Shown here: positions 1 through 64,000 of the stretch, one piece after another | How the letters are laid out: the number at the start of each line of letters is the position of its first letter | Position numbering within the stretch: position 1 is the stretch's first letter | The notes under the pieces: generated by a model | What the model was told of the DNA's origin: nothing | The model's input: only the letters and a program-made list of their open reading frames with translations | Database searches by the model: none | Position numbers and translations under genes: made by a program | Source: Planctomycetota bacterium | GTDB taxonomy: Bacteria; Planctomycetota; Phycisphaerae; UBA1845 | Direction: 5' to 3' | NCBI GenBank assembly: GCA_024280855.1 | Contig: JAJRPG010000068.1 | Span: 1-64,000 of the forward strand | DNA length: 64,000 bases

Positions 1-581
1 GCAATGCTATCTCCGTATGCGTGACTCTTGGCTAAGTCTACATCATGCTCGGCTGCAAAAATTTCCAGGCGGCGCACTTTTTCTTCGCCGCTGACGGGGG
101 CACTATCCAACTCACCCGTGAAGCGGCCGCCTTGAACGACTAATGCGGGTGCGAGCACATGTTCAATGGAAAGCTCAGCGGCTAATGGCGCGATGATAAA
201 ATCTATGGAGCCTGTCACCAGCACGACTAAGCTTCCAGATGCGTGATAATCTTTGATACACGCAATCGCTTCGGGGAAAACCTTCGGCAGCATCACTTCT
301 TTATGACACGCTTCTGCCTGCGCGTAAATTTCTTCGGCATCGAGTCCCGCGTAGCTTCGGTAAAAAATCTTGTTTAGCCTGCCGCGATCAATTTTGTCCA
401 TGATGAGATAGTAAACGCATTTCAACAAAAAAGCCGCTCGCCAACACCTAGCCACTATCGCAGACATTCTTTTTTCACGAAAGTAAGCGTAATAATGAAC
501 GATAGTCGTCTTGGCTATGGTGCCATCGACGTCGAAAAATACGGCAGGCCGCGCACTGTCGCTGCTCGTTTTTTCCGTCAC
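1..581 (-). CDS. HAD-IB family phosphatase, 3' end cut by window edge
   Basis: I translated this frame directly; it stays open for 193 codons to the window edge, so the C-terminus is missing. The N-terminus has the HAD nucleophile motif FFDVDGT (about residues 15-21), later a VTGS motif (about 119-122), and near the edge the acid motif YGDS. This order matches the subfamily IB, phosphoserine-phosphatase-like group. The start is GTG at 581-579, overlapping the TGA of the upstream multidomain lipid enzyme by 4 bases, so the two are probably translationally coupled. HAD-IB phosphatases often sit beside PlsC acyltransferases, which suggests action on a phosphorylated lipid or headgroup intermediate. 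The substrate cannot be read from the sequence. Confidence 0.85.
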   Translation of the reverse strand, partial: MTEKTSSDSARPAVFFDVDGTIAKTTIVHYYAYFREKRMSAIVARCWRAAFLLKCVYYLIMDKIDRGRLNKIFYRSYAGLDAEEIYAQAEACHKEVMLPKVFPEAIACIKDYHASGSLVVLVTGSIDFIIAPLAAELSIEHVLAPALVVQGGRFTGELDSAPVSGEEKVRRLEIFAAEHDVDLAKSHAYGDSI

Positions 582-3500
582 GCGGGGGCCTCGTCTCGCA
601 TACGCACGACGCTAGCTTCTACAGCAGCGATCATTTCCTGAAAACATGCGTAGTGGTCACTCGTCTCATCCAGCGGCGGCGGGGCAATGGCCTTGCCAAA
701 AGTTACGGTTACGCTGCCTGGGTGGATGAGCTTTTGCCCCTTGGGAAACAGGTCATAAGCTCGATCAATATGCACAGGAATAATCGGCACGCCACGCTCC
801 ATAGCCAGGACCGCTGCCCCAATCTTAAACGGTTGAATGGTTCCATTGACCGAGCGTGTGCCTTCGGGAAAAATCAATAATCCGTCACCGCGACGCAACG
901 TATCACCACATTTTTTCAAACCTCGAAGCCCATCGGCTTGGCGATCTACGGGAATCGTATCGAGAATTTTTCCAAACAAAAACCGTTTGGATGGCGAACT
1001 GAAGAAATAATCTTCTGCGCCAGCAACCCATACGCGACGTCGATTCCCCACGGCAGTCAATACGGAGGGCGTGTCTAAATGCGAGGCATGGTTGGGCGCT
1101 AAGATAAATGATCCTGACAATGGAATGTTCTCGCATCCTCGTGCGATGACGCGGACGTAGGTATTCATAAATACTTTCACGCCACCGCGAACGATCCACC
1201 GGACGGGAAGCAGGGGCGCGGATAGTGAGCCATTGGTGTCGCTGGATGATCGTTCTTGTGTAAGTCGCCGCTGCCAGATGTTGCGGTCTGAAGTGCCGGA
1301 AGATTTCGGCGTGCGGTCGCCAATGGCTGATAACAGATCAGAGACGCGGGAAATCTGAGCTGACTTTTCTTCGTCAATACGCATATCGAATCGCGCTTCC
1401 ACCGTGCCGATGACATCAATTTTCCCGATGCTATCGAGTCCGAGGTCTAGCAGAAGGTGCATTGGCCTACGTATTTTATCCGGCGACATTCTTGTTTGAG
1501 AAGCGAGAATTTCCTGTACTGCCTCGAACACAGCCGGGCTTTGTGAAACCGTTGGCTGATCGTCATCGCTCTCGCGGGTCGAAAGCTCTTGCATATCACC
1601 ACCGGCGGATGGCGACTCCCATTCCTGCTGTACCATATCCCGCACGAGATTTCGCTTGGCTTTTAGAGTCGTGGTTTTGGGGATTTCCCGGTCCCAAAAA
1701 TGAAGCACAGCTAACCTCTGATGAGAAGGAACAGACTCGGAAATCTCCTCTACGGACATGCGAATTTCACGCTCCAACGAAGACCGATCATGATCTGCGC
1801 TAGCCCCGCGATCAACGACAATCACCGCGTGAACGGCATCGCCAGCGCCATCCTTACTCGTCATGCCAAATACGCAAAGCTCTTTTACAAATGGGACGTC
1901 ACGATAGCGGGCTTCCACTTCGTCGGGATATACATTTTTCCCAGCCGACGTGATGATTAAATCTTTTGATCGCCCGGTCAGGTACAAATATCCTTGACCA
2001 TCGAATCGGCCAAGATCGCCCGTTCGCAACCAACCTTGTTGAAGAATTTCTTCCGTAGCCTCTGGGTTATCTAAATAGCCTGACATAACACTTGGCCCGC
2101 GAACCCACACTTCTCCGATGCCTTCGGAATTTTGATTGCGCACCTCAGCGTCCACATTTGAAAGCATCGGGCCTACAGAACCCAAACGCGCCGAAGTTGG
2201 CGGATTCACAGCTAAGACAGGCGAAGTTTCGGTCAGGCCATAACCTTCGTAAACGTCGAAGCCCATGCGCTGAAAAGATTCAAACAGTTCGGGGTCCAAG
2301 CGAGACGCGCCCGAAACGAACATGCGCAAGCGCCCGCCAAAAGACTTATGAACGGGTGCGAAAAGCGTGCTTCCAAAGCGGCGACCAGTTTTATCCGATA
2401 GCCAACCTAAGAATCTAAAAATATTTCTCTTTACCCTACCCGACGCGGCTACTTGTCCGGTGATGGCGTCGTATAACATGCGAATAAAACGCGGCACGAC
2501 CAGCATGACCGTCGTCCCCGTCGCGTGCATCGCGGCTTTGATTTGTGCCCCTTTGACCTGCTCCAAATATGTAATGGTCGCACCACACGCTAAGGGCACC
2601 ATAAAACCGCCGGTAAACTCAAACGCATGGTACATCGGAAGAACGGACAGCAATTCATCGTTTGGGAAAATGGGATGAACATCAACCAACGCAGAAGCAT
2701 TCGCCAGGAAATTTCGATGCGTTAAGGGCACCGCTTTTGGCGCAACGGTCGTACCCGACGTAAACAAAATCGAAGCAATATCGTTACCATCGCTCATCAC
2801 TGGTGCGGGCATTTTGTCGAGCGAGGCCCCGGGTGGAGGAATGAGCGGGCGACTCATCATGACGATTTCTACATCGCCATCCGCGCGAGAAGTCTCCAGC
2901 GCAGCGTGGGTGACAGGCCCGGCTAACATCAGCTTGGCTTTGGCATAACGAGCGGCGGCCCAGGCATCTTCTGGCGGTAGCTGTGGGTCAAGCGGGACTG
3001 CGGTCATCCCGGCACGCATGACAGATAAGTATGAGATACCCCACTCTGGACTGCTGACACCACAAATCGCTACGCGGTCGCCGGGGACTAAGCCACGTTC
3101 CTGAAAACGCTGCATGATTGTACCCGTTGCCTGCACGACTTCCTTATATGTAAATCGCAACCAACGGTTTTCGCGTTTGATTTGCAATGCGTGCTTATCT
3201 GGATAGCGCTCTGCGACGCGTTGCAACACTTCAAACAACGACGTTGCATTAAGGGTCTGCTTAGCTACGGACGGATCAACATTAACCAACTCAGCCGCGA
3301 TGCGACCGGAAGGCTCTGACCCTGTGCCTAAGACAAAGGACCGCACGCCGGGAATATGGCGATTGACCATATAGTCTTCCCAATCAATGACTTTGGCATC
3401 AAAGGGGAATTCTGCCCGGTCGTCTGGATGCAATTTCTTAGCGACTACGTCCAGCGCGTCCACGACAAACCGACAATCCAAGTGCGTATAAGGCGTATAA

Positions 3501-4831
3501 ATTTTTGCAAAGTAAGTTAGCTGCTCCAACTGTCTGAGCATCCCGTTATACTTACGAACACGACGCCTGCCGGAATGAAATTTCTCGAATATCTTCTTAG
3601 CCAGGCTAATGGCTTTTTGCTTGCGGGCTAATTGCTTCAAAAAACGCTCGGCTGGGACTAATAGAAATGGCTTGCGATAAGTAAGCCTTTGCCCATCTAC
3701 GAGCATTGGCCTTTTCTTGAACGCGCGTTGCAAGTAGCGCGATAGCGCACTAAGAATCAGAGGGTTACTCGCACTGGACGCGCATTGGTAAAGCTCGACA
3801 CCTTCAGCACGATCATCACCTACGGGAAGCGTCGCGATCATACCATTAGCTACGAAGTCTGCGGGGATAAGGTCTAGCGGAATCTCTGATCGACCGGGGA
3901 ACTCCGTCAACTTTCCCTTTCCATACCCAATGAGCATAGGGTCAGCCATGCGCAGTCCGTCAATCCAACCGGGGGCAGGTTCCTCATAACTACTTTCAAT
4001 AATCGCCGGTCGGAAAATGGTGAGCGAAATTTTGCCGCGATCGCGCAATAAAATCTGTTCGCCAATCCATTTAGTGAACGTATAGGTATCGTTCCAGCCA
4101 AAGGATCGCGCGGTAGCCATTCCCAGGTCGATGAGTTCCTTGCGGCAAGCTTCAGTGTCTGCCCCCAAACGATGTCGAACAGCTTTCGCCTGAGCTTGTA
4201 AAGACGCTACCAATAAATCGAGGTCAAATTCGCCGCTGGTTTTATCACGCGGGAGCTTTTCCCTGGCTATTTCGGGGGCGCTGAAATCTTCTTCAATCGA
4301 TCCGGTGCGTTGGCCAGAGACATAACAGGTAGATACATGAAGAAAAGGAATGTCTCCAGCGTCAGCCGCAAAGCGTAATAATCGGGTCGGGCCTAGCGTG
4401 TTCAAATCCACAGCTAGGTCTAATCGCTCGTCAAAGGTAACTGTCGCAGCGCTGTTGACAACAAGCGTAATGGTCTTGGTCAAAGCCGTGTATTCGTCAG
4501 GTGATAAGCCCAGCCTATCGCGTGTTAAATCGCCACTGACGACGTGTATCTTACGGTCGCAAAGTTCGTGAAACCTATCTCCCAAACTGGCGCGCAAACG
4601 ATCAAACGCTGGTGAGCCTAGCACGTCGCGTTTGACGCGCTGCGCTGGCGTAGGGCCTCCCACTCTGGGTCTTACCAAAAGGTGAACGCTGTCGATTGTC
4701 TCAACACTGCGCAGCAGCTTTTCAACAAACGCCTTCGCTAAAAAGCCTGTAGACCCCGTGATGAGAATCTTATGCCCAGCTAGGCGATCTCTTATGCGAG
4801 ACGTCGTAGATTTTTCGCTACCAGTACTCAA
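578..4831 (-). CDS. Four-domain lipid enzyme: fatty acyl reductase, acyl-CoA/ACP ligase, acyl carrier protein, PlsC acyltransferase (ElbD-like)
   Basis: This 1417-residue protein joins four lipid enzymes. Residues about 20-480 are a fatty-acyl-CoA-reductase-type NAD(P)-binding domain, with TGSTGFL at 25-31 and YTFTK, the YxxxK pair, near 249. Residues about 530-1090 are an AMP-forming acyl ligase: FTSGTT near 692, YGLTETSP near 865, then GWLRTGDLG. Residues about 1110-1190 are a carrier domain with LGLDSIGK near 1133, whose Ser would take phosphopantetheine. Residues about 1215-1400 are a PlsC acyltransferase with NHASHLD near 1249 and FPEGTRS near 1321. One chain could activate a fatty acid, load it, reduce it to aldehyde or alcohol, and acylate a glycerol backbone. 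The layout recalls Myxococcus ElbD, tied to ether lipids; wax-ester or other neutral-lipid roles are also possible. It lies 18 bases after a stand-alone PlsC and overlaps a HAD-IB phosphatase. Confidence 0.88.
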   Translation of the reverse strand: MSTGSEKSTTSRIRDRLAGHKILITGSTGFLAKAFVEKLLRSVETIDSVHLLVRPRVGGPTPAQRVKRDVLGSPAFDRLRASLGDRFHELCDRKIHVVSGDLTRDRLGLSPDEYTALTKTITLVVNSAATVTFDERLDLAVDLNTLGPTRLLRFAADAGDIPFLHVSTCYVSGQRTGSIEEDFSAPEIAREKLPRDKTSGEFDLDLLVASLQAQAKAVRHRLGADTEACRKELIDLGMATARSFGWNDTYTFTKWIGEQILLRDRGKISLTIFRPAIIESSYEEPAPGWIDGLRMADPMLIGYGKGKLTEFPGRSEIPLDLIPADFVANGMIATLPVGDDRAEGVELYQCASSASNPLILSALSRYLQRAFKKRPMLVDGQRLTYRKPFLLVPAERFLKQLARKQKAISLAKKIFEKFHSGRRRVRKYNGMLRQLEQLTYFAKIYTPYTHLDCRFVVDALDVVAKKLHPDDRAEFPFDAKVIDWEDYMVNRHIPGVRSFVLGTGSEPSGRIAAELVNVDPSVAKQTLNATSLFEVLQRVAERYPDKHALQIKRENRWLRFTYKEVVQATGTIMQRFQERGLVPGDRVAICGVSSPEWGISYLSVMRAGMTAVPLDPQLPPEDAWAAARYAKAKLMLAGPVTHAALETSRADGDVEIVMMSRPLIPPPGASLDKMPAPVMSDGNDIASILFTSGTTVAPKAVPLTHRNFLANASALVDVHPIFPNDELLSVLPMYHAFEFTGGFMVPLACGATITYLEQVKGAQIKAAMHATGTTVMLVVPRFIRMLYDAITGQVAASGRVKRNIFRFLGWLSDKTGRRFGSTLFAPVHKSFGGRLRMFVSGASRLDPELFESFQRMGFDVYEGYGLTETSPVLAVNPPTSARLGSVGPMLSNVDAEVRNQNSEGIGEVWVRGPSVMSGYLDNPEATEEILQQGWLRTGDLGRFDGQGYLYLTGRSKDLIITSAGKNVYPDEVEARYRDVPFVKELCVFGMTSKDGAGDAVHAVIVVDRGASADHDRSSLEREIRMSVEEISESVPSHQRLAVLHFWDREIPKTTTLKAKRNLVRDMVQQEWESPSAGGDMQELSTRESDDDQPTVSQSPAVFEAVQEILASQTRMSPDKIRRPMHLLLDLGLDSIGKIDVIGTVEARFDMRIDEEKSAQISRVSDLLSAIGDRTPKSSGTSDRNIWQRRLTQERSSSDTNGSLSAPLLPVRWIVRGGVKVFMNTYVRVIARGCENIPLSGSFILAPNHASHLDTPSVLTAVGNRRRVWVAGAEDYFFSSPSKRFLFGKILDTIPVDRQADGLRGLKKCGDTLRRGDGLLIFPEGTRSVNGTIQPFKIGAAVLAMERGVPIIPVHIDRAYDLFPKGQKLIHPGSVTVTFGKAIAPPPLDETSDHYACFQEMIAAVEASVVRMRDEAPA

Positions 4832-4849
4832 GAACGAGGCTCCATTTCG

Positions 4850-5578
4850 CTACCCATCTTTTTTCACCATGGCATGTGCTTCCAGCCCCGCCGCAACTTC
4901 GCGTACCACTATTTCGTGTAGCTGCATGGCATCCAAAGACTCTACAGTCTCAACCGGTATCGGTTTGCTGAAGGTCAAATGAATATCACCAGGATAAACA
5001 AAAAACCGACCTCTCGCATGGGCCGCCAACGATCCGCTTATCGAGAATGGCACCACGGCCAATCCTGAACGTTTGCATATTTTCAGCGCACCGCGACTAA
5101 ATGGCAACATTTGGCCATCCTTGCTGCGCGTACCTTCTGGAAACACGCAAAATGAGACCGGACGCCGATTTAACCCGACTAACATGTTCTGCAATCGGGC
5201 GTGGTCTTTTCGAGCGTTTTTTCTACTTAGAGGCACATATCCGTTTAGTCTGAGTACCCAGCCGAACACGGGAATATCAAAAAGGGATCGCTTGGCTAAG
5301 AAATTCACACGACCTTCAAGCGCAACCAGGACGGCAGGAATGTCCAACGCACTCTGATGGTTGCCCACATAAAATTTTGCCTGTCCGCCCTCGGTATGCT
5401 CAGACCCTTTGATAATCAACCGACACCCGCTGGCGCCGATCACCCATCTCCCCCAGGTATTCGACCCCCAGGCTACCGCCCGGCGTGATCGATCCCAAAT
5501 GCCGATGATCGCGGTAGGTACGCCCAGTAGGAGTACGCCGAAACTGGCGAGAAAAAATGTAATAGCCCATCTAAACAT
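4850..5578 (-). CDS. plsC: 1-acyl-sn-glycerol-3-phosphate acyltransferase (PlsC family)
   Basis: A 242-residue acyltransferase of the usual length for PlsC. It has one N-terminal membrane segment (residues about 4-27), the catalytic NHQSALD block (N73-H74...D79), a KRSLFDIPVFGW substrate region (about 96-107), and FPEGTRS at 146-152. It should transfer an acyl chain to lysophosphatidic acid at the inner membrane face. It is followed 18 bases later by the large fusion enzyme that carries its own PlsC domain, so the operon encodes two acyltransferases, perhaps for the sn-1 and sn-2 positions. It starts 26 bases after the end of recJ, so all four genes could share a transcript. Confidence 0.9.
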   Translation of the reverse strand: MFRWAITFFLASFGVLLLGVPTAIIGIWDRSRRAVAWGSNTWGRWVIGASGCRLIIKGSEHTEGGQAKFYVGNHQSALDIPAVLVALEGRVNFLAKRSLFDIPVFGWVLRLNGYVPLSRKNARKDHARLQNMLVGLNRRPVSFCVFPEGTRSKDGQMLPFSRGALKICKRSGLAVVPFSISGSLAAHARGRFFVYPGDIHLTFSKPIPVETVESLDAMQLHEIVVREVAAGLEAHAMVKKDG

Positions 5579-5604
5579 ATTTGCACACTGGTAAAAAGGA
5601 TCGA

Positions 5605-7326
5605 CTAGGGGAATCTTATGTCGAGCATCTGCATTTCGACACTTCGTCGTCCATTGAATTCATTCACGATAGGCTCAAAAGCAACCTGACACCTACGATG
5701 CTGTTTAAGGTCTTCAATCTGATCTGCCAACCCAAAACCAATGGCTTTTACAGTCAATCCTTTGTCACGAAACGTGACTTGCAGATGCTCACCCCCGCGA
5801 CCTACCACACGAGGTTCACTGGCTAATTCAATCCAATCGGTCGCGAGCTTGGGCTTGGAGTTGCCTGCACCAAAAGGCCCCATATGTTGCACGGCTTCCA
5901 TCATGGGAAGCGTCAGCTCTTCCAGATTCGCTATCGCATCTAGCCGCAATTTGGGAACGAGGTCTTTCCCCGTCAACGATTGATTGGCCAAGTCTACAAA
6001 CTGCTCTGTAAAGGCTTCAATGTTTTGCGCCTTTACACGCAAGCCGGCCGCAGCTGCGTGACCGCCACAACTTTCCAGATGCGATGAACAAGCAGAAAAA
6101 GCCTCGGCTAAGTGGAATCCGGGAATGCTTCTTGCGGAGCCTTGCCCTACCTCGCCATCTAACGAAATTACTACGGTGGGCCTATGATATCTGTTCACCA
6201 ATCGAGAAGCCACGATACCAATGACACCAGAGTGCCATCCTTCTGACGCGATCACAATAGCCCGCCTGGCATCACTAGCCAAGTTTTCTTTATCCACCAT
6301 TTCGCAGGCCTGTTTGACTACGCGGCGTTCTGTTGCTTGTCGGCTACGATTATGTTCTTCCAAATACAAGGCTATTTCATCGGCTCGGGCATCGTCAGCT
6401 CTTGTCAAAAGCTCCACGGCTAAGCGGGCGTGCCCCATGCGGCCGGCGGCGTTGATTCGAGGTCCAAGCTTGAAACCCACATCGTAATCGCTCACCGGCT
6501 TACCATTCATACCGGCACATTTTATCAGCGCCTGCACGCCGGGAATCACCGAAGAGGCCATCGCGGCTAGGCCATGCTTGGCGATGATACGATTTTCGCC
6601 ATCCAGAGGAACCATGTCCGCAATAGTTCCCAGGGCTGCGAGAGGCAACAATTTCATCATCAATTGTCGATAGGCTGGGGTGACTCTTTCGGCACCGCTT
6701 AGTTGTTGTGCAACCGCCCAAGCCAATTTGTAAGCGACACCAGCACCGGCGAGGTCTGGATTGGGACTCATTCCCCCCACTCGCGGATGAACAATCGCAG
6801 CGGCGTTGGGTAATGTGTCGCTTGGGGTATGATGATCTGAAATCACCAGTTGTGCATCAGCACCATTCACAAAGTCTGCAACCTCCACAGCTGTGATGCC
6901 ACAATCTACGGATACGATCAATGATGCCCCGTCATCGATCAATTTGCCTACCGCATTTACATTAAGGCCATACCCTTCCTCGATTCGATGAGGTACATAA
7001 AACACCGTATCCGCACCAGCCTGAGTGAGCATATGCCATAGGATAGCAGTCCCGGTAATGCCATCTACATCGTAATCCCCATATATCGCGATTCGCTTCT
7101 TAGCGGCGATTGCTTCGACGATGAGGGTAGCTGCCTGGGTTGCGCCGGGCAATGTTTTCGGAGCGTGTAAATGACTTAACTGGGGAAAGAGGAACGATTC
7201 GCTGCTTGTATCACAGGATACCCCCCTATTGATGAGTAGCTGGGCCACAAGACCGGGAACTCCCCATAGTTGAGATGCCTTATCCAGGTCAACTGAAGCT
7301 GACGATAATATCCACTCTTTACGCAT
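5605..7326 (-). CDS. recJ: Single-stranded-DNA-specific exonuclease RecJ
   Basis: A 573-residue DHH-family nuclease, the normal RecJ length. It shows DYDVDG at 84-89 (motif I), VDCGI (about 140-144), SDHH at 163-166 (motif III) and the DHHA1 glycine/histidine block CGGHAAAAGL in the second half, followed by the OB-like C-terminal region. RecJ degrades single-stranded DNA 5' to 3' in recombination and mismatch repair; a mutL gene lies 6 kb away on the other strand. It is the first gene of the minus-strand run leading into the lipid cassette. No strong Shine-Dalgarno precedes the ATG, only a purine-rich AAGAAAAAG. Confidence 0.95.
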   Translation of the reverse strand: MRKEWILSSASVDLDKASQLWGVPGLVAQLLINRGVSCDTSSESFLFPQLSHLHAPKTLPGATQAATLIVEAIAAKKRIAIYGDYDVDGITGTAILWHMLTQAGADTVFYVPHRIEEGYGLNVNAVGKLIDDGASLIVSVDCGITAVEVADFVNGADAQLVISDHHTPSDTLPNAAAIVHPRVGGMSPNPDLAGAGVAYKLAWAVAQQLSGAERVTPAYRQLMMKLLPLAALGTIADMVPLDGENRIIAKHGLAAMASSVIPGVQALIKCAGMNGKPVSDYDVGFKLGPRINAAGRMGHARLAVELLTRADDARADEIALYLEEHNRSRQATERRVVKQACEMVDKENLASDARRAIVIASEGWHSGVIGIVASRLVNRYHRPTVVISLDGEVGQGSARSIPGFHLAEAFSACSSHLESCGGHAAAAGLRVKAQNIEAFTEQFVDLANQSLTGKDLVPKLRLDAIANLEELTLPMMEAVQHMGPFGAGNSKPKLATDWIELASEPRVVGRGGEHLQVTFRDKGLTVKAIGFGLADQIEDLKQHRRCQVAFEPIVNEFNGRRSVEMQMLDIRFP

Positions 7327-7540
7327 GACTTTTTCTTGTCACCAAAGAGATACAGTCTTCCCTGGATTGCGCCAGTCTAACGTAGCCTGTGGCGATGGTA
7401 AAGCATCCATTTCAAGGCTTGAGAGCCTATTGGGTAGCCACGCTCATATACTCCTCATTCTACTCTTTTCTACTCGGCAGCACGACTTGGTATCATATAG
7501 TATCTAGTGTAAGGGAAATAAAGTTAATCGCCGTAACGAC

Positions 7541-7569
7541 TTGATACTTAACGCCATGCTCCGTATAAT
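7541..7569 (+). promoter_or_regulatory. sigma70-type promoter for the receiver-domain gene
   Basis: TTGATA at 7541-7546 and TATAAT at 7564-7569 are separated by exactly 17 bases. Transcription would start near 7576, leaving a leader of about 50 bases before the preferred GTG at 7625. That leader holds AAGGAGAGG at 7581-7589, too close to the 5' end to serve well, and GGAGG at 7613-7617, well placed for the GTG. The match is close to consensus, but activity is inferred. Confidence 0.6.
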
Positions 7570-7624
7570 AAGTTCTGCATAAGGAGAGGTGGCAAACCCT
7601 GTGAATTTTCCTGGAGGAACAACT

Positions 7625-8008
7625 GTGGCAGAAGCTTTAGAAGGCAAGCGCATTCTAGTTGTCGAGGATGACAGTGAGATGCTAGAAGCATTGCAACTGC
7701 TCTTCGAGGACTTAGGCGCGGAAGTAGTAACCGCCGTGGACGGACACGCGGCTGTGGAGCTAGCAACTAGCGGCGACCCCGATGTTATCGTGCTGGATGC
7801 TATGCTACCTAAACGTAGCGGATTTTTAGTACTTGAAAAACTTAAAGGTAATTCAAAAAAAGGTGAGAAGCCGTTTATTGTCATGATTACCGGCAACGAA
7901 GGCAAAAGACATCAGGTCTGGGCTGAGAGTCTTGGCGTGGATGGATATCTCACGAAACCATTCCGCATGGAAAAGCTCGTTTCTAAAATCGAAGCTTGCG
8001 TAGCCTAA
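7625..8008 (+). CDS. Single-domain response regulator (CheY-like receiver)
   Basis: A lone receiver domain of about 127 residues with no output domain. It has the acidic pocket VVEDD (E14-D16), the phospho-acceptor Asp58 in VIVLDAMLP, the Thr of MITGN near residue 89 and the conserved Lys in LTKPF near 108, so phosphorylation by a histidine kinase is expected. I prefer GTG 7625 because GGAGG sits 7 bases upstream and the protein then begins just before the first strand. GTG codons at 7589 and 7601 are in frame and would add 12 or 8 residues. No kinase is encoded nearby, so its partner must lie elsewhere. It may work by protein-protein contact, as CheY or Spo0F do. Confidence 0.87.
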   Translation: MAEALEGKRILVVEDDSEMLEALQLLFEDLGAEVVTAVDGHAAVELATSGDPDVIVLDAMLPKRSGFLVLEKLKGNSKKGEKPFIVMITGNEGKRHQVWAESLGVDGYLTKPFRMEKLVSKIEACVA

Positions 8009-8161
8009 CTGGCCTGGTTCACGTTTCTTTATTTTCTTTATTACAATGTCTCGTAATTTACACACGTCCGGCCCCTTCTCTGCGCCTATCCGGCATGCGC
8101 GGGTGTGATTGCGGCCATTTACCAGCTATCCTAATCAAGTGGCCTATGGCTTATCAATGGA

Positions 8162-8180
8162 GTCGGACCAATTGGCCGAC
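8162..8180. promoter_or_regulatory. Near-perfect palindrome upstream of the TPR/peptidase gene
   Basis: GTCGG, a single A, the palindrome CCAATTGG, then CCGAC: the flanking pentamers are exact reverse complements and only one base breaks the symmetry. It lies 87 bases before the preferred start at 8267, in the otherwise empty gap after the receiver gene. Size and symmetry fit a dimeric repressor or activator site, but no regulator is identified, and chance cannot be excluded for a single site. Confidence 0.3.
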
Positions 8181-8266
8181 CATACATTAGTATAGGTTAG
8201 CTGGTGGCAGCTCCTTCACGCTCAAGGAAAAGAGCGGCTATATATTTCGTAGCATTGGATTCAACT

Positions 8267-11167
8267 ATGTGGACTGTATCGACGCAACGGACTAACTTAT
8301 TTCTGCTCGCCGTTCTCTTCATCAGTGGTGCGTCGCTGACTCATGTAGTAGCTGATGAATCGAATCAGCCAGAAGAAAAGTCCGCCGTTAAATTACAAAA
8401 TGTAGACATTGATGCAGCAGAAGAACTTCTCGTTTCCGGCAAGTACGACGAGGCGCTGACAGCCTACGACCAATTGATCGCTGATGGCGACAACAAGGAC
8501 CGCGCTAATTCAGGCCGGGCAGCTTGCCTGCTTGCGCTAGGGCAATATCAAAAAGCTATTGACGACGGGACAGCCTTCCCGGCTGACAATAGCGTGATCA
8601 GGCTGGTGCTAATTGCCCGCGCACACCATGCCTTAGGTCAATACGACGAAGCTATCGCCCGATGCCGAAGGGCAATTGCGTTGGACAAGTCAGCCCCAGG
8701 CCCCAGATTGCTGCTTGCTCAAACGCTCGAAATGATTGGTAAAACGGATGAAGCGATTTCAACTTATAGCTGGTTTGATACGCTCTTGGTCGAGAGGGAA
8801 TCACTCACTGACGACGCAGCCTGGCTAACCGACGTCGCCTCGGGATTTCTTCGGTACAGCGTGCTTACTCAGACCAATGTCATTAGTCGCACGCGCCATG
8901 TACTTTCACAGATGCTCCAGGAAGCGTACTCACGAATTGACCGCACCTATTGGCCTGCGAGGCTGGTCGCGGCGGATATTCTCCGAGAAAAACATAATAA
9001 CGATGAGACCGATGGCAGCGTCTCAGATTACAAAGCGGCCTTGCTTATAAACGACCGATTGCCCGATGCTTATGTAGGGCTGGGAGAAATTTTGCTCGAA
9101 GGCTGGCGGTTTGAAGAAGTCGAAGAACACGTCACACTAGCCCTGGACATCAACCCCAATCACGCTGGCGCGTTACAACTTTTAGCTAACAAGCAAATTA
9201 CCGAACGAAGATATAGCGAAGCCGTCAAAACCTGCGATAAGGCGCTTGAGATCAACCCCAACAATCTCAAGGCAATCGCTTTGCAAGCTTCGGGGTACGC
9301 TTGCCAATATAATGATAAGCAAGTCGAAAAGCTTCAGGTACGGGCTGAGCGAATCAACCCACACCCAGCTATTTTCCACCGCATTCTCGGAGAATCCCTA
9401 TCGGGCATTCGACAATATGCCTCTTCTGAAAAGCAGCTACTCCGGGCGATTGAAATCGAACCTACCCACGCCGATACCCATACCACGCTCGGGCTGATGT
9501 ACATGCAATGGGGTGACGAAGACAAAGCCCGCGACGCACTAGACAAAGCCTGGTCTTTGGACCCGTTCAACAAACGAACCAAGTTCACACTCGACCTGCT
9601 AGACTCGATCACGAAATTCAACACGTTCGAATCGCCAAACTTTATCGTTCGCTATCAGGAAGAATCAGACCCAGGCTTGGGCGAATATGTAGCTGAGTAT
9701 CTGGAAGAAATCTACGAACTTGTCACCGAAGATTACGACACCCCCCTACTCGAAAAAACCATCATTGAACTATTCCCCACCCAACGATCATTCGCCGTGC
9801 GCATTACAGGCCAACCTTGGATACACACCATCGGGGCTTGTACGGGAAGAGTCATCGCGCTGGCTTCGCCGAGAAAATCCGCCCACCTTTCCGGAACCTA
9901 TGACCTAGCTAGAGTCCTGCGACACGAATTCACCCATACCGTCACGCTCGCAGCTACGAACAACCGCATTCCACATTGGTTCACCGAAGGCTTAGCTGTC
10001 TATGGCGAGGATAGTCCGCGAAGCTTTGCCTGGTGGGAGTTACTCGCTGATACCATGCGACGAGATCGACTGTTTACGCTTGAATCAGTCAACTGGGGAT
10101 TCATACGCCCCAAGCGCCCGTCTGACCGACAGCTGGCTTATGCCCAAAGCGAGTGGATGTGCGAATACATCACCGAGCGGTTTGGCTATGGAAAAATGAT
10201 TGACACGTTAGATTTATACAAACAAGGAAAAACGCAATCGTACGTTTTTACAAACCACTTCGGCATCCCCACGGAAACATTCGACGCTGATTTTCGAGTC
10301 TGGGCCAGACGTGCGCTTCTTGAGAAAGGTTTCGATTTAACGCCACCGGAAGATGTTGCAGAACTCCGTAACGCTGTCGAAAAAGATAAAGAAAACGCGA
10401 CGATTTTGGGGAAATTAGCCCAGGCGGAGTATGACGCTGGCGAAGTTATGCGGTCATTGGAAGTTGCTCGCAAAACAATTACCCTGGACGCCAACAATAT
10501 AAACGCTTCCCAGGTAATTGCCGATGTGTTAGCCGCCCTCATCGCAGAAAAGCCGCCGCTTTCTGCGATCAAAGCTTACGAAGATGAAATGATGCCCGCC
10601 CTCCAAGTCCTGGCTAAGAGCAACCCTAAGAACTGGACCTCGCCAAAAAGGCTGGGTGAAATCGCGCTGCGAAATGAACAATACGAACAGGCTGAAATGC
10701 ATTTCAAAAAGCTGCAAAAACTATGCCCGATGGACCCAGTCAGTTGGAAAGGACTAGCCGGCATTTACCTCCATCGAGAGAATAACGACAAAGCACTGGC
10801 GCAACTTTTGGAGCTTGCGCGGACGGAAGAAAATGATGCCGACGTACCTGCGACCATCGCCCAAATTCATGCCAGCCATGATCGCTATGGTGAGGCGGTG
10901 TTTTGGTTCAAACGGGCGTTATTCATTGACCCGTTCAGTGTCGAACTTCACAACGACTTAGCCCGCGTATATATCCATATGTCCGACACCGCTGGCGCGT
11001 TACGCGAATATACGATGCTCACAGCTACCGCCCCCGACACGGTAGACCATTGGGAACGGGCAGCCGTCGCGGCTCATAAGCTGGGGCAAGAGGACAAAGC
11101 GATTATGTTTGCGAAACGTGCGGTAGAATTGAATCCAAACTCGTCTGCGAAGTCGATTATTCCATGA
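8267..11167 (+). CDS. Secreted TPR-repeat protein with gluzincin-like (HExxH) peptidase domain
   Basis: I start at ATG 8267 because it gives a clean signal peptide (basic start, then FLLAVLFISGASL, cleavage near VVA-DES); a GTG at 8204 would add 21 residues. The roughly 966-residue product begins with tetratricopeptide repeats (about residues 50-420), continues with a peptidase-MA-like domain holding HEFTH near 552 and WFTEGLAVYGED near 575 (zinc ligands HExxH plus downstream Glu), and ends with a second TPR array (about 690-960). The zinc motif is intact, so an active periplasmic or surface metallopeptidase is plausible, but the substrate is unknown. Similar TPR/DUF-peptidase proteins are common in Planctomycetota. 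It is transcribed alone. Confidence 0.82.
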   Translation: MWTVSTQRTNLFLLAVLFISGASLTHVVADESNQPEEKSAVKLQNVDIDAAEELLVSGKYDEALTAYDQLIADGDNKDRANSGRAACLLALGQYQKAIDDGTAFPADNSVIRLVLIARAHHALGQYDEAIARCRRAIALDKSAPGPRLLLAQTLEMIGKTDEAISTYSWFDTLLVERESLTDDAAWLTDVASGFLRYSVLTQTNVISRTRHVLSQMLQEAYSRIDRTYWPARLVAADILREKHNNDETDGSVSDYKAALLINDRLPDAYVGLGEILLEGWRFEEVEEHVTLALDINPNHAGALQLLANKQITERRYSEAVKTCDKALEINPNNLKAIALQASGYACQYNDKQVEKLQVRAERINPHPAIFHRILGESLSGIRQYASSEKQLLRAIEIEPTHADTHTTLGLMYMQWGDEDKARDALDKAWSLDPFNKRTKFTLDLLDSITKFNTFESPNFIVRYQEESDPGLGEYVAEYLEEIYELVTEDYDTPLLEKTIIELFPTQRSFAVRITGQPWIHTIGACTGRVIALASPRKSAHLSGTYDLARVLRHEFTHTVTLAATNNRIPHWFTEGLAVYGEDSPRSFAWWELLADTMRRDRLFTLESVNWGFIRPKRPSDRQLAYAQSEWMCEYITERFGYGKMIDTLDLYKQGKTQSYVFTNHFGIPTETFDADFRVWARRALLEKGFDLTPPEDVAELRNAVEKDKENATILGKLAQAEYDAGEVMRSLEVARKTITLDANNINASQVIADVLAALIAEKPPLSAIKAYEDEMMPALQVLAKSNPKNWTSPKRLGEIALRNEQYEQAEMHFKKLQKLCPMDPVSWKGLAGIYLHRENNDKALAQLLELARTEENDADVPATIAQIHASHDRYGEAVFWFKRALFIDPFSVELHNDLARVYIHMSDTAGALREYTMLTATAPDTVDHWERAAVAAHKLGQEDKAIMFAKRAVELNPNSSAKSIIP

Positions 11168-11240
11168 CAGAATTATCCTCGGACAATCCCCAGTGTCGTG
11201 GCTCGCTATTTAACGCAATTCGTGTAGAATTCCGGGCATT

Positions 11241-11429
11241 ATGGCTAAAAAAGGTATCACGATTAAATTACTCGCCCGCGAACTTGGCATCACCTCGAAA
11301 GAGCTAATCACCCGCTGCCGAGAGGCTTCCATCCCGGCGCAAAATAGCATCACGAAGCTTCCTATCGTATCCGAAAGAATTGTTCGGGCTTGGTTTGAAA
11401 ATCAAAATGAGACAAGCGAAAGCGAATGA
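11241..11429 (+). CDS. Orphan IF2 N-terminal-domain-like small protein
   Basis: A 62-residue protein whose core, from ITIKLLARELGI through the stretch ending in RAWF, matches the pattern of the translation initiation factor IF-2 N-terminal domain (xxVxxLAxELGVxxKELIxxxxxxGI...). It begins MAKKG and ends in an acidic tail NETSESE. There is no GTPase or other domain after it; the stop is followed by a hairpin and REP-like DNA, so it is not a truncated infB in this reading. Such free-standing domains could bind the ribosome, tRNA or RNA, but the role is unknown. The ORF is short, yet the domain match over most of its length makes it credible. Confidence 0.6.
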   Translation: MAKKGITIKLLARELGITSKELITRCREASIPAQNSITKLPIVSERIVRAWFENQNETSESE

Positions 11430-11469
11430 GGCAATCGGCTTGAGCAAAGCTGTCGTCTCACGAAGACAC

Positions 11470-11489
11470 GGGTAAGCTGAGGCTTACCC
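11470..11489. repeat. Short hairpin next to REP-like element
   Basis: GGGTAAGC, loop TGAG, GCTTACCC form a perfect 8-bp stem, 41 bases after the stop of the orphan IF2-N gene. No T run follows, so it is not a classical intrinsic terminator. It probably belongs with the adjoining REP-like repeat. Confidence 0.45.
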
Positions 11490-11502
11490 ATGCCACCCAT
11501 CG

Positions 11503-11578
11503 TCATTCCCGCGCAGGCGGGAATCCCGTCTTGTCGCATATAGGCCGTCGCTCTGGATTCCCGCCTGCGCGGGAATGA
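11503..11578. repeat. REP-like inverted repeat pair (two 24-base arms)
   Basis: Two arms at 11503-11526 and 11555-11578 are exact reverse complements over 24 bases, with a 28-base spacer. Each arm also contains a small internal palindrome, CCCGC-GCAG-GCGGG. The layout, facing palindromes in a gap between convergent genes, is typical of REP/BIME elements or a decayed MITE. A further copy of the right arm lies at 49080-49102. The element could end or stabilise transcripts from both sides. No transposase is nearby. Confidence 0.75.
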
Positions 11579-11605
11579 CTTAGTAAGCGAAAAAACGACC
11601 GTGCC

Positions 11606-12526
11606 CTACGGCTTCTGCATCGGTAAAGGCACGCCACCAGCGAGCGAGATTATCTTTTGGCCCTCTTGGCTAATCGCAAATGTTAGAAACGACTTCGTTA
11701 TCGCAGGCACTTCCCCGCCGGTGTACAAATAGAAGTATTGCGACAACGGATACGCATGACTTTGAATCGAATCGCGCGTGGGTAAAATGCCTTCGGATGC
11801 CGCGTCTTCTTGAATAGCGACATAACGAATGCCGTCGTATGACGACCAGCTAACCAAGCCTATCGCATTCGCGTCGAAACTTACCTCGTGAGCAATTTTT
11901 TCATCGCTATCCAATCGCGATAAACCTAGCGGAAAATGGTGTCTTGATTTCAAATTCATACGCATATATTCCAACGTATCCCTGCCATCAAGCGGAACGA
12001 TCAAGTTTATGAACGCCCCTTTCTTTATAGGGTGATTGCAAGTTGGTGAATGTTCGTGAACCACACTGCCATCGATAGTAACGTCCAACTTAGTCCAGTC
12101 GTAAATGCCAAGTAGCGAAACATCTCTCGCCTGTTGAACCGACATCGCTCGTAGCGGATTGTCTGGCCGAACGATTAACGCAACCGCCCCCATCGCAATC
12201 GGCGTACCTATGAGTTGCTTCTTTTCCACCTGATGAAAAAACCGAAGCTCTTCGCGCGTCGGTGTTCGACTGACGGCGGCTATGTCCGCGTGACCTTCTC
12301 GCAAAGCTTTAATAGCTTCACTTGAGATTTGCGTATTCACTTCGATCGTAACGTCGCCGTGCAAATCATGAAAAGCAGTGGCTAATTCTTTCAACAACGG
12401 TGTCATCTGCGTAGACGCACTCACGCGCAAAGTTTGCTGAGCGACGGCTGAGGAAACGCACACGCCCAAGATCAACATCGCGCAGCAGACACGCGAAAAC
12501 ACTTGTGTCATAAACTTGGCACTCAT
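11606..12526 (-). CDS. PstS-like phosphate/anion-binding periplasmic protein
   Basis: A 306-residue secreted protein: signal peptide to about residue 29 (VCVSSAVA-QQ), then a PBP-like fold typical of the PstS/phosphate-binding group (start TLRVSASTQMTPLLKELA, then IAAVSRTPTREE, and NAIGLVSWSSYDGIRYV). No ABC permease or ATPase genes are adjacent, so it may feed a transporter elsewhere or act as a sensor. Its ATG overlaps the TGA of the upstream lipoprotein by 4 bases, implying coupled translation. Anion specificity cannot be assigned by eye; phosphate is the likeliest from family resemblance. Confidence 0.8.
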   Translation of the reverse strand: MSAKFMTQVFSRVCCAMLILGVCVSSAVAQQTLRVSASTQMTPLLKELATAFHDLHGDVTIEVNTQISSEAIKALREGHADIAAVSRTPTREELRFFHQVEKKQLIGTPIAMGAVALIVRPDNPLRAMSVQQARDVSLLGIYDWTKLDVTIDGSVVHEHSPTCNHPIKKGAFINLIVPLDGRDTLEYMRMNLKSRHHFPLGLSRLDSDEKIAHEVSFDANAIGLVSWSSYDGIRYVAIQEDAASEGILPTRDSIQSHAYPLSQYFYLYTGGEVPAITKSFLTFAISQEGQKIISLAGGVPLPMQKP

Positions 12527-12933
12527 GGCTTGGTTTCCGGGCTGATACCAATCGGCTTTGCCCGCTCGATATGAAGCTTCATTACCGTTTTTCGTTCTTG
12601 GCCATTGACTTTGTCGATGCGTACTTCGCCGCGAATCCGCTCCCCTTCACGCACATCCGCTAACGTAGCTAGCGTGCCGTCAATCAAAATTTCAGTCTCA
12701 GATGTAATCTCACCAATCCCGACCATATCCTGCCCATGCTTTTCGCTACGATAAAGCACGGTCAGCGTACCGGTGGTCGCGGTGGTTCGCTCAATTTTAT
12801 CAACTTTCCCCTCCAGTGTGACCACGTCAACGCTACTATCTTTATCCGAACATCCGCCAGCAACCAACAGGCACACCATCACACACAGGCTCGCCCCCCA
12901 CCGTCTCATTGTAGTTGTATTCGTATATCGCAT
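12523..12933 (-). CDS. Small lipoprotein with predicted beta-barrel domain
   Basis: 136 residues with a lipobox LLVAGGC (Cys28), so likely anchored in a membrane facing the periplasm. The rest is short alternating strands (VTLEGKVDKIER, GTLTVLYRS, ERIRGEVRID) like an OB-type or DUF5666-like barrel, which often bind ligands or metals; this is a weak resemblance. AAGGGAG lies just upstream of the ATG. The stop overlaps the start of the PstS-like gene, so the pair probably works together, for example with the lipoprotein as an envelope partner of the binding protein. Confidence 0.7.
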   Translation of the reverse strand: MRYTNTTTMRRWGASLCVMVCLLVAGGCSDKDSSVDVVTLEGKVDKIERTTATTGTLTVLYRSEKHGQDMVGIGEITSETEILIDGTLATLADVREGERIRGEVRIDKVNGQERKTVMKLHIERAKPIGISPETKP

Positions 12934-13052
12934 TTCGCCACTCCCTTGAATGTTCGCTTCGTTTCGTTTTCAAACCGTTGCGGACTGTATCTTTGAGTCC
13001 GCGACTACGCAACCACCGCCCCAGCCACAATTCACAGGCTCCCCCAACTTTT

Positions 13053-13080
13053 TTGCCAGACCCTCAGCCGAGTCTATAAT
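13053..13080 (+). promoter_or_regulatory. sigma70-type promoter for mutL
   Basis: TTGCCA at 13053-13058 and a consensus TATAAT at 13075-13080 with a 16-base spacer. Predicted transcription start near 13087, about 33 bases before the preferred mutL ATG at 13120. It lies in the gap between mutL and the divergent lipoprotein operon. Confidence 0.5.
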
Positions 13081-13119
13081 GTAGCATCGGATTAGAGTGT
13101 GCGAACGTCAAAAAAAGAA

Positions 13120-15015
13120 ATGAGCAGAATGTCGCAGGAAAGTAAAATCAAAGTGCTACCACCGCTGGTCGTGCGAAAAATCGCGGCTGGTGAAGTTGTT
13201 GAGCGACCCGCGAGCGTGGTTAAAGAGCTGCTGGATAACGCCGTGGATTCAGGGGCTACGCACATCACCGTTGAAATAAAAAGTGGCGGTAAAGAACTCA
13301 TCCGCGTCACCGACAATGGCTGTGGTATCGCTGCGCACGAATTAACCTTGGCTATTACGCCTCATGCGACGAGTAAAATCGTAGATGACAACGATTTATT
13401 CGCCATTCAATCCATGGGCTTTAGAGGTGAAGCCTTAGCCAGCATCTCAGCTGTCGCTCGCATGAAAATCGTCTCGCGCACGGCTGAAGATGACGAAGCC
13501 CACGAAATTCAGGTCGAAGCTGAAGAAGTGAAATCATCACACGCGACCGGCGCTCCTCCGGGGACGACTATCGAGGTGCGAGATTTGTTTTTCAATGTAC
13601 CCGCTAGGCGAGCTTTTCTTCGCACACCGTCCACCGAAACGGGGCACATTAACGAACAGTTTACGCGTACTGCGCTCGCTTATCCCAGCGTAGCCTTTGA
13701 ACTCATCAATAATGGCCGAACTACGCATCAGTTGCCGGCGAGCGAGAATCGGCTTGAAAGACTATCCAGATTTTACGGGCCTGAACTCGCCTCGGCTTTT
13801 ATGCACACTGAAAGAAATGAAAGGGATGTGTATCTCGATGCATATACCGCCCCACCGACTCACTCCCGCGCTACGCCGTCATGGCAATACACTTTCGTCA
13901 ATGGGCGGTTTATCCGAGACCGATTCGTACAGCACGCCGTCCGCGAAGCTTATCGAGGGCTGATGGAACCCAAACGACATGGGGTAGCCTTCATATTCAT
14001 TCAGGTAGACCCGAAAACAATCGACGTGAATGTTCATCCCACCAAAATAGAGATTCGCTGGCAGGATTCCAGGCTTATCCACTCCCAAGTGCTTAGCGCT
14101 CTTAGAGAAACTTTTCAGCAGGCGGACCTCACTCCCACGTTTAGACCTCAGCCCCAAACGCCGGTAGACCCGGCTCAGCAACAGCAGGTCCGAGAGCAGA
14201 TGGCTCAGCTTCTAAAACAAACCGCGCCAATCGTGCCGGGCCAATCTCCGCCCAATGGTGGAGGTTTCGGCTCACCTAGCTCAGACCGATTCGGCGCATC
14301 AGGACAGATGGGAAGTCATCAATCATCAAACCCCGTTGAACAATGGGAAGCCCTATATAGGCCTAACGATTCGCAGCAGCCAACCAATGAATATGGCGGC
14401 TCGCCCCAGCCTGGAATGCCTGTTAGCCCGCTCAGCCCCGACCAGCCTCATCGGGCGATACAGCTTCACAATATGTATCTAGTCTCTGAAACTGAAGAGG
14501 GCATTATCATCATCGACCAGCACGCCCTGCATGAACGCATCATGTACGAGCAACTGCGAGACCGCATAGCTACGGGTTCGCTTGAGTCACAAAGGCTATT
14601 GCTCCCGGAGACCATCCAAGCCACCGAGGCGCAAATGGCTTTGATCGAAGAACATGCTCAGCTTTTAGAAAAATTGGGGATCGAAGCCACACGTTTCGGA
14701 GACGACTCGATCGCCGTTCACTCATTCCCCGCGATATTAAAAACGATCGAAGTGCCTCCCTTCATCACCGATTTGCTAGACCGCTTAGCCAACTTGCCAG
14801 CCGGGACTACGACTGAAGTTGTCATCCACGATCTCCTGGACATGATGGCCTGTAAAGCTGCGGTCAAAGCAGGCGACACGCTCACTGATGTTGAGATCGA
14901 AGCTTTGTTAGAGCAACGACATTTGGTGGAAAAATCCAGCAGTTGCCCGCACGGCAGGCCAACGACCCTGCGACTGTCCAAGGCTGACCTGAATAAGCAG
15001 TTCAAACGAACGTAA
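13120..15015 (+). CDS. mutL: DNA mismatch repair protein MutL (endonuclease type)
   Basis: About 631 residues. The N-terminal GHKL ATPase shows ELLDNAVDSGA, VTDNGCGI, TSKI and GFRGEALASI. A Pro/Gln/Gly-rich linker (about residues 345-445) leads to the C-terminal dimerisation domain, which keeps the full nuclease set: DQHALHERIMYE (the DQHAxxExxxxE motif), ACKAAVKAGD and CPHGRPT. It should therefore nick DNA itself, as in bacteria that lack MutH. ATG codons at 13120 and 13129 both suit; a GTG at 13099 is in frame. mutS is not in the window. It is followed by a gap and a tRNA gene. Confidence 0.95.
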   Translation: MSRMSQESKIKVLPPLVVRKIAAGEVVERPASVVKELLDNAVDSGATHITVEIKSGGKELIRVTDNGCGIAAHELTLAITPHATSKIVDDNDLFAIQSMGFRGEALASISAVARMKIVSRTAEDDEAHEIQVEAEEVKSSHATGAPPGTTIEVRDLFFNVPARRAFLRTPSTETGHINEQFTRTALAYPSVAFELINNGRTTHQLPASENRLERLSRFYGPELASAFMHTERNERDVYLDAYTAPPTHSRATPSWQYTFVNGRFIRDRFVQHAVREAYRGLMEPKRHGVAFIFIQVDPKTIDVNVHPTKIEIRWQDSRLIHSQVLSALRETFQQADLTPTFRPQPQTPVDPAQQQQVREQMAQLLKQTAPIVPGQSPPNGGGFGSPSSDRFGASGQMGSHQSSNPVEQWEALYRPNDSQQPTNEYGGSPQPGMPVSPLSPDQPHRAIQLHNMYLVSETEEGIIIIDQHALHERIMYEQLRDRIATGSLESQRLLLPETIQATEAQMALIEEHAQLLEKLGIEATRFGDDSIAVHSFPAILKTIEVPPFITDLLDRLANLPAGTTTEVVIHDLLDMMACKAAVKAGDTLTDVEIEALLEQRHLVEKSSSCPHGRPTTLRLSKADLNKQFKRT

Positions 15016-15139
15016 GCTCTTGAACGAGCCGCATGCTTCAGCTTGCGCGGTGCCAGGAAGCAAATAAGTGTTCAATAGCTGCTCCGCGCGACGCCCAATG
15101 CATGAGACATCGACATTTCCTTATCCAACCCCCGGCATC

Positions 15140-15168
15140 TTGTCTGAATCCTCGGCTGGCGTTATGTT
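15140..15168 (+). promoter_or_regulatory. Possible promoter for the tRNA gene
   Basis: TTGTCT at 15140-15145 and TATGTT at 15163-15168 with a 17-base spacer; start of transcription expected near 15175, about 54 bases before the tRNA. Each box deviates from consensus in two places, so this is tentative. Confidence 0.35.
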
Positions 15169-15228
15169 ACGCTTCGATTTGTACTGGTTAACCTTGCGAA
15201 AGTAAGGCTGCCCAGCATTTCAGATCGT

Positions 15229-15302
15229 GGCGGCGTAGCTCAGTTGGTTAGAGCGTGGGATTCATAAACCCGAGGTCCCCGGTTCGAATCCGGGCGCCGC
15301 TA
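15229..15302 (+). tRNA. tRNA with CAT anticodon (Met, or Ile2 if lysidine-modified)
   Basis: Cloverleaf read by hand: acceptor GGCGGCG pairs with CGCCGCT, with a G-T at the first pair; D arm GCTC...GAGC with loop AGTTGGTTA; anticodon loop TTCATAA carrying CAT; T arm CCCGG-TTCGAAT-CCGGG; discriminator A at 15302. The anticodon stem has one A-A mismatch next to the loop and one T-G pair. CCA is not encoded. The first pair is nearly normal, so elongator Met or Ile2 is more likely than initiator. The two cannot be told apart without modelling. Confidence 0.92.
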
Positions 15303-15469
15303 GTAAGTAGAAAATAAGAAAAATACTTATACAATATACCAAAACCTGGGCGAGATGGCTTGGAAACCCGCACGGTCAATATGTCCGTCGTTTGGATGAT
15401 TCGAGTGGAATGAAAAACCGCACTGAGAACATTATGCAAATTCTTCCATTTGTTAGGAATGCGTGATTG

Positions 15470-15913
15470 ATGATGCGATTGCTACCTCCCATATGGGTGC
15501 TGATTTCTCTTGCGGTCATGGCTACGCTGCATGTTTATTTTCCAGGTGGGCAATTAATTCCGGAACCATACAACCTTTGCGGCATTGCGCTAGTTGTCAT
15601 CGGAATGTCACTCATCGTTTGGCCTGCGTTAATGTTCTGGCGTGCGCGGACGACGATTAGACCTTTTCATGAGTCGTCGGCTCTGGTTACTTCCGGGCCT
15701 TTTCGCGGTAGTCGCAACCCTATATATGTCGGGATGGTGCTAGGGCTTATCGGTGCAGCCATATTGTTTGGTTCTCTAACACCGCCGCTCGTCGTGCCGG
15801 TGTTCACGCTACTGATCGACCGCGTTTTCATTGTGCCTGAAGAGAGAATGCTCAGCGCTAAGTTCGCAGGCGAGTATGATCGCTATTGCCAACGAGTTCG
15901 TCGCTGGATTTGA
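15470..15913 (+). CDS. Isoprenylcysteine carboxyl methyltransferase (ICMT)-like membrane methyltransferase
   Basis: About 147 residues, nearly all membrane: segments around residues 4-24, 33-53, 83-101 and 103-120. The family signature is present: GPFRGSRNPIYVGM (SAM-binding loop with RNPxY) and the C-terminal EERMLSAKFAGEYDRYCQRVRRW. Bacterial members methylate small or lipid substrates at the membrane; the target is unknown. Starts at ATG 15470 or 15473; a TTG at 15467 is also in frame. It stands alone between the tRNA and the convergent efflux operon. Confidence 0.85.
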   Translation: MMRLLPPIWVLISLAVMATLHVYFPGGQLIPEPYNLCGIALVVIGMSLIVWPALMFWRARTTIRPFHESSALVTSGPFRGSRNPIYVGMVLGLIGAAILFGSLTPPLVVPVFTLLIDRVFIVPEERMLSAKFAGEYDRYCQRVRRWI

Positions 15914-15914
15914 A

Positions 15915-15948
15915 ATCCACCATTAGAATATAAAGTCTAATCGTGGAT
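15915..15948. terminator. Hairpin between convergent ICMT-like gene and cusA
   Basis: A 13-bp stem with one C-C mismatch: ATCCACCATTAGA at 15915-15927 pairs with TCTAATCGTGGAT at 15936-15948 around an 8-base loop. It starts 1 base after the ICMT-like stop and lies 30 bases beyond the cusA stop. No long T run follows on either side, so termination efficiency is uncertain. Confidence 0.45.
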
Positions 15949-15977
15949 CTCAAATTACTCAGCAACCATTTCATTCA

Positions 15978-18900
15978 TTACTGGCCAGGCTCAAATCCGC
16001 GTTCTTTCGCCTTTAACTTAAACTCCTGGTAAGTGCAAAACAGCACGGGAACCACGAGCATCGTAACGATTTCAATTGTCATGCCGCCAAACGACGGGAT
16101 AGCCATGGGAACCATGATGTCCGCACCGCGTCCGCTTGAAGTAAGCACGGGAAGCAAGGCTAAAATAGTCGTAGCCGTCGTCATCAGGCAGGGGCGAATT
16201 CTCCTCTTGCCAGCCGTAAGGGTTGCGGCTCGAATCCCTGCAATGGTATCCGGGGTTTGCTTGTCGAACGAGTCCTTCAAGTAAGTACCCATCACAACAC
16301 CATCATCCGAGGCGATCCCAAAGAGCGCCAGGAAGCCAACCCAAATAGCTACGCTCAGGTTGATCGGATGAGCCTGGAACAGTTCGCGCACGCTTGTCCC
16401 GAAAACATCCCAATCCAGAAACCATGGCTGAGAGTAGAACCAGATCATGATAAAACCGCCAGACCATGCCACGAGAATGCCGGTGAACACCAAGCTGGTT
16501 GTTATGACGGACTTGAACTGCAAGTAGAGAATCATAAAGATGATGAACAGCGCTAGTGGCAGCACAACCATCAGCTTCTTCTCTGACCGCACCTGATTCT
16601 CATACGTCCCCGCGAAGGTGAAGCTTACGCCGTCTGGCATATCGAGTTCGCCCGAAGCGATCTTCTCCAGAAGGTAGGCATTAGCTTGCTCAACGACATC
16701 AACCTCAGCGTATCCCGGCTTCATGTCGAAGAGAACATACCCAATGAGGAACGTGTCCTCACTCTTGATGACCTGCGGGCCACGAATGTAGTTAATTTTT
16801 GCTAACTGGATCAACGGAATCTGCGCGCCGCCCGGAGCCGGGACAAGTATCCTATCCAACGATTCGATACTGTCACGCAACTCTCGCAGATATCGCACTC
16901 GGACAGGGTAACGTTCGCGCCCCTCGACGGTTGTCGTGATACGTTTGCCCCCAATGGCAACCTCGATAACATCCTGCACCTGCCGTAGCCGGATTCCGTA
17001 GCGGGCGATAGCCTTTCGGTCTATGTCGATCTCAAGATAGGGCTTACCGATAATTCGGTCGGCAATAACGGCTGCAGGTTCGACGGAGGGAACTTCCTTC
17101 AAGAATTTCTCTATCTGCAAGCCGACCTTATCCAACGCTTCAAGGCTCGGGCCTTTGACTTTGACGCCCATCGGTGCGCGCATGCCACTTTGCAACATGA
17201 CGATTCGTGCGGCGATCGGCTGGAGCTTCGGCGCGGAAGTCGCCCCCGGCATTTTCCCTGCGGCTACGATCAAATCCCAAATATCATTGGGCTTGTTGAC
17301 CCCAGGCCATGCTTCGCGTCCGGGATTGAGTGCGGGATCAAGTGCAGGACGCCAGTGCCGGAATGGCATTCCGCCAGACTTTTCAATCAGGTTTCCTTGT
17401 TCATCGCGCGCAAATTTACCCTGTACATAGTACGGCTCACCATCATTGGCAGGAACGGGGTCGCCTTTTTTGTCTCGGAAATAATCCTTGCCGGTCCTAT
17501 CGTACTCATACGACAATCTATGTCCTGCCTGATTCGTGTGGAATTTCGGATAATAGTTGATAACCGTTTCGATCATCGAGAGCGGCGCGGGATCGAGCGG
17601 GCTTTCAACTCGGCCTAGCTTTCCCACGGCCAGCTCTATTTCAGGCACCTGATTGAATGCGATGTCCTGCTTTTGCAGAACGTCGATCACTTCGCCGATG
17701 GAGGCATGCGGCATCGTGACTGGCATGTATAGGAATGAACCCTCGTCAAGCGGAGGCATAAATTCCTTGCCAAGCCCTGGAAACGTAGCCGAAAGATAAT
17801 TCCCCGGCTCGGACTCTCGCACCGGTGCCGGAACCCACGCGAACAATTCGTCAAACCCGCGCCAAACCATGCCGCCTGCAATGACAATCGAAACAGGTAG
17901 GATAAGGAACGTCGTCTTGTGATCCAACGCCCATTTCAGCACATAAGGGTACGCAGCTTGGAATAGTTGAAATACGAGAAGTAGCGAACCGATGGTCCCG
18001 CCAACAAGAATGGCGTTCCGCCACAAGCCTTTTTCAGGTCCAATCGGTAGCCACGACTGCGTTAGCAGTAGCAATACAGCCCCAACAACCACAGTGTTCG
18101 CCAGCATCGGACCCATCTTGCGAAGGAATGGAGGCAACATCGGCTCAAACGAACCATAAGTGCCGATGATGACAAGCATCACACCCGGCCACCACCAGCC
18201 AAGACCAATCGCAAGCCCAACACCAACGATGGCTAGAATAGGATAAAAGAGCCAGGTAAGACTCCGGCGACCCTTGCGACTATGTGTGAACAGCATGTGT
18301 GCGGCGGGAGGAATGATCGTCAACGCCACAATAACAGACGAGATCAAGGCATAGGTTTTCGTAAAGGCGAGAGGCCGAAACAGCTTCCCTTCGGCAGCTT
18401 CCATTGTGAACACAGGTAAAAAGCTAACGATCGTAGTTGAGACAGCCGTAAGAATCGCGCTGCCCACCTCACTCGACGCGGCATAGATAACCTCTAATCG
18501 GTTGGCGTCGGGATCGGCTTCGTCCAGGTGCTTGAGAATATTTTCGCATACAATGATCCCCATATCCACGATCGTCCCTATCGCTATCGCAATTCCAGAG
18601 AGGGCCACGATGTTGGCATCCACGCCCGTTGCCCGCATGGCAATGAAGCACATAAGGACAGCCAACGGCAACAGCCCGGAGATAAGGATCGAGCTGCGCA
18701 AATGGCGCACCATGACTACAACCACGATGATGGTCACGAGAATTTGCTGTAGTAGGGCGTCACTAAGTGTGCCTAGCGTTTCGTAGATCAGATCCGAACG
18801 ATCGTAGAATGGAACGATGGCGACATGGCTGACAGTTCCGTCGGCTAGTGTTTTTGTAGGGAGTCCGGGAGAAATTTCCTTGATTTTATCCTTGACAGCC

Positions 18901-19898
18901 TTGATTGCTGCCAGCGGATTTTCTCCATACCGAACGACCACAACGCCACCGACGGCCTCCGCGCCAGCCTTATCCAACACCCCGCGCCGAAGCCCAGGTC
19001 CATGTGTGACGTTCGCGACATTGCTGACGTAGATCGGCACATTATCGTTGACCTTTATGACTGCGTCTTCAATGTCTTCGAGCGTTTTCACGAAACCCAG
19101 TCCGCGAATGATGTACTCGACACGGTTGACCGAGATTGTCCGAGCGCCGACATCGACGTTGGACATCCTGACGGCCATGAATACTTCTTCGAGCGTCACG
19201 TTGTAGGCTCGCATCGCGTCAGGGTCTACGTCAACCTGGTATTCCTGGACATAGCCGCCGATCGACGCGACCTCGGAAACTCCCTTAGCCGAGAGCAGCC
19301 CATAGCGGACGTACCAGTCCTGAAGTGAACGAAGTTCGTCGAGGCCCCAACCGCCAGTCGGGTTGCCATCTTCGTCCTGTCCTTCAAGGGTGTACCAATA
19401 TACCTGCCCCAGTGCGGTCGCATCCGGACCAAGCGCTGGCTGCACATCATCCGGCAGCGTACCAGCCGGCAAGCTGTTCATTTTTTCCAGCACACGGGAG
19501 CGTGACCAATAGAACTCAACTTCCTCGTCAAAAATGACATAGATCAGCGAAAAGCCGAACAGGGAGTAACTTCGAATCGTCTTGACGCCGGGAATGCCAA
19601 GTAGCGACACCGTAAGCGGATAGCCAATCTGGTCTTCCACATCCTGCGGTGACCTTCCCATCCACTCGGTAAAGACAATCTGCTGGTTCTCGCCAATGTC
19701 TGGAATGGCATCAACAGGCATGGGATCGCGCGGCATACCGCCTAATTCCCAGTCGAACGGCGCGGACATCAGCCCCCACCCGATCGTGAACATCATAAAG
19801 AGAAACACGACCAGCTTATTTTCAATGCAAAACCGAATGATCTTGTCAATGAATGAAGGCTGTGGTGGTGGACTACCTAGCATCTGACTATCGGTCAT
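15978..19898 (-). CDS. cusA: CusA/CzcA-type heavy-metal RND efflux pump, inner-membrane subunit
   Basis: A 1306-residue HME-RND pump, longer than the usual 1040-1060. It follows the family order: first membrane helix, periplasmic porter half with PQDVEDQIGYPLT and VASIGGYVQEYQVD, the central helices with the acidic relay VALSGIAIAIGTIVDMGI, the second porter half with LDEGSFLYMPVTMP, DPAPLSMIET and RIVMLQSGMRAPMGVKV, and the final helices with GIASDDGVVMGTYL. Methionines in the second porter half favour Cu(I)/Ag(I) over divalent metals. The extra length is about four added hydrophobic segments before the second porter half and a charged insert after INYYPKFH. AAGGAG lies 6 bases before the ATG. 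It overlaps cusB by 11 bases. Confidence 0.93.
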   Translation of the reverse strand: MTDSQMLGSPPPQPSFIDKIIRFCIENKLVVFLFMMFTIGWGLMSAPFDWELGGMPRDPMPVDAIPDIGENQQIVFTEWMGRSPQDVEDQIGYPLTVSLLGIPGVKTIRSYSLFGFSLIYVIFDEEVEFYWSRSRVLEKMNSLPAGTLPDDVQPALGPDATALGQVYWYTLEGQDEDGNPTGGWGLDELRSLQDWYVRYGLLSAKGVSEVASIGGYVQEYQVDVDPDAMRAYNVTLEEVFMAVRMSNVDVGARTISVNRVEYIIRGLGFVKTLEDIEDAVIKVNDNVPIYVSNVANVTHGPGLRRGVLDKAGAEAVGGVVVVRYGENPLAAIKAVKDKIKEISPGLPTKTLADGTVSHVAIVPFYDRSDLIYETLGTLSDALLQQILVTIIVVVVMVRHLRSSILISGLLPLAVLMCFIAMRATGVDANIVALSGIAIAIGTIVDMGIIVCENILKHLDEADPDANRLEVIYAASSEVGSAILTAVSTTIVSFLPVFTMEAAEGKLFRPLAFTKTYALISSVIVALTIIPPAAHMLFTHSRKGRRSLTWLFYPILAIVGVGLAIGLGWWWPGVMLVIIGTYGSFEPMLPPFLRKMGPMLANTVVVGAVLLLLTQSWLPIGPEKGLWRNAILVGGTIGSLLLVFQLFQAAYPYVLKWALDHKTTFLILPVSIVIAGGMVWRGFDELFAWVPAPVRESEPGNYLSATFPGLGKEFMPPLDEGSFLYMPVTMPHASIGEVIDVLQKQDIAFNQVPEIELAVGKLGRVESPLDPAPLSMIETVINYYPKFHTNQAGHRLSYEYDRTGKDYFRDKKGDPVPANDGEPYYVQGKFARDEQGNLIEKSGGMPFRHWRPALDPALNPGREAWPGVNKPNDIWDLIVAAGKMPGATSAPKLQPIAARIVMLQSGMRAPMGVKVKGPSLEALDKVGLQIEKFLKEVPSVEPAAVIADRIIGKPYLEIDIDRKAIARYGIRLRQVQDVIEVAIGGKRITTTVEGRERYPVRVRYLRELRDSIESLDRILVPAPGGAQIPLIQLAKINYIRGPQVIKSEDTFLIGYVLFDMKPGYAEVDVVEQANAYLLEKIASGELDMPDGVSFTFAGTYENQVRSEKKLMVVLPLALFIIFMILYLQFKSVITTSLVFTGILVAWSGGFIMIWFYSQPWFLDWDVFGTSVRELFQAHPINLSVAIWVGFLALFGIASDDGVVMGTYLKDSFDKQTPDTIAGIRAATLTAGKRRIRPCLMTTATTILALLPVLTSSGRGADIMVPMAIPSFGGMTIEIVTMLVVPVLFCTYQEFKLKAKERGFEPGQ

Positions 19899-22065
19899 CG
19901 CTTACTCCTTCTGCTGCCTGACGACCGATGTCTTCCTTCTTCACGCCGCATCGAAACATCGCTGAACCAAAATAAGGATTCTCAGTACTGTCTTTCCGCT
20001 GCAGCCAATCACCACCACGATCACCAAAAGCCATGGGGCAGTGGTATCGATGGACCATCTCCGCTGTCGTGCCATAGCATTTTGCAGAGACGATCATCGA
20101 CTCTGAAAGGAGTGCAAAGGCCGCTCTGGCCTTTTGGATGTCTGCGGAGTTGGTGATGCCAGTGGCACTTTTCTTCATGCCACTAGCTTCTTTCATCCAC
20201 GCCATGTGGGCTTGGCCGGTTAGCAAGCTCATGTCAACGTCACCTAACGCTGTGACCATCGCTTTAGCGGATTCCTGAGCAGCCCCGTGTTGGTCGTGGC
20301 TTAACGCATCTTGTATTTTCAAATAGGTCGCTAGCACATCGGCGAACTTTTCAGAAAACGCTGGCGGGACTGTAACCTTCGTTCCGTCAGGCTCATCCAT
20401 GTCTTGCCTTGGTGATGGCATAGCATCGCCGGTAGTCATCCCCTGATGTTGTTCATGGTCATCAGGAGCAGGCACGGCTGGGCTCATCATGCTGGGCTTA
20501 GCCATGATTTGCATGGCGCTGTCGATTTTGAAATTGCCGCTGACAACAACCTGCTCGCCTTCCTCAAGACCCTCAAACACGATGTATTGATTGCCGACTC
20601 TGGGGCCAAGTCGAATTTCGCGTCCCGTGTAAGTCCCCGGTTCGTCGGGAACTGAAAGATAGACCAACGCGCGTTTTCCGGTAATAAGCGGCGCAGATGC
20701 AGGAATCACAAGCGGCATTTCGACATCGCCGGCATCTATCGAAACAAATCCGAGCGTTTCAGTGCGTACCAATGGCATGCCACATCGACTGCAATCGCCT
20801 GATTCGTCCCTGATGACCTCTGGGTGCATCGGACACATCCACTTGCCCGCAAGTTCCGCATCTACCACGCGTCCACCGGCAGCGATTTCAGAATGAGCCA
20901 CTGCGTGTACAAACATCTCCGGTTTGAGCCGACCGTCTGGATTTTCAACATTTACGCGAACCTTTACGGTTCGGGTCTTGGCATCCAGCACTGGTGCGAT
21001 GAACGCGACCGTCCCCGTAAATGTCTCGCCGGGATACGCTTCGGCTTCGAACTCCACTTCTTGCCCATAACGCAACCATGCTAAATCAGACTCGTATGCG
21101 TCGAGCTTAATCCAGAGATGCGCAAGATCGGCGATTGTATAGATGCGTGTACCTGTCTTGACGTAACTTCCTTCGAGGACGTTCTTGTGAATGACGATGC
21201 CACCCATGGGGGCAGTAATTGTCATGTAGTCTGAAGCCGTGCCGCGTGTTTCGATTTCGACGATCTGTTCGTCCGTTAATCCCCACAAACGAAACTTGTC
21301 TCGGATGCTCTCCAGCCAAGCGCTAGCTCGCTCGTTCATCAAGGTTTTTTTCCCAGGCTCACTTGGGGTAACTCGCCGCAATGCCTCAAGTAATTCAGTT
21401 TGCGCCGTCGCCAGTTCCGGACTGTATAAGTAGACCATATGGTCGCCCTTTTGAACTGGCACACCGGTGTAGTCAACATAGAGCCGATCGAGACGACCCG
21501 GCACCCACGCCGTGATATAGCCTAAGCGAGTTTCGTCGTAGTCGATTTTGCCAACCATGCGAATTTCCGCGGATACCGTGCTGCGCTTAACGGGAACCGT
21601 TTCTATTTCCGCCAACTTCTGCGCCATCGCTGAAAGCGTGAGTGTTCTGAGCGATCCTTCCTCACCGCCACCATCGTCCTCGACTTCCACCATCACCATG
21701 CCACAAATGGGGCAATTGCCAGGCCTGGACATAGGAGGAACACAAAACATAGAGCAAGCATATTTCGGCTCGTGCTTTGCTTTCTTGGCGGTCTTTTTTC
21801 CCGACGTCTGTGCGGCGAGAACAAGGTCCATGCCGCACAAAGGGCATTTGCCCGGCTTAGGCATCTGTATTTGCGGGTGCATGGAGCATGTCCAGATTTC
21901 CTCCGATGGCTCGTCAGAGGCACTTTCCTGGGCCGACATCTGAGCAGGTGGCGCAGTGCTGACCATGCCCTTGAAGGCATAACCAAGTACAAACACCACG
22001 ATTACAAGTAGCGGAATTGGTGTTTTCGAGAGAATCGATACTGCTTTGTTTTCAGCGGAACTCAT
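19888..22065 (-). CDS. cusB: CusB-type periplasmic adaptor with three metal-binding CxMHP/CPxCGM-like modules and C-terminal DUF3347-like domain
   Basis: A 725-residue membrane-fusion protein, much longer than plain CusB (about 400). After one membrane anchor (about residues 16-32) come two metal-binding modules: WTCSMHPQ...CPLCGM (58-79) and a variant YACSMFC...CPICGM (102-123). The adaptor core follows (lipoyl/hairpin and barrel, about 165-400), then a third module WMCPMHPE...CSRCGM (about 409-433). The C-terminus (about 560-725) holds a DUF3347-like helical part and a Cys/His-rich tail HRYHCPMAFGDRGG. It links CusA to the outer-membrane channel and may hand metal to the pump. The genes are in the order C, B, A with almost no spacing. 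Confidence 0.92.
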   Translation of the reverse strand: MSSAENKAVSILSKTPIPLLVIVVFVLGYAFKGMVSTAPPAQMSAQESASDEPSEEIWTCSMHPQIQMPKPGKCPLCGMDLVLAAQTSGKKTAKKAKHEPKYACSMFCVPPMSRPGNCPICGMVMVEVEDDGGGEEGSLRTLTLSAMAQKLAEIETVPVKRSTVSAEIRMVGKIDYDETRLGYITAWVPGRLDRLYVDYTGVPVQKGDHMVYLYSPELATAQTELLEALRRVTPSEPGKKTLMNERASAWLESIRDKFRLWGLTDEQIVEIETRGTASDYMTITAPMGGIVIHKNVLEGSYVKTGTRIYTIADLAHLWIKLDAYESDLAWLRYGQEVEFEAEAYPGETFTGTVAFIAPVLDAKTRTVKVRVNVENPDGRLKPEMFVHAVAHSEIAAGGRVVDAELAGKWMCPMHPEVIRDESGDCSRCGMPLVRTETLGFVSIDAGDVEMPLVIPASAPLITGKRALVYLSVPDEPGTYTGREIRLGPRVGNQYIVFEGLEEGEQVVVSGNFKIDSAMQIMAKPSMMSPAVPAPDDHEQHQGMTTGDAMPSPRQDMDEPDGTKVTVPPAFSEKFADVLATYLKIQDALSHDQHGAAQESAKAMVTALGDVDMSLLTGQAHMAWMKEASGMKKSATGITNSADIQKARAAFALLSESMIVSAKCYGTTAEMVHRYHCPMAFGDRGGDWLQRKDSTENPYFGSAMFRCGVKKEDIGRQAAEGVSDDR

Positions 22066-22067
22066 GG

Positions 22068-23678
22068 TTAGTCCATTCCTTCTTCGGGCTTAATTTTCCC
22101 TGGAGTTATATCACTGTTGCCATCGACCGGCGTATTCTTCGATTGAGACGTGACACCTGTCCCATCAGATTTATGTGACAGCGAACGACCCACGAGCTTT
22201 TCCAGCTCGGCCAATCGTTGTGCTCGGTTGGCGAGGGCACGTTCGAAAGAGAGTTCAAATTCCAGGAGCGAGCGCTCCGCGTCTACAAGATCAAGAAAAC
22301 TCGCCGAACCAGCACGAAAGGCTGTCTCCGTAGAGCTGATGGATTCCTTGGCTTTGGGGATGAGGACATCACGGTACAACACAATTTTACGCTCCGCGTC
22401 ACGATGCTCGAAAAGCGCACGTTGCGTCGTAGCTGTCAGTGAGTTCTCTTGTTGAGTACGTGCGCCTAGCGCCGCCAGAAATCTCGCACGAGCTTCTCGT
22501 TCGCCAGCCGCATACTTGTCACGCCAGATCGGCAGGTTCATTGACAACGACGCCATCCAGACATCTTGCCCGCTATCACTGGGCCGACCGCCGGGGCTGA
22601 AGCTCTTGCCAAGGGCATAGGCGTCGATCAAATCTCCCATACCACCGGTGACTCGGGATGCACTCCGTACTGCAGCAGGGTTCCCAAATCCCTTGGGGCT
22701 GGATCGCTTCGCGGCCCCAACTTCGGTGTAGTCCAGACCGAGCGTAATGTCCGGGTAGTAGTTCTTTTTCGCCAGCGCAACGGCATGGCGAGCCCGCTCG
22801 ATTTCGTGATCGAGGGCTTTAAGAATGGGATTTTCTCGTGTAAGCTGATTAAGCAATTCTTCATCAGTAATGTTCAGTGACTCATCGGGAATCGACAGGG
22901 GAAGAGGTAGTTTCGCATTCGTCGGACGATTCATCACGGCGTTTAGCCTAGCTACGACCGGTACGAGAAGATCACGAAGCGAATTGAGCTGATCTTCAAG
23001 TTTGCCCATTTCGACTTGGGCACGAATGACATCGGGGTGACCGGCTGACGCCGTTTTATATCTCGCCCGCGCGACGCTCTCCAAATAATCGACCAACTCA
23101 AAGTTCTCTTGAACGACATCGATGGCTCGCCCAAGGTAATAGTACTCGTAGAACGCATCCTTCACCTCGAAGAAAAGTGTAAGCTTTTCGTTCTCGTATC
23201 GCTGCTTCGCCGCTTTGGCCGCTTCGGCAGCTACGCTACCCTGCAACTCTAATTTGCCAAACCACGGAAACATCTGTGAAATGCCAACTGCCTGTTTCTG
23301 AGGGCCAACTCGCGTCTCGACCTCTTGAATGAAGTTTTTATAGTTAAAACGAGGGTCCGGCAGGGTTTCCTCCTGCGTCACACGCTCAAGCGCAGCCTTC
23401 CATCTATTGAACGCCGCTTCCAAGCCGGGGTTGCTTAGCGCAGCGTATGCCAAATAGTTCTCAAGCCCGGAAGTGTCATCCAACGAGGGGAGTTTGGCGT
23501 CGTCCGATTCTTGATACTCGCGAGCCGTTGGCAACGGATGGCGGATCGCGTCCCACCGCACCGCATCGGAGACGGATCCGGCACGCTCGGACGAAAAGCA
23601 CCCTCCGATCACCCAGATTAGCAGTACAGCGCAGTGCTTTGAAGTGAAGCGTAGTTTGTCAACGATTCTATGTGGCAT
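22068..23678 (-). CDS. cusC: TolC/CusC-like outer-membrane efflux lipoprotein
   Basis: A 536-residue outer-membrane efflux protein with two OEP repeats of coiled-coil helices (for example LEAAFNRWKAALERVTQEETLPDPRF early and ARFLAALGARTQQENSL late). Its N-terminus carries a lipobox-like VIGGC (Cys27), so it is likely lipid-anchored like CusC. It forms the outer channel for the RND pump and starts the cusCBA cluster; the next gene begins 2 bases after its stop. A 199-base gap upstream separates it from the YHS/DUF2231 gene and may hold a promoter. Confidence 0.9.
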   Translation of the reverse strand: MPHRIVDKLRFTSKHCAVLLIWVIGGCFSSERAGSVSDAVRWDAIRHPLPTAREYQESDDAKLPSLDDTSGLENYLAYAALSNPGLEAAFNRWKAALERVTQEETLPDPRFNYKNFIQEVETRVGPQKQAVGISQMFPWFGKLELQGSVAAEAAKAAKQRYENEKLTLFFEVKDAFYEYYYLGRAIDVVQENFELVDYLESVARARYKTASAGHPDVIRAQVEMGKLEDQLNSLRDLLVPVVARLNAVMNRPTNAKLPLPLSIPDESLNITDEELLNQLTRENPILKALDHEIERARHAVALAKKNYYPDITLGLDYTEVGAAKRSSPKGFGNPAAVRSASRVTGGMGDLIDAYALGKSFSPGGRPSDSGQDVWMASLSMNLPIWRDKYAAGEREARARFLAALGARTQQENSLTATTQRALFEHRDAERKIVLYRDVLIPKAKESISSTETAFRAGSASFLDLVDAERSLLEFELSFERALANRAQRLAELEKLVGRSLSHKSDGTGVTSQSKNTPVDGNSDITPGKIKPEEGMD

Positions 23679-23877
23679 ACTGGTTGCTCCCGAAATCGCT
23701 CCTCACGGAACGAAAGTCTTCATCCTGCGAAACGTAGCAGACACATGAAGTTAATCTGCCGCTTGTGTGCATGTCTGCATCGACGTATCGACCACTTTCG
23801 CTTGGAGCAACCAAGTTGAAAGTCATTTTACTCTTACACGTCATTTAGAATTCCACAATTTAGATACCGAAATCGCG

Positions 23878-24744
23878 TCACCAGGCCAAATGATCCGGCC
23901 CGAAGACCAGACAACCGCCAAGAAAACCCGTATAGCCAAGCAATGCACAGACAATCGCCAAGCCGCCACCGTAAATCCATCGCCATTTGCCTGTCATCCC
24001 GTTCCAACGCCAAAGCCGGATGACGGATAGGCAGATAGCAATAACCATGATTGTCGTCGAAACCAACTGGTGTCGCTCGACAATCACATGAAGCGATTCG
24101 CTGAATCGCATCGAATCGTGCGCGATGTTGCCGGTAATCACAGCGGCGATCGAAGCCAGCGTAGCCAAGAACAACGGAATCACATCGCTGCGGGCGAAAG
24201 CCTCGCGGCCGCTCCGCACCCAAACAAGAAAACCAAGCATGGCAAGCGGCATACCAGCAATCGGAAAATGAATCACAACTGGGTGAAGACGGCCTAGAAT
24301 CGGTTCACGTTCATCGTCGGATTTCTTGGCGCCATGATCGTGTCCAGGCTGATCCGACGATCCCGCATTTTCCGCACGATCGGCGTCTCCGTGGTCTCCG
24401 CTGCCAGAGTCGGAGTCGTCGTCTCCCGTCGCACCGTGCGATGCGCCCTCCGTGGCGCTCGCAGCCTCCTTGAATTGAGGAAGCCGGCTTTCGTACTTCG
24501 CCGGATTGGCTCGAAACTTCTTGACACAGGTATCGCAACACAAAGCAACGGTCTTTCCGCGATACTCAATCGTGATGGCCGGGTCGATCTTTTCATCCGT
24601 CATCACCGGACACCATTCGTTGAGAACACTATGCGGTTCGGCAAACGCAACGGTTCCGACCACCATGCCTATAGCCATCACAGACGCACTAAGGCGCGAT
24701 TTATATCGCTTCAACAGATTGTGCATGTCTAATCTTCTTGCCAT
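23878..24744 (-). CDS. YHS/TRASH-like metal-binding protein fused to a DUF2231 membrane domain
   Basis: 288 residues: signal sequence (about 15-35), then a metal-binding module NEWCPVMTDEKI...VALCCDTCVKKFRANPAKY (about 43-84), a low-complexity stretch rich in Asp, Gly and His (about 95-140), and a DUF2231-like four-helix membrane domain beginning GRLHPVVIHFPIAGMPLAMLGF (about 151 on). The CPVM/CCxxC pattern suggests copper or another soft metal, which fits the cusCBA genes downstream in the same direction. The DUF2231 His residues could bind haem or metal. It may act as a membrane metal sensor or donor; this is inference. Confidence 0.8.
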   Translation of the reverse strand: MARRLDMHNLLKRYKSRLSASVMAIGMVVGTVAFAEPHSVLNEWCPVMTDEKIDPAITIEYRGKTVALCCDTCVKKFRANPAKYESRLPQFKEAASATEGASHGATGDDDSDSGSGDHGDADRAENAGSSDQPGHDHGAKKSDDEREPILGRLHPVVIHFPIAGMPLAMLGFLVWVRSGREAFARSDVIPLFLATLASIAAVITGNIAHDSMRFSESLHVIVERHQLVSTTIMVIAICLSVIRLWRWNGMTGKWRWIYGGGLAIVCALLGYTGFLGGCLVFGPDHLAW

Positions 24745-24896
24745 GACTATAGCTCTCTAGGTCCATCGACGCTCCAAAATAGCCTTTCGAAAGCATACGT
24801 AGCGAGATACGATCGATACCCGGCAGCGCAGACGTCCACCGTGCTTTGAACGTGGATTCCGGCCCTTACGGATGTCAGCGGCGTCACCATTGCCTA

Positions 24897-25613
24897 CTAG
24901 TGATCGTGATCTTCGTGCCCGTCAGCGCCATGGCCATGATCGTGGTCACCGTGGCCCTTACCACTGTCTGCTTTCTTAACCGCTGCCCAGTTGATGGTGA
25001 TCCCTTGAGAGACAAGGTTCTTGTTGTACTTGGCGGGGTTTGCCCGTAGTGGCTTGTCACATCCCGGACAGCAATAGTAAATCGTCTCGCCCGTCGAGAG
25101 CTTCGTGAATACGGTTGGGTCAATGTCGCCACCCATGACAGGGCATTTCGTCTGGTAGGTGAAGCTATTGGCTAGAGCGGATGCGTATTTCGCCGGATCT
25201 CGCTGATATTTACCTATACAGCCTTTACAGCATACATAGACTTTCTTTCCGTTGCTTTCGACGAAGAACTTCTGTTTAACAGGCTCTCCAGTGACAGGGC
25301 ACGTCACTTGGGCTTTCGCACGATGGGCTAGCGCCTTGCGTTGTGCAGCGACTTTAGCCGCGTATTTTGCGGGGTTTTTCTGGAATTTGGGAATACACCC
25401 ATCACAACAAAAGTAGACGGGGCCATCGTCCGTAGCGACGCTTATGGCCAAGTTAATAGGCTCATCCATAATCGGGCAGTTCGGAAGTGCCGCCTCTTCA
25501 GCATGCGCACCATGATCGTGATCGCCGTGTCCATGCTGAGCCATAGCTAGGGGCAGGCTAGTGCCTATCATCAATACCGACCCTATGGCTATGCCAAATA
25601 TCATACGTTTCAT
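24897..25613 (-). CDS. Secreted protein with three YHS/TRASH-like metal-binding modules and His-rich ends
   Basis: 238 residues from ATG 25613, preceded by GGAGA; a longer in-frame start at 25676 would add 21 residues before the signal peptide. After cleavage near AMAQ it has a His-rich patch, then three modules of the same design: NCPIMDEPI...YFCCDGC...FQKNPAKY, TCPVTGEPV...YVCCKGC...YQRDPAKY and KCPVMGGDI...YYCCPGC...LRANPAKY, and a His/Gly/Asp-rich tail. Each module supplies four Cys ligands. It looks like a periplasmic metal sponge or chaperone for the adjacent Cus pump. The modules are tandem duplicates that also resemble the single one in the next gene. Confidence 0.85.
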   Translation of the reverse strand: MKRMIFGIAIGSVLMIGTSLPLAMAQHGHGDHDHGAHAEEAALPNCPIMDEPINLAISVATDDGPVYFCCDGCIPKFQKNPAKYAAKVAAQRKALAHRAKAQVTCPVTGEPVKQKFFVESNGKKVYVCCKGCIGKYQRDPAKYASALANSFTYQTKCPVMGGDIDPTVFTKLSTGETIYYCCPGCDKPLRANPAKYNKNLVSQGITINWAAVKKADSGKGHGDHDHGHGADGHEDHDH

Positions 25614-25933
25614 TTTGAAGTCTCCAAGTACTTTGCTACGCCATCCGCCCTGCCGGCTCACCAAGAGCCAAACCAACAGCGGCAGCTAGTTTTATCATTG
25701 GATGCACGAGTTATACGATTCCTTCCCAATTAGGGAAAATTACTGAAACCACCATCCACGGCATCCGCATCCAAGATATAGATAATAACTGGTCGTCATT
25801 ACTCACGCTTTTGCTAAAGCGTACTTATCTGCAACGAATTGTTAGGCAACATATACTTTTTTTGGCAACTTATCTATTGTCCTATACAATCCCCAAGTGC
25901 AGACAGGCTGGAAATACGGATAATTGGTAGCGA
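25614..25933. other. Divergent control region between metal-binding genes and the ECF sigma gene
   Basis: This 320-base non-coding gap is where both arms of the metal island start. It contains a candidate sigma70-type promoter for the sigma gene and three GCAAC motifs at 25831, 25846 and 25865 (the last two within GGCAAC), a sequence like the -35 of many ECF promoters. No ORF or RNA gene is evident. Confidence 0.4.
25862..25890 (+). promoter_or_regulatory. Candidate promoter of the ECF sigma operon
   Basis: TTGGCA at 25862-25867 and TACAAT at 25885-25890 with a 17-base spacer, ending 43 bases before the sigma ATG. The -35 overlaps a GGCAAC motif, so autoregulation by the ECF factor itself is also possible. 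Confidence 0.4.
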
Positions 25934-26515
25934 ATGAGTAGCGCATCTGAACATGATATGGTCGAAGGATGCCGCCACGGCAACCGAAAGTCCCGACAAA
26001 ACCTGTTTGAACAGACTTCTGATCGCATATATGGCCTGCTCCTTCGAATGACCAAAAACGCCGACGATGCATTCGACTTATCTCAAGAGACGTATTTGAA
26101 GGCATTTTCGCAAATTCAGAAATTTGATGGTCACTCTTCAATTGCAACATGGTTGTACAGGATTGCGGTAAATGAAGCACTCCAATTTCTTCGTAAAGCC
26201 GAAACTAATCGTGTTAAACTGGAACAAAACGCCCGAAAAATGGACGATGGGAATGGGCAACATGAGGCCGAGTCCATTCGGCTCGATATGAGAGCAGCCT
26301 TGGAGAAGATTGGCGTGGCTGACAGTACAATCTTGCTGTTACGCTATCAAGAAGGTCTGGATTATCGGGCGATTGCGGAAGTATTGGAATGCGCGGAAGG
26401 GACCGTTGCGTCACGCCTTAGCCGTGCAAGAGAGCATTTGAGAAACATTTTACAAAAAAGTTACAAAATAAGGGAAGATAAACAGACTCCGGCGCATCCA
26501 AATTGTGGCCGCTAG
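25934..26515 (+). CDS. ECF-family RNA polymerase sigma factor
   Basis: 193 residues. Region 2 is seen in the stretch from DRIYGLLLRMTKNADDAFDLSQETYLKAF to TWLYRIAVNEALQFLRK, and region 4 in ILLLRYQEGLDYRAIAEVLECAEGTVASRLSRAREHLR, the normal ECF layout with a short linker. It should direct polymerase to a small regulon when released by its anti-sigma factor, which is the next gene. Its position, divergent from the metal-binding and cusCBA genes, suggests that regulon. The C-terminal tail is short and basic. Confidence 0.93.
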   Translation: MSSASEHDMVEGCRHGNRKSRQNLFEQTSDRIYGLLLRMTKNADDAFDLSQETYLKAFSQIQKFDGHSSIATWLYRIAVNEALQFLRKAETNRVKLEQNARKMDDGNGQHEAESIRLDMRAALEKIGVADSTILLLRYQEGLDYRAIAEVLECAEGTVASRLSRAREHLRNILQKSYKIREDKQTPAHPNCGR

Positions 26516-26580
26516 CTTCTCAGGGCGACATGACGACTGGCTTTCGACTTGCCAGACAAAATTTTGAGATCGTTTTGGTT

Positions 26581-27420
26581 ATGTGTTGCGAACAGTACAA
26601 ACTACAGATTGGGCTTTTCCTCGACCAAGAGCTTTCGCCTGAGGCTCTCGCGGATGTCTCGAACCATATACAACTATGTTCAGCGTGCAACGATGAACTG
26701 AAACAACTCCAGGAATTAACATCTGGAATTTCACAAACTAGTGAAACTGGCACTCCTTCAAACCTATGGGCGTCAATAGATCGCGGACTAGATGCTCAAT
26801 CTGGCTACCCACCGAGGCAAAAATCGGTGTCAGACAGACTATTCAGGTCACGGCGGTGGGCACTAGCGGCCTTGTTCGCAGTTATGGCTGGCCTGGGTTT
26901 GTTCGGACTAAACCTAATGAACAGTTCGGCCCAAGCTTCTACCATTAATTTTGGTATCCTTCTCGATTCGTTGTCCGTGGACGCCCCCAAAGCGTTTGGC
27001 AAGTTTCTCTCACTATATCAGGCGCGGCCCGGTTCCCCGCTCGATGCCAAGAACTTCGCGCCCGGGCTGAATTTTGAGACGCCCCTTACCTTGCCAGGCG
27101 GTTTTCGTTTGGACGAAATTCAACTATTGCAATTTGGAGATCACCCGGGAGTAGCCGTTTCCTATACGCGCGGGAATGATTTTCTAGCGGCGATTTTCCA
27201 TGCGCCAGTCAAGCGCGAAAACTTTGGCACGCACAAGGATTATCCGTGCGTAGTAGGAAAGCACCACGGACACAAAGTTGAAGTTGGCCCATGGAAGATG
27301 GTTCACTTAACTGACACAACTACCTGCCATTGCGTTCTTAGCCAGCTCGACGAGTCTGTAGAGTTACCTGCTATCATGGCTGCGGTCGCCCCAGACTCAA
27401 TCCCAACGATTCCACACTAA
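26581..27420 (+). CDS. Membrane anti-sigma factor with zinc finger and Cys/His-rich outer domain
   Basis: About 279 residues from ATG 26581, which gives the family's usual start MCCEQY; earlier in-frame codons (26530, 26503) would add 17 or 26 residues. The ZAS-type site is visible: Cys2/Cys3, His29, Cys33, Cys36 (HIQLCSAC). One membrane helix follows (about 93-113). The 165-residue outer domain ends with a cluster of potential ligands: Cys223, His228, His229, His231, Cys249, His250, Cys251. This suits direct sensing of copper, silver or a similar metal in the periplasm. The domain resembles nothing I can name. It begins 65 bases after the sigma gene. Confidence 0.82.
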   Translation: MCCEQYKLQIGLFLDQELSPEALADVSNHIQLCSACNDELKQLQELTSGISQTSETGTPSNLWASIDRGLDAQSGYPPRQKSVSDRLFRSRRWALAALFAVMAGLGLFGLNLMNSSAQASTINFGILLDSLSVDAPKAFGKFLSLYQARPGSPLDAKNFAPGLNFETPLTLPGGFRLDEIQLLQFGDHPGVAVSYTRGNDFLAAIFHAPVKRENFGTHKDYPCVVGKHHGHKVEVGPWKMVHLTDTTTCHCVLSQLDESVELPAIMAAVAPDSIPTIPH

Positions 27421-27748
27421 CACCACTGACGAATCCTTACTATCACATTTTTTATGTGTGTAATCGGGCTTGTTATTCCGTGATAAATTAGTCTAAATCT
27501 TGATGGTATTCGCCTTCAATTCTTCAATATCTAATAAGTGTGCAGGAAAACATCCCGTCGAAAATTACGCTTAATCGCTTGATTAAGTATAGTAAAATGA
27601 CCTAAATACGGGAATTCCAACCACCTGCTAAGATTTTCTTTGCATTTTACAAAGAATTTGATAGCTTAGTTATGTGGTAGACGTGGCGCGAAGCAATCTC
27701 CCACACCGCGCCGATTGATTCATATCAATACCTTATAGGAGGATTCGT
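27421..27748. other. 328-base gap with two small hairpins
   Basis: No gene seen. Two perfect small inverted repeats occur: CTTAATC-GCTT-GATTAAG at 27570-27587, and TTCTTTG...CAAAGAA at 27636-27656 with a 7-base loop. The first could be an operator or an end-of-transcript hairpin for the anti-sigma gene. The region is AT-rich and must hold the promoter of the M28 peptidase gene; its ribosome site is AGGAGG just before 27749. Confidence 0.4.
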
Positions 27749-29326
27749 ATGTACTATGTGCACCATTCAATCGTTGGTATTTTATTTATCGTATTTTCCA
27801 GTTCAATTTGCTTCGGAATTGAGCCAGGGGATTTCGTAACCAACCAGCTCAAAATTGAAAACTTCAAACAAAATATTCAAGACTTATCTGATTTCGGAAC
27901 GAGGCATTGGCAGCAGCCGGAAAATGCGATGGCTATTGACCTAATCAAGCAACGGCTGGAATCATACGGATATACCAATGTCACTATGGACCCTTACATG
28001 TTTATGGGGCAATTACAGCACAATGTATACGCTACAAAAATTGGAACGGTACAGCCATTGGATATGTACATTATTAGCGCCCATATGGACAGTATGAATT
28101 TTGCTGATTTTACAAATGCCGGAGGGGCCGACGACGATGGTTCGGGAACGGCACTCGTACTCGAACTCGCCCGCGTTTTCGCCGGTGTTGAAACTGATGT
28201 TAGTATTAGATTTGCGCTATGGAATAACGAAGAGACTGGCCTGGATGGCAGCGAAGCGTATGTGGCGAACCATCGCATGTTACAAGGCACCGCCAATGAA
28301 CCCAACTGGCTAGGCGTCATTCAACACGACATGATTCTATACGACCACTCGGCGGTACCGGATGCTGATATTGAATATGACGCTACTCGCACTTTTGGTG
28401 GCGGCGCTATCACTTTAGCCAATTTCTTAGGTGGCGCGATGGCGCGCTATGGCACTATGCCGGCAGAAGTAACTGATAATATGTGCTGCACGGATTCCGT
28501 TTCATTTTTTGCATTCGCACCAGCGATAAGCGTGCGTGAAAATCGCCGCCTGTTAGAAATTGGAAATGGCAGCAACCCGAATTATCACCAGCCGACCGAC
28601 GTCTACTCAACCTACAGTGATGCGGATTTTGAGTTCGGCTTCAATATCGTAAAAATGACGGGCGGCGCTTTGGCGGAATTGACTAACGCTCGCCCAGCCG
28701 CACCAGCGCTTCCGACTGCTGCGGAAGATTTGATGACCAAGGATCGATATATAACTTTTGATGCATCAGGCTCTGCGACTAACGATGTAGCCTATCGTGT
28801 GACCAGAGTCGCTGGTGGCAGTGCGTGGTATACTGACTGCAGCAATGTTGTTGATGGCGGCAGTGAGGGGCAATTGGTTGGACTGTCGCAAACGCCTGCA
28901 TTCTGTGACTGGAGTGCGTCACCAGTTCTTCATGTGCATGGCTGCGAAGTTGTTCCAGGAAACGAATACGCGGTGGAAGCGATGTATGATGCCTCCACTG
29001 TGACAGCCGCGATTTCTTTGAACACAACTGCCCCGGAAATCGGCGCATCACGACAATTCGGAGACAGCGTAGGGATTTTTAATGGCGGCATGTGGAGTGC
29101 GCCGGACGGCTTGGTTAGCGCTAATGACATCGTAGCAGTTGTGAAAAAGTTTTCCGATGCAAGTGGGCCACCTCATCGAGCCCGCGTCGATGCTGACGGT
29201 AAAGATGTTAATACGCTTGTCGCCAGTAACGACATTTTGCGTGCTGTGCGCGGTTTCGCCGCCGATGATTTTGGTTTCGGCGTCACGGATTGCCTGACTG
29301 GTGTTTGCGTGCCTAATTGCCCATAA
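27749..29326 (+). CDS. Secreted M28-family metallopeptidase with C-terminal dockerin-like repeats
   Basis: 525 residues: signal peptide (about 1-23), M28 aminopeptidase domain (about 35-315), a beta domain (about 325-435) and a C-terminal pair of dockerin-like loops, APDGLVSANDI and DADGKDVNTLVASNDI (about 445-515). All zinc-site residues are present: His112 (SAHMDS), Asp in GGADDDGSG (about 128-130), catalytic Glu161 and zinc-binding Glu162 (NNEETGLDGS), Asp in QHDM, His in NYHQPTD. An active exopeptidase is expected. The dockerin-like end and CxTGVCVPxCP tail recur in many planctomycete secreted proteins and may anchor or sort them. A paralogue follows 144 bases later. Confidence 0.9.
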   Translation: MYYVHHSIVGILFIVFSSSICFGIEPGDFVTNQLKIENFKQNIQDLSDFGTRHWQQPENAMAIDLIKQRLESYGYTNVTMDPYMFMGQLQHNVYATKIGTVQPLDMYIISAHMDSMNFADFTNAGGADDDGSGTALVLELARVFAGVETDVSIRFALWNNEETGLDGSEAYVANHRMLQGTANEPNWLGVIQHDMILYDHSAVPDADIEYDATRTFGGGAITLANFLGGAMARYGTMPAEVTDNMCCTDSVSFFAFAPAISVRENRRLLEIGNGSNPNYHQPTDVYSTYSDADFEFGFNIVKMTGGALAELTNARPAAPALPTAAEDLMTKDRYITFDASGSATNDVAYRVTRVAGGSAWYTDCSNVVDGGSEGQLVGLSQTPAFCDWSASPVLHVHGCEVVPGNEYAVEAMYDASTVTAAISLNTTAPEIGASRQFGDSVGIFNGGMWSAPDGLVSANDIVAVVKKFSDASGPPHRARVDADGKDVNTLVASNDILRAVRGFAADDFGFGVTDCLTGVCVPNCP

Positions 29327-29470
29327 ACGAAGCCTGAGGCTGTATTGTAGGGATTTCATGAGAAATTCCTTGTAGGCTAAGTCGAATTTTGGTAGGTTGG
29401 GGACATGGGTGTGCGATGTTCCGAACTCGGCCCATAGACTCGAATAGCCCCTTTTCGTTGGAGGTCTCCC

Positions 29471-31054
29471 ATGTGTTCATTGCGTCGTACAGTACTTGGT
29501 GCTTTTGTCTTATTGTCCGTTCAAACGATTGGCTGGGCAGCTGGGCCAGCGGATTTTTTGGTCGACCAGCTAAAAATTGAAAACTTCAAACAGCATATAG
29601 CTGACTTTTCAGCCTTTAGCTCCAGGTATGTGACTGAGCCTGGAAATGCACAAGCCATTGACTTAATCAAGCAGCGGCTTGAGTCCTATGGTTATACGAA
29701 TGTCGTGGTGGACCCCTACACAACTTTCGGAGGGGGAATGCAGAATAATAATATATACGCTACAAAAATTGGTTCCGTAACACCTTTGGAGATGTATATT
29801 GTTAGCGCACATTTGGATAGTTTTAGCACGGTTGATGTTACCGTGTCAGGCGGCGCTGATGACGATGCTTCAGGCATCGCATTTGTCCTCGAATTGGCGC
29901 GTGTTTTTGCCACTGTAGATACTGACAGGAGTATTCGTTTTGCGTTCTTTAATGACGGTGAGAATGGACTAGATGGCAGTGTTGGATACGCGGCCGCACA
30001 CATTGGCATGCAAGGCACGCCTAGCGAACCTACTTGGATCGCTAATATCCATGCAGATATGATTCTCTACGATCGCTCCGCCGTACCCGATGCAGACGTT
30101 GCCTATAATGCCTCGCACGATCCAACTGGTGATGCCGCAATATTAGCAAGTTTCGTCAGTGACGCGATGGTAAGGTACGGCACCTTGCCGACTGAGGTTT
30201 CGTCTGATATGTGTTGTACAGATTCAGATTTGTTTGCTGATTCTATTCCCGCGATTGTTGTTAGAGAAAATCGCTACCAAGTTGAAATTCTAAATAATAG
30301 TAACCCCAATTATCATCAACCGACTGACGTATATTCTTCATATACTGATACTGACTTTGAATTTGGTTTTAATATTGTCAAGATGTCAGGCGGCGCGTTA
30401 GCGGAGCTAGTGAGCGCAGCTCCTGTTGACGTAAAGCTACCTACTTCTGCAGAAGATTTGTTCACTAAGGATCGATACATTACGATCGACACATCAGGCC
30501 AAGGCTCATTTGAAGTTGCTTATCGCGTAAATCGAATTGGTGGCGGCGGAGCATGGTATGCTGACTGTGGCAGTATCGTTGATGGTGGAAGCGAAGGATT
30601 ATTCGCAGGACTCACGCAAACAATGGTTTTCTGCGATTGGAGTGCTTCACCTATTCTTAATATACACGGATGTGAAATAGTTCCAGGCAACGCATACACG
30701 GTGGAAGCGATGTATAACGCAGTGACTGTTACAGCTGCAATCAATTTGAATACAACAGCCCCCGTCATCGCTACTGCTAGACAATTCGGTGACAGTGTTG
30801 GGGCATTCGCTGTAGACATGTGGAGTGCGCCAGATGGCGTAGTCAACTCTAACGACATCGTAGCCTCCGTGCAAAAATTTTCCAATGCTGGTGGCCCTCC
30901 TCATCGCGCGCGCGTTGATACTGACGGGAAAGATGTAAATGCCATTGTCTCAGGTAGCGACATCTTGCGTGCGGTACGCGGTTTCTCTTCTGAAGCTTTT
31001 GATTTCGGCGTTACGAATTGCCTGACAGGCGTGTGTTTGCCTAGTTGTCCTTAA
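29471..31054 (+). CDS. Secreted M28-family paralogue with altered catalytic Glu
   Basis: 527 residues, colinear with the preceding gene from signal peptide through the C-terminal dockerin-like loops, so the pair arose by tandem duplication. The zinc ligands appear kept (SAHLDS, GGADDDASG, ENGLDGS Glu164, HADM, NYHQPTD), but the catalytic general base, Glu in the first copy, is Gly163 here: NDGENGLDGS instead of NNEETGLDGS, with codon GGT at 29957. It may bind peptides without cutting them, or have a changed activity. GGAGG lies just upstream of the ATG. Its codon use looks more AT-rich than that of the first copy. Confidence 0.88.
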   Translation: MCSLRRTVLGAFVLLSVQTIGWAAGPADFLVDQLKIENFKQHIADFSAFSSRYVTEPGNAQAIDLIKQRLESYGYTNVVVDPYTTFGGGMQNNNIYATKIGSVTPLEMYIVSAHLDSFSTVDVTVSGGADDDASGIAFVLELARVFATVDTDRSIRFAFFNDGENGLDGSVGYAAAHIGMQGTPSEPTWIANIHADMILYDRSAVPDADVAYNASHDPTGDAAILASFVSDAMVRYGTLPTEVSSDMCCTDSDLFADSIPAIVVRENRYQVEILNNSNPNYHQPTDVYSSYTDTDFEFGFNIVKMSGGALAELVSAAPVDVKLPTSAEDLFTKDRYITIDTSGQGSFEVAYRVNRIGGGGAWYADCGSIVDGGSEGLFAGLTQTMVFCDWSASPILNIHGCEIVPGNAYTVEAMYNAVTVTAAINLNTTAPVIATARQFGDSVGAFAVDMWSAPDGVVNSNDIVASVQKFSNAGGPPHRARVDTDGKDVNAIVSGSDILRAVRGFSSEAFDFGVTNCLTGVCLPSCP

Positions 31055-31081
31055 TTTCAACGCCATGAAAGTATGATGAAA

Positions 31082-31118
31082 AACAAAAAGCCCCGAAGCG
31101 TATTATCGCCTCGGGGCC
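31082..31118 (-). terminator. Intrinsic terminator of the collagen-like gene
   Basis: GCCCCGA and TCGGGGC pair, with GCG/CGC stacking inside around a TATTAT loop. Read on the minus strand the stem is followed by TTTTTGTTTTT, a classic rho-independent signal, 48 bases past the stop of the collagen-like gene. It lies between convergent genes and may also slow transcription from the M28 side, where the T tract is weak. Confidence 0.75.
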
Positions 31119-31165
31119 ATTGTAATTTCCGCCTACTATCCGACGGTTTGAATAGATCTAACTGA

Positions 31166-34100
31166 CTAGTCTAATTCCTGGGAATCTGGAAATTCTTCAG
31201 AATCGTCCTCCTCAGAATCATCGACATAATCATCGTCGCAAGGTGACACACATGCGTCATCAATGACCAACGCAATTTCCTCAGCTAGGCCATGACCAGG
31301 ATTTGACACGGCTGCATCAACCATGATACCGCCAGTCGCAGCCGCAGCATCAGCAGCTAACGTCTTCACGCAATCGCTAGCTTGCATAGCTACGATGGGT
31401 GAAATGAGGACATCATTGGCCAGAGCGATGGCAATCGCGTTATCGATAGCACCACGATCGGCACCTGGATCATCGCATGGATCACCCATACATGGGCCTG
31501 CATTGCTGATCGGCACAACAATTCGTACAGCGCCTGGAACCCAATTATGCTCTTGAGCAACGATTGCTGTCGCTGGTCCCCAGTTTTTATCACGATCTGG
31601 ATTACGACCACTTACATTTGGCTCTACACCCCATAAATCACCTGGACAACCGTCTGGATCGCCTGGAACAGTCAGGCCATAAACATTGCCTACGTTGTCC
31701 CGCTCAAAAGAGATGCAGTCTGGAAGATCAGCACCCGAGAATGGCGCGATAGCCAATATCTCGAAATTCACTGTCGTACCCTGGTCTTCCAGGTCTGCGA
31801 CAACTTCAGCTATGCTATCACACATGGCATTACCAACTGATCGCATGGCATCGCCGGTATCCATCACAAACACAATGTCAACTGAAGGGCACTCTTTTTC
31901 AACTTCGCCACACAAGCACTCAGTGTCATTGATGTCTTTCATGACAGTTGCATGAGTAACGACTGGCTGATCAGAAACCTCAGTTTCATAGAACTCTGCA
32001 CCAGCGAAAGTATAGCAGCCACCATCCTCGAATGTTTCGAGCAAGTTCACTTCAAAAGCTAGGAAATCGCCTGGGTTCAAGTCATTAGGCAGACATAGAC
32101 CGTTAGCTGGATCTGTACCAGGGTTATTCAACGGCAGATCAACTACCAACAACGTACCGAAAGGCGAAGTTACTGGCGGAACATCAAGCTTGATGTAACG
32201 CTCATCACCATATGGTGTGATCGTTTGGCCATGAGAAGCGCGGAACGCATCCAATCGGAAAACAAAGCAACCATCCGTTGGTGGGCCATCTCTCCAGATG
32301 AACAGACGCATCGTAACAGGATTACCTGGATTATAACGTACAGGAATCGCTGTACGGAATGCCAGAACATCCACATCATCAGGACCACACTCACCAATAG
32401 CTGGCTCGCTAATGTCTACGATTGGTAGCGATGCTGCACCTACTGGAACTGAACCATAATTGCCGCCATCAATCGTGAAGAAGTCTTCTACGAAAACATC
32501 GAACAACGATGGGCCTGCTGGACCTTGTTCGCCCTGCTCACCATCTTGGCCATCACGACCGTCTTGGCCATCACTACCACGGCAGTCAAGAACATCGACG
32601 ACCTGATCGTGGTTGACATCTTCAGTCGCAAGATCAGCGATGCCGTCCTGATTAAGATCCCAGCAGTTGATACCATTCAAACCGTTGGTACCATCTTCGC
32701 CGTCTTCACCATCATCGCCTCGGCAGTCACGAACATCGACAAACTGGTCTTGGTTTACATCTTCAATCAGTTCAGCAATACCGTTTCCGTTCAAGTCCCA
32801 GCAATGCAAACCGTCATCGCCATCTTCACCGTCACGACCATCCTTGCCGCGACAATCCAATACGTTGACAAGCAAGTCCTGATTAAGGTCTTCGAAAGGT
32901 ACATCGCCAATGCCGTTACCGTTTAAGTCCCAGCAGTTTCGGCCATCTGTTCCATTAGTACCATTAGTACCATTAGTACCATTCGTACCATTCGTACCAT
33001 TGGTTCCGTTAGTACCATCTTCGCCACGACAATCCAAAACAGTGAAGAAACCGTCAAGGTTAATGTCTTCAGTCTGAAGATCGCCCATACCGTTGCCGTC
33101 GAGATCCCAACAGCTCAAACCATTCGTACCGTTTGTACCATTGGTTCCATTGGTTCCGTTGGTTCCATCAGTGCCGTCTTTGCCACGACAATCAGCAACT
33201 GTAAACATGTTGTCATTATTAATGTCTTCAGTAGCTAAATCTCCCATGCCATCGCCGTTCAGATCCCAACAATGCAAACCGTCTATACCATTCGTGCCAT
33301 CTCTTCCATCCTGGCCACGACAGTCACGAACATCGACAATCTGGTCGGCGTTAAGATCTTCTGCGAAATCTTTGACACCGTTAGCATTCAAATCCCAGCA
33401 GTTGATACCGTCAGTACCGTTGGTTCCATTAGTGCCGTTTGTACCATTGGTTCCGTTAGTGCCATCAGTGCCACGACAATCGCGGACATCAACAACTTGG
33501 TCACCATTCAAGTCTTCAGCGAAGTCCTTGATGCCATCGCCGTTGAGATCCCAGCAGTTCACACCATCAGTACCATTCGTTCCGTTAGTACCATTAGTAC
33601 CGTCCGTGCCGCGGCAGTCTCTGACGTCAACAAGATTGTCGCCGTTGACATCTTCAACAAAATCTTTGATACCGTCGGCATTAAGATCCCAACAGTTTAC
33701 GCCGTTCGTACCATCAGTACCGTTCGTACCGTTCGTACCATTCGTACCATTCGTGCCATCAGTACCATTAGTGCCGTTAGTTCCATTCGTACCGTTAGTT
33801 CCGTTAGCACCATTTGTACCTCGGCAATCTCGGGCATCAACAACTTCGTCGCCGTTTAGGTCTTCATCAAAATCTTTGATGCCGTTAGCATTGAGATCCC
33901 AACAGTCGATACCGTTGGTTCCATTTGTTCCGCTGGTGCCGTTGATACCATCTGCGCCAATACAGTCGCGCACATCTACAACGCCGTCTTCGTTAATGTC
34001 TTCGTTGAGTCCTGGTGATGGCACGCCAGCACCGAGCGCACGAATAGAAAGCGATTCGAATTGTTCGTCGATTACGGGGATATCGCCTATACCGTTGCCA

Positions 34101-34642
34101 TTAAGATCCCAGCAGTTCAGGCCATCATTACCTGGCTTGCCATCAATACCTGATGAACCTTCGCCACCGTTGCCACCGGCTGGTCCTGGTGTACCAGGCT
34201 GACCGTCAACGCCGTTGATACCATCGGCACCATTAGCGCCGTCTTGGCCATCGTTGCCTGCTACGCCGACGCCACCGCCGCCGCCTTGGCAATCGAGGGC
34301 GCTATATTCGCCGTCGCCATTGGTATCTTCATCCTCATCATTTTGGCCATTACCGTTAAGATCCCAGCAGCTAATGCCGTTAGCACCGGGTGTCCCCTGT
34401 CCAGCGGCGTCATCGCCACTGCCAATCCCGAATCCGAAAAAGCTGCCATCGTTAAGAATAGCTAAGCCCAGCGCTCCCAATAGTAAATCACGTTGATAAT
34501 CTTCTAGTCCTAGAAAATCGTTTCCACCGCAACCAACAATAGCGACTGGTGGTGTGGCAATCACAGCTGTTAGCATCATATAGCAGACAAACCGTTGGCC
34601 GATTGATCCCCGCGAGAGTTTCCTCTTTAGGCTACTCATCAT
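31166..34642 (-). CDS. Giant surface lipoprotein: collagen-like GXY triplets alternating with 11 Cys-bounded Asp/Asn-loop modules, C-terminal vWA-like domain
   Basis: 1158 residues. The N-terminus is a lipoprotein signal ending VGCGG. Residues about 85-690 alternate two units: collagen-like runs (mostly Gly-Thr-Asn, some Gly-Xaa-Asp) and 11 modules of about 30 residues, each opening CWDLN and closing DC(R/Q/I)G. Each module has two Asp/Asn-rich loops (DLNGNGIGD, then EDLNGDQVVD) like calcium-binding dockerin or thrombospondin type 3 loops, bounded by two Cys. Residues about 700-910 look like a beta domain; about 915-1125 resemble a von Willebrand A domain starting VDIVFVMDTGDAM, where the metal-site DxSxS is changed to DTGDA. 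The tail is acidic. GAGGAG precedes the start. Likely a long, calcium-stiffened adhesive or structural rod. Confidence 0.85.
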   Translation of the reverse strand: MMSSLKRKLSRGSIGQRFVCYMMLTAVIATPPVAIVGCGGNDFLGLEDYQRDLLLGALGLAILNDGSFFGFGIGSGDDAAGQGTPGANGISCWDLNGNGQNDEDEDTNGDGEYSALDCQGGGGGVGVAGNDGQDGANGADGINGVDGQPGTPGPAGGNGGEGSSGIDGKPGNDGLNCWDLNGNGIGDIPVIDEQFESLSIRALGAGVPSPGLNEDINEDGVVDVRDCIGADGINGTSGTNGTNGIDCWDLNANGIKDFDEDLNGDEVVDARDCRGTNGANGTNGTNGTNGTNGTDGTNGTNGTNGTNGTDGTNGVNCWDLNADGIKDFVEDVNGDNLVDVRDCRGTDGTNGTNGTNGTDGVNCWDLNGDGIKDFAEDLNGDQVVDVRDCRGTDGTNGTNGTNGTNGTNGTDGINCWDLNANGVKDFAEDLNADQIVDVRDCRGQDGRDGTNGIDGLHCWDLNGDGMGDLATEDINNDNMFTVADCRGKDGTDGTNGTNGTNGTNGTNGLSCWDLDGNGMGDLQTEDINLDGFFTVLDCRGEDGTNGTNGTNGTNGTNGTNGTNGTDGRNCWDLNGNGIGDVPFEDLNQDLLVNVLDCRGKDGRDGEDGDDGLHCWDLNGNGIAELIEDVNQDQFVDVRDCRGDDGEDGEDGTNGLNGINCWDLNQDGIADLATEDVNHDQVVDVLDCRGSDGQDGRDGQDGEQGEQGPAGPSLFDVFVEDFFTIDGGNYGSVPVGAASLPIVDISEPAIGECGPDDVDVLAFRTAIPVRYNPGNPVTMRLFIWRDGPPTDGCFVFRLDAFRASHGQTITPYGDERYIKLDVPPVTSPFGTLLVVDLPLNNPGTDPANGLCLPNDLNPGDFLAFEVNLLETFEDGGCYTFAGAEFYETEVSDQPVVTHATVMKDINDTECLCGEVEKECPSVDIVFVMDTGDAMRSVGNAMCDSIAEVVADLEDQGTTVNFEILAIAPFSGADLPDCISFERDNVGNVYGLTVPGDPDGCPGDLWGVEPNVSGRNPDRDKNWGPATAIVAQEHNWVPGAVRIVVPISNAGPCMGDPCDDPGADRGAIDNAIAIALANDVLISPIVAMQASDCVKTLAADAAAATGGIMVDAAVSNPGHGLAEEIALVIDDACVSPCDDDYVDDSEEDDSEEFPDSQELD
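32935..33830. repeat. 9-base tandem repeats encoding Gly-Thr-Asn triplets
   Basis: Within the collagen-like gene, blocks of a degenerate 9-base unit (on the plus strand, variants of ACCATTAGT or ACCGTTCGT) occur at about 32945-33020, 33117-33175, 33413-33475, 33553-33605 and 33694-33820. Third-position variation between units shows they are not freshly copied. Unit number probably varies between strains by slippage or recombination. Confidence 0.75.
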
Positions 34643-35224
34643 CCTTCATTCTCCTCACTCAAAAGTTTCGACACTGGGCAAATACTTGCATGTCGTCAGC
34701 AGAATTAGTAAACGCAGATAAAATATCTAACGCTACACGATGCGCACGTTGCGCAGACTGCTTCACTAAATGTGTATTTGTAAATCCCCAGAACTTGCGT
34801 TTGTGCGATACGCCGACTCTAGGTCAGGCGCGACAGGCTCTTCGCCCTTGCAGCACAAGTTACGCATCCATGTGCGCATATGATTCACACGCACATGACA
34901 TATTCCCCGACTCATACTAGACCTGCCTCCAACACGAATCAATCACTGGTGCAATTTTTCTATCTGAATTTCACGACCGATAGCGATGATCCAATAATAA
35001 TGCGCGCGGGCTGTCATTACGCCGGCATTTATAGGGAAGTGCTTATAATATAGGCTAATCTGTAATACACAAAACATGTATCATGCAAATCTCTTTGAGA
35101 AAGAAAGGCCAATAACTTTGCGGAGGTATATTGTTTGCTATTGTGCGGTGTCGGGTGAAAGACATGAGGTATCAAACACCTCTATCGTGACACGGAGGCT
35201 TGCGTATACCTTAATAAGTAATAG
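34643..35224. other. 582-base gap upstream of the collagen-like gene
   Basis: No convincing gene. Short open frames here have no ribosome site and no recognisable domain. The segment separates two minus-strand genes, so it holds the end of the sugar-dehydrogenase transcript and the control region of the collagen-like gene. I see no clear promoter, repeat or RNA. Confidence 0.4.
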
Positions 35225-36526
35225 TTATCGAAGTGTTTTCTTGCGTCGCAAGGATCGTCCATGCTTTCGTAAGGTTACAACAGCCACGCACATAGGAAGC
35301 ATCATCAGCGTCATGCCGTTCCCGCATAGTCGATTAGTGTTTTCCGATAATAGTTCATCGGAGAGATTATCTTGCTCGGTGGAAATACCCTCAACATCCG
35401 GTGAGTCCTCAACGGTGATAACTGAGCCTGCAGAGAATCGCAGTCGCTTTATATTCCCCGTAAACATCTCGGTATACAGTAATCCGCCTTCAGGGCCGAT
35501 AGCTAAATCTACTACACCATTTTCTGCTTGCATGAATTCCGTGTGAGATTCGCCTGCATTCTCACCTAATGACATGAAAAACATTTTGTTGCTGACAAAA
35601 TCGAGGTGAAACAAACCACCTCTATATTGGCTGGGGAATTGTGTTTGGTCATAAATGGCGCAACCAGTTATCGCCCCTCCTAGATCGCTATACGTCACGA
35701 GAGGCTGGATCAAATCACCTTCCACATCCGCTTGTCCCACGCCTTCCACCAAAGGCCAACCGCCATTGCTGCCGCTTGGTACCAAGTTAATTTCTTCGCG
35801 ACGCGCTTCACCATTGGAGCCAACGTCCATGACATACAAACCACCATCCGGCGCGAAGCAAAATCGAAAGGGATTACGAAAGCCTAACGCGAAAATCGCT
35901 CGTGGGGTTCCGGTAGGCGTCTTGAAAGGGTTATCGTCCGGCGTTGACCCGTCAGCATTGATACGGCAAATCTTCCCGGCAAACGTTTGCATCTGTTGGC
36001 TAAGCTCACTCTGACCTGTGTCACCTATAGAGAAATAAAGCTTCCCATCAGGTCCGAATCGCAATCCGCCGCTGTTATGAAGCTGCCCTGAAGTTGGCAA
36101 ACCCGCACGAATGATTGTCGAATTTACGCCGACACCATCCTGATCCGTATACCTGATAATTTGTTGCTCGTCGCTGGTTATCGTGGCGAAGAAATATATA
36201 AACTTATTCGTGGTGTAGTTCGGATCAATAGCAATTCCTAGCAAGCCGCATTCAGAAGCGGTGTAAACTTCCATGGAAACAAATAGGCTGGGCTCGATGC
36301 TTTCATCTTTAACGATCCAAACCTTGCCGCCCTTCTCAACTACGAATACGCGACCATCTGGCGCTGTCGCCAGGGCAATAGGTTCAGTAAACCCGGTAGC
36401 AAATGTTGTCAGCTCAAAGCCATCCGGAACGTTCTCATCGGCGCCGCAAACGCTACACCAGCCCACGGAAAATAATATCGCTACCACTAACTTCAGTGCG
36501 TAACTAAAATTTGCTTTCGCTTCCAT
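35225..36526 (-). CDS. PQQ-dependent sugar (glucose/sorbosone-type) dehydrogenase, secreted
   Basis: 433 residues: signal peptide (about 8-28), then a six-bladed propeller of the soluble aldose dehydrogenase (Gdh-B/YliI) type: FATGFTEPIALATAPDGRVFVVEKGG, ECGLLGIAIDP, HNSGGLRFGPDGKLYFSIGDTG, ALGFRNPFRFCFAPDGGLYVMDVG, and EEINLVPSGSNGGWP. It should oxidise sugars with PQQ in the periplasm or outside. The C-terminus ends LCGNGMTLMMLP, a hydrophobic stretch and an Arg/Lys cluster, like a protein-sorting tail. No PQQ synthesis genes are in the window. Alone in its orientation before DUF1501, 28 bases downstream of it. Confidence 0.87.
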   Translation of the reverse strand: MEAKANFSYALKLVVAILFSVGWCSVCGADENVPDGFELTTFATGFTEPIALATAPDGRVFVVEKGGKVWIVKDESIEPSLFVSMEVYTASECGLLGIAIDPNYTTNKFIYFFATITSDEQQIIRYTDQDGVGVNSTIIRAGLPTSGQLHNSGGLRFGPDGKLYFSIGDTGQSELSQQMQTFAGKICRINADGSTPDDNPFKTPTGTPRAIFALGFRNPFRFCFAPDGGLYVMDVGSNGEARREEINLVPSGSNGGWPLVEGVGQADVEGDLIQPLVTYSDLGGAITGCAIYDQTQFPSQYRGGLFHLDFVSNKMFFMSLGENAGESHTEFMQAENGVVDLAIGPEGGLLYTEMFTGNIKRLRFSAGSVITVEDSPDVEGISTEQDNLSDELLSENTNRLCGNGMTLMMLPMCVAVVTLRKHGRSLRRKKTLR

Positions 36527-36554
36527 CGCACAAATGCCTTATGAAAACAAGGTT

Positions 36555-37760
36555 TTAAGAAAATAGGCTGCTGCCGACATTATCATCATACTTCTCACCG
36601 TTCACTTCAAAAATCGGTCGCGGATCGAACCCTAACCAATTTTTAATCACATCGCTGAATACCGCTCGAAAATCAACATAGTATGGCAATGAGCTTTCGT
36701 TCAAATCAGCCGTGCTAACTTCTTGCCCATGAAGACCACCGTTGACGGCTGGACCAGCTAGCATCATGTGCCCGCCATGACCGTGATCGGTTCCGGGGCT
36801 TCCGTTTTCCTCATTGCGTCTACCAAATTCGGTATAAAACAAAATGCAGGTTCGATCCCAAAGACCCAGGGATTTTAGATCGTTGACGAATTGAGAAAAT
36901 TCGCCGTCGAGATTTGGAAGCAAAGATGCGTTAGCCTGGTCTTGCGAACCATGAGTATCGAAGCCGCCATAGTTTAGTTTGATGACCTGCGTATCAAGCT
37001 TAGCGGAGGCTAACTTCGCCGCTCGGAAAAAGTCTCCGCGTGAATCGCCGGTCGATTCAAAATCCTCTGTTCGTGAACGCAACTCGGCCCCGCGTTCGGT
37101 AATTCGGCTATATGCATCCAGGATAGCTGATTCTGATTTTGTCTCACCTGCCTTTAGTTTAGCGAGCCTGCCGAAAGCCTCTTGCGACGCGCCTCGATAA
37201 GTTGAATCTGGATAGCCATATCTGCTGGGGTCGCCGATGCTGCGGGTATCGAGTACACCAAATGGATTATCAAAATATGTTTTTCGCAGGCGTTCATACC
37301 ACGGCGTAGCGGCTCCATCACCCGAGACAAGATTTCGCACGCCAAATTGATAGACCTCCTGGCTCTCAAAATGAGAACCATTCGCGTCCGGATAGCCAAC
37401 CTGCTGAACAATGGCTAACTCGCCTTGTTGGTACATGTTGGAAATAGTCGGCAGTAGATTGGTTATACCCAGGTCAGTGCGCCCTGGTAACAGCGTCACA
37501 TCAGACTCGCCTAATGCGAGTACCGGACGTTTACTTTTATACACGGAGTTAGTAATTGGCGCAAGGACGCTTAGCACATCCATTCCGCCATTGAGTTGGC
37601 ATAGCACCAAAATGTTGCCGGAACCTCCCGATGTTTGGGCGAATGACTTAGCTAATAGATTTAATAGCGGGTCACTCACCGTGAGCGACCCCATCCCCAA
37701 ACCTGCGGTCTTCAAAAAACTTCTTCGATCGACATGTTGATTCTCAAGGCAACCACTCAT
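36555..37760 (-). CDS. DUF1501 family protein with twin-arginine signal
   Basis: 401 residues. The N-terminus RRSFLKTAG is a Tat export motif. The rest follows the DUF1501 pattern (ILVLCQLNGGMDVLSVLAP, YGGFDTHGSQ, FYTEFGRR, TDHGHGGHMMLAGPAVNGG), a sulfatase/alkaline-phosphatase-fold family. The His-rich TDHGHGGH near residue 320 would bind metal. DUF1501 proteins are abundant in Planctomycetota and usually paired with a DUF1800 or DUF1549/1553 gene, as here. Catalytic role not established. Confidence 0.9.
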   Translation of the reverse strand: MSGCLENQHVDRRSFLKTAGLGMGSLTVSDPLLNLLAKSFAQTSGGSGNILVLCQLNGGMDVLSVLAPITNSVYKSKRPVLALGESDVTLLPGRTDLGITNLLPTISNMYQQGELAIVQQVGYPDANGSHFESQEVYQFGVRNLVSGDGAATPWYERLRKTYFDNPFGVLDTRSIGDPSRYGYPDSTYRGASQEAFGRLAKLKAGETKSESAILDAYSRITERGAELRSRTEDFESTGDSRGDFFRAAKLASAKLDTQVIKLNYGGFDTHGSQDQANASLLPNLDGEFSQFVNDLKSLGLWDRTCILFYTEFGRRNEENGSPGTDHGHGGHMMLAGPAVNGGLHGQEVSTADLNESSLPYYVDFRAVFSDVIKNWLGFDPRPIFEVNGEKYDDNVGSSLFS

Positions 37761-37830
37761 GGCTATCCTCCTTCAATTATTTGCAATCATAAAATATGTC
37801 ACAATAATGACATCATTGTGCCAACATTAC

Positions 37831-39372
37831 TTACCGTCCGATGACATGTTCGTTCATAGCCATCAATCGAATCATTTCAGCTACATGACGAGGACGACGA
37901 TCGGCCTCTTCTAAATGTAGCGCCCGCCAGCCGTTTTGGTCCAAAACCTCTATATAAATAGCGATTTCTTCCTCGGTCAATTTCAAATGAAACACCCTAG
38001 CCATGGCATCAACAATTTTTCTACGCGATTCTCGCTGGTCCCATGTACTCTCGATGGGTAGCAAGTGATAAGGCAAAAAAGCGGTTCGATCAGGTCCATA
38101 ATCCATCGCTCGACCCAAAGCCCGAACGCGACTAATAATCCATTGATCTTCCAGCCAATACTTTCCTTCACCCCACCCCTCTACGCCCGGAGGATTGAGC
38201 AATTCATGCCCACCTTGCCTAAGATCGGTAACGAGACGATTAAGTTGCGAGCCTTGAGAGTCTTCACTGAACATGTGCATGTCCAAAGTTCGTGCCACGC
38301 CGATGACATGATCTACAGGAGACCGTATCTGACTACCTAACGCCGCAGAAGAAAACATGGCTTGAGAAGTTAGAATACGACGAACCAACGCTGACAAGTC
38401 AAAATCAGATTGCTCAAACCCCGAAGCCAAATCACGAACCAGGCTATCGGATGGCTCATCATGTACGAAAAACACGAAGAGATTTCGGGCCACATAATTT
38501 GAGGCTTCGTCTTGAGCCAAGGTTAAGTCGATAATACTCAGGTAGTCGTGATTAGACGCCTGGGTACGCTGCGGAAAAACATTTTTATTGGTTTCGTCAT
38601 GATTGATAATATCGAAAATAGGACGCGCATCCAAATCGCTTTCCCGCAAAAGCGTGATACCAGTAAACGCTCGCGAAGACTCCTTAATGTCTGCTTCGGT
38701 GTATAAGTTGTCGCGACCTAGCGTGAACAGCTCCCAGAATTCGCGGGCGTAGTTTTCATTTGGATTACTTTTAGGACTGTTAGCGCCGTCCAGCCAGATG
38801 AGCATGTGTGGATCAATAGTCAATTCCTGAAGGAAAGTTCTATAGTTTCCCAATGCGTTTTTTCGCAACATTTCCCAGTGATTCTTGGCCAAATTTCTAT
38901 CGCGTCCCCTTAGTACACGGCGGGACGTGGCGAACCGGTCATGCCAGAACATGGTCATCTTTTCTTGCAGTGGACTGGGACTTTCCAGTAATCGGACCAT
39001 CCAGCGTTTAGGTATGTCATGTTCGAAGGATTCTTCTAACGCGATATTCGTGACCGACATTTGACGTTTTATGAGAAGATCATCAACGGTCGCGGTTAGC
39101 CCTTCGCGCACGGCTTTGGAGACTTGCTCTGGCGTAGCGCCGAAAGCTGCGGTGCGAAGTAAATGATACGCTTCGTCAGGTGTTAACGTATCGCGATACT
39201 TGGCTGCAGATTGGGAATTGCCGCCAAACTCTGCGCCGCCGTCAAAGATATTTGAGCCAAGTATCCCAGCACCACCAATACTGTCACTGCCAACCCCGCC
39301 GCTGCACCCTGACAACAGCGTCAAAAATAATCCTATAATAACCCTACGAAATGTGATAATTTGATCAGACAT
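37831..39372 (-). CDS. DUF1800 family lipoprotein
   Basis: About 513 residues from ATG 39372, which follows a GGGGGTG ribosome site and yields a lipoprotein signal ending LLSGC; an in-frame upstream start at 39420 would add 16 residues. DUF1800 features: YHLLRTAAFGATPEQV, MTMFWHDRFATS, HMLIWLDGANSPKSNPNENYAREFWELFTLG, and GVEGWGEGKYWL. It is the standard partner of the DUF1501 gene 70 bases downstream. Its biochemical role is unknown, though the pair is thought to act on the cell surface. Confidence 0.9.
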   Translation of the reverse strand: MSDQIITFRRVIIGLFLTLLSGCSGGVGSDSIGGAGILGSNIFDGGAEFGGNSQSAAKYRDTLTPDEAYHLLRTAAFGATPEQVSKAVREGLTATVDDLLIKRQMSVTNIALEESFEHDIPKRWMVRLLESPSPLQEKMTMFWHDRFATSRRVLRGRDRNLAKNHWEMLRKNALGNYRTFLQELTIDPHMLIWLDGANSPKSNPNENYAREFWELFTLGRDNLYTEADIKESSRAFTGITLLRESDLDARPIFDIINHDETNKNVFPQRTQASNHDYLSIIDLTLAQDEASNYVARNLFVFFVHDEPSDSLVRDLASGFEQSDFDLSALVRRILTSQAMFSSAALGSQIRSPVDHVIGVARTLDMHMFSEDSQGSQLNRLVTDLRQGGHELLNPPGVEGWGEGKYWLEDQWIISRVRALGRAMDYGPDRTAFLPYHLLPIESTWDQRESRRKIVDAMARVFHLKLTEEEIAIYIEVLDQNGWRALHLEEADRRPRHVAEMIRLMAMNEHVIGR

Positions 39373-39767
39373 GCACTCACACCCCCTGCATTTTGACACG
39401 AACCGGCATCCAAAAAACATGGCTAGCCTAGCCTCGTTGGCAGGAATGACAGATCGAATATGGATGAAAACAGCCTTCGATCATGCCATAAAACATGACA
39501 GGTCCACTAACAAATACTCGCATTGTTACACGATTCAGCGACCCCACGGGTTAGCCCCAACCCGCCGGTTCAGGCTAAGATATCGCCTCACAAAAGGCAA
39601 AGTCCTCCTATGTTAAACCCGTACATATCCGGACTATGCCAACGACGCCATTAGAGTGCTATGGCTGCGGTAGCTGATACCGGACTACAATTTGCGAATG
39701 GATGAGCTGTTGCTGGATAGTAAACTCAGGCCTGACTTAGTTAATTAGGTTGCCAACGAACATCGAT
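39373..39767. other. 395-base gap between GT-C gene and DUF1800 gene
   Basis: Both flanking genes are on the minus strand, so this contains the end of the glycosyltransferase transcript and the DUF1800 promoter. I see no ORF with a ribosome site, no RNA gene and no strong hairpin. Confidence 0.4.
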
Positions 39768-41663
39768 TCATGATTCGATTTTTTCTATCGGCGAAAGTAC
39801 ATAAGCGTGAATAGTCAGCAATTTAGAAGCGTCTGCATGTAGCAATTGGGCGATGCGTGCGACTAGGTATCTCGGCGCGATAAGAGTCATAACCGTTTGA
39901 TTCTCCGCATGGCTTTGCGCAAAAAATACGACCTCTCGCAATACAGACTGTCCCAGTGTTTCTATACGAAGCATAACATGACTCATAGCTTGGCTATCAA
40001 TACTTATCGCCAGGAAAACAGGAGTTTCAGAATCGCGACCTCCCAGGCTTAATAATTCTTCTTTTACGCCAACCCAACGACGAATCGGTATGCCGCGTAT
40101 GTCAGTCGCTGGAACGGAGGCAAGATACGACGGCACTGGGCTGGGCAGTATCGCGGACTGCATAATATCTTCTTGATAAGAAATTTCCTGATATTTATTG
40201 TCGTATTGAAAACCAGTTACAAGTTCAAACGTTTCGCCAGTAGGAACTGCTAAAATTCGATCAATACTTGCATGAGGCTGATACCAATCAATTTGCCAAT
40301 GGTTAGCCATGCACCGCGCAAACCAACGGGGACCATTTGTCTCTGGCTCTTTATCAATACGCTGAACCATGCCTCCCCAGTCCGGAAGAATTTCATCATG
40401 CGCCTGCGCAGATGCCCAGGGGAAAGCCGTGATAGACACCATAGCAAGCAAGACAGGCGTGCCAATGGACACGATGTTTACATGCACCGCGCGTTGCGCA
40501 GTAGCCATCAATCGATCAGCCCCGACACCAGCTAAGACCGCTAGCAAGACTATCCACAAGCCGAAATTCCTGGGATAACCGGCTGATCCGTTTAGTAACA
40601 TCAACATCAACATTAACGCAGCACTAGCTACCAATCCCTGTAGCCACCAGGCTTCATGTGATTTACGATACGAAGCTGTGCCCCACACAATTAGCGGAAT
40701 ATAAAGCAAGTAGCCCTGCCCAAATAAATGAGACAAAACACTTGCCATAAAACCCAAGAAATTCTGGAAGCTTTGTATGGGAACACCCATATGAGAAGCG
40801 GTAAATGACAAGGAACGCCATCTCGACATGGTATAGATACACATTAATCCAATAACACAAAAAGTAATAATCAGCATTACTGATTTTAGTTTTTGTGCGT
40901 CATCTTTGGAGGTCGCATACTTTGGCAATACGAGCGCACTGATGACCAAAATTGGAAACGCCCAATACACCCAAGCGGAATATATCGTCATCGAAAGTTG
41001 AAGGGCCACCATGACGACCAGCACTGCCCGCCATTTACTACGAGGCCTTCGTCGCAACCACTCCATCGCCAGAACCAATAGCGGAGCCAATGCCATCGCC
41101 TCGGCATACCCTCGTGCCTGCGCCCCGTACATGATGGCGTGCGGTGAAAGGCTGACAATAATCGCAGCCACACAACCGACCATCACACGTTTTGTCAGCC
41201 AATATCCAGCAAATCCAGCAACCGCTATAGCCGCCATGCTCCAGAACATGGGTACCAATCTTGCTGAAAACGCTGAAACACCGAATAGTTGCGTTGACAG
41301 ATTTGCCCAAAACCCTGTCGTCGTATGAACCGCCGAAATGCTAGAAGGGGAGCGTAAGCTTCTCATCACGCCGCAACGTGCATGATAGAACGAGGTTTTA
41401 TACCCTGCCGCCTCGGCCTCGTTCGTAACATGAGCACCGGCTGCAGTAAAACGCCGAAACATGGGTATTTCATCACACTGCCAGGAAAATTCGCTCGCTA
41501 AAGACCACTTCGTCTGCAAGGATGCGATGGCTGTTATCGTTGTAATAATTATCAACGACCAACGTGATACTGTTGCCAATGCCATCGTCTGTGACCGTCG
41601 ATACTGCGTCGTGCCTGCAGACATGAGCGTTGGGCTTGCGACGTTCGTTAATGACTGTGTCAT
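39768..41663 (-). CDS. GT-C fold membrane glycosyltransferase (GT39/GT83-like)
   Basis: 631 residues with about ten to twelve membrane segments in the first two thirds and a soluble C-terminal region (about 440-631). The first outer loop carries an acidic pair, WQCDEIPMFRRF (about 57-68), the catalytic-site pattern of GT-C enzymes that use lipid-linked sugars; further on VSLSPHAIMYGAQARGYAEAMAL is typical of this family. It should move a sugar from a polyprenyl carrier to protein, lipid or glycan outside the membrane. It starts 16 bases after the methyltransferase-GT2 fusion, which likely makes its lipid-linked donor. Confidence 0.8.
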   Translation of the reverse strand: MTQSLTNVASPTLMSAGTTQYRRSQTMALATVSRWSLIIITTITAIASLQTKWSLASEFSWQCDEIPMFRRFTAAGAHVTNEAEAAGYKTSFYHARCGVMRSLRSPSSISAVHTTTGFWANLSTQLFGVSAFSARLVPMFWSMAAIAVAGFAGYWLTKRVMVGCVAAIIVSLSPHAIMYGAQARGYAEAMALAPLLVLAMEWLRRRPRSKWRAVLVVMVALQLSMTIYSAWVYWAFPILVISALVLPKYATSKDDAQKLKSVMLIITFCVIGLMCIYTMSRWRSLSFTASHMGVPIQSFQNFLGFMASVLSHLFGQGYLLYIPLIVWGTASYRKSHEAWWLQGLVASAALMLMLMLLNGSAGYPRNFGLWIVLLAVLAGVGADRLMATAQRAVHVNIVSIGTPVLLAMVSITAFPWASAQAHDEILPDWGGMVQRIDKEPETNGPRWFARCMANHWQIDWYQPHASIDRILAVPTGETFELVTGFQYDNKYQEISYQEDIMQSAILPSPVPSYLASVPATDIRGIPIRRWVGVKEELLSLGGRDSETPVFLAISIDSQAMSHVMLRIETLGQSVLREVVFFAQSHAENQTVMTLIAPRYLVARIAQLLHADASKLLTIHAYVLSPIEKIES

Positions 41664-41679
41664 AGTATCGTCATTTTTT

Positions 41680-43203
41680 TCAGATAAATTTTATACGCTT
41701 AGCCGCAAAGACACACATACGTAGCAATAGCCAGCCATGACTAAATCGCGAAATATTTGTCTCACCGTAAGTTCTGGATTTATAATGAATGGGTACGTCC
41801 ACAATTTTCAAATTTAATCTAGCCGCGCCAAACAAAAGATCGAAATCGCCAAACGGATCAAAGTCGCCAAAATATGCACGATTTTTAGCTAATCGCTGGT
41901 AATCCAAACGGGTGAGAACTTTGGTACCGCACAACGTGTCTCTGAATCGTTGAGACAGTAAATAAGTAAACACCCAGGCAAAGGCGGTATTACCCAAGAA
42001 ATTGAGGAAGCGCATAGCTTCACGTTCCATCTGATAGACGAGTCGCGTCCCGTTGATAAATTCGCCACGACCACTAGCTAACATCGAGACGAATACGGGA
42101 AGTTCTTCAGGCGGCACGGATATGTCTGCATCCAAAATCATCAACACATCGCCAGTCGCAGCGTCAAACCCTTTGCGAACGGCGTCACCTTTTCCCTTAC
42201 CACTTTGCTGCATACACTTAATAATTAACGGGCCATCATAAGATGCCGCAGTTTCCTGAATCACATCCCAGGTATTATCCGTGCTGCCACCCTCAACGAA
42301 AATAAGCTCCTGATGGGGAGCCATGATGGGTAAGCGTTGAACAATTTCTTTAATGTGCCCCGCTTCATTCCTCGCAGGAACCACAATCGACACACTCTTA
42401 ACCGCTGTCGCAGGATGGGCCTCATCGGGTACGGGCCTGGTCACTAAAATATGCTGAGAACTTGCGCGGTGAACCAACGGAAGATGGGCGATGAATCGAT
42501 TCGCTATCGTCGAAAGCAAGGGGACATAAACCGGTAGCAATGCCAATCCAAACGAACGTATTGTTTCCAGTCCAGCTAAATCCGCCAAGCGCCGAACTTC
42601 ATCAAGCGGCACCAAATTACGAACAGAGTCTTTTTTTGCAGGCCAAAGCGAAACTGCGATTCGACGAGCCGTTCGCCAAAAAACGCCTTCATGAACTAAA
42701 ATTACCCGCGTACGATCGTGGCAGACACCCCGAACCGCTTCGAGCAAAGCATGTATATCGTAGACATCATCCATCACGTTTGAGATGATGACATAGTCAA
42801 ATGTATCCGATAAAGATCCAATATCCTCGCCACACAACTTCTTGAATCGCATAGTTGGATGTCGCTGTGCAGCCGCTCGAATCGCGTGGGCATCAATATC
42901 TACACCCACCCCAACCGATGGATTGAGCGAGGCTAATAATTCTCCTTGCCCACAACCAATTTCCAATACGCGGGCACCTGGCTCGACCATAGAAGCCAAA
43001 CGTTTATGGAGTAGCTTAGTATGATACCTTAGCTTAGCCCCTTTAGATTTCGCATACTTAGCTTCGTATTGAGACGCGACCGCATGCCGCCATTGGTTGG
43101 CATGATCGACAGTTCGCTCTGACGATGGAATGACACCCCGAGTTGGTGCCACATCCATGTCAACGTCTGGCACGTCCGATTTTACATCAAGAAATTGCTG
43201 CAT
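41680..43203 (-). CDS. Fusion of SAM-dependent methyltransferase and GT2 glycosyltransferase
   Basis: 507 residues. The N-terminal half is a class I methyltransferase with motif I VLEIGCGQGELL (79-90). The C-terminal half (about 268-507) is a family 2 glycosyltransferase: VSIVVPARNEAGHI, FVEGGSTDNTW and LMILDADISVPPEEL with the DxD-like DAD near 348, then LCGTKVLTR, close to dolichyl/polyprenyl-phosphate sugar transferases. One protein could join donor synthesis to methylation of the sugar or lipid. It precedes the GT-C enzyme with a 16-base gap, so the two look like a lipid-linked sugar synthesis and transfer unit. Confidence 0.87.
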   Translation of the reverse strand: MQQFLDVKSDVPDVDMDVAPTRGVIPSSERTVDHANQWRHAVASQYEAKYAKSKGAKLRYHTKLLHKRLASMVEPGARVLEIGCGQGELLASLNPSVGVGVDIDAHAIRAAAQRHPTMRFKKLCGEDIGSLSDTFDYVIISNVMDDVYDIHALLEAVRGVCHDRTRVILVHEGVFWRTARRIAVSLWPAKKDSVRNLVPLDEVRRLADLAGLETIRSFGLALLPVYVPLLSTIANRFIAHLPLVHRASSQHILVTRPVPDEAHPATAVKSVSIVVPARNEAGHIKEIVQRLPIMAPHQELIFVEGGSTDNTWDVIQETAASYDGPLIIKCMQQSGKGKGDAVRKGFDAATGDVLMILDADISVPPEELPVFVSMLASGRGEFINGTRLVYQMEREAMRFLNFLGNTAFAWVFTYLLSQRFRDTLCGTKVLTRLDYQRLAKNRAYFGDFDPFGDFDLLFGAARLNLKIVDVPIHYKSRTYGETNISRFSHGWLLLRMCVFAAKRIKFI

Positions 43204-43653
43204 CTTTCATCCCGCCATACACCTTATCGTGCATGAATCATAGCTACACGATTCTCGTGCTTCACATAAGCATTAACGCTCGGATTATCGGTACTTGGAT
43301 TGCCTGACTGATGCAAACTGATGCGTGGCGCTCCATTAAGATGTACGCAACGCGCAAACTCTGCGCATGCAGGCTTGGGGTTCGATGTCACATAGAACTA
43401 TCGAGTGTTGTATATCAGCCACACGATGAGAGAATGCTTTGCTAAAAGCCAATAGATACCCTTACTCATCAACTCACGTCAGTCGCAGGGATTTCCGATG
43501 CTAACTATGGTCGCCTAATGGCAGAATTATATGCGTCTCAGCTATCTCATATCCCTGAGAAGCCGAGAGAGTTAAAGGTCTTACTTACTGTTTTGGTATG
43601 GGGTTAATCATGCCTACATCGTGCCTTGAAGAAAAAAAACTTCGATCGACCAC
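43204..43653. other. 450-base divergent region upstream of the MCP-cobalamin operon
   Basis: No gene is supported. It separates the minus-strand glycosyltransferase pair from the plus-strand MCP-cobalamin gene. Near the right end is an ATG (43610) with a GGGG site just upstream, reading into the A8 run discussed with the next gene. A 6-bp stem (TCTCAG...CTGAGA, 43536-43560) is the only hairpin seen. No cobalamin-riboswitch-like B12 box was recognised. Confidence 0.4.
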
Positions 43654-45117
43654 TTGTCGCTCTCGCTTGATAAAATCGCAAGCGAACTCTATCACCAGAT
43701 AAACTATCTCGGCGACATCCAGGCCTCTTCCAACGCCGTGGCTTCGAGCTTGAGCTTGATTGAAGACGAAGGGTTAGACGCCAACTTCGCTCAGGTAACT
43801 GGCGAACTCATTCATGTGGCTCAAGAGGTCTGCACAGGCTGTCGCGCATCGCTCGAAGCATGTCGAGCTACCAAAGCAGTCCTTGATGCCTCTATCGAAT
43901 CGTTCGCGGACCTTCGCGCGACGTTTGAATCTTTAAGTACCGCTAAGGAAGGCATTGAAGAAGTATCTGATACAATTGTCGGATTCGCCGGACAGACAAC
44001 GCTATTAGCACTAAACGCCCGTATCGAAGCTGCCCGTGCGGGAGAAGCTGGCCTGGGCTTCGCCGTTGTCAGCGATGAAATCGGTAATCTGGCGCAACGC
44101 ATCAAGAACGAATCCGATACGATCCGAACGGCAGTATCAGATATTTCTGAGCACATTATCCGCGCGAGCGAACTCATTAAGGATGAAACATCCCGTGTAA
44201 ATGAGCAATCAAGCGCCGTCACCTCAATGGTCACCACCAACGAAAATCTCTTGAAGCAAGGCCAACGTCTACCGGACATGGTCGATCAGCTCGACTTGTT
44301 CCTGGAACCATTAGAACGTGCACGCGAAGCAGTAAGCCATAATCAGATGATTCAGGTTTCCGCGGGCAATGTGGAGCGAAATATCCAGAGCGCATACAAA
44401 GCGCTCTCTCGCAACAGATCGAAGAATTCATCTGACACACCCTCTTCTGAGTCCATCGTAGCTTTCGTAGATACGTTCTCGAAAATGTTAACCGAAGGTC
44501 GTGAAGCCCCCATCGATAAACTGCTTCAAAGCCTGATGGATAAAGGCATCCTTCCATTGGATTGCTTAAGCGCTATCGGTAAAGCCGTAGAAACCGCGAA
44601 CATGCGTCAAAAGCATCTTCACGTTTCCGTAGGCGACTACTACCTGAATTACCTGGCGGTCGAACAGGCCATTGGTTTTCTTGAACCTCATCTACCATCG
44701 ACACCTCCAACGAATATGAAGGTCGTGATCGGAAATGCCCGTGGCGATTATCATAGCCTAGGCCGGGAAATGGTGGGCATGTTCCTTCGCGCGTCCGGCA
44801 TCGAAGTCATTGACGTCGGGCTGGGCGTTGAAGTAGAAAAATTCGTCCAGGCCGTCACACAAAGCGGAGCCAAAGTGGTAGGCGTGTCTTCGTTATTGGT
44901 TGAGTCTGCTAAGGAAATCTCCAAAATCCGCACCATGCTCGACCAACGAGGACATCATCAAACCAAAATCGTCGCAGGCGGCGCTTGCTTCGTTGTAGAT
45001 CGAGATTTTTACAAAGAGGTACGCGCGGATTACGTCGCAACCTCAGCCAGCGACATGATTGGGCTGGTGCAGCAAATATATAAGCATGGTCCACTGGACG
45101 CGGAGTCGTCACAATGA
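43654..45117 (+). CDS. Soluble MCP-type signalling domain fused to a cobalamin-binding domain
   Basis: 487 residues if started at TTG 43654; no better in-frame start exists because TGA stops the frame at 43627. Residues about 70-200 form a methyl-accepting chemotaxis hairpin with the canonical tip [20 protein letters not shown] (about 117-136); there is no membrane helix or sensor domain. Residues about 275-345 look like the helical cap of cobalamin proteins, and about 355-470 the B12-binding Rossmann domain with DYHSLG (Asp365, His367, Gly370), VSSLLVES and VAGGAC. His367 would bind cobalt from below. Three Cys lie at about residues 70-80 ([12 protein letters not shown]). The TGA/ATG overlap couples it to a UroD-fold gene. 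A -1 shift at the A8 run (43632-43639) would give an ATG-started, longer protein. Confidence 0.82.
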
Positions 45118-46190
45118 ATTCTATCCAACGCGTATTAGCCTCCCTTACCTTCGGTAAATCCGAGCATGGATTGCCCGACCGTATACCCACATTTCCCGTA
45201 CCTCTCATGCAAGGCGCACTCGTATACAAATGCACCGTAGCGGAGTACTTCGCGATGCCAGCGACAAAAATCGCTGAAGCCCAAGTACAAATTAACCAAA
45301 TGTACGACGGTATTCCAGACGGTGTAGCTGGCATCCCCAACGTCATTCAAGACGTGACGGCTTTCGGTCTAGGCTTGAAATACCATTATCAAAACAGCAC
45401 GCCCGCCGTTGACGGCATGTGCATACATAATTTCGACGACATCCAATCGCTGCCAACGCCATCTTATGAAAAATCCCCTACGCTACGAAAAACGTGCGAT
45501 ATTATTTCCACACTAGCTTCAGGCATTGGTAAAGAAAAAGTCGTCATAGGCGCAGCTATCGCACCATTCTCGTTGCCCAGCATGATTATGGGCACGTCAA
45601 AATGGATGCGACTTTTATTTACACCCAAATTGCGTGATCGGCACTTCCACCGCATCATGGGCATATGCAAAACTTTCGTGATTGAATGGGCTAATGCACA
45701 GCTTCAAGCCGGCGCTCACGTCGTCATCCTGGCAGACGGGATGGCCTCGGCGACCATGTTGCCCCGAAACATGTTCCAACGATACGCACTACCTGTCATC
45801 AAGGACACCATCGCAGCCATCAACGGCATGGTCGCCTACGAAGCGGTTGGTTGTATTGAACCGTTTATAGATTGCTTTAGCGATGCTGGGGCGATAGCTA
45901 TGTTAATCGGCGAGGAAGATGATATTGGCAAATGTAAGCAAGCGCTTCAGGGGAAAGTCGGTGTCATTGGCAATGTCAATAATATGAAAATGCGACGATG
46001 GTCTCCTGCCCGCATCGAATTGCAAGCCAAATCTGCCATTCGACAGGGCAAGCCGGGCTATGGATTTATCCTGGCGAACCAAGGGCCTGAAATTCCGTTT
46101 GATGTGAGCCTGGAAGGCATCGGCGCACTCATTCGTTCCGTTGAAAAATACGGACGATACGAGCCAGCCGCCGAACTTGCATTAGCGTAA
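45114..46190 (+). CDS. UroD/MtaA-fold protein with apparently lost zinc ligands
   Basis: 358 residues of the uroporphyrinogen-decarboxylase superfamily, which includes corrinoid-dependent methyltransferases such as MtaA and MtbA. Overall order fits: an early PVPLMQGA, the middle [26 protein letters not shown] and the closing [21 protein letters not shown]. In MtaA/MtbA types a His-x-Cys motif before the ...DAGA helix and a later Cys bind zinc and activate a thiol. Aligned by eye, these positions here are Glu, Val and Gly, so it may not be a classical thiol methyltransferase. It overlaps the MCP-cobalamin gene by 4 bases and probably binds it. Its own end overlaps the convergent protease-like gene by 9 bases. 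Confidence 0.8.
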
Positions 46191-47066
46191 GCGAATCATC
46201 GTTGACTTTGCAGACTGTGAATCAGCACTATTTATCACTGGGCTAATCGATTTGGCGCGGCCCTGATTCTCTGTGCGTGGTAAAACCGTAAATCTACCGC
46301 CTTCGCCGTTAAAATCGAAATACCATTGCCCACCCCATACGGACATCACGTCCAGACCGATAATAATATCTGGTAGAGCTTCATTATCAAACAAATTAGC
46401 GGTGAGTTTAACGCCGCCTAATTGACTTTGGCTGATCGTAACTTCAATCGCGCTCGACTGCTGATTGACAAAATTCTCAACAAATGCGCTTTGAATGATA
46501 GTTCTCGTAGCACCAGTATCAACCAAGGCCGTAGCCGGTATTGCCCGGCCATTGATGTCCACAACGACCCGAAGGAACGCAGCATCAAACCCCACCAGCG
46601 CCTCTGGCGTATTCGTAAAAGGTATACTGACACCAACCGACGGAGCATCATCCAGAAACGCCGCCTGGCGCGTATCAAAATCCAGGGCTAGCACCAAGCC
46701 CGTCTTGCGAAAGAACTCAAACCCCAGGCCATTACAATCGCAGGTGGAAATCCCGACGATAGCCCCATTAGCTACTGCACCGATAGCCCCTGTCGCGTAG
46801 TTGAATGGCCCGACCACCTCTACACGTTCCTGCCCGCGAAAAGTGATGACGTCCACTTCGTCCAGGACGGGCAAATCGTAGGTATGGCGAAGCAAAATTT
46901 CGTACCCCCCGCCCGTATCGATAATCGCTGACGCGACCTCTTCTTTTTCGATAATTAGAGGGGCAAGAAATCGGAATTCGCTGGGATCGCGCAATTCAAC
47001 GCCGCACCCATTTTGAAGTGAGAATACAACGCAGATGGTTGTGTATATCGCCAGCCTTGAAGTCAT
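46182..47066 (-). CDS. Two-lobed aspartyl-protease-like lipoprotein
   Basis: 294 residues with a lipobox SLQNGC (Cys21). Two lobes each have the aspartyl protease Asp-Thr-Gly: D50-T51-G52 (SAIIDTGGGY) and D183-T184-G185 (ALVDTGATRT). Each is followed by a late hydrophobic closing motif of the retropepsin type: GFEFFRKTGLVLALDFD (115-131) and IIIGLDVMSVWGGQWYFDFN (234-253). Bacterial members usually have one such lobe and dimerise; a single chain with two intact lobes is like eukaryotic pepsins. It should face the periplasm or surface; substrates unknown. It overlaps the tail of the UroD-like gene. Confidence 0.78.
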   Translation of the reverse strand: MTSRLAIYTTICVVFSLQNGCGVELRDPSEFRFLAPLIIEKEEVASAIIDTGGGYEILLRHTYDLPVLDEVDVITFRGQERVEVVGPFNYATGAIGAVANGAIVGISTCDCNGLGFEFFRKTGLVLALDFDTRQAAFLDDAPSVGVSIPFTNTPEALVGFDAAFLRVVVDINGRAIPATALVDTGATRTIIQSAFVENFVNQQSSAIEVTISQSQLGGVKLTANLFDNEALPDIIIGLDVMSVWGGQWYFDFNGEGGRFTVLPRTENQGRAKSISPVINSADSQSAKSTMIRLR

Positions 47067-47329
47067 GCTTCAGCCTTCCAATGTAGCCCAAAGTAAACGT
47101 ATGCGTCAGCGAGTGTCCTGACCAATGACGCTAAAATAATGCCTGATGCGTCAGAAACCTCGCGCGCAGTTCTGTCAGTAGATTCGGCGAATTTTGAGGA
47201 TGAATATAGAAAAATACGTCCATAGCGCGTAATCAGGGGAAATCGGTTAGGATTCCCACGACCATGAAAGGCTGTCATGGTAGACATCCTGCCGTAAGGG
47301 AAAAAAGTTATATAATGGACACCAACCAT
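47063..47329 (-). CDS. Possible small protein upstream of the protease-like lipoprotein
   Basis: An 88-residue frame whose TGA overlaps the next ATG by 4 bases (coupling pattern), with a weak GGGA site before ATG 47329. No domain or signal peptide is recognised. Starts at 47287 or 47278 are possible. The coupling is the only real argument for it; it may be chance. Confidence 0.25.
   Translation of the reverse strand: MVGVHYITFFPYGRMSTMTAFHGRGNPNRFPLITRYGRIFLYSSSKFAESTDRTAREVSDASGIILASLVRTLADAYVYFGLHWKAEA
47311..47316 (+). promoter_or_regulatory. Candidate -10 box for the LPP20-like operon
   Basis: TATAAT at 47311-47316 in an A-rich context, about 90 bases before the LPP20-like start; no good -35 lies 16-18 bases upstream. 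The rest of the 47067-47406 gap shows only the doubtful minus-strand ORF described above. Confidence 0.25.
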
Positions 47330-47406
47330 CTGAATTCCCGGGTGTCTAATCAGGCGTGGATGAGCGAAATTTCAGTACCGAAGTGAATAAATATAGGAGT
47401 AGTGTA

Positions 47407-48732
47407 ATGAAAAGAGCGTATCGATGTTTGGCGATAGTTGTGGTCATTGGTTGCCAGCTGAATTTTGCGAGTATGGCGGTGGGGCAGATTTCGGCAGCTC
47501 AAAACAAGCTGCTTGCGAAGCGGGCGGCGGAGGCAGACGGCTATCGTAAGTTGGCTGAAACGGTCTACGGTGTGCAATTAAACTCAGATACTTATGTGCG
47601 TGATTTCGTGACCGAATCAGATGAAATTCGCACCGCGATGAGCCATTACATCAAAGGAATCCGCTTTGGTACGCCTCGCTATTACGATGACGGGGTCTGT
47701 GAGCTTGATGCCGAAGTGACCGTCTCCAAGTTGATTACCCACCTCAAAGAAGTTCACAAAACGTATTATCGCGGCAACCATATTTCTACAACAGATATTG
47801 AAAACGTAACTCAATACCTCAAGAAAGACGTTATTCGCGTAACAGGCATGGGCGCACCTCGGCCTGAGTTGCCACCAGGACTCCCAGAAGGCATCGAAGA
47901 AATTCTCACGCCATTGCCACCAGGCGTTTCGGCGTCGCGGATGTCGGTTCCTGCGATTTGGAAGACTATCCCCCCCCAAGCAAGACTCATGGCTATTCGG
48001 GCCGCCCGCGTCGATGCGATGCGACGCCTGCTGGAAGAAATCAAAGGCTTGCGATTGAATTCGAGTACGCTAGTACGAGATTTCATGACAGAATTTGATG
48101 AAATCAGCGCCAATGCCAGTGGCTTGGTTATTGGTGCGACTGAGGTGAGTACTTACCTGCATAATGACGAACTCATCGCTGAAGTTGTGATGGAAGTCCC
48201 CCTGTCCAAAGTTGTCACTCGTATCTCAGAATTGCACAAGCAGCATTACCACGGCAGTCATGTAAACACTCAAGATATTGTGAACATCAAGAAAAATGTA
48301 GTGCGGACTTCTGTTCGTGCAACTGGTTCGGGCGTGGCACCTAGTCGTTTCCAGGCGAAAGCTGTTCAGGCGGGCTACGAATCGCCTAGTTGGATGGCCA
48401 CGCGAATCGAAGTTTATGGCGAGGGAACAGACCCTCAAATCGGCAGCTCTGCCCAAGGTCGCCTCAAGGCCGCTCGCGCAGCCACTATAGATGGTTATAG
48501 AAAACTAGCGGAGAATGTATACGGGTTGAGTATAAATTCCAGCACGACTGTGCGGGATTTCATACTTGAATATGATGATATTTCAACGCAGCTAGACGCT
48601 GTCATACGCGGTGCAACTTCTGACGAAGCCGTATTCGAGAGCGGTATAGCGCGTGTGAAAGTTTCGATGCCAGCGGCTGAGGTTTGGACGGTTGTACATC
48701 AGCAAAAACTGATAATTTCTCGACGTGGGTAG
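47407..48732 (+). CDS. Secreted protein with three LPP20-like repeats
   Basis: I start at ATG 47407 (TAGGAG upstream; signal peptide MKRAYRC...FASMAVGQ); an earlier in-frame start at 47356 lacks these. The 441-residue product has three copies of an LPP20-like unit: AAQNKLLAKRAAEADGYRKLAETVYGVQLNSDTYVRDF, AIRAARVDAMRRLLEEIKGLRLNSSTLVRDF and RLKAARAATIDGYRKLAENVYGLSINSSTTVRDF, each ending in a short beta part. LPP20 proteins and the Vibrio FlgP protein are outer-membrane lipoproteins of cell-surface or flagellar rings. Here no lipobox is seen. The next two genes, a small lipoprotein and an FlgT-like protein, suggest an envelope complex. Confidence 0.75.
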   Translation: MKRAYRCLAIVVVIGCQLNFASMAVGQISAAQNKLLAKRAAEADGYRKLAETVYGVQLNSDTYVRDFVTESDEIRTAMSHYIKGIRFGTPRYYDDGVCELDAEVTVSKLITHLKEVHKTYYRGNHISTTDIENVTQYLKKDVIRVTGMGAPRPELPPGLPEGIEEILTPLPPGVSASRMSVPAIWKTIPPQARLMAIRAARVDAMRRLLEEIKGLRLNSSTLVRDFMTEFDEISANASGLVIGATEVSTYLHNDELIAEVVMEVPLSKVVTRISELHKQHYHGSHVNTQDIVNIKKNVVRTSVRATGSGVAPSRFQAKAVQAGYESPSWMATRIEVYGEGTDPQIGSSAQGRLKAARAATIDGYRKLAENVYGLSINSSTTVRDFILEYDDISTQLDAVIRGATSDEAVFESGIARVKVSMPAAEVWTVVHQQKLIISRRG

Positions 48733-48767
48733 ACATTGGTTAATCTAAATATTTAAGGAGTGTTGTC

Positions 48768-48989
48768 ATGATAAAAAGAAATGGTTTACTCAGAACATCA
48801 ACGTTATTCGTATTGGGCTTTGGCTTGGGTTGCGTATTATTGGGGTGCGAAACTTCCTCCCATACAACGGTGCGCACTTTTGAATACACCAATGAGCCGG
48901 TGAAAACACAAGAGCCTGTGGATATGTCGTCTGGTGAATATCGGATGGAATCCCCTGGCAAAATGGTGGTGGACCCGAGTCGCCACTAA
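48768..48989 (+). CDS. Small lipoprotein
   Basis: 73 residues with AAGGAG upstream and a lipobox LLGC (about residue 26) after a basic start and a hydrophobic stretch FVLGFGLGCVL. The mature part is only about 45 residues, rich in Thr, Ser and Glu. It sits 35 bases after the triple LPP20-like gene and 163 bases before the FlgT-like gene, in the same direction. Its role is unknown; small lipoproteins of this kind may assist outer-membrane ring assembly. Confidence 0.65.
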   Translation: MIKRNGLLRTSTLFVLGFGLGCVLLGCETSSHTTVRTFEYTNEPVKTQEPVDMSSGEYRMESPGKMVVDPSRH

Positions 48990-49079
48990 TCATGGATGAA
49001 GTTGCACATAGCTTTTCAACTCGACTTACAAAGTGATTGAGTGAAAGCTGCTCAGGTATTGGGACATCCCGTCAAAACT

Positions 49080-49102
49080 GGATTCCCGCCTGCGCGGGAA
49101 TG
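49080..49102. repeat. Second copy of the REP-like arm
   Basis: 23 of 24 bases match the right arm of the element at 11555-11578, on the same strand orientation; the last base differs. It includes the internal palindrome CCCGC-CTGC-GCGGG. It lies 50 bases before the FlgT-like start, so it is in or near that gene's leader. Confidence 0.7.
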
Positions 49103-49152
49103 GCTGCCTGGTAGCATTAGCAGAAAAAGTTTATACGGAGATGAATTACATA

Positions 49153-50298
49153 ATGTACTGTTTGAAACGCTTCACGATAGTCCAACTAAGTTTGATTTTG
49201 TTTCTAGGCCAGGCGGCGTTTGCGACAAGCGACGGCGTGTGGGTCGAAGACAAAGGCACTGGCATCACTGAAGAGGCTGCGATGCGGGACGCTATGCGAA
49301 ACGCCCTGGGCCAAGGTGCGGGGCTGGAGATAAGCTCGCATTCTCGAACTGAAAATTTTGAATTGATTCGAGATGCGGTTTACGCACGGGCTGATGGTTT
49401 GGTTAGCCAGGTCAAACCGCTAGGCTGTAAACCGGCAGTCGGCGGCTTGGTATCATGCCGCATTCGAGCTTTCGTTAGAGGGGCAGATGTAAAAGCTTCT
49501 TGGGGAGAAATACAAAACGTCCTCGATCAAATTGGTAGGCCTAGCATTATGGTCTATATCAAAGAAACGATCGACGGCTTGCCGCAAGAGAGTAGCATAT
49601 TGGAAACGCACATCGAAAACCGCTTCACCCAAATGGGATTCGATCTTTATGCGCGTACCCAACTAAAAGCTATAGAAAAAAAGGAAATGGATGACGCGGC
49701 GATCAGCAACAATGTTTCCAAGATGCAGGCCATCGCCAAGAATTTTAATGCGCAGATTTTCATCACCGGCCATGCCAATACCAATGCTGCAGGCTCGAAA
49801 GTTTTGGCTGGGCAAAGGACGGCGATGTATAATGCGGATGGCGTGCTAAAAATGTACTACACTGATACGGGAAAGCTCATCACCTCTGAACCTTTAACCA
49901 ACTGTCGAGGAGGCGTACGCACCGATTTCGCCGGTTCCGCTCAAGGAGGCAGAAAGGCGCTACTCAATTGCGGCGTGGAGTTAGCTGAAAATCTGTATTG
50001 GAGTGCGATGAAAAGCTGGTCCACGCAAATCTCCTATGGCGGGACTATTGTGCTTGAAGTTGAAGGCATTTCAGCAGTCGAGGCTATCAAGATCAAGAAA
50101 AATCTTATGTCAGCTGCTTTGGGAAAAATCCAAAGCATCAACAAATCCTTCTCCAAACGAATAGGTACATTTCGTATTAAAACGACATTGTCCTCAGACG
50201 ATTTGATCGAAATTCTTTCAGAGGGGTACTTCGTGAATATTCTGGAAGTCATGGATCAGCAGATGGGGAGAATCCAGGCCGTCCACGTTGATGATTAA
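49153..50298 (+). CDS. Secreted protein with FlgT-N-like and TolB-N/CsgG-like domains
   Basis: About 381 residues from ATG 49153 with signal peptide MYCLKRFTIVQLSLILFLGQAAFA; ATG 49141 is also in frame but touches the GGAG with no spacing. Residues about 28-115 follow the FlgT-N / LPP20-like pattern (GTGITEEAAMRDAMRNALGQGAGLEIS). The middle (about 130-270) resembles a lipoprotein/TolB-N fold seen in LpoB and FlgT middle domains (IMVYIKETIDGL, NAQIFITGHANT). The last part (about 285-380) is alpha/beta with no clear match. FlgT in Vibrio forms the H ring of the flagellum; a similar envelope-ring role is possible. No other flagellar genes are here. Confidence 0.68.
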   Translation: MYCLKRFTIVQLSLILFLGQAAFATSDGVWVEDKGTGITEEAAMRDAMRNALGQGAGLEISSHSRTENFELIRDAVYARADGLVSQVKPLGCKPAVGGLVSCRIRAFVRGADVKASWGEIQNVLDQIGRPSIMVYIKETIDGLPQESSILETHIENRFTQMGFDLYARTQLKAIEKKEMDDAAISNNVSKMQAIAKNFNAQIFITGHANTNAAGSKVLAGQRTAMYNADGVLKMYYTDTGKLITSEPLTNCRGGVRTDFAGSAQGGRKALLNCGVELAENLYWSAMKSWSTQISYGGTIVLEVEGISAVEAIKIKKNLMSAALGKIQSINKSFSKRIGTFRIKTTLSSDDLIEILSEGYFVNILEVMDQQMGRIQAVHVDD

Positions 50299-50329
50299 GT
50301 TGCGATTGGAATTTCTGTCGTCGACGCCC

Positions 50330-50345
50330 GTAGGCTTGCGCCTAC
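50330..50345. other. Small hairpin after the FlgT-like gene
   Basis: GTAGGC-TTGC-GCCTAC, a perfect 6-bp stem, 32 bases after the stop. No T run. It may be part of a dispersed repeat or a weak end-of-transcript structure. Confidence 0.3.
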
Positions 50346-50504
50346 CGCTCTGGTTGAATGCCCCACTGTCGCTGGCACATTCACGAATGCACCGAATTCA
50401 TTGACTATTACCTAACCTTTGACGTAACGCCGCGATTGCGGTTACAGTGCCCCGTCGTCCGCTGAGATTTGGGCGATTAGGCAGTCATTAGGGACGGTTT
50501 TGCG

Positions 50505-50981
50505 ATGATAAACGAAATATCCGGACAACTTGAAGCTAAGGGCAAACGCTTTGCTATCGTAGTCAGTCGATTCAATGACTTCATCACAGCTAAGCTGCTG
50601 GACGGCGCGGTGGATGTACTCAAACGTCATGGCTGTGATGAGGAAATGATTACCTGTGTGCGCGTTCCAGGTGCTTTTGAAATTCCTTTTATCGCGTTAA
50701 GACTGGCTGAGTCTTCAGAATATGACGCCGTGATTTGTTTGGGCTGTGTGATAAGAGGGCAGACACCACATTTTGATTACGTCGCGGGCGAGGCGGCTAA
50801 AGGGATTGCACAAATTGCGATGGAAACCGGCGTCCCGGCTACTTTCGGAATCATCACCTCAGACACGCTCGAGCAAGCCATCGAACGTGCTGGTAGTAAA
50901 GCGGGCAACAAGGGCGCGGATGCGGCGTTGTCAGCTATTGAACTTGTCAATCTTATTCAACAGTTGCCAGCAGAATTATAA
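50505..50981 (+). CDS. ribH: 6,7-dimethyl-8-ribityllumazine synthase
   Basis: 158 residues, the family's usual size. Key parts: [10 protein letters not shown] (ligand loop), [26 protein letters not shown] with the catalytic-loop His, then [29 protein letters not shown]. It condenses the ribityl-pyrimidine with dihydroxybutanone phosphate in riboflavin synthesis, probably as a 60-mer or pentamer. It heads the ribH-nusB-ftsY run; nusB starts 6 bases later. Other rib genes are not in the window. Confidence 0.95.
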
Positions 50982-50987
50982 ACCATT

Positions 50988-51419
50988 ATGGCTATTGACA
51001 CCTCGAAGCGCCGCGAAGCGCGAATACTTGCGATGCAATCACTCTGTCAGTGGGATGCACAGCCTGATGACCGCGATGCCTTGCTTGCGGAATATCTACT
51101 GTCACGAACTGATGATGAACAGATCATTGGCTATGCGCAGAAGTTGACGAAGGCAGTGTGGCAATTTCAAACCGACATCGACGCACTTATTTCAAAGTCG
51201 TGCCAGGGTTGGACAATTTCGCGCATTGCACTGGTAGAAAGAAATATCCTCCGTGTAGCAGCCGCTGAATTAAAGCTGGAAGAGACGCCGCACAAAGTCG
51301 TTATCAACGAAGCCATTGAAATTGGTCGCAGTTTCGGGGGGAAAGATTCGCCGGGCTTTGTGAACGGGGTGTTGGATGAGGTCTACCGGCGCATGTCGGA
51401 TAAGGGCGGGGAAAAATAG
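50988..51419 (+). CDS. nusB: Transcription antitermination factor NusB
   Basis: 143 residues with the NusB pattern: RREARILAMQSLCQWDAQ (RNA-binding N-terminus) and ISRIALVERNILRVAAAELK, VVINEAIEIGRSFGGKDSPGFVNGVLDEV. It binds BoxA RNA with NusE to stop premature ending of rRNA transcription. ribH-nusB linkage is widespread in bacteria. ftsY starts 2 bases after its stop. Confidence 0.95.
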   Translation: MAIDTSKRREARILAMQSLCQWDAQPDDRDALLAEYLLSRTDDEQIIGYAQKLTKAVWQFQTDIDALISKSCQGWTISRIALVERNILRVAAAELKLEETPHKVVINEAIEIGRSFGGKDSPGFVNGVLDEVYRRMSDKGGEK

Positions 51420-51421
51420 CT

Positions 51422-52336
51422 ATGGGTTTGTTCGATCGTTTTAAGAAGGGATTAGCTAAGACGCGGGAAAAAATTACGACTGGCTTTCGGTCAGTCCTGC
51501 GCCTTGGACAAAAAATAGATAAGGACACGCTAACACGCTTGGAAGAAGCCATGTTAGCCGCAGATTTTGGCCCGACCACGACCTCCAAACTAAGCGCTTT
51601 GATCTCAGCCGGGTGGAAAAACGGTACGATTACGCAAGAAGAAGAGATTAGCGAATATCTTCAAAATCATATCATCGAATTGTGGCCTGAAGCTGATCGA
51701 AAATTAAACGTCGCAGAGTCTGGTCCTACGGTGATTCTCGTCACTGGGATAAATGGCTCTGGAAAAACCACCAGCGTAGCTAAGTTAGCCCACTACTTAA
51801 CGCAGCAGGATAACAAGGTAATCCTCGGCGCGTGCGATACTTTTCGGGCGGCGGCGGTGGCCCAGCTAACCGTTTGGTCTGAACGAATTGGCGTGCAAAT
51901 TGTCAAGCATGACCAGGGCGCGGACCCTGGCGCGGTGGCTTACGATGCCTGCGAAGCGGCGGTAGCGCGTTCTGCGGATATTTTGCTATTAGACACGGCT
52001 GGCCGACTTCATACGCAGGACAATTTGATGCGTGAACTCGGTAAGATTCAAAAAGTTGTGCAGAGAAAAATCCCCGGCGCTCCGCACGAAGTCTTACTGG
52101 TACTAGACGCGACCATTGGCCAAAACGCGATTGTCCAGGCTCGTCAATTTTCACAGCATGTGGATGTGACTGGATTATTCTTAGCTAAGCTTGACGGCAG
52201 CGCGAAAGGTGGCGCGGTCGTGGGCATTCGGGACCAGCTTAACGTGCCCGTAAAATTCGTCGGCTTAGGCGAAACGCCAACAGATGTAGAGGTGTTTGAC
52301 CCGAAACTTTTCATTGAGGCTATGTTCACTGTATAA
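51422..52336 (+). CDS. ftsY: Signal recognition particle receptor FtsY
   Basis: 304 residues, the short form without the acidic A domain. The N domain (about 1-90) is followed by the GTPase domain with GINGSGKTTSVAKLA (G1, about 107-121), DTFRAAAVAQL, LLDTAGRLHT (G3) and AKLDGSAKGGA (G4). It docks ribosome-SRP complexes at the membrane. It is cotranscribed with nusB and ribH by position. Confidence 0.95.
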   Translation: MGLFDRFKKGLAKTREKITTGFRSVLRLGQKIDKDTLTRLEEAMLAADFGPTTTSKLSALISAGWKNGTITQEEEISEYLQNHIIELWPEADRKLNVAESGPTVILVTGINGSGKTTSVAKLAHYLTQQDNKVILGACDTFRAAAVAQLTVWSERIGVQIVKHDQGADPGAVAYDACEAAVARSADILLLDTAGRLHTQDNLMRELGKIQKVVQRKIPGAPHEVLLVLDATIGQNAIVQARQFSQHVDVTGLFLAKLDGSAKGGAVVGIRDQLNVPVKFVGLGETPTDVEVFDPKLFIEAMFTV

Positions 52337-52387
52337 TGTGGCTGTGGCTGTGCGAAACTTTTTAACATATATCAAGACATAATTGTT

Positions 52388-52837
52388 GTGTTATCTCATG
52401 ATGAATTAGATCGTTTGGTCGAGCAATCCGGCGATGGCGTCATCAAGAAATCCTTGTATTGCGCTCGCTGTGGCTATAACCTTCGCTTACTCCCCTATCG
52501 CTATAATTGCCCGGAATGTGGCAACCGCTATTACGCTCGCGCCCTCCGTCGCAAAGGCATTTTCATGGAAGACCGGGCCTATCTTCCTATAGCGGAGTGC
52601 CTATATGCGACCCTTTCCGGGACGATCGGTGTGGGCCTGTTACTTGTTTGCGATGGACAATGGTCGACGATGGTCGATGGCATGCGGTTGTTTATATATT
52701 GCCTAGTAACGGCCAGCCTTGTTTTATCGTATATAAATACGCGTCGAGTATTTCGACTTTTTCTCGAATATAAATCGCGCCATCGTGTAATCAAACACAT
52801 CACGGTCCAGCGCCGCGAAGAAGCCTTGCACGATTGA
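52388..52837 (+). CDS. Zinc-ribbon protein with two membrane segments
   Basis: 149 residues from a GTG start. The zinc ribbon is Cys25-x2-Cys28-GYNLRLLP...Cys41-x2-Cys44, a form common in planctomycete proteins (CxxCGYxLRGL...CPECG). Two hydrophobic segments follow (about 68-86 and 94-115), then a basic tail. No function is known. It overlaps by position with no other gene; addB starts 36 bases after its stop. I infer it is expressed with ftsY or addB. Confidence 0.75.
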   Translation: MLSHDELDRLVEQSGDGVIKKSLYCARCGYNLRLLPYRYNCPECGNRYYARALRRKGIFMEDRAYLPIAECLYATLSGTIGVGLLLVCDGQWSTMVDGMRLFIYCLVTASLVLSYINTRRVFRLFLEYKSRHRVIKHITVQRREEALHD

Positions 52838-52872
52838 CGTGCGATGGTGGTTATGATAACACGATTATCGCA

Positions 52873-55800
52873 ATGACTGTTCAATTCATATTAGGTCGTG
52901 CCGGCTCAGGAAAAACGTATCGCTGCGTGGAGAGCATTCGTGAGCGACTACGCGTGGACGCGGTCAATGGCCCGCGACTCATTCTACTCGTACCCGAACA
53001 AGCCAGCCTGCAAATGGAGCGGACTGTTCTCGATAACGACGATGCCTCCTGCGCCCATCGGGTTGAAGTGCTATCGTTTCAACGTCTAGCTTTTCGTGTG
53101 CTTGAAGCAGCAGGCGTAGCTGAGCGACGCGCTCTTTCCGAGGCGGCGCGGGTGATGGTGCTGCGTCATCTTATTCAGCAACATCGATCGCAGTTGCAAT
53201 ACTATAAACGTGTCGAAAGGCATAGCGGTTTTGTTCAACGCCTGGCTCATACCATGACGGAGCTTATCGAGGAAGATATTTCTCCGAATCAATTATCGCA
53301 AATGAATGAGCAGGAGAACCCCGACGCGGGCCGCTCCGCAAAACTTCATGACATTGAACTATTATACCAAGCGTACCTGGCGTATTTAGGACAAGATCGT
53401 GTAGACCCCTCTCAATATCTCATCGAGGCCCGAACGTGTTTCGATAGGGTCGATTGGCTTGCAGATTGCGAAGTGTGGGTGGATGGCTTTGCTTCATTTA
53501 GTGGCCAAGAGCAGGCGGCGCTGGTTTCGTTGGCGGCCTGTGCTTCGCGCATGGAGATGACCGTATTGTGTGATCCGTCGTCATTTTCGCAAGGCCTTAC
53601 TTCGCCGTTTGATCGGACGATTGCGACGATGCAACGACTTGAGCGAGCTTTCGCCCAGAGCGGTGTGAAGGTGGAGGCTCCTATTTCGCTGCACAAATCA
53701 CCTCAGCCTCGATTCGATACGAGTCAATCCCTGGCGACGCTCGAAGCTCATTTTTTGAATGACATTCACTCGGCACCTTCTCCAGCGGTTCATAAATCAA
53801 ATGAGATTGATGTGGTCCGGCTACCCGACCGTCGTGGTGAAGTTGAATATGCGGTTGCGAAAATTCATGCGTGGGTAAATCAGGAAAACAAGTCTCGGCG
53901 ATATCGAGATATCGCGATTATTGTGCGTGAGCTGACTCATTATGAAGACTTGCTTCGTTCGGCGTTGACATCTCGCGGTATACCATTTTTTATAGATCGA
54001 CGACGCCCGGTCGCCCAGCATCCGCTTGCTACTTTTTTTCGAGTTCTTGCACAATTAGCAGCCGATGATTTTTCAACCTTAGCCGCGTGCGATTTACTTA
54101 AGATAGAGCTACTCCCCCTTACGTTCGACCAGGCGGACGAGCTGGAAAATTACTGTCTCGCACATGCGGTGCAGGGGTGGGCTATGTGGCAACGCATTTG
54201 GACGACACCTATGCAGTCGGGCTATCTTCCTTCGCATGACAACATCAGCGATGAACAGCAAACCACAATTGATCGAGTCAACATAGCCAGGTGCGTGATG
54301 GTGGATGCGCTTGGGCCTTGGATGTCGTCGGTAATCAACGACGCGACTCGGCCTGGCCAAGATTGGGCTGAATTGTTTCGTGACTGCCTGCGTCATTTGC
54401 ATGTGGATGAGACGATGTCTGCCTGGACAGCATCAGCAGAATTAGATGGTCAATTGGAACTAGCAGGAGAGCATCGTCAGGTCTGGCGAGATATGCTCGC
54501 TTTTCTCGACGATTTAGCTTTTGCGTTTTGCGACATTAATTTAACGATTAAAGACCTGCTGAGTGTTGTTGATGTGGCTTTGTCGGGTATGACGCTGGGG
54601 CTTGCCCCGCCAATGGTGGACCAACTACTGGTCGGGTCTATTGAGCGTAGTCGCCATCCGCAAATAGAGTCAGCTATCGTGCTTGGTTTTAATGACGGCG
54701 TATTTCCACAGCAGCCGACGGAAGACCCTATTCTTAATGACGATGACCGGACAGCGTTAGAGGCTCATGGTATTTCTATTCGGCCTTCATCTACGCAGCG
54801 GGCAGCCGACGAATCATTGCTGGCTTACATTGCCCTTACGCGAGCGAGTCAATCTCTTGTCATTACATGCGCCGCGTCCAATCATGATGGTAAGCCGCTG
54901 CGTCCATCGCCGTACATTGAAACCATCAGCCAATGTTGCGGCGTGACGATGCGCGACGAAGAAGGCCCTGCCCAATCTCGCAGTGCGTGGGATACTTTAG
55001 ATTTGCGAGATTTTCTTCATCGCCTGCCACTGGAACTTAGATGTGAGCCTGGCGAATCTCAAGATGAAGCCACGATGCGTGCATCATGGATGAGCGTTTA
55101 CGACATGCTGCGACAGCAGTTGGTTGGCGATTCGTGGTCAGCCTTTGCCTTTTCGGGTTTAGATGAGTCATCGCAAACGCACCTCGACCAAACAACCATA
55201 AAATCAATCACAGCCGAACCGTTGCGCACAAGCGTTACTCAGCTGGAAAGCTTTGCGACCTGCCCGTTTCAACATTATGGCAGATACCGACTTGGCTTAA
55301 AAGAAAGAGTGACTTCGCCGCTTGCGAATGTAGATGTCGGGCGATTGCATCACGCCATCCTGGAAGACTTCGTTAAAAATTTGGCAACTAATCATGAAGG
55401 TTTTGCGAGTCAAGATGAAGCGTCGCTGCTTCATGATTTACATCAAACGCATGAACGATTATCAGGTAATATGTTGCAAGCTGGCGCGGTATCTCAATCT
55501 CGTGATCGGTATTTAATTGACCGAAGTCGATCCGACTTATCGCGGGTTGTAACGCAACAGCGTCGAGCCGCACACGGGGGGAAGTCTAAACCAAGAGCCG
55601 CAGAGCTTGCCTTCGGGATGAGTGCTGACGGGGGCTTGCCCGCACTTGAGATTATCACGCCAGCCGGGAAAAAAGTTTGGCTTCGCGGTTTTATTGATCG
55701 CGTTGACATCGCAGAACTGGGCGACGAACTGCTTGGAATCGTAGTAGATTATAAGCGTTCGCGTGACAAGAAGTTAGATTTATCAAGCGCATATCATGGC

Positions 55801-56352
55801 TTGTCGCTGCAACTGTTAGCTTACTTATTGGTCCTGGCAGAGCATGGTCAAACTTTGGCAGGTCGCCCGATTCGCCCAATTGCGGCTATGTATGTAAGCC
55901 TCATGCCAAAATACACACGCGTGGAGCATCCCAGTAAGTTGTCGGCGCGTGATGCAATTCGAGCGGGAAATTACCTGCCTCGTGGCTTAATTCTTTCTGA
56001 TAAGTTTGAAGTTTTAGATTCGGAAAACGGTGCGAGCAACTGGTCCGATCATTATGCTTTTTATCGTAACAAAAGTGGTGAGCCTGGAAATCTCGACCGA
56101 AGCGACGCTGCGGATGATGAGAGTTTCCAAGGGTTGATGAAATTAACCAAGCTTCGATTGGGCGAGTTAGCCGATGACTTATTCGACGGCTGCGTAAAGA
56201 TTGAGCCGATACGTTTGGGGGAATTTTCTCCCTGTTCGTGGTGTAGCATGAAAAGTGTGTGCCGGTTTGAAAAAGGTTTGACTGGCGTGCGACACCTTGA
56301 ACGAATTTCGCGTAGTGAAGTTTTGAAGCTTGCGAAAAATCTACCGTCATGA
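52873..56352 (+). CDS. addB: AddB-type ATP-dependent helicase/nuclease subunit with Fe-S cluster motif
   Basis: About 1159 residues from ATG 52873, which puts the Walker A loop GRAGSGKT at residues 8-15 as in AddB; a start at 52834 would add 13. Helicase-fold region to about 780. The nuclease has GFIDRVDI and IVVDYKRS (Asp959, Lys961). Four Cys match the AddB 4Fe-4S pattern: Cys797 (TCPFQHYG) and Cys1121, Cys1124, Cys1130 (CSWCSMKSVC). AddAB resects double-strand breaks. addA, usually the next gene, is absent; an alpha/beta-hydrolase-like gene follows instead. Confidence 0.9.
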   Translation: MTVQFILGRAGSGKTYRCVESIRERLRVDAVNGPRLILLVPEQASLQMERTVLDNDDASCAHRVEVLSFQRLAFRVLEAAGVAERRALSEAARVMVLRHLIQQHRSQLQYYKRVERHSGFVQRLAHTMTELIEEDISPNQLSQMNEQENPDAGRSAKLHDIELLYQAYLAYLGQDRVDPSQYLIEARTCFDRVDWLADCEVWVDGFASFSGQEQAALVSLAACASRMEMTVLCDPSSFSQGLTSPFDRTIATMQRLERAFAQSGVKVEAPISLHKSPQPRFDTSQSLATLEAHFLNDIHSAPSPAVHKSNEIDVVRLPDRRGEVEYAVAKIHAWVNQENKSRRYRDIAIIVRELTHYEDLLRSALTSRGIPFFIDRRRPVAQHPLATFFRVLAQLAADDFSTLAACDLLKIELLPLTFDQADELENYCLAHAVQGWAMWQRIWTTPMQSGYLPSHDNISDEQQTTIDRVNIARCVMVDALGPWMSSVINDATRPGQDWAELFRDCLRHLHVDETMSAWTASAELDGQLELAGEHRQVWRDMLAFLDDLAFAFCDINLTIKDLLSVVDVALSGMTLGLAPPMVDQLLVGSIERSRHPQIESAIVLGFNDGVFPQQPTEDPILNDDDRTALEAHGISIRPSSTQRAADESLLAYIALTRASQSLVITCAASNHDGKPLRPSPYIETISQCCGVTMRDEEGPAQSRSAWDTLDLRDFLHRLPLELRCEPGESQDEATMRASWMSVYDMLRQQLVGDSWSAFAFSGLDESSQTHLDQTTIKSITAEPLRTSVTQLESFATCPFQHYGRYRLGLKERVTSPLANVDVGRLHHAILEDFVKNLATNHEGFASQDEASLLHDLHQTHERLSGNMLQAGAVSQSRDRYLIDRSRSDLSRVVTQQRRAAHGGKSKPRAAELAFGMSADGGLPALEIITPAGKKVWLRGFIDRVDIAELGDELLGIVVDYKRSRDKKLDLSSAYHGLSLQLLAYLLVLAEHGQTLAGRPIRPIAAMYVSLMPKYTRVEHPSKLSARDAIRAGNYLPRGLILSDKFEVLDSENGASNWSDHYAFYRNKSGEPGNLDRSDAADDESFQGLMKLTKLRLGELADDLFDGCVKIEPIRLGEFSPCSWCSMKSVCRFEKGLTGVRHLERISRSEVLKLAKNLPS

Positions 56353-56385
56353 CAAAGATGTTTTTACGATTGGGTACGGCGTAAC

Positions 56386-57198
56386 GTGGGGATCATTTCT
56401 ACTCGAATACAAGTAGTTTCGGCCTACTTGAGCGAGCGTATGCGCAGTGGCCTACCAATTAGACAAGGCTGTTTGGATCAAGAATTTCTCGTTATTGTTG
56501 ACGGCGTAGGCGGTTTTCAATTCGCCCCGATACTGATTCGACGCATGTTGCGACTGGCAGATGCGACGATGGGCACAGTATATTTCCCCTGGCAGTTTGG
56601 TCTTGTAGGAGAAATCTTCACGGACCTTATGTGGCTGAGGCGAAACAAAAAGATGGGTGCGAAGTTAGCCGAGGAGCTGACTAAACTTCGGCAGGAGTTC
56701 CCCCAAGCGAAAATTCATCTGGTTTCATATAGTGGCGGCGTGGGCATATCTGTTTTTGCGTTAGAGTTATTGCCGAATTCAACCATCGTCGAATCTCTCA
56801 TCATGGCCTGCCCCGCTTTATCGCCGACTTATAATCTCGCGCCCGCACTTAGCAACGTGAGCCGAGCGTATGCGTTGGTTAGCAACGGCGATTACGGCAT
56901 TCTTGGTATAGGAACGACCGTACTGGGAACAACTGACCGCAAGCACTGCGCTGCGGCGGGGCAGCGAGGCTATCAACTTCCCACTAACACTAAGACAGAA
57001 GATATTGTTGAGTACGCCAAACTAAAGGAGCTACGCTGGGATAAATCTCAACGCGAGCTAGGACATTCAGGAGGTCACACGGGATGGGCGAGTGGCCCGT
57101 GGCTAGCGAAACATATGCTGCCAATTATTGCGGGTAAGCCATTGTTACACAGTTATGAGGTTAGCCAGCAGCTTCCTAGCCAAAATTTAGCCGATTAG
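56386..57198 (+). CDS. Alpha/beta-hydrolase-like protein
   Basis: 270 residues from GTG 56386. A hydrolase-like core is suggested by FLVIVDGVGGFQF, the nucleophile-elbow-like HLVSYSGGVGISVFALEL, where Ser lies in the SYSGG context, and a late His in GHSGGHTGWAS. The usual GxSxG is changed to SxSGG. No signal peptide is visible. It could be a lipase/esterase or an inactive relative. It follows addB by 33 bases. The ribosome site is weak. Confidence 0.6.
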   Translation: MGIISTRIQVVSAYLSERMRSGLPIRQGCLDQEFLVIVDGVGGFQFAPILIRRMLRLADATMGTVYFPWQFGLVGEIFTDLMWLRRNKKMGAKLAEELTKLRQEFPQAKIHLVSYSGGVGISVFALELLPNSTIVESLIMACPALSPTYNLAPALSNVSRAYALVSNGDYGILGIGTTVLGTTDRKHCAAAGQRGYQLPTNTKTEDIVEYAKLKELRWDKSQRELGHSGGHTGWASGPWLAKHMLPIIAGKPLLHSYEVSQQLPSQNLAD

Positions 57199-57336
57199 CG
57201 AGTAATGATTTTGGTCTTGAATCTCAACTATAGCTTACGCCCAATTCAGAGGGTATAATCCGAATGTTAGATTAGAACCGCTCGATAAATGAGTGTGGTA
57301 AGTTTCAGTCTACTATCTCAAAAGGAGCCTGCGACG

Positions 57337-58164
57337 ATGCAGCGAAAAAAAATGAATATGAAGTTGTGTATATATGCGTTGGTTTTCGTTGGTTGCGCAT
57401 TGTCGCCATACTGCTTGGCGGAAGATAAAAAGCCAGACAAGGCAGCGACGCCCCTGATTCAAACGACGCTGCATGGTTATTGCCCGGTCTCGTATTTTAC
57501 AGATGGTCAGGCCATCAAAGGTGACGCCAAGTTTCAAAGCCGCTATTTAGGTGAGGATTATTTCTTTGCCAACGCTAAGGCTAAGAAATCCTTTGACGCT
57601 GAACCTGATCGATATTTACCGCAGTTTGGCGGCTGGTGTACACTATCTTTAGGCGGGCCTTACGGGAAACGAAACCCAGGCGACCCTGAGGTTTTCGCCA
57701 TTGAGGATGGCAAGCTTTATTTATTTTGGTCCCAACGCGCCCTGAATGCTTACGAGCCACGCGTAAATTCCATATTGAGGAAAGCCCCCCGTATGTTCGC
57801 CAAACCACAATTATTTGGCTATTCTCCGGTGGCTTACCAGAAACAAAAAAAGGCGGTCAAAGGTAAACCAGAATTCCGGGCAGTTTTCAGACGGCAGATG
57901 TTTCATTTTGCTAACGAATCTGATCGCCAATTATTCATTAAATCGCCAGAGCAATACACCCCCCTGTACGCAGGCTATTGTGCGATGTCATTGGCTAAAG
58001 GCTCCAGATATTACGCCGATCCTAACTTTTTTGCAGTTGTAGACAAAAGAACCTACCTCTTTCTCAATCAGGAAATGAAAGACTCTTTCATGCTGAACCC
58101 CGCCAAGGCCATCGCCGGTGCGGACATATTGTGGATTGGCATACAAGGCGACGGCACTCGGTAG
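57337..58164 (+). CDS. Secreted protein with two YHS-like domains
   Basis: 275 residues from ATG 57337, placed 9 bases after AAGGAG; a start at 57289 would add 16 residues. After a signal peptide ending CLAEDK there are two related domains: HGYCPVSYFTDGQAIKGD...PDRYLPQFGGWCTLSLG (about 42-115) and FGYSPVAYQKQKKAVKGK...PEQYTPLYAGYCAMSLA (about 165-230). YHS domains often bind metals; here each keeps only one or two Cys. It is unlinked to the Cus island 33 kb away, which has different YHS-type proteins. Likely a periplasmic metal or haem-related protein. Confidence 0.75.
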   Translation: MQRKKMNMKLCIYALVFVGCALSPYCLAEDKKPDKAATPLIQTTLHGYCPVSYFTDGQAIKGDAKFQSRYLGEDYFFANAKAKKSFDAEPDRYLPQFGGWCTLSLGGPYGKRNPGDPEVFAIEDGKLYLFWSQRALNAYEPRVNSILRKAPRMFAKPQLFGYSPVAYQKQKKAVKGKPEFRAVFRRQMFHFANESDRQLFIKSPEQYTPLYAGYCAMSLAKGSRYYADPNFFAVVDKRTYLFLNQEMKDSFMLNPAKAIAGADILWIGIQGDGTR

Positions 58165-58224
58165 ACCCCGTAGGCTGTCGGATGGCATTCCGCTAGCAAA
58201 TCAGGCTTTATTCAAAGCTCAGTT

Positions 58225-58258
58225 CTAGAGATTCGCTCTAGCGAATGATCTTCATTCG
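58225..58258 (+). other. Two abutting hairpins with an alternative pairing
   Basis: CTAGAG-ATTCG-CTCTAG (58225-58241) is followed at once by CGAATGA-TCT-TCATTCG (58242-58258). The bases ATTCGC (58231-58236) can instead pair with GCGAAT (58241-58246), so two mutually exclusive folds exist. No T run follows. This could be an attenuator-like or processing structure between the YHS gene and ftsK. Confidence 0.35.
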
Positions 58259-58369
58259 TCGATATCTAGTGTGTATAGGGATTGTTTTAGGGCTAGAGAT
58301 GGTCGTATCGTGGATGCCCTCTCAAGATCGTAAGGTAAGCGGCGTAACCACCGGGTAGATAAACGTAAC

Positions 58370-60829
58370 ATGGATAATGAATCAAACAGTCCGGCGCACC
58401 GTGGTGTCGCTCTTCCCGTTTGCGCGTTGGCGGTGGTCCTAGTGTCTTGGGTATCCGTCCTCACCTTCGACGCTGGTGATTGGCCTTGCCCCGATCAATA
58501 TCCGCAGAATCTCACCACCGTTAACAGTTGCGGCTTGGTTGGCGCAGTCGTTTCGTATTATCTACGATATTGGCTAGGCGTCGCAGCGTTTCCGTTGCTG
58601 GCGATGGTTACATGCGGCGCGTTGATGAAACTTTGTTACGGAAAAATTAGCAGCTTGGGCGAGCGATTGCTGGGCGGGTTACTACTGCTGGCCTGTGCGT
58701 CTGCCAGTGGCCAATTGATATTGGCTGACCAACCATGCGACCTCGTCGTCGGTCATGGCGGCGCATCTGGTTTTTTATTGGCTAACTTATTGGCAACCCA
58801 TCTGGATAACGTGGGAACCATTATCATTCTCACGGCTAGCTTTATCGTAGGTTCTCTTTTTGTCACCGAAGGATCAATTCTACGGTTGCCGTCATTTGCC
58901 AGAATTTTCGTCGTTCGCGCTATTCAAATACTTGGCAGGTTGCGTATCGCGTTACGATCGCTTGCCAATCCATTTCGCCCGGCGGTGGTTGGCGCGACAA
59001 GGATTTCAGCCAAGGAATCGGCAGCGCTTCTGAGGAGTAAAAAGACCAAGCCGATCGTCCTCGAAGAGGAAGAAGACGAGTACGAGGAAGATGAAGCCGA
59101 GGATGAAGAGGAATACGAAGAAGATGACGAGGAAGCTTGCGACGAATATGAAGATTCTGAAGATGAAGAGGACGAAGAAGTTGAAGAAGAGTCGAAACAA
59201 GCCTTAGCAGCTCGACGCGCCCGGCTGAGCCAACTCAAGGTTAATTATCCTAAACCACAAAAAACGACTAAGACCCCGGCGTATCCACGCAAGATTGAAA
59301 ACTGGACACTTCCTTCGCTCGACCTGCTAAATGAGCCGGAGTATGGCTTTACCCAGCAACAAGAAGGTTTTGTACGTCAACAAGCGAAAGTTCTGGAGCA
59401 ATTGCTTGAAGAATTTCGCCTTAATGCCCACGTCGTTGAAATCGACACCGGGCCGGTCATTACCATGTACGAACTCAAACTGGGTGCAGGTATTAAAGTA
59501 TCCCAGATAGCATCGCTTGCCAACGATATCGCCAGAGCGTTGAAAGCTCACAGCATCCGTGTGGTGGCGCCCATCACTGGGAAAAATACCGTCGGGATCG
59601 AAGTCCCTAATGCTTCTAAAGAAAAAGTACGTCTGCGGGAACTCATCACGCTAGCGGGAAACAAAGCCAAGGACATGGCCCTGCCCATTTTCCTTGGAAA
59701 AGATGCCGGCGGCGCGGCGTTGGTGGCTGACTTAACTCAAATGCCTCATGCCCTGGTAGCTGGAACGACGGGCTCGGGTAAAAGCGTTTGCATAAACTCC
59801 ATCATCCTAAGTCTACTCATGACGAAACGCCCTGATCACGTCAAGCTCATTCTTGTAGACCCTAAGATGGTGGAAATGAGTCAGTTCAAGGGCGTGCCTC
59901 ATCTCATGTGCCCCATCATCACGGACATGGCTAGGGCGGAAAAAATACTCGAGTGGGCCGTAACGAAGATGGACGAACGGTACGCCCTGTTAGCTGAAGC
60001 GCGGGTGAAAAATATCGCCAGCTATAACGCCCTCGGTGAAGAGACTTTGCACAAACGTTTATCACCATCTAACGATGAAGAACGTACGAAGATACCAGCC
60101 AGGCTTCCTTATATCGTCATCATTATTGACGAATTAGCTGACCTGATGATGACCTCAGGCAAAGAAGTTGAGCATCATCTTTCAAGATTAGCCCAAAAAT
60201 CTCGAGCCGTGGGCCTGCATATTATCGTGGCGACACAGCGACCGGAAGCCAAAGTCGTCACCGGACTCATTAAGTCCAACTTGCCCTCACGCATATGTTT
60301 TAGGGTAGCCTCTCGTATGGACTCGCGCATTGTGCTGGATCAAAACGGCGGCGAAGTTTTGCTTGGCCAGGGAGATATGCTGTTCTTACCGCCCGGGTCA
60401 CACAAACTGATCCGTGCCCAGGGAACCTTTTTGGGCGATGAAGAAGTGCAAGCCATCTTGGATGATCTCGCGGAAAGAGCGGAGCCGGAGTTCCACCCGG
60501 AATTGATGCGCATTAAAGCGCCAGGGACAGACGCGGACCTCTCTTTGCGTGATCCGCTGTTTGATAAAGCTGTTGGTGTAGTCATCGAAACAAAAAGAGG
60601 TAGCGTAAGCTTGTTACAGCGACGTCTGACCATTGGCTATTCCCGCGCATCTCGCCTGATCGACCAGATGGCTACTGCTGGCATTGTTGGTGATTATAAG
60701 GGATCACAGGCCCGCGAAGTCTTACTCACGTCTGCGGATTGGAAAGCGCTGCGTGCCCAAGTAGATGCCGAACTCGAAGAAGGCTATGAAGCGGACGAAG
60801 AGCCTGCACTCGAAAAGCAGGAAGCCTGA
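58370..60829 (+). CDS. ftsK: FtsK/SpoIIIE DNA translocase
   Basis: 819 residues. About four N-terminal membrane helices (to about 190), then a very acidic, Glu/Asp/Tyr-rich linker (about 228-276), the FtsK motor with the alpha and beta domains (VEIDTGPVITMYELKLGAGIKVS) and Walker A GTTGSGKS near 464, Walker B IVIIIDELADLM, and a C-terminal winged-helix gamma domain (SVSLLQRRLTIGYSRASRLIDQM) that reads KOPS-like sequences. It moves chromosome DNA through the closing septum or between cells. A 205-base gap upstream holds the hairpin pair. Confidence 0.95.
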   Translation: MDNESNSPAHRGVALPVCALAVVLVSWVSVLTFDAGDWPCPDQYPQNLTTVNSCGLVGAVVSYYLRYWLGVAAFPLLAMVTCGALMKLCYGKISSLGERLLGGLLLLACASASGQLILADQPCDLVVGHGGASGFLLANLLATHLDNVGTIIILTASFIVGSLFVTEGSILRLPSFARIFVVRAIQILGRLRIALRSLANPFRPAVVGATRISAKESAALLRSKKTKPIVLEEEEDEYEEDEAEDEEEYEEDDEEACDEYEDSEDEEDEEVEEESKQALAARRARLSQLKVNYPKPQKTTKTPAYPRKIENWTLPSLDLLNEPEYGFTQQQEGFVRQQAKVLEQLLEEFRLNAHVVEIDTGPVITMYELKLGAGIKVSQIASLANDIARALKAHSIRVVAPITGKNTVGIEVPNASKEKVRLRELITLAGNKAKDMALPIFLGKDAGGAALVADLTQMPHALVAGTTGSGKSVCINSIILSLLMTKRPDHVKLILVDPKMVEMSQFKGVPHLMCPIITDMARAEKILEWAVTKMDERYALLAEARVKNIASYNALGEETLHKRLSPSNDEERTKIPARLPYIVIIIDELADLMMTSGKEVEHHLSRLAQKSRAVGLHIIVATQRPEAKVVTGLIKSNLPSRICFRVASRMDSRIVLDQNGGEVLLGQGDMLFLPPGSHKLIRAQGTFLGDEEVQAILDDLAERAEPEFHPELMRIKAPGTDADLSLRDPLFDKAVGVVIETKRGSVSLLQRRLTIGYSRASRLIDQMATAGIVGDYKGSQAREVLLTSADWKALRAQVDAELEEGYEADEEPALEKQEA

Positions 60830-60855
60830 ATACTCTCAGCGCTTAATCGTGCGCC

Positions 60856-61320
60856 TTATTCCGCAGCCTGCTGGATATTAATTTTAATCGGCTTGGGTTT
60901 AGTAGATTCCACTTTGGGGACGGTTATTTCCAGCACCCCTGCCTGATACGAAGCAGTCAAATCATCGACTTTTATATCATCAGTAATCTCGATCGAGCGA
61001 CAGAAACTTCCGAAACGTCGTTCCTGTTTAATCGTCACGCCTTCATCCTGTGATGGCGACGAGGCCTTCTTTTCACCGCGTATCATCAAAGTTTGTTTTA
61101 AGTGACTAACATCAATACTATCCGGGTCCACACCTGGAATTTCAACGAAAATTTTATAGTGGTCATGATGTTCATATAAATCGACCGCAGGCCCCCACTC
61201 TTGTCCATCGAAAGGAGCCGTGGACACGCCTCGATGCCAAATGCGATTCACCATTTGGTTAAACTCGTCTTGCAAATTCAACAAAGAAACTTGTGCATTC
61301 TCAAGTGGTCGAAAAGCCAT
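60856..61320 (-). CDS. Hsp20/alpha-crystallin small heat-shock protein
   Basis: 154 residues with the alpha-crystallin domain (about 42-140): WGPAVDLYEHHDHYKIFVEIPGV, LMIRGEKK and the closing motif AGVLEITVPK. The C-terminal IKI is present (PIKINI). It should hold unfolding proteins under heat or other stress. AAGGAG lies 9 bases before the ATG and a TATAAT-like -10 (minus strand, 61378-61383) about 60 bases upstream. It ends 26 bases from ftsK, convergently. Confidence 0.93.
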   Translation of the reverse strand: MAFRPLENAQVSLLNLQDEFNQMVNRIWHRGVSTAPFDGQEWGPAVDLYEHHDHYKIFVEIPGVDPDSIDVSHLKQTLMIRGEKKASSPSQDEGVTIKQERRFGSFCRSIEITDDIKVDDLTASYQAGVLEITVPKVESTKPKPIKINIQQAAE

Positions 61321-61378
61321 AACCGCTACTCCTTAGCTACAAATAAAATTTCCGCGTAATCAGCCGTGGTCGCCGGGA

Positions 61379-62077
61379 TTATACCTCACTGCCCCCGCCG
61401 TCGTCGAGAGGCTTTGCGATAGCCTTCTCTAGCTGTTCCACACGCGAAACCAAGGATTCAATGCGAGATTCCATAGCTGCTAGCCGATCTGAATCATCGC
61501 TATTTATTGTCGTCGTGGAAACAGTAGGGGACGCCGCGTTTTGGTATTGTTCGATCTTCTCCTGTACTTCCGCAGCCTCTTCTTCGCCCATGAGATGTTG
61601 ATAGCGGTTTGTCGAACGCCCTGGCTCTCGTTGCATCTCTCTGGCAAAGGGCGAGTCCCTGTTGATAAGACCATCCAAAATCGCGTGTACAGCTTGCATA
61701 TCAGGCATCGCCGCCATCCTCACGGCCCGATTCCGAAGTTCGCCAGCGGTTTGCTTACCCCGCAGCAGTAACTCAGCCATGACTGCTTGCTCGCGTTTGT
61801 CCCAATTGAATCGTTCAGCCGCACAGTGAAGATACCGATTAGAACGAGCATTAGCCGTCGGCGGAGCCTGCTCCACGACATTGTATTGCTGAAGGCGAAA
61901 CACCGCTCTGGAAACATCTGCATCAGTCAACGTCAATACAGGTTCACGATTTTGCTGTTGGTTAGCACCGGATACCAAGGCATTGATCGTTAACGGGTAA
62001 GATGCTGGGGTCGTTAAAGATTTTTCGATAAGTACGCCCAAGATGCGAAGTTCAATCGAATTGAATTCTTGTTTCAT
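61379..62077 (-). CDS. YceH/DUF480 family protein
   Basis: About 232 residues from ATG 62077, which aligns with the usual YceH start (SIELRILGVLIEKSLTTPASYPLTINALV); a start at 62119 would add 14 and overlap the upstream gene. Core motifs: NREPVLTLTDADVSRA and LLRGKQTAGELRNRAVRMAAMPDM. A C-terminal coiled coil (AAMESRIESLVSRVEQLEKAI) extends the family's normal length. Two winged-helix domains are expected. Function is poorly known. Confidence 0.88.
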   Translation of the reverse strand: MKQEFNSIELRILGVLIEKSLTTPASYPLTINALVSGANQQQNREPVLTLTDADVSRAVFRLQQYNVVEQAPPTANARSNRYLHCAAERFNWDKREQAVMAELLLRGKQTAGELRNRAVRMAAMPDMQAVHAILDGLINRDSPFAREMQREPGRSTNRYQHLMGEEEAAEVQEKIEQYQNAASPTVSTTTINSDDSDRLAAMESRIESLVSRVEQLEKAIAKPLDDGGGSEV

Positions 62078-62102
62078 TGATTTTGTCCGCAAGTTCCCAT
62101 AC

Positions 62103-63398
62103 TCAATTACGCGCGGCATGGTGCTGCATGATTTGGTCTAACCAACCGTAGGGCAAAAACATATCGAATCGTTCGACGCCCACTTCGACGTTGATAGATG
62201 AAAAGCTTGCCCAGGATGTTTCAGTTATATTTATCACGCCGCCGCTTCTCTTTTTATTGTGGCTCTTGAATCCTGCTAGGCGCTGCAGTCCGTCGGATGA
62301 GATATATCCCTCTGCCGATACCGGCGAGCGTCTTGTAGCGGCATAAGAAACTATCGTGGCAGTTGATGACAGCGGCGTTTGATGACCACGCCATCGTTGA
62401 ATCACTTCATTCATCCCTTGCGCCTTAGCACCGACAACAAGTACAAACACACTGTCGTCAATCACGGCCATGCGCGCCAAGATGCCGTCAGTTGAGATCA
62501 TGCCGGGCATTGAAGATGTAGCCGCCGACCGATTGACGTCCATCCCCTCTACCGACAAATAATCAATAGACACCCCCTGATAGGACGTGGCTAAGGGGAT
62601 GATTTTCAGGCGTTTTGCATAACTTTTCCAAACAGGGTCGATGAAAAACCCACGTTGCAGCTGACTCATTATTGATTGAAATTCTGCACGAATGATAGCA
62701 GCGTCAGCTTTCGTTTGCAGGATTAGCGTGGCGATATAAGCATTAGAATCATTCGCTGGCGATTGAAATGCGATAGACCCGACTGAAGCCCTGGATATCG
62801 AGCGTTTCATCCTTCTTGATAGTTCCTCAATAGCGCGAGCATCAACGAAGCTGCTTTGTTGTAGATAACCAAGTATCCAATCAATAAATCCAGATGAGGC
62901 GAGCATAGCTGTCCTGGGTTCAAACCCAACAGCCGCAATCACGGATTCGCTCGGTAGTGCCATCAGCAAGTCATTATTACTAATCATAGCCGATTGCGAC
63001 ATAGCGCTTCCCGATGGGCGATCTTGCAAATCCCGTCGGCTGTGCCCCACGATAGCTAGCTCAAGTCCGTTGGGTTTAGTTGAAACGGACAGCATGGCTA
63101 GTTGCCGTGATGACGCCGAAGGAGTCATGGCTAATTGTAAAGCGGAAAGCATCGGCCACGAGGCCAGCCAATCTACGCGATTCGTAACGTCGTCCTTACC
63201 CGCGATTGGCGCATCGGCTGGTGAGATGACCAAGGCAAGTTCGGCATCATCCAGCGTCAGTCGTTGATGCGCGGAAAGGCGCTGTCTTAAAGATTCACGA
63301 CTGTTCAAACAGGCGTTGATAACCTCTAACCTCGGTGACAGTAGCAAAAAATTCGCCATGCTCCGCCGCGAATGAGGCTTGGCCCGCAATCGTAACAC
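62103..63398 (-). CDS. Unknown secreted protein, C-terminal part (apparently split by a frameshift)
   Basis: A 431-residue frame that overlaps the next upstream ORF by 104 bases in another frame. Its first residues (MLRLRAKPHSRRS) look like out-of-frame reading; coherent sequence begins around NFLLLSPRLEVINACLN. No domain is recognised; segments such as AIVGHSRRDL and VFVLVVGAKAQGMNEVIQRW are alternating strands and helices. With the upstream ORF it seems to form one protein of about 575 residues. See the finding on the A6 run at 63346-63351. Confidence 0.6.
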   Translation of the reverse strand: MLRLRAKPHSRRSMANFLLLSPRLEVINACLNSRESLRQRLSAHQRLTLDDAELALVISPADAPIAGKDDVTNRVDWLASWPMLSALQLAMTPSASSRQLAMLSVSTKPNGLELAIVGHSRRDLQDRPSGSAMSQSAMISNNDLLMALPSESVIAAVGFEPRTAMLASSGFIDWILGYLQQSSFVDARAIEELSRRMKRSISRASVGSIAFQSPANDSNAYIATLILQTKADAAIIRAEFQSIMSQLQRGFFIDPVWKSYAKRLKIIPLATSYQGVSIDYLSVEGMDVNRSAATSSMPGMISTDGILARMAVIDDSVFVLVVGAKAQGMNEVIQRWRGHQTPLSSTATIVSYAATRRSPVSAEGYISSDGLQRLAGFKSHNKKRSGGVINITETSWASFSSINVEVGVERFDMFLPYGWLDQIMQHHAARN

Positions 63399-63828
63399 GG
63401 TAAACGCCGGCAGAAATTTGCACCGGCTGCATGAATGTCATCATGGCTGTTGGATTTGTTGCTGGCAGCCAAAGAACCATGTTTTGCCACACATCACTGG
63501 ACGCAGCATCTTTGATTATTCCTATCGCGCTAGCGCCAGCGTCGTCAATGCCATCTACGATTTCCAGCGAGGCTTTGAGCGCCCGATAGGGGTCTTTATG
63601 CCCCTGCCCGAATAGTTTCGTCTTAACGATTTGTCGGCCAAGCATAGAAAGATTCGGCACTAGAAGCGTCGTTGACATTTCCGAAGGGATGAGCGAGGTC
63701 AGAATGGAAATATCTCGGCCAAACGGCACTTGGGTTCGGTCGTAACTCGCACCAACATCAGAAGGCAGCTGGCCCCATGAGGCTTGCATGATAGCTATAA
63801 CCGTAATGTATACTGGCATAACGCTCAT
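63295..63828 (-). CDS. Unknown secreted protein, N-terminal part (apparently split by a frameshift)
   Basis: 177 residues starting with a signal-peptide-like MSVMPVYITVIAIMQASWGQ. The last 18 or so residues (ATVTEVRGYQRLFEQS) follow a T6 run on the coding strand, after which the other frame (LLLSPRLEVINAC) is the natural continuation. It starts 25 bases after folD, same strand. No known domain. Confidence 0.6.
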   Translation of the reverse strand: MSVMPVYITVIAIMQASWGQLPSDVGASYDRTQVPFGRDISILTSLIPSEMSTTLLVPNLSMLGRQIVKTKLFGQGHKDPYRALKASLEIVDGIDDAGASAIGIIKDAASSDVWQNMVLWLPATNPTAMMTFMQPVQISAGVYRVTIAGQASFAAEHGEFFATVTEVRGYQRLFEQS

Positions 63829-63853
63829 CTATGCGTTTCCTGGTATGCCAAAA

Positions 63854-64000
63854 CTAGCTCTCAATTCGACGAGGTGATTGAAGCTGTTTTCGGGCAGCTT
63901 CAGCCGCACTACGCAGCAATACCGCCACGGTCACAGGACCAACACCGCCGGGCACTGGCGTTACGACGCTGGCGACGTCAATTACTTCCTCATAAGCCAC
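63854..64000 (-). CDS. folD: FolD (methylene-THF dehydrogenase/cyclohydrolase), C-terminal end
   Basis: The last 48 codons and stop were translated directly from the right edge. They hold the FolD signature VTPVPGGVGPVTVAVLL, followed by a C-terminal helix. FolD makes 10-formyl-THF for purines and formyl-Met. The N-terminal part lies outside the window. Confidence 0.9.
   Translation of the reverse strand: MAYEEVIDVASVVTPVPGGVGPVTVAVLLRSAAEAARKQLQSPRRIES

Follow-up and report, generated by a model that had tools for sequence, protein, structure and literature searches.

The window, meaning the whole 64-kb stretch of DNA analysed, belongs to a planctomycete assembly of 4.56 Mb in 112 contigs, and carries a pair of genes on its forward strand. 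The first (43654..45117) encodes a 487 aa soluble chemoreceptor-corrinoid fusion from a TTG start, and the second (45114..46190) encodes a 358 aa partner of the UroD/MtaA fold in which the zinc ligands are missing. Both open reading frames are real, and they overlap by four bases (ATGA), as an earlier note on this DNA had claimed.

Domain composition of the two proteins

The fusion consists of an MCP signalling hairpin (about residues 2–256), a linker, a set of cap helices (residues 268–346) and a B12-binding Rossmann domain (residues 355–478). Pfam MCPsignal matches residues 83–218 (E = 1.2e-22), with a score of 81 bits that passes the curated cut-off of 34.6, and Pfam B12-binding matches residues 355–462 (E = 7.8e-19). 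Sequence searches against solved structures matched the C-terminal part to corrinoid proteins and methionine synthase, the corrinoid match reaching back to residue 274 and so taking in the cap helices. The chemoreceptor tip (residues 117–140; 44002..44073, + strand) has an E-A-A-R-A-G core that is invariant in seven aligned fusions, and two other MCPs encoded in the genome each match it at 29 of 40 residues of this region. A membrane segment is absent (peak 19-residue hydropathy 1.37), and Pfam detected no other sensor domain in the protein. The Pfam, hydropathy and tip results thus bear out the earlier description of an MCP signalling domain with a complete tip, standing free of any membrane or sensor domain.

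The corrinoid-binding motif, N361-A-R-G-D365-Y-H367-S-L-G370 (44734..44763, + strand), is of the base-off/His-on type (DxHxxG); Asp365, His367 and Gly370 are the residues that the earlier note had named, and the DxHxxG motif is invariant across the aligned fusions. Residues 442–451 (44977..45006, + strand) carry a signature common to kinase-linked B12 domains (GGAPFxFD), in a segment two residues longer than its counterpart in corrinoid proteins beside zinc-bearing enzymes. All features of the corrinoid class (cap helices, Rossmann domain, DxHxxG and GG) are present. In the predicted structure (mean pLDDT 75.2), a single long antiparallel hairpin turns at residue 129 and is followed by the linker, the cap (268–346) and the Rossmann domain (356–478). 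Foldseek matched this model to methionine synthase, corrinoid proteins, photocobilins and chemoreceptor cytoplasmic domains, with a further similarity of the corrinoid domain to the light-sensitive MerR-family B12 domain. Judged by sequence and model, neither the MCP domain nor the corrinoid domain lacks any part, and the fusion would be expected to bind cobalamin.

The partner protein matches Pfam URO-D (E = 1.4e-40). Its top NCBIfam models are those of methylcobalamin:CoM methyltransferases and MtaA-CmuA, with scores (97 to 71 bits) far under the respective cut-offs (235 to 600); for TIGR01463 the score is 77.8 bits against a cut-off of 235.4, which is not passed. The position of the MtaA-type His-x-Cys ligands is occupied by AYEAVG (residues 241–246; 45834..45851, + strand), with Glu243 for His and Val245 for Cys, and the position of the third ligand, also Cys, lies in ANQGPEIP (residues 321–328; 46074..46097, + strand), where it is replaced by Pro325. 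In the alignment all three ligands are replaced in all eight pairs described below, and the position of Glu243 is invariant in these pairs and in their three nearest relatives. Four controls in the same alignment (L012, L050, L059 and L061) retain the zinc ligands as HICG followed by a later GC or ACG. This alignment, which the earlier note had proposed as a check, confirms its impression that the His, Cys and Cys ligands are missing. The predicted structure of the partner is weak (mean pLDDT 58.8) and matches UroD and MtaA (4ay7) structures. The RQAGR segment of HemE holds substrate-binding arginines. The only other URO-D match in the window genome, a strong one (1.9e-93), is read as hemE, and comparison with it places PLMQGALVY where the partner would carry RQAGR; a uroporphyrinogen decarboxylase (HemE) identity was rejected on the loss of these N-terminal arginines.

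Distribution and genomic context of the pair

Eight planctomycete genomes, namely that of the window and seven more, carry this fusion with the partner gene after it, which answers the earlier note's call for a search for such fusions beside UroD-fold genes. The ATGA overlap is found in 8/8 pairs. Identity among the aligned members is 65–72% for the partner and 49–60% for the fusion; a large part of the partner does not vary among the seven aligned members, and the chemoreceptor tip is kept in all aligned fusions. Because the pair is retained in eight genomes at these levels of identity, its arrangement is not a chance one. The pair is seldom encountered and its occurrence is patchy: among 298 genomes sampled evenly from the same class, a close relative was found in the window genome and two others only, and two genomes of the same genus in this sample had none. 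The named relatives are Phycisphaerales and other Planctomycetota MAGs. The genome searches covered the window's phylum, and the queries of one species-wide scan were peptides stringent enough to detect close relatives only. No relatives were found among viral contigs with the sequence patterns used, and no plasmid match to the MCP-B12 fusion covered 80% of the protein.

The genes flanking the pair vary between loci, and no conserved neighbour names a ligand. Nothing marks the pair as recently acquired foreign DNA, since its G+C and third-position G+C are close to those of the resident ftsY, ftsK and mutL genes. A role in phage defence was considered and set aside when PADLOC gave no match. 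Divergent from the pair, at 41680-43203 (−), lies a gene for a protein that combines class I methyltransferase and family 2 glycosyltransferase domains. On its other side, at 47356-50298 (+), are two adjoining proteins, one with LPP20 repeats and the other with a weak FlgT_N match (E = 0.012), which are possibly related to envelope or flagellar assembly. Further away, at 31166-34642 (−), lies a long protein in which repeated CWDLNGNG-like segments are separated by numerous Gly-rich repeats, Asn-Gly-Thr among them.

The earlier note had also observed that mtaB, che genes and riboswitches do not adjoin the pair. A search of the window agreed on all three, its sole Rfam match being a tRNA and not a B12 riboswitch. 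The host is a flagellated planctomycete, with CheW-family and fliG genes elsewhere in its genome. CheW-domain genes are present in 7/7 pair genomes tested (G867 lay outside this set), and FliG is found in 8/8. No MtaB or MttB-type gene and no RACo/RamA-type activase (PF14574) was detected in the eight pair genomes, all of which are apparently MAGs or draft assemblies, and each of the three families was detected in the Methanosarcina acetivorans control; the substrate methyltransferase search covered the MtaB and MttB types, with the MtmB and MtbB families outside it. Because these genes are missing from the eight genomes, a standard catabolic methyltransferase system is unlikely, and the full methyltransferase set that the earlier note had held out as the sign of an ordinary system was not encountered. 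On the zinc-site alignment and the genome searches together, an ordinary methyltransferase operon was rejected. Steady methyl turnover in the chemoreceptor version is likewise unlikely, as the genomes searched encode no activase of the RACo/RamA type; sensing by a single turnover or by ligand binding fits better.

Zinc-less relatives beside kinases

When 392 genomes of the phylum were searched with a profile, distant relatives of the partner were recovered. Wherever the upstream gene could be read it encodes a B12 domain, or else the two are fused (L045). DUF1638-type histidine kinases, with the DUF1638 domain either fused or encoded separately, lie beside L045, L046, L047 and L057, and at L044 a Ser/Thr kinase gene adjoins the zinc-less UroD and B12 genes. 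The N-terminal domain of the L046 kinase has no Pfam match and was related to that of L045 by a single BLAST comparison (22% identity, E = 3e-26). Genetic evidence connects DUF1638 proteins with B12-dependent methionine synthesis, and they are found together with a RamA-like activase (PMC5764234; see also PMC12478193).

A similar module was found by tblastn of plasmids on pAZKH of Azoarcus sp. KH32C, where genes for a cobalamin-dependent protein, a UroD-family protein and a histidine kinase follow one another. The UroD-family protein is 33% identical to the partner, and its gene overlaps that of the cobalamin-dependent protein by 4 bases; the N-terminal domain of the kinase gives a sub-threshold DUF1638 match and aligns with the L045 domain. 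Genes for formylmethanofuran dehydrogenase and quinoprotein-dehydrogenase-associated proteins are no more than 8 kb from this module.

The zinc ligands are lost in all of the aligned kinase-linked UroD relatives, including that of Azoarcus. In the UroD tree the zinc-less proteins form one group (support 100/99), inside which the MCP-linked set is itself a single group (100/99). The B12 domains of the zinc-less sets have DxHx[LM]G[RK] and GGxxFxxD in common, as opposed to the HDIGKN form found beside zinc-bearing enzymes; the DxHx[LM]G[RK] form occurs in the fusion, in kinase-linked proteins and in other sensor-type B12 proteins. The matching B12 domains group together in their own tree (93/95), in which several lie on long branches that drew a warning from the tree tool. 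On the strength of sequence comparison, the MCP-linked and kinase-linked modules share a common ancestry. The sensory link is not universal in these data: no signalling gene was recognised beside two B12-only relatives, L032 and L033, which lie on short contigs.

Several other loci were noted in the course of these searches. L047 and L057 encode a second zinc-less UroD type (FYCGG/YYCGG) together with B12, separate DUF1638 and PAS-kinase genes, and a RACo-type gene fragment lies near L057. L059, L061 and similar loci, found in one class of the phylum, are ordinary zinc-bearing methyltransferase pairs and were set aside. The Thiodictyon plasmid pTs417 (L049, 4326-9323) encodes in a row a B12 protein, a UroD-family protein, an ASKHA-domain protein and a GAF-GGDEF diguanylate cyclase. 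The UroD-family protein of L049 has lost the first Cys but retains the His and third Cys, and the tree places it outside the zinc-less group. L049 was therefore not counted as a member; it may be a related sensor with another output. L058 and L060 (genomes G525 and G586) are unusual enzyme-activase fusions, in which a UroD-fold domain is joined to a ferredoxin-like and activase-like region; the zinc site is partly lost (WYSVAG) with the third Cys kept, and at L058 a B12 protein gene lies upstream.

Functional interpretation

The pair is probably a cytoplasmic corrinoid-based sensor, derived from MtaA/MtaC-type methyltransferases and plugged into a chemoreceptor. Because in other bacteria the same two parts adjoin signalling proteins of different kinds, the zinc-less UroD and B12 proteins look like reusable B12-based sensor parts rather than a methyl-using enzyme, and a sensory role gains independent support from the zinc-less, B12-paired relatives that adjoin kinases and group with the window protein. 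In the mechanism we propose, the zinc-less UroD-fold protein would dock on the fusion's B12 domain in the way that MtaA-type enzymes dock on their corrinoid proteins. There it would bind a small molecule or transfer a methyl group, and the bound corrinoid would change in upper ligand or in conformation. The linker would then relay the movement of the cap and Rossmann domain to the MCP hairpin, and the hairpin would control the CheA/CheW kinase and hence swimming. On the simplest account, a methyltransferase-derived pair would have lost its zinc chemistry and become a sensory input, joined to kinases in several lineages and to a chemoreceptor hairpin once. The earlier note had suggested sensing in place of catabolic methyl transfer; this part is supported by the zinc loss, the lack of a catabolic set and the kinase-linked relatives, and we infer the ligand, the docking, the direction of signalling and the coupling to a CheA/CheW array. 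The Azoarcus neighbourhood and the ancestry of the proteins point to a C1 or methylated compound, read as a methyl-corrinoid state, as a guess at the signal.

The main rival, and a serious one, is that the pair senses cobalamin itself (its presence, its adenosyl or methyl form, or its redox state), with the partner as a non-enzymatic adaptor. The loss of the zinc site and the lack of a reductive activase fit such ligand sensing without turnover, but the kinase-linked relatives are tied through DUF1638 to corrinoid chemistry (a RamA-like protein and methionine synthesis; PMC5764234), L057 has its neighbouring RACo-type gene, and the Azoarcus module lies near C1 genes; we regard cobalamin sensing as unlikely. 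Less likely still is a working zinc-free corrinoid methyltransferase in which the MCP part would serve dimerisation or clustering only: such an enzyme would agree with the intact corrinoid module and UroD fold and with the many invariant residues of the partner, but not with a tip conserved in every aligned fusion, the want of RACo/RamA, MtaB and MttB-type genes in the eight genomes, or the link of zinc-less relatives to kinases. A chemoreceptor for light, analogous to CarH and the photocobilins, is very improbable despite the similar fold of the corrinoid domain to photocobilins and to the light-sensitive MerR-family B12 domain, as the GxxW, EH, GxxH and GxxxP signature of CarH-type sensors (PMC11796333) is not carried by the fusions, which have no tryptophan in 7/7 aligned members and DY at the EH position in 6/7.

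Read as a corrinoid-based sensor, the pair can be set beside several known systems. It resembles the methylcobamide:CoM methyltransferases of the UroD superfamily (MtaA, MtbA and CmuA) with MtaC and MtbC in fold, in best NCBIfam models and in its pairing with a corrinoid domain; unlike these, it has all three zinc ligands replaced, scores well below the family cut-offs and occurs in genomes lacking an MtaB/MttB-type methyltransferase or activase. With cytoplasmic MCP chemoreceptors the fusion shares a soluble signalling hairpin and a conserved CheA/CheW-contacting tip, but its C-terminal sensor is a corrinoid module to which a second protein, from an overlapping gene, belongs. Light and gene regulation are the main settings in which B12-based sensing is known. 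CarH, the photocobilins and AppA/AerR, with their B12- or heme-binding sensory domains, likewise use a B12-type signalling domain of similar fold, and the pair differs from them in output, in its partner protein and in the missing light signature. The DUF1638-type kinase modules of Azoarcus KH32C pAZKH and of planctomycetes have the same two sensor parts and share their ancestry, but their output is a kinase, and no DUF1638 gene was seen alongside the MCP set. The MtpA/B/C methylotaxis MCPs of Methylobacterium aquaticum are also chemoreceptors tied to C1 metabolism, their sensing being linked to methanol dehydrogenases and formaldehyde, and the passages describing them make no mention of a corrinoid module (PMC10613068). 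The nearest family survey, of MtaA-like (mlp) gene clusters, is likewise silent on sensors and chemotaxis in its main text (PMC10418091). The open-access literature searched, outside which most subscription journals lie, yielded no description of MCP-B12 fusions or of UroD-B12-kinase modules.

More tentatively, these proteins may represent a general class of bacterial sensor, in which a corrinoid methyl-transfer pair (MtaA-like and MtaC-like) has been turned into a zinc-free receiver of the methyl-corrinoid state that is interchangeable among histidine kinases, Ser/Thr kinases and chemoreceptors, and by which the swimming of the window's planctomycete would respond to a methylated or C1 compound. 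If the corrinoid-sensor reading is correct, a two-part sensor derived from a methyltransferase would couple movement and phospho-signalling directly to C1 and methyl metabolism, and would provide an example of an enzyme pair turned receptor. Some of the proteins that at present bear no annotation beyond "uroporphyrinogen decarboxylase family" or "cobalamin-dependent protein" would then gain a function open to experiment.
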